Positions 1 to 12,804 of a stretch of 12,804 nt of DNA are shown piece after piece. The number at the start of each line of letters is the position of its first letter. The stretch's first letter is position 1. The stretch comes from an uncultured Lachnospiraceae bacterium (GTDB lineage Bacteria > Bacillota > Clostridia > Lachnospirales > Lachnospiraceae). Below the pieces are notes generated by a model, which was given only the letters and a program-made list of their open reading frames with translations, did not search any database and was not told where the DNA came from. Made by a program: the position numbers and the translations under genes. The DNA is taken from contig CAMPBP010000011.1 of assembly GCA_946639085.1 (NCBI GenBank), positions 1 through 12,804 on the forward strand, given 5' to 3'.

Positions 1-1157
1 GATACAGAGCCAAAGTAGATTCTTTCAGGAAGTATTCGAAGACTCCCTGTGTTCTTTTATATAACCACGTTACGGGATTTGATCAGTTTTTCGTAGCGAT
101 TTCTTTTGGCCGCCCTGTCTACTTTGTGGCCACCGAAGACATCTTCTCCAACGGATTCATTTCAAAACTGTTACGTTTTCTTGTTGCGCCCATTCCCATC
201 AGAAAGCATACCGTCGATCTTAAGGCGATGAAAAACATATTGCAGATAGTCAAAGAGGGAAAAAGCATCGCCCTGGCACCCGAAGGCAATCGTACGTACA
301 GCGGACGCACCGTGCATATGAAAGATTCGGTGGCTTCTTTGTGCAAGAAGCTTAAGTTGGACATAGTCTTATACAAGATCGAAGGCGGATACGGCACCCA
401 GCCGAGATGGAGCGACTCTGTCAGAAAAGGCCGCATGCACTGCTATGTATCAAAGGTGCTTAAGCCCGAGGATTACGCGGATATGTCCGAAGAAGAGCTT
501 TATAAGCTCATAAAAGAAGAACTCTACACCGACGAGGCGACAGACACGGCTGTGTTTAAGGGGAATAAGCGGGCGGAATATCTTGAAAGAGCGATGTACG
601 TTTGTCCCGATTGCGGATTCTCAACCTTTGAAAGTACCGGTAATAAGATCAAATGTCTTAAATGCGAAAAAACCATCCTTTACAACGAAGACACTTCGCT
701 ATCCGGAGAAGGATTTGATTTTCCTTACAGATTCGTTGCCGACTGGTATGAGTATCAGAATGAATTCGTAAGTTCCACAGATCTTACGGCACTTACAGAA
801 GAACCGGTTTATGTGGATGAGGTTTCTTTGTACAGAGTTATCATATATAAGAAAAAGGAGTTGCTTGATAAAAACGCGAAGCTTTCTTTGTACGGAGACA
901 GAATAGTTGTTGAAAGTCGGGAGGAAGAAAAAACTATCGCCTTAAAGGACATTACGGGCATAGCCTGCATGGGAAGAAACAAACTGAATATCGAGTACGA
1001 CAAAACTTTGTATCAGATCAAAGGTTCAAAGCGTTTTAATGCGCTTAAATACTTGAATTTTTGCTACAGATATAACAATATGGTAGAAGAAGGCGACAGC
1101 GAAACATCGCAAAAAAGCGCCAAGGGGGAGAATAATGTCAAATTTTTGGGAATTTAA
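1..1157 (+). CDS. PlsC-type acyltransferase with zinc ribbon and possible PH-like C-terminus (5'-partial)
   Basis: The reading frame is open from base 3, so the start lies left of the window; 384 codons are visible. The GTG at 126 is internal, because the catalytic motif lies upstream of it. Seen: the HX4D acyltransferase motif (NHVTGFD, visible residues 21-27), a second block APEGNRTYSG with Glu94 and Arg97 (the EGxR-type phosphate-binding motif), then a CPDCG...CLKC zinc ribbon (Cys201, 204, 218, 221). A C-terminal region of about 90 residues has alternating strands and a GRNKL turn, looking like a bacterial PH/GRAM-type domain (inference). Known for the family: transfer of an acyl chain to lysophosphatidate or a related lysophospholipid at the membrane. 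The zinc ribbon and tail are unusual for a housekeeping PlsC, so the acceptor may differ. It ends inside the next gene (23-nt overlap), suggesting translational coupling. Confidence 0.8.
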   Translation, partial: YRAKVDSFRKYSKTPCVLLYNHVTGFDQFFVAISFGRPVYFVATEDIFSNGFISKLLRFLVAPIPIRKHTVDLKAMKNILQIVKEGKSIALAPEGNRTYSGRTVHMKDSVASLCKKLKLDIVLYKIEGGYGTQPRWSDSVRKGRMHCYVSKVLKPEDYADMSEEELYKLIKEELYTDEATDTAVFKGNKRAEYLERAMYVCPDCGFSTFESTGNKIKCLKCEKTILYNEDTSLSGEGFDFPYRFVADWYEYQNEFVSSTDLTALTEEPVYVDEVSLYRVIIYKKKELLDKNAKLSLYGDRIVVESREEEKTIALKDITGIACMGRNKLNIEYDKTLYQIKGSKRFNALKYLNFCYRYNNMVEEGDSETSQKSAKGENNVKFLGI

Positions 1158-2517
1158 CGTTTGGGGTTGCGTGGTACTGGCGGGAGCGCTGCTGGGAAGT
1201 ATGCTGCTGGGACATGCGATCAAACGAATGACTCCGGGACTCAGAGAGTCGCTTATACCTACATCGGTCATCGGAGGACTGATACTTTTAATTGTTTCCG
1301 AAATATATCGTGCGGTTACCGGGGCGGAGCTGTTTGATACGGAACTTTTCGGCGGGAACGGCCTTGAAGCGCTTGAGATAATCACTTATCACTGCCTGGC
1401 TCTCGGATTTATCGCTTCAACTTTTAAATCTTCAAGCGGCAAATTGAGTAAGCAGCGTTCGACAGAGATCTTCAATACCGGCGTCACCACGGTTTCTACT
1501 TACCTTATGCAGGGTATTTTGGGACTTGTGATCACGATGATCGCCGCATATGTGGTGTCGGGATTCTTTGCATCCGCGGGTATTTTGCTTCCCTTCGGTT
1601 ACGGACAGGGAACCGGCCAGGCAATGAACTACGGAACGATCTACGAAACCCAGTTTGGGTTTGTGGGCGGAAAGAGCTTCGGCCTTACAATCGCGGCACT
1701 GGGATTTTTGAGCGCCAGCCTCGGCGGTGTCATTTATCTTAATGTAAAAAGAAAACGCGGAACGCTTAAGATATCAAGCGAGAAGCGCGAGAAATATACG
1801 GCGGAAGACATACAGAAAGAAAACGAGATTCCTATGCAGGAGAGTATCGACAAGATGACGATCCAGGTCGGACTTGTGATATTTGCTTACATACTTGCTT
1901 ACGGTATCATGTATGTTCTGGGAATGCTTCTTCCGGGTATGAGAAACGTAATTTACGGCTTTAACTTCCTTATCGGTGTTTTGGCAGCAACGATAGTGAA
2001 AGCCTTTATCTCAGGATTCAAAAAGACCAAGATGATGCATCGCGAATATGTGAACAACTTCCTTATGACGAGAGTGAGCAACTTCTTCTTCGATGTGATG
2101 GTGGTTGCGGGTATCGCGGCAATAAGCCTGGGACTTTTGGAGAACTACTGGGGAATAATAATAATACTTGCGATAGTAGGTATGGGTTCCACATTCCTTT
2201 ATGAACGCTTTGTGGCAAAGAAGTTGTTCCCGGAATATTGCGAAGAGCAGTTTTTGATGATGTACGGCATGCTTACCGGAACGGCAAGTACCGGAACCAT
2301 TCTTTTAAGAGAGATAGACGGAGAGTTTAAGACTCCTGCCGCAGACAACATGGTATATCAGAACTTCCCGGCAATCGTATTCGGTTTCCCGATGATGCTG
2401 TTAGCTACAATGGCACCGGTTAAGCCATTGATGACACTTCTTATACTCATTGGTTTCTTTGCGGTAATGAATGTGATATTGTTCAGATCCTTCATATTCA
2501 GAAAAAAGAGTAAATAA
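1135..2517 (+). CDS. GltS-family sodium/glutamate-type symporter
   Basis: 460 residues with about ten or more hydrophobic segments in two halves. Each half carries a Gly/Thr-rich stretch of the kind that forms the re-entrant loops of the GltS fold: YGQGTGQAMNYGT at 156-168 and YGMLTGTASTGT at 377-388. A charged cytoplasmic linker (about 205-240) separates the halves. Known for the family: Na+-coupled uptake of glutamate at the inner membrane. It is longer than E. coli GltS (about 400 residues) and the loop sequences differ, so the substrate could be another carboxylate. The ATG at 1135 has a GGGGGAG ribosome site at 1124-1130 and overlaps the end of the acyltransferase gene, so the two are co-transcribed. 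I withhold the gltS symbol because substrate identity cannot be read from sequence. Confidence 0.8.
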   Translation: MSNFWEFNVWGCVVLAGALLGSMLLGHAIKRMTPGLRESLIPTSVIGGLILLIVSEIYRAVTGAELFDTELFGGNGLEALEIITYHCLALGFIASTFKSSSGKLSKQRSTEIFNTGVTTVSTYLMQGILGLVITMIAAYVVSGFFASAGILLPFGYGQGTGQAMNYGTIYETQFGFVGGKSFGLTIAALGFLSASLGGVIYLNVKRKRGTLKISSEKREKYTAEDIQKENEIPMQESIDKMTIQVGLVIFAYILAYGIMYVLGMLLPGMRNVIYGFNFLIGVLAATIVKAFISGFKKTKMMHREYVNNFLMTRVSNFFFDVMVVAGIAAISLGLLENYWGIIIILAIVGMGSTFLYERFVAKKLFPEYCEEQFLMMYGMLTGTASTGTILLREIDGEFKTPAADNMVYQNFPAIVFGFPMMLLATMAPVKPLMTLLILIGFFAVMNVILFRSFIFRKKSK

Positions 2518-2520
2518 ACA

Positions 2521-2543
2521 GTTTTGACTTTTGCGGTCAAAAC
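2521..2543 (+). other. Intergenic hairpin between symporter and DUF6472-like gene
   Basis: GTTTTGAC (2521-2528) pairs perfectly with GTCAAAAC (2536-2543) around a 7-nt loop, directly after the symporter stop codon. No T-run follows, so it is unlikely to be a complete intrinsic terminator. It may be an mRNA 3'-end stabiliser or a partial attenuator that sets the level of the downstream small gene. Confidence 0.5.
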
Positions 2544-2559
2544 GTAAGAAAGGCAGATT

Positions 2560-2742
2560 ATGGCAGGCTTCGGAGATTGCGACAGCTGTTCAAATTACAT
2601 ATACGACGAAGAGTACGACTGCTATGAGTGCATGGTGAACATGGACGAAGACGACTACGGAAGGCTTATGGCCGATTCAAGGTTTCAATGTCCGTATTAC
2701 TCGGAAGACAACGAGTATAAGGTGGTCAGAAAACAGATATAG
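2560..2742 (+). CDS. Small Cys-rich acidic protein, DUF6472-like
   Basis: 60 residues with five cysteines: CDSC at 7-10, CYEC at 21-24 and a single Cys44 in a CPYY motif. The body is very acidic and the tail basic (VVRKQI). The pattern (CxxCxNYxYDEEYxCYxC, an MDEDD block, then CPYY and EYKVVRKQ) matches my recollection of DUF6472, a family of short Clostridia proteins of unknown function. The paired CxxC motifs suggest a structural zinc or iron site, but this is inference. A Shine-Dalgarno-like GAAAGGCAG lies just upstream of the ATG. It is the last gene before the terminator at 2753-2779, probably in the same transcript as the symporter. Confidence 0.75.
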   Translation: MAGFGDCDSCSNYIYDEEYDCYECMVNMDEDDYGRLMADSRFQCPYYSEDNEYKVVRKQI

Positions 2743-2752
2743 AATACAAAAA

Positions 2753-2779
2753 GCCACCGATAACGGTGGCTTTTGTTTT
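2753..2779 (+). terminator. Rho-independent terminator, usable from both strands
   Basis: Perfect 7-bp stem GCCACCG (2753-2759) / CGGTGGC (2764-2770) with loop ATAA, followed by TTTTGTTTT on the plus strand. The plus strand has AAAAA just before the stem, which gives a T-run on the minus strand. It therefore sits correctly to end both the DUF6472-like transcript and the convergent copA transcript (stop codon at 2799). Confidence 0.9.
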
Positions 2780-2798
2780 GTCTGTGATCTACAGATTA

Positions 2799-3002
2799 TC
2801 AGATGATCCCTGCATATTCGTATCCGGCATCTTCAACGGCTTTCTTTATATCCTCTTCGCTGACGTCGCCGTTAAGGGTAAGGACTACCAGGTTTTCTTC
2901 ATGGGATGCGGTTGCGCTTTCAACACCCGGGAGTGCTTCAAGAGCTTTCTTTACGTGTGCCTCGCAATGTGCGCACATCATTCCTTTAACAGATATCTTC
3001 AT
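2799..3002 (-). CDS. Predicted nested CopZ-like copper chaperone made by internal initiation in copA
   Basis: In the copA frame, Met773 begins a complete 67-residue HMA domain (copper motif GMMCAHC, residues 7-13 of the short product) that ends at the copA stop. Its length and boundaries match free CopZ proteins (about 68-70 residues). On the coding strand AAAAGGAGG ends 8 nt before this ATG, with AGGAGG at complement 3011-3016. This is nearly the full anti-Shine-Dalgarno complement and is stronger than the AGGAG of the main copA start. CopZ-type proteins carry Cu(I) in the cytosol to CopA. The layout suggests an ancestral copA-copZ pair fused in frame while keeping the copZ start, giving both fused and free domain. 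Alternatively, the ribosome site could be a relic with little use. Confidence 0.55.
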   Translation of the reverse strand: MKISVKGMMCAHCEAHVKKALEALPGVESATASHEENLVVLTLNGDVSEEDIKKAVEDAGYEYAGII

Positions 3003-5318
3003 ATTCTTTTCCTCCTTTTGCTCGATCACTTCGGAACCTGACTTTAAGGTCGTTTTCGTATCTTCTCTGTTCAGCTTGATAAGGTTTAATCTTAACGCAT
3101 TCATTACAACGCAGAAGCTTGAAAGGCTCATGGCCGCCGCACCGATCATGGGATTTAAAGAAATGCCCAATGCCTTTGTATAGGCTCCCGCTGCGAGGGG
3201 TATGCATATTACGTTGTAGAAGAATGCCCAGAAAAGATTCTGGTGAATGTTTTTAAGGGTTGCACGGCTTAACTTAACGGCGGATACCACATCACTCAAC
3301 TTGCTCTTTACCAGCACAACGTCTGCGGCGTCTATGGCTATGTCGCTTCCGGCGCCTATCGCAATACCGATATCCGCCCTCGTAAGTGCCGGAGCGTCGT
3401 TTATTCCGTCACCTACCATGGCAACTTTTCCGAATTCTTTAAGTTTGTTTATTACCGCTTCTTTTTCACCGGGCTTGACCGAAGCGGTGACTTCATCGAT
3501 GCCTGCCTTCTTTGCGATGGCTGCTGCGGTCTTTTCGTTGTCACCGGTAAGCATTACGACTTTAAGTCCCAGTGTTTTAAGAGCACTTACCGCCGCGGGA
3601 GTGTCTTCTTTTATAACATCCGCCACTGAGATGATACCCAGAAATTCCCTTTCTCTTAAAAAGAAGAGAGGAGTCTCGCCTTTTAAGGAAAGATCGTCAC
3701 AGAGTTTGAGTGTTTCGTCGGAAAGGGAAACTTTACTTTCAATAAATTCTCTGTTTCCCGCGTATGTTTTTATATTGCTGACCGTTCCGGTTAATCCATT
3801 GCCGGGCAGTATATCCACATCATCTGCGGCATATGTTTCGAAGGAAAGATCCTTTGCGTATGCGCTTACGGCTCTCGCAAGGGGGTGTTCCGACTTTTCT
3901 TCCAACGAGTAAGCAGTCTTTATGAGTTCTTTTTCTTCGATACCCTTTGCGGGATAAACACCGGTTACGACAGGCTCACCTTTTGTAACAGTTCCGGTCT
4001 TGTCGAGAGCGATGACCTTAACTTTGCCTGTCTCTTCCAAAGATGCTGCCGTTTTAAAAAGTATTCCGTTCTTTGCGCCGACACCGTTACCCACCATGAT
4101 CGCCACGGGAGTGGCAAGTCCCAGAGCACAGGGACAACTAATAACGAGTACGCATATCGCTTTCGGAAGAGAAGCCGTAAAGCCGTTTCCCGTCACCATC
4201 CAGGCGATAAAAGTGATAAGTGCGATAACCAGCACCGCCGGCACAAATATGCCCGATACTTTATCGGCTATCTTTGCGATAGGCGCCTTTGTGGTGGCCG
4301 CGTCGCTCACCATCTTTATTATCTGAGAAAGAGTGGTGTCTTGTCCGACTCTTGTGGCCTCACATATCAGATATCCGTTCTCACATGTCGTTGCGGATGT
4401 GACAACGTCCCCTTCCTTTTTGTCGATGGGAATACTCTCACCGGTGATGGCCGATTCGTTAACGGCACCGTTTCCTTTGTGAACGATTCCGTCAACGGGA
4501 ATGTTGTTACCCGCACGGATAACAAAGAGGTCGCCGGGTTTAACCGTGTCTATGTTCACTTCCCTTTCGACACCGTCTTTTAATATGACGGCAGTTTTGG
4601 GAGTGAGCTTCATAAGACCTTTTAAAGCATCCGTCGTTCGGCCCTTTGAGATCGACTCAAGCAGTTTTCCCACGGTTATGAGGGTAAGTATCATCGCCGC
4701 CGATTCAAAATAAAATTCGTTCATGTAAGAATGGGCCAGCTCATTGTTACCCGCGTCACTTGCTCCAATCATGGAAAACAGAGCGATGACGCTGTAGCAA
4801 AATGCGGCTGCGCTTCCCATGGAAACCAGGGTGTCCATGTTTGGCGCTTTATGAATGAGGCTCTTAAATCCGCTTATGAAGAACTTCTGATTTACGACCA
4901 TGACGGCCGCACTCAGCAAAAGCTCGTATACGCCTGTCGCGATGGGAGTACATAAAGCTTTGGGTATAGGAAAACCAAACAGCATATGTCCCATGGATAC
5001 GTAAAGTAAAGGTAATAAAAGGATGAGGGATACAATCAGCCGATTTCTTATCTTGGGAGTCTCAGTGTCTTTAAGTTCGTCTTCAAAACCGCTCGAGGAG
5101 TCCGAAGAGGTTTCTTTGTCCCCTTTTACCGATGCACCGTACCCTGCGTCGGTCACAGCTTTTATTATAAGATCGTCAGATGCGGCGCCGGTAACGCCCA
5201 TAGAATTGGTCAGTAAACTGACGGCGCAACTTTCCACCCCGGGAACCGACGAAACCGCCTTTTCCACACGGGCCCGGCATGCATCACAGCTCATGCCTGT
5301 CACGTTATAATGTTTCAT
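2799..5318 (-). CDS. copA: Cu(I)-exporting P1B-type ATPase with N- and C-terminal HMA domains
   Basis: 839 residues. Start chosen at the ATG whose first base is 5318: it has AGGAG (complement 5327-5331) 8 nt upstream and gives a clean HMA N-terminus, whereas an in-frame ATG at 5375 only adds unrelated residues. Domains in order: HMA with GMSCDAC (8-14), membrane helices from about 92, actuator TGES (292-295), the CPC metal motif in ISCPCALG (393-400), phosphorylated Asp439 in DKTGT, HP at 478-479, GDGIND (636-641), then YN (701-702) and MSLSS (730-734), the residues that mark the Cu(I) P1B-1 subgroup. A hydrophilic linker (about 750-772) leads to a second HMA with MMCAHC (780-785). Role: ATP-driven export of cytoplasmic Cu(I) (possibly Ag(I)). 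A C-terminal HMA in addition to the N-terminal one is not the classical layout, and this one has its own internal start (see the nested CDS). No CsoR or CopY regulator gene is adjacent. Confidence 0.95.
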   Translation of the reverse strand: MKHYNVTGMSCDACRARVEKAVSSVPGVESCAVSLLTNSMGVTGAASDDLIIKAVTDAGYGASVKGDKETSSDSSSGFEDELKDTETPKIRNRLIVSLILLLPLLYVSMGHMLFGFPIPKALCTPIATGVYELLLSAAVMVVNQKFFISGFKSLIHKAPNMDTLVSMGSAAAFCYSVIALFSMIGASDAGNNELAHSYMNEFYFESAAMILTLITVGKLLESISKGRTTDALKGLMKLTPKTAVILKDGVEREVNIDTVKPGDLFVIRAGNNIPVDGIVHKGNGAVNESAITGESIPIDKKEGDVVTSATTCENGYLICEATRVGQDTTLSQIIKMVSDAATTKAPIAKIADKVSGIFVPAVLVIALITFIAWMVTGNGFTASLPKAICVLVISCPCALGLATPVAIMVGNGVGAKNGILFKTAASLEETGKVKVIALDKTGTVTKGEPVVTGVYPAKGIEEKELIKTAYSLEEKSEHPLARAVSAYAKDLSFETYAADDVDILPGNGLTGTVSNIKTYAGNREFIESKVSLSDETLKLCDDLSLKGETPLFFLREREFLGIISVADVIKEDTPAAVSALKTLGLKVVMLTGDNEKTAAAIAKKAGIDEVTASVKPGEKEAVINKLKEFGKVAMVGDGINDAPALTRADIGIAIGAGSDIAIDAADVVLVKSKLSDVVSAVKLSRATLKNIHQNLFWAFFYNVICIPLAAGAYTKALGISLNPMIGAAAMSLSSFCVVMNALRLNLIKLNREDTKTTLKSGSEVIEQKEEKNMKISVKGMMCAHCEAHVKKALEALPGVESATASHEENLVVLTLNGDVSEEDIKKAVEDAGYEYAGII
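3011..3016 (-). promoter_or_regulatory. Strong internal Shine-Dalgarno inside copA
   Basis: AGGAGG on the copA strand, within an AAAAGGAGG context, 8 nt before an in-frame ATG (first base 3002). It lies in the codons of the hydrophilic linker (around KEEKN), where amino-acid constraint should be weak, so the motif may be kept for translation rather than for protein sequence. Confidence 0.6.
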
Positions 5319-5361
5319 GATTAATTCTCCTAAGGTTGCGGTTACCCGCAGACAATTACAA

Positions 5362-5388
5362 GTTATACCTTGCAAGATTGCCCGTCAA
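5362..5388 (-). promoter_or_regulatory. Candidate copA promoter
   Basis: On the minus strand, TTGACG (complement 5383-5388) is followed after 15 nt by TATAAC (complement 5362-5367). The hexamers are good but the spacer is shorter than the usual 17 nt, so an activator or repressor may be involved. The -10 element lies about 44 bp from the copA start codon. Confidence 0.45.
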
Positions 5389-5400
5389 GCGCAAACTTGC
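5372..5400 (-). promoter_or_regulatory. Paired GCAAnnTTGC dyads over the copA promoter (candidate operator)
   Basis: Two perfect dyads, read on the minus strand as GCAAGTTTGC (5391-5400) and GCAATCTTGC (5372-5381), start 19 bp apart. One lies just upstream of the putative -35 and the other lies in the spacer between -35 and -10. That placement fits a regulator site. The motif is not one I can assign to CsoR, CopY or CueR. Confidence 0.4.
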
Positions 5401-5448
5401 CGTTAATAAAAAGTTTGTAATTTATTTATATGATATTTTGAAATCTTT

Positions 5449-5458
5449 GCAATTTTGC
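5449..5458 (+). promoter_or_regulatory. Third GCAAnnTTGC dyad ahead of the HD-GYP gene
   Basis: GCAATTTTGC has the same form as the two dyads near the copA promoter and lies 12 nt before the downstream ATG. A possible -10 element TATGAT is at 5429-5434, but no convincing -35 partners it. The dyad would lie in the 5' leader or start region of the HD-GYP mRNA. Chance occurrence in AT-rich DNA cannot be excluded. Confidence 0.25.
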
Positions 5459-5470
5459 AGATAGAGGGGA

Positions 5471-7207
5471 ATGAAAGTCAATATGGAAAAGGGGAAGGAA
5501 GATACCAAATTCAGGCAGATATTAAAGCCTTTGATAGGTATGGCGATCGCCGTACTTTTAAACATAATTCTTAACAGAGCGGTCAAAGCTTTTGATCTGC
5601 CGCTCTTTATCGACAATGTGGGAACTATCCTCGCCGCGATCATGGGCGGATATCTTCCCGGGATAATCGTCGGCTACATTTCAAACATCATCAATATGAC
5701 CGCAAGCGTCGAAAACGTTTATTACGCAAGTTTAAGCGTTCTTATCGCCGTGACTGCGTCATTTCTGGCCAAGAAGGGCTTTTTCGAAAAGTTTTATAAG
5801 GCTCTTTTGTCGATCCCCATATTTGCACTCATAGGCGGGGCTCTCGGCTCAATGCTTACCTTTCTCATTTACGGATTTGGCATAGGAGAGGGCATTTCGG
5901 CGCCTTTCGCCCGCCAACTTCTGGCAAGCGGTTCCTTTACCGTTTTCTGGGCGCAGTTTTTAAGCGACCTGGTGATTGATATCGTCGACAAGGCAATTAC
6001 CGTGGCCATTGCATATGCGATCTGTAAACTTATTCCGCAAAACCTTAAGGAAAGTTTTTATCTGACCGGCTGGAAGCAAAAGCCGATCGAAGGTACATCT
6101 GAAAAAGACAACGACAAGACCGATGTCAGAGGTTTTTCTCTCAAATTCAAGATATTTGCGATCGTTGCGGGAATAATGCTTTTCATCGCTTTTGTAACGA
6201 CTTTGATCAGCGCACTTTTATATCATCAGGTAGCTGTTGAAGAGGGCATATATTTAAATGAGGTAAGTTTTGTCACAAAGATAGTTTCTTTGTTTGCAGG
6301 TTTCTTTATACTTGTGATGGCATTGGTAATGTGGCTGGCAAAATATCACCTCATCTATCCCATCAATGCGATGACCGCTTCGGCAAGAAATTTTGCCTAC
6401 AATACATCCAATGACAGAGCCGAGAGCGTAAAAAGGTTCGAAGAGATCGACATTCGTACGGGGGATGAGATCGAAAACATGTATGATTCCCTTTCCTGCA
6501 TGATCGTCGAGACGGTGGGTCACATGGAAGATATAAAGGTTAAGGGCGAAGAGATATCAAAAATGCAGATAGGTCTTATAACGGTCCTTGCAGATCTCGT
6601 CGAAAGCCGCGATGCCAATACCGGCGCCCACGTTCAAAAGACGGCTGCTTACTCACGAATAATACTGAGAGGTATGAAGAAAGAAGGTCTCTATCCGGAC
6701 CTTGTTACGGATGAGTATATTGAAAACGTCTGCAATTCCGCACCGCTTCACGATGTGGGAAAGATCGTCGTGTCTGATACGGTTTTGAATAAGAACGGAA
6801 GACTTAACGACGAAGAGTTCCTTCTTATGAAAAAGCATGCAAAGGCAGGCGGCGATATACTTAAGCGTGCGATGGAACATGTCTCCGAATCCGAATATTT
6901 AAAGCAGGCAAAGATGCTTGCGGAGTCACATCATGAAAAATGGGACGGCACAGGTTATCCGCAGGGGCTTAAAGGAGAAGAGATACCTCTTTGCGCCCGG
7001 GTAATGGCGGTGGCGGATGTGCTGGATGCACTTTTGTCGAAGAGATGTTACAAACCGCCCTTTGAGTTCGATGAGGCCATAAGGATAATTTCGGAAGGAA
7101 GCGGAACTCATTTCGATCCTCAGGTCGTTGATGTGTTGTTAAACAATCTCGACGCCGTAAGGGAGATAGCAAAAGCCCACATGGCGGATTATTCAAACAT
7201 AGCGTGA
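5471..7207 (+). CDS. Membrane HD-GYP domain protein, predicted cyclic-di-GMP phosphodiesterase
   Basis: 578 residues from the ATG at 5471. An in-frame ATG at 5483 (574 residues) is also possible: GAGGGG at 5464-5469 is only 1 nt from the first ATG and 13 nt from the second, so neither spacing is ideal. Order: a five- or six-helix membrane region (about 18-187) whose FIDNVGTILAAI...GYLPGIIVG stretch resembles ECF-transporter S components; two more membrane helices (about 225-250 and 270-292) around a short loop; a HAMP-like segment (about 294-350); a HD-GYP domain (about 368-565). Catalytic residues look intact: ESRDANTGAH (379-387), HD427-428, H456, HHE487-489, GTGYP493-497 and D516. Known for the family: hydrolysis of cyclic-di-GMP. 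The N-terminus suggests that a small ligand sensed at the membrane controls the output. Single gene between the divergent copA and a terminator. Confidence 0.85.
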   Translation: MKVNMEKGKEDTKFRQILKPLIGMAIAVLLNIILNRAVKAFDLPLFIDNVGTILAAIMGGYLPGIIVGYISNIINMTASVENVYYASLSVLIAVTASFLAKKGFFEKFYKALLSIPIFALIGGALGSMLTFLIYGFGIGEGISAPFARQLLASGSFTVFWAQFLSDLVIDIVDKAITVAIAYAICKLIPQNLKESFYLTGWKQKPIEGTSEKDNDKTDVRGFSLKFKIFAIVAGIMLFIAFVTTLISALLYHQVAVEEGIYLNEVSFVTKIVSLFAGFFILVMALVMWLAKYHLIYPINAMTASARNFAYNTSNDRAESVKRFEEIDIRTGDEIENMYDSLSCMIVETVGHMEDIKVKGEEISKMQIGLITVLADLVESRDANTGAHVQKTAAYSRIILRGMKKEGLYPDLVTDEYIENVCNSAPLHDVGKIVVSDTVLNKNGRLNDEEFLLMKKHAKAGGDILKRAMEHVSESEYLKQAKMLAESHHEKWDGTGYPQGLKGEEIPLCARVMAVADVLDALLSKRCYKPPFEFDEAIRIISEGSGTHFDPQVVDVLLNNLDAVREIAKAHMADYSNIA

Positions 7208-7213
7208 TCAATG

Positions 7214-7240
7214 CACCGAGGAGTTTTCCTCGGTGTTTTT
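7214..7240 (+). terminator. Rho-independent terminator after the HD-GYP gene
   Basis: Perfect 9-bp stem CACCGAGGA (7214-7222) / TCCTCGGTG (7227-7235) with loop GTTT, followed directly by TTTTT. It lies 7 nt after the HD-GYP stop and separates that gene from the zinc operon. Confidence 0.95.
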
Positions 7241-7264
7241 ATACTCTTTTTATACTTATGAATA

Positions 7265-7293
7265 TTGACAATAACGGGTTTTTGGTAGATAAA
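7265..7293 (+). promoter_or_regulatory. Sigma-A-type promoter of the zinc operon
   Basis: Consensus -35 TTGACA (7265-7270), 17-nt spacer and -10 GATAAA (7288-7293, 4 of 6 matches). It is the only clear promoter between the terminator at 7240 and the GTG at 7321. The spacer contains ATAACGGGTTTT (7271-7282), a weak dyad somewhat like the AdcR zinc-repressor box TTAACnnGTTAA; no Zur-type box was seen. Confidence 0.65.
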
Positions 7294-7320
7294 TAGTAGT
7301 GGCTTAAAAGGAGTAAAAAC

Positions 7321-7635
7321 GTGGCAATAAAGAATCTGCTTAAATTAAGAAGGCTGACTGCGGGCATTATGGCATCCATAATGCTTTTTGTCGTAATCTT
7401 TTTTACTTCCTTTATAGCATTGGAGGCGCATCACGACTGTGACTGCGAAGAAGACTGTCCCATATGTGAGGCCATGGCCGTATGTAAGGACGTTCTTCAC
7501 AACATAGGAACTACCGTGTTCTTTGCGGTTGTGGCCGCCACTTTTGTTTCTTTTTCAATACTCAAGGTGTCCGAATATGTCTGCGACCGTTTTCTTTGGA
7601 CCCCTGTGTCTTTGGGAGTTCGTATGAACAATTGA
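7321..7635 (+). CDS. Small two-helix membrane protein with His/Cys loop, leader of the zinc operon
   Basis: 104 residues, GTG start with AAAAGGAG (7306-7313) 7 nt upstream. One hydrophobic helix (about 13-35) is followed by a loop containing HHDCDC (37-42), EEDCPIC (43-49), Cys55 and His60, then a second helix (about 64-83). The two His and several Cys between two helices look like a metal-binding loop, probably outside the membrane. I recall similar small proteins (HDCxxxDCPIC) next to zinc ABC transporters in Clostridia but know no assigned function. Position directly after the promoter and before the zinc-binding lipoprotein suggests a role in zinc capture, sensing or hand-off (inference). 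No enzyme motif is visible. Confidence 0.75.
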   Translation: MAIKNLLKLRRLTAGIMASIMLFVVIFFTSFIALEAHHDCDCEEDCPICEAMAVCKDVLHNIGTTVFFAVVAATFVSFSILKVSEYVCDRFLWTPVSLGVRMNN

Positions 7636-7687
7636 ATCTTTGTTGGGGTAACTTAAAAGATTTGAATTCATACGGAGGATTTTTACA

Positions 7688-8680
7688 TTGAAAAAAATAT
7701 TGGTTATAATGATTGCGGTGATGTTCGCTGCGATCGGTCTTTCAGCTTGCGGCAAGGAAGAAAAGGCAAACATTGCCGGGGGCGATTCTTTAAGTATAGT
7801 TACAACTGTTTTCCCCGAATACGATTGGGTTATGAATATACTCGGTGATAATCCCGCAAATGCGGATGTCACGTTACTTTTGGACAACGGTGTGGATCTT
7901 CACAGCTACAATCCCACCGCTCAGGATATCATAAAGGTTTCTTCCTGCGACATGTTCATCTATGTCGGGGGCGAATCCGACAAATGGGTTGATGATGCGT
8001 TAAAAGAAGCAGTCAATCCCGATATGGTGGTAATAAACCTTCTGGACGTCCTTGGGGACAGTGTTAAGGAAGAAGAAGTAGTCGAAGGTATGGAAGCCGA
8101 GGAAGAAGAGGAAGAAGAAGGAGAAGAAGGCGAAGAAGAAGTTGAGTACGATGAGCACGTTTGGCTCTCTTTAAGAAATGCTTCCAAACTTGTTGAAGCC
8201 ATCGAGGAAGGTCTTGAAACCATCGACCCTTCCAACGCATCCGCATATAAGAGCAACCTTTCTTCGTACAAGGATACTTTGAGCGCTCTTGACGAGAAGT
8301 ACAAAGAAGCCGTTTCGGAGGGCACCAAGGATACCCTTCTTTTTGCGGACAGATTTCCTTTCAGATATCTTGTGGATGATTACGGTTTGAATTATTATGC
8401 GGCTTTTGTGGGATGTTCCGCAGAGACCGAAGCAAGCTTTGAAACGGTTTTGTTCCTTGCAAATAAAGTCGATGAACTTTCCCTTCACACCGTACTTACG
8501 ATAGAAGGAAAGGATCACAAGATTGCCGATACGGTGATCTCAAGCACCGAGAGCAAAGATCAGAAGACAGCAACAATGGATTCCATGCAGTCTTGTACGT
8601 CACAGGATGTTAAAAACGGTGTAACGTATGTTAAGATAATGGAAGACAATCTCGAAGTGTTAAGAGAAGCATTGAGATAA
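7688..8680 (+). CDS. znuA: Zinc ABC transporter substrate-binding lipoprotein (ZnuA/AdcA type)
   Basis: 330 residues from a TTG start with GGAGG (7674-7678) 9 nt upstream. The lipoprotein signal ends in lipobox LSAC, with Cys21 anchored in the membrane. Cluster 9 (metal) binding-protein features: His72 in VDLHSYNP, His157 in DEHVW, a DRFPFRYLVDDYGL block (221-234) where classical ZnuA has a His-containing motif, and a late IEGKDHKIA / MEDNLEVLREAL region. Role: binds Zn(II) (Mn(II) less likely) outside the cell and hands it to the permease. The loop before the second His, usually His-rich in ZnuA, is a run of Glu (about 128-155) with almost no His. The third ligand appears to be Asp221 rather than His. 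First of the three transporter subunits in the operon. Confidence 0.9.
   Translation: MKKILVIMIAVMFAAIGLSACGKEEKANIAGGDSLSIVTTVFPEYDWVMNILGDNPANADVTLLLDNGVDLHSYNPTAQDIIKVSSCDMFIYVGGESDKWVDDALKEAVNPDMVVINLLDVLGDSVKEEEVVEGMEAEEEEEEEGEEGEEEVEYDEHVWLSLRNASKLVEAIEEGLETIDPSNASAYKSNLSSYKDTLSALDEKYKEAVSEGTKDTLLFADRFPFRYLVDDYGLNYYAAFVGCSAETEASFETVLFLANKVDELSLHTVLTIEGKDHKIADTVISSTESKDQKTATMDSMQSCTSQDVKNGVTYVKIMEDNLEVLREALR
8099..8141 (+). repeat. GAA-rich purine tract encoding the poly-Glu loop of the zinc-binding protein
   Basis: 32 uninterrupted purines (8099-8130), one C, then ten more purines, built from GAA, GAG and GGA/GGC codons. Imperfect trinucleotide repeats can gain or lose in-frame units by slippage, so loop length may vary between strains. 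Confidence 0.6.
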
Positions 8681-8685
8681 TGTGT

Positions 8686-8718
8686 CGGCCGTCTCCGGGG
8701 CTTTCCCGGAGACGACCG
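8686..8718 (+). other. Strong intergenic hairpin between znuA and the ABC ATPase gene
   Basis: GTCTCCGGG (8691-8699) pairs with CCCGGAGAC (8705-8713) around a 5-nt loop. The stem extends outward by a C-G pair, one mismatch and CGG/CCG, giving about 13 pairs. No T-run follows, so it is not a standard terminator. It probably stabilises the 3' end of the binding-protein message or allows partial attenuation, making more binding protein than permease. Confidence 0.7.
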
Positions 8719-8737
8719 TTACTTTACGGAGGATGAA

Positions 8738-9445
8738 ATGTCACTTATTAAAGTAAGCGATCTGTCGCTGGGCTACGATTCAAAAGTAGTTGCGAAAGAT
8801 CTTAACTTTGAAGTGAATATGGGAGATTATCTTTGCATAGTCGGTGAGAACGGTTCCGGAAAGAGTACTTTAATGAAGACTCTTTTGGGACTTAAGAAAC
8901 CCCTCGGAGGAACGATTGAATTCGGTGACGGATTAAAAAGCACTGATATCGGATACCTTCCCCAGCAAAGTGTAGTACAAAAAGACTTTCCGGCATCGGT
9001 TTATGAGATAGTGATCTCGGGCCTTTGCAAAGGGTTTTCGAAGTCTTTCTTTTATTCAAAAGAAGATAAAAAGACTGTGGAGCGCACATTGGAAAGACTC
9101 GGCATTGCTTCTTTGAAACGCCGTTGCTACAGAGAATTGTCCGGAGGACAGCAGCAACGTGTTCTTTTGGCCAGAGCTTTGTGCGCAACCGAAAAGTTAA
9201 TACTTTTGGATGAACCTGTAGCAGGTCTCGATCCCGTAGCCACTAAAGAAATGTATGATACCATACAGGATCTCAATAAAGACGGAGTTACCGTTATCAT
9301 GATCTCTCATGATATAGCGGCAGCCGTCAAATATGCGACAAACATTCTTCACATGGGTGACGACAACGTATTTTCTACCAAGGAAGAGTATTTAAACAGT
9401 GAACTCGGCAGAAGCTTCGCTCAGTCAACCCCTTCGGAGGAATAA
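8738..9445 (+). CDS. znuC: Zinc ABC transporter ATP-binding protein
   Basis: 235 residues; ATG with GGAGG (8728-8732) 5 nt upstream. All ABC ATPase motifs are intact: Walker A GENGSGKST (36-44), Q-loop Gln76 in YLPQQ, signature LSGGQQQ (134-140), Walker B LILLDEP (154-160) with catalytic Glu159, D-loop AGLDP, H-loop His191. It is of usual length for the metal-type (ZnuC/MntB-like) ATPases and powers import through the membrane subunit encoded 4 nt downstream. The partner substrate-binding protein points to zinc, but manganese cannot be excluded. Confidence 0.93.
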   Translation: MSLIKVSDLSLGYDSKVVAKDLNFEVNMGDYLCIVGENGSGKSTLMKTLLGLKKPLGGTIEFGDGLKSTDIGYLPQQSVVQKDFPASVYEIVISGLCKGFSKSFFYSKEDKKTVERTLERLGIASLKRRCYRELSGGQQQRVLLARALCATEKLILLDEPVAGLDPVATKEMYDTIQDLNKDGVTVIMISHDIAAAVKYATNILHMGDDNVFSTKEEYLNSELGRSFAQSTPSEE

Positions 9446-9449
9446 ACAG

Positions 9450-10289
9450 ATGGATAAGCTTTCTTTATACCTGCAGTATCCGATGGTAAGATATGCCTTC
9501 ATAGTAGGCATTCTGATAGCACTTTGCTCGTCGCTTCTTGGCGTAACGCTGGTGCTTAAGCGTTTTTCTTTCATCGGTGACGGCCTTTCCCACGTCGCTT
9601 TCGGCGCGATGGCCATAGCTGCGGTACTAAATCTTACAAATGAAACGTTGATAGTGCTTCCCGTTACCATCATAAGCGCGATATTGTTGCTTCGTACCGG
9701 CGCCAACACAAAGGTAAAGGGGGATGCCGCAATCGCGATGATCTCGGTTGGAGCGCTTGCCTTCGGTTATCTTTTGATGAACATTTTTTCCACTTCGTCA
9801 AATCTCACCGGCGACGTGTGCTCGACACTTTTCGGTTCCCTTTCGATACTTACGCTCACAAAGTCGGAAGTTATACTTTGTATCGTATTGTCGATAGCGG
9901 TACTGATCATTTTTATATTATTTTACAATAAGATCTTTTCCGTTACTTTTGACGAAGATTTTGCCAAGGCGACAGGCACCCCCGTGGAAGGCTACAACCT
10001 TCTCATAGCTGTGGTGATCGCCGTTATAATAGTACTTGCAATGAACCTGGTAGGTTCGCTTCTCATTTCCGCGCTGGTGATATTCCCTGCGCTTTCGGCG
10101 ATGAGACTGTTTAAGAGTTTTAAATCGGTTACGATTTTTTCCGCCGTTTTATCGGTGGTCTGCGCTTTTTCGGGATTGCTCATCTCGATACTTGCCGGCA
10201 CTCCCACAGGCTCAACGATCGTTGCCGTTGACGTTTTGGCTTTCTTTGTCTGCTGTATCGGCGGATTGTTTAAAGGTGCAAAGGGATGA
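9450..10289 (+). CDS. znuB: Zinc ABC transporter permease (ZnuB family)
   Basis: 279 residues from the ATG at 9450, chosen because GGAGG (9436-9440) is 9 nt upstream and it starts just after the ATPase stop; an earlier in-frame ATG at 9399 would overlap that gene without a ribosome site. About eight membrane helices. The metal-permease family signature FIGDGLSHVAFGA (41-53) is present, as are FDEDFAKATGTP (167-178), GSLLISALVIFPALSA (202-217) and PTGSTI (252-257). Forms the membrane channel of the importer with the ATPase. The last codons overlap the start of the following lipoprotein gene (ATGA). Confidence 0.93.
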   Translation: MDKLSLYLQYPMVRYAFIVGILIALCSSLLGVTLVLKRFSFIGDGLSHVAFGAMAIAAVLNLTNETLIVLPVTIISAILLLRTGANTKVKGDAAIAMISVGALAFGYLLMNIFSTSSNLTGDVCSTLFGSLSILTLTKSEVILCIVLSIAVLIIFILFYNKIFSVTFDEDFAKATGTPVEGYNLLIAVVIAVIIVLAMNLVGSLLISALVIFPALSAMRLFKSFKSVTIFSAVLSVVCAFSGLLISILAGTPTGSTIVAVDVLAFFVCCIGGLFKGAKG

Positions 10290-10789
10290 AGAAAAAACTT
10301 AGCTTAATTTCAGCATGCGTGCTGTGTGCCATGTGCCTATGCGCATGCGATAACGGGGAGAGGACCGCAAAAACCGTAACTTCAATCGGAATAGAGACAA
10401 CATCGGATGATACGGACGATGTTTCGGTGACGGGAGAACCCGATCCGGATGTGGACGTCGATCTTACGGTAATGAGTGCAACTATGGTTTATTCCGTGGT
10501 TTACGACATGGTTACCGAGCCTTCTTCTTACGAAGGCAAGATGATCAAGATGGACGGATTATTTGACGTTTACACGGACGAGAGAACCGGGAAAAATTAT
10601 TATGCATGCATAATACAGGATGCGACGAAATGCTGCTCCAGCGGTATCGAGTTTGAACTTGAAGAAGAACGCATTTACCCCGATGAATATCCGGATAACG
10701 GTTCGTTCATTACCGTAAGCGGTGTATTTGAAACATACGAAGAAGACGGAATATTGTATTGCACGTTAAGAAACGCAAAAATGATGTAG
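10286..10789 (+). CDS. Lipoprotein with CC motif, accessory of the zinc operon
   Basis: 167 residues. Its ATG overlaps the permease stop by 4 nt, so translation is coupled. A Cys-rich signal peptide ends in lipobox LCAC (Cys21), followed by an acidic Thr/Asp-rich linker (about 30-62). The folded part (about 65-167) has an alternating strand pattern with a motif YYACIIQDATKCCSSGIEF (105-123; Cys108, Cys116-117) and a FITVSGVFETYEE strand pair (141-153), suggestive of a small OB-like beta domain. Similar CC-containing strands occur in zinc-linked DUF1980/TIGR03943 proteins as I recall them, but this is a resemblance, not an assignment. Likely an outer-face metal or disulphide-linked accessory of zinc uptake. 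Confidence 0.75.
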   Translation: MKKKLSLISACVLCAMCLCACDNGERTAKTVTSIGIETTSDDTDDVSVTGEPDPDVDVDLTVMSATMVYSVVYDMVTEPSSYEGKMIKMDGLFDVYTDERTGKNYYACIIQDATKCCSSGIEFELEEERIYPDEYPDNGSFITVSGVFETYEEDGILYCTLRNAKMM

Positions 10790-10816
10790 ATCGTTTCTTT
10801 AAAGAAAGAGGTTGTT

Positions 10817-11302
10817 ATGATAGGACTTATCGTGGCTTACACCAAAAACAGAGTTATCGGTAACAAAGGTGCCATTCCCTGGAGGATAAAGGGCGAGCAG
10901 AGAAGATTTAGGGAGCTTACCACCGGCAATGTCGTTATCATGGGAAGAAAGTCCTACGAGGAGATCGGAAGACCGCTTCCGAACCGTTTTACCATAGTCG
11001 TATCAAAAACGGCGAATTTTGAAGCGGAGAACTGTGTGACGGTGCCTACGCTTAACGATGCGATCGAATATGCAAAGAAAAACCGCCCCGACGAGAACAT
11101 CTATTTATCGGGTGGAGCGGGAATCTACAAAGAGGGTCTTCCTCTTGCGGAGAAACTTTTCATAACCGAAGTTGACGCAGTTATCGAAGGAGACACGTTC
11201 TTTCCCGAGTTTGATGAGAGCAAGTACGAAAAAACGGTAGACGAAGAGGTTGACGGTGAGATACCGTATGCGTATGTAACATATACGAAAAAAGAGGATT
11301 AA
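10817..11302 (+). CDS. folA: Dihydrofolate reductase
   Basis: 161 residues, usual length. Motifs: VIGNKGAIPW (13-22), Phe31, MGRKSYEEIGRPLP (42-55), SGGAGIY (98-104), ITEVD (116-120) and GDTFFPEFD (125-133), all DHFR landmarks for NADPH and folate binding. It reduces dihydrofolate to tetrahydrofolate with NADPH. Oddity: the acidic active-site residue (Asp27 in E. coli) is Glu27 here, in a GEQ sequence, as in vertebrate enzymes. No thymidylate synthase gene is next to it. The gene follows the zinc lipoprotein by 27 nt with AGAGG upstream; that gap contains the palindrome TTTCTTTAAAGAAA (10794-10807). Whether it shares the zinc transcript is not clear. Confidence 0.93.
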   Translation: MIGLIVAYTKNRVIGNKGAIPWRIKGEQRRFRELTTGNVVIMGRKSYEEIGRPLPNRFTIVVSKTANFEAENCVTVPTLNDAIEYAKKNRPDENIYLSGGAGIYKEGLPLAEKLFITEVDAVIEGDTFFPEFDESKYEKTVDEEVDGEIPYAYVTYTKKED

Positions 11303-11309
11303 GATCGGT

Positions 11310-11813
11310 ATGCATAACGAACTTACAAGAAAAGACATCGAAGATATGGAAGCCGAGATCGAACATCGCAAAGTCGTTGTTCGTAAGGAACTTCTGGAAC
11401 ATGTAAAAGAAGCCAGGTCGCTGGGAGATTTAAGCGAGAACTTTGAATATTATGCGGCAAAGAAAGAAAAGAATAAGAACGAGAGCCGTATAAGATATCT
11501 TGAAAGAATGATAAGGACCGCAACGATACTGGACGACGATTCAAAAGACGATGAAGTCGGTATCAACAAGACCATAACGGTTTATGTTGAAGAGGACGAT
11601 GTGGAAGAAGAGTACAAGATCGTTACCACAGTAAGAGAAGATTCACTTAACGGCCTTGTTTCAAACGAATCACCTATGGGAAAAGCACTTCTTGGCCACA
11701 AAGTCGGAGACAGAGTGTTTATCGAAGTTAACAAGGACTACGGTTATTACGTGGTTATAAGAAAGATAGACAATACTACCGTGGATGATGCGGGAATGCT
11801 GAGGGATTATTGA
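11310..11813 (+). CDS. GreA/GreB-family transcription elongation factor
   Basis: 167 residues, near the 158 of GreA. N-terminal charged coiled coil (about 5-75) with the tip GDLSENFEYYAAK (39-51) holding Asp40 and Glu43, equivalent to the catalytic acidic pair of GreA that stimulates RNA cleavage in backtracked RNA polymerase. C-terminal FKBP-like domain (about 85-155) with SPMGKALLGHKVGD (121-134). Start at 11310, 7 nt after folA; the nearest Shine-Dalgarno-like GAGG (11294-11297) is 12 nt away, so translation may depend on coupling to folA. It could be a second Gre-family paralogue rather than the main GreA, which cannot be told from one locus. Confidence 0.88.
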   Translation: MHNELTRKDIEDMEAEIEHRKVVVRKELLEHVKEARSLGDLSENFEYYAAKKEKNKNESRIRYLERMIRTATILDDDSKDDEVGINKTITVYVEEDDVEEEYKIVTTVREDSLNGLVSNESPMGKALLGHKVGDRVFIEVNKDYGYYVVIRKIDNTTVDDAGMLRDY

Positions 11814-12804
11814 TGAACAATATTAACGTGACGACAAAGGTGCCCACGTCAAAGAGCGTGCTTGCGCGCCTTATGATACTGGGAGCGCTTTCGAATGAGA
11901 AATGTGCTTTTGACAACGTATCGATGTCCAAAGACTCCGAAAACCTTTTATCGGTATTAAAAGATCTCGGTTTTTCCGTATCTTTCAATCAGGGAACAGG
12001 GAGACTTAAGATACAAGGTAACGGAGGCTTGATTCCCAAAAAGGAAGCAAGCGTTTATGTGGGAAATGCCGGGACTGCGGCAAGATTTTCCGTTGCGATG
12101 CTTGCACTCTCCGACGGCGAATATATGCTAAACGCCTCTCATGAGATGTCCCTTCGCCCCATGAAAGGCATTCTGGATACGTTAAGAAGTGCGGGCGCCA
12201 TAATCGTCTGTACGGAGAAGGAAGATCATTTCCCGCTCATCATAAAGGGAAAAAGACCTGCGGAGCCTCTTAAACTTAAGGTCGATGTATCCGAGAGCAC
12301 TCAGTTTGCAAGCGGACTCATGCTGATGCAGGGATGCCTTCCCGAAGGCTCTGTTATAGAGGGAGTTAACGAAAACAGAAACTCATACATAAAGTTGACC
12401 GAGGCAGTCATAAAGAACTTCATGCCCCGTATGAATGCCGAAGGAGACATTTCGTCCGCAGCATATTGTTACGCAGCGGCAATGCTTACCGGGGGAAAAG
12501 TTACGGTCATGAACGCCACCCTTAATTCCGCACAGCCCGATATAAAGTTCTTAAAGCTTTTGCAAAGTTTCGGAGGAGAGTTTACCGAAGATGAAAGAGG
12601 TTTAACTCTTACTTGTGAACGTCCGATAGTGGGAGCGGAAGGAGATCTTACGATAGATATGTCCGATTTCTCCGACCAGTCCATGACCATGGCGGTTTTG
12701 GCCTCAGTCAGAAAAGGAACTACCACGATAAAAAATATCGGCCACATCCGTAAACAGGAATGTGACCGTATAGCGGCTCTTAAAGAGAATTTTGATGAGA
12801 TCGG
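11813..12804 (+). CDS. aroA: 3-phosphoshikimate 1-carboxyvinyltransferase (EPSP synthase), 3'-partial
   Basis: 330 codons visible, then the window ends (family about 420-430). The ATG overlaps the stop of the Gre-type gene (TGATG). Motifs: PTSKS with Lys14 (11-15), GNAGTAAR (84-91), LRPM with Arg115, STQF with Gln164, GDISSAAY (211-218), catalytic Asp288 in SDQSMTMA, and QECDRI with Glu316 and Arg319. It joins PEP to shikimate-3-phosphate in the chorismate pathway. GNAGTAAR rather than the E. coli type suggests a class II-like enzyme (family knowledge). Oddity: the position normally Lys or His in the K-E-[ST/C]-D-R motif is Gln315. No other aro gene is visible. Confidence 0.92.
   Translation, partial: MNNINVTTKVPTSKSVLARLMILGALSNEKCAFDNVSMSKDSENLLSVLKDLGFSVSFNQGTGRLKIQGNGGLIPKKEASVYVGNAGTAARFSVAMLALSDGEYMLNASHEMSLRPMKGILDTLRSAGAIIVCTEKEDHFPLIIKGKRPAEPLKLKVDVSESTQFASGLMLMQGCLPEGSVIEGVNENRNSYIKLTEAVIKNFMPRMNAEGDISSAAYCYAAAMLTGGKVTVMNATLNSAQPDIKFLKLLQSFGGEFTEDERGLTLTCERPIVGAEGDLTIDMSDFSDQSMTMAVLASVRKGTTTIKNIGHIRKQECDRIAALKENFDEI

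Follow-up and report, generated by a model that had tools for sequence, protein, structure and literature searches.

In Escherichia coli, frameshifting in copA releases the N-terminal HMA domain, and Meydan and coworkers as well as Drees and coworkers, both in 2017, are said to have traced the resulting CopA(Z) to programmed -1 frameshifting. In Archaeoglobus fulgidus, CopA carries an HMA-type domain at each of its ends, and its C-terminal metal-binding domain is reportedly named in the title of a paper by Agarwal and coworkers of 2010. That E. coli obtains pump and chaperone from its one copA gene via frameshifting is also stated in passages of one paper (PMC9548414), and both it and a second paper (PMC7558416) refer to the above work of 2017. 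Another way of drawing two proteins from one gene appears in a passage on Cas11 (PMC11899642, citing McBride et al. 2020), where internal in-frame starts within cas8 and cas10 genes give the C-terminal part as a protein of its own. We describe here a copA gene (Table 1) found in the window, that is, in the whole stretch of 12,804 nucleotides of an uncultured Lachnospiraceae bacterium that was analysed, which by analogy resembles both systems at once, its apparent outcome being that of E. coli copA and its apparent mechanism that of Cas11. A full-text search, with most subscription journals outside its coverage, returned no description of such an internal start in copA, nor, for copA, copZ, or copper ATPase genes, of any fusion or any internal or alternative start.

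Table 1. Features of the copA gene in the window; all lie on the minus strand.
Feature	Coordinates	Strand	Basis
copA, 839 codons: N-terminal HMA, P1B ATPase core, linker, C-terminal HMA	2799..5318	-	translation; Pfam HMA (two matches), E1-E2_ATPase, Hydrolase
AGGAG ahead of the own ATG of copA (5318-5316)	5327..5331	-	sequence near the start
N-terminal HMA domain, motif GMSCDAC	5139..5309	-	Pfam HMA match
Linker, 28 codons, from the last membrane helix to the C-terminal HMA; read as a putative former copA-copZ spacer	3003..3086	-	length, hypervariability; split genes with a spacer at the equivalent place in 9 relatives
Internal Shine-Dalgarno AAAAGGAGG	3011..3019 (3019-3011)	-	sequence; conservation against nulls
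Internal ATG, codon 773, Met773 of CopA	3000..3002 (3002-3000)	-	sequence; ATG here in 292 of 320 relatives
C-terminal HMA domain	2817..2996	-	Pfam HMA, 65.2 bits
Nested ORF, 67 codons, predicted free CopZ-type chaperone, motif GMMCAHC	2799..3002	-	Pfam HMA; fold model; CxHC common to 202 of 205 relatives

The likeness to E. coli lies in one copA gene giving a copper pump together with a small HMA-type chaperone, the latter predicted in our case; the difference is that there the N-terminal HMA domain is obtained by a frameshift, whereas here the C-terminal one would be obtained by a separate start. Frameshifting after the N-terminal HMA domain was considered for the window gene and rejected: the first slippery X XXY YYZ heptamer in phase lies at codon 216, well beyond that domain, and the sole CCCAAAG (codon 119) does not stand in the slippery phase, which lends support to the proposal of the initial annotation that the mechanism differs from that of E. 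coli. With the CopA of A. fulgidus, the shared trait is a copper ATPase having HMA-type domains at both ends. With Cas11, as that passage presents it, the gene shares an internal Shine-Dalgarno and a start in the same frame that would yield a small C-terminal protein, and in copA this start and its Shine-Dalgarno are conserved beyond codon need; the family and the function are different, and Cas11 has been seen by blot, mass spectrometry or mutation, whereas the 67-residue protein is predicted.

A motif scan of the CopA core found all five of the motifs sought, namely CPC, DKTGT, TGES, HP, and GDGxNDAPAL, and the protein scores 574.2 bits against TIGR01511, the cut-off being 397. The Cu(I) ATPase signature, located in the last helices, has the two parts N(x6)YN(x4)P and M(x2)SS, and both were found by the scan, as NLFWAFFYNVICIP at 694 and MSLSS at 730; from the motifs and the TIGR01511 score, the product is a predicted Cu(I)-exporting P1B-type ATPase. 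The host assembly amounts to 1.65 Mb in 297 contigs and is 62 % complete, and the nearest named relative found is a Lachnospiraceae metagenome-assembled genome (L063), the copA of which is 87 % identical. As for the surroundings of the gene, a stem of 11 pairs, with a T-rich tail on each strand, lies between the DUF6472 gene and copA (2749-2774) and is, from its sequence, likely a bidirectional terminator; a ZnuA-type zinc-binding protein (7688-8680, Pfam ZnuA) has the Glu-rich loop VEGMEAEEEEEEEGEEGEEEVEYDEH at a place where proteins of this type often have a His-rich loop; and a hydrophobic, membrane-type ORF of 460 residues (1135-2517) has no Pfam match at E <= 0.001. The window has no Rfam match to a structured RNA at gathering scores.

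On the minus strand, the internal start is read as GAG CAA AAG GAG GAA AAG AAT ATG AAG ATA TCT, with 8 nt between AGGAGG and an ATG that stands in the frame of copA itself and shares its stop codon. The initial annotation, which had pointed to a Shine-Dalgarno 8 nt before an ATG in frame, from which a complete HMA domain of 67 residues runs to the stop of copA, was exact in this respect, both in the sequence and by Pfam, where residues 3-62 of the 67-mer cover profile positions 2-62 of 62 with 66.2 bits, the cut-off being 24.8. Its statement that the internal Shine-Dalgarno is stronger than that of copA also stands, given that the internal AAAGGAGG matches 8 nt of AAAGGAGGTGA and AGGAG only 5 nt. 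A single-sequence AlphaFold2 model of the 67-mer has the complete beta-alpha-beta-beta-alpha-beta order of six elements at a mean pLDDT of 83.7, and Foldseek matched this model to HMA domains that include the CopZ structures 6ff2, 2qif, and 1cpz; on this model, independent folding of the 67-mer is predicted. It scores under the cut-offs of all the NCBIfam CopZ models (63.9 of 85 bits for NF047957, and 54.2 of 91 and 46.3 of 95 bits for two others), and therefore we name it CopZ-type and do not count it as a member of those families. Of 128 short database relatives, 14 were examined, and some of these have exactly 67 residues from the equivalent Met and come from long contigs (P0007, P0102, P0103); being protein records without genomic context, they were not counted as evidence. 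In the window gene alone, random synonymous recoding of the 8 codons before the ATG equals the match length in 2.8 % of cases and, with the linker being of Lys-Glu-Glu composition, the gene by itself is only modestly surprising and would not settle the case.

The relatives were drawn from overlapping sets of genomes (genus, 18; family, 397; order, 295; class, 341), together with 80 loci from public contigs; regions were taken for part of the approximately 150 matches listed, best first in the first set and chosen by family in the order and class sets. The first set began with 259 loci, 228 of them with a CopA ORF, and after excluding the loci with less than 50 % identity or without a C-terminal HMA motif it comprised 212, reduced to 205 by 90 % nucleotide deduplication. 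The order set had 89 loci, of which 72 were kept after dropping 4 without the domain and the duplicate proteins, while 5 missed by the strict motif were parsed again with the class set. In the latter, 57 loci were parsed (50 new and 7 re-parsed), giving 47 fused genes (2 of them counted before), 9 split pairs, and 1 unclassified locus (L367). The joint set thus held 322 copA genes with a C-terminal HMA domain, 320 of them non-redundant, and the unrooted tree was built from 334 CopA cores, namely 317 of the 320 plus the 9 split ones and 8 without the domain. In the first set, the best Shine-Dalgarno among the candidate ATGs was taken, whereas in the joint set the ATG was picked by position only.

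An ATG lies 5-11 codons before GMxC in 292 of the 320 relatives, in 234 of them at exactly 8 codons. Matches to AAAGGAGGTGA at a usable spacing reach at least 5 nt in 273 of these 292 genes, at least 6 nt in 232, and at least 7 nt in 171, while the synonymous nulls (300 recodings) give means of 143, 77 (76.8), and 34, with maxima of 167, 93, and 47, respectively. At the same three thresholds, the other in-frame ATGs of the same genes give 347, 77, and 5 among 7,881, and the out-of-frame ATGs 712, 143, and 13 among 7,323. The excess at 6 nt or more recurs in each set, with 142/187 against a null of 52.1 in the first set, 60/70 against 17.7 in the order set, and 35/43 against 8.9 in the class set, two of whose 47 genes had been counted before; across relatives, the own starts of copA reach the same match length in 94/195, against the 142/187 of the internal starts, the best candidate near the N-terminal HMA domain having been taken per gene. 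Of the 34 coded families sampled, 33 contain genes with the ATG, many of them through one gene only. This cross-relative comparison is decisive: the Shine-Dalgarno and ATG inside the window gene are not a product of chance, and the start and its Shine-Dalgarno are, as judged from the aligned genes, kept far beyond what the codons need. The internal initiation put forward by the initial annotation thereby gains support, with 232 of 292 genes against 77 expected.

The origin of this start is suggested by nine more distant relatives belonging to seven other families (L349-L357), where copA and copZ are adjacent genes with a stop between them, and where CopA ends right after its last helix, without a tethered C-terminal domain. 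These pairs resemble the window gene in their gene order and in the geometry of the copZ start and its Shine-Dalgarno, since in all nine the copZ start lies 8-9 codons before GMxC at a Shine-Dalgarno spacing of 7-8, as in the internal start; they differ in having a stop that closes copA before copZ and in the absence of the tethered domain. They were picked for in-frame stops among the matches, and therefore they show that the arrangement exists and not how frequent it is. CxHC, which is typical of Gram-positive CopZ, is found in the C-terminal domain of 202/205 relatives and in 7/9 of the separate copZ genes, and the N-terminal domain has CxAC in 193/197. On the unrooted tree of the 334 CopA cores, the fused and the split states are separated by one change, which points to one old event; with the domain-less genes as a third state, the tree needs seven changes. 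The simplest history is thus a single old in-frame fusion in which the spacer would have become the linker, a direction that we infer from the sequences, and the copA-copZ fusion supposed in the initial annotation finds support in these unfused relatives with a separate copZ of equal start geometry.

The same history leaves room for a relic, meaning that the Shine-Dalgarno and ATG would be functionless remains of a formerly separate copZ and the C-terminal HMA only a tethered metal-binding domain; the source of such a signal is visible in the unfused relatives, and 25 of 317 lineages have lost the signal while keeping the domain. We consider this improbable, given that one change between fused and split genes means one old event and that the signal has nevertheless outlasted its surroundings. 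In the two closest relatives, whose proteins are 85-87 % identical, the linker has only 49 and 51 % nucleotide identity, with 79-88 % in its flanks, and the 18 nt reaching from Shine-Dalgarno to ATG have 89 and 72 %; the initial annotation had asked for a look at close relatives, and these two do keep the start despite the divergence of the rest of the linker. At the residue level, the linker is nearly unconserved, its entropy over positions -20 to -13 ahead of GMxC being 3.1-3.8 bits, while at the two synonymous third positions within the motif the base is G in 75 and 78 % of cases: Lys at codon -5 is AAG in 144/162, against 48 % in the rest of the genes, and Glu at codon -4 is GAG in 212/231, against 43 %. 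The motif also persists across codon phases, those of at least 6 nt being distributed over the three phases as 192/34/6.

Even less probable is that AGGAGG reflects the peptide or a pause, be it as part of a linker rich in Lys and Glu or as an anti-Shine-Dalgarno pause aiding membrane folding, with the Met kept for copper binding; that linker composition does speak for it, as does the finding that about 77 of the 292 genes reach a match of 6 nt or more through recoding alone. The peptide, however, varies with the codon phase while the DNA motif remains constant, and the spacing between Shine-Dalgarno and ATG is exactly 8 nt in 205/269 genes, whereas the last membrane helix lies 11 to 135 codons away, and therefore the motif belongs to the start codon and not to the helix. 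In addition, three genes (L064, L082, L384) have a motif of at least 6 nt that is followed by GTG or TTG rather than ATG, and the RNA is little structured near the start, with a mean folding energy of -2.5 against -4.6 kcal/mol for synonymous versions and a weaker fold in about 83 % of 149 genes (every second gene). Taken across the relatives, selection at the internal start region is on the DNA rather than on the peptide.

A free CopZ made from a separate short transcript, with a promoter inside copA in place of internal initiation on the full mRNA, is equally improbable and was rejected, even though E. coli copA reportedly combines differential transcript formation with frameshifting, as the title of Drees and coworkers (2017) is said to state, because a scan of the copA strand for sigma-70-like sites, the one type scanned, found none near the internal start (the nearest upstream match, at 3659-3631, is weak, and the 4 matches compare with 3.5 in shuffles), and the same start codon would serve anyway.

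We therefore return to the reading of copA as a copA-copZ fusion translated from two starts, which very probably would give a pump and a free CopZ, the internal start being held by selection. Ribosomes starting at 5318 would make the copper pump of 839 residues, bounded by its two HMA domains, and ribosomes entering at AAAAGGAGG and starting at 3002 would make its last 67 residues as a free CopZ-type copper chaperone; with no promoter-like site near the internal start, both products coming from one mRNA is the simpler reading. The internal start would be the original copZ start, which selection would have retained ever since an old in-frame fusion removed the stop of copA, and its strong site may supply the chaperone in excess over the pump. 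We infer, from sequence, that the 67-mer is made, carries Cu(I), and serves CopA.

The start is dispensable in some lineages, given that it is absent in usable form in 25 of 317, with 16 state changes on the tree. The initial annotation had expected relatives keeping the C-terminal domain to keep the start as well, which holds for most of them and fails in these 25. Among public contigs, the ATG is present in 7/20 of those named Oscillospiraceae and in 23/25 of those named Lachnospiraceae. A motif of at least 6 nt occurs in 3/25 start-less genes against 236/292 start-bearing ones, and this joint loss of start and motif is not significant when paired on the tree (7 supported pairs). In the first set, among loci whose downstream sequence spans 500 nt or more, copA is directly followed by a small HMA ORF of its own frame in 7/19 start-less against 3/179 start-bearing cases, and among the latter three, one (L143) is a large membrane protein and another (L164) lacks a Shine-Dalgarno match. 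These raw counts are clear and fit a replacement of the nested copZ by a downstream one; paired on the tree, the replacement is not significant (6 supported pairs, about 3 of them informative and, in almost all pairings, all pointing the expected way). Four genes (L097, L101, L107, L118) have AAAGGAG or GGAG, then 4 nt, and then ATT or ATC instead of ATG, and are possible decayed internal starts; in two others (L076, L120), CopA has its C-terminal HMA motif twice in tandem, and the internal start is absent.

A cell may have CopZ besides the nested product, as at least one other short HMA ORF (frame of at most 112 codons, over the Pfam cut-off, counted manually) is present in 17/22 start-bearing and 19/19 start-less genomes. 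Apart from copA, the window genome, at 62 % completeness, has one HMA match, to an ORF of 133 codons whose N-terminus carries an apparent membrane anchor. Five loci (L003, L407, L415, L416, L418) have HMA ORFs, about 130-150 codons long, that combine such an apparent anchor with a Cys-rich stretch. Stand-alone HMA proteins of the type GMxCGMCE.HV..A.R, with a Tyr-Lys-Lys tail, sit beside or instead of the fused domain; they lie downstream of copA in L005, L164, L175, L186, L194, and L074, and occur also in L110 and L424. L110 had been taken for a frameshifted copy of the fused gene, which was rejected, as it is a separate CGMC-type HMA ORF that overlaps the copA stop by ATGA.

Beyond the window gene, it is probable, with somewhat less confidence, that in much of the class examined each copA mRNA would give a pump with its tethered domain as well as a free CopZ, that the internal site is more often strong than the own site of copA, and that the lineages losing the start tend to have, in its stead, a small HMA gene that stands separately beside copA. 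If true, this would be a third route to pairing a copper pump with its chaperone, besides separate genes and the frameshifting of E. coli, of which it would be the convergent counterpart. It would exemplify the fusion of an operon without losing the second product, and would explain why these pumps carry a C-terminal HMA domain. Given that a single-ORF reading annotates the pump only, the chaperone supply of many bacteria would escape annotation.
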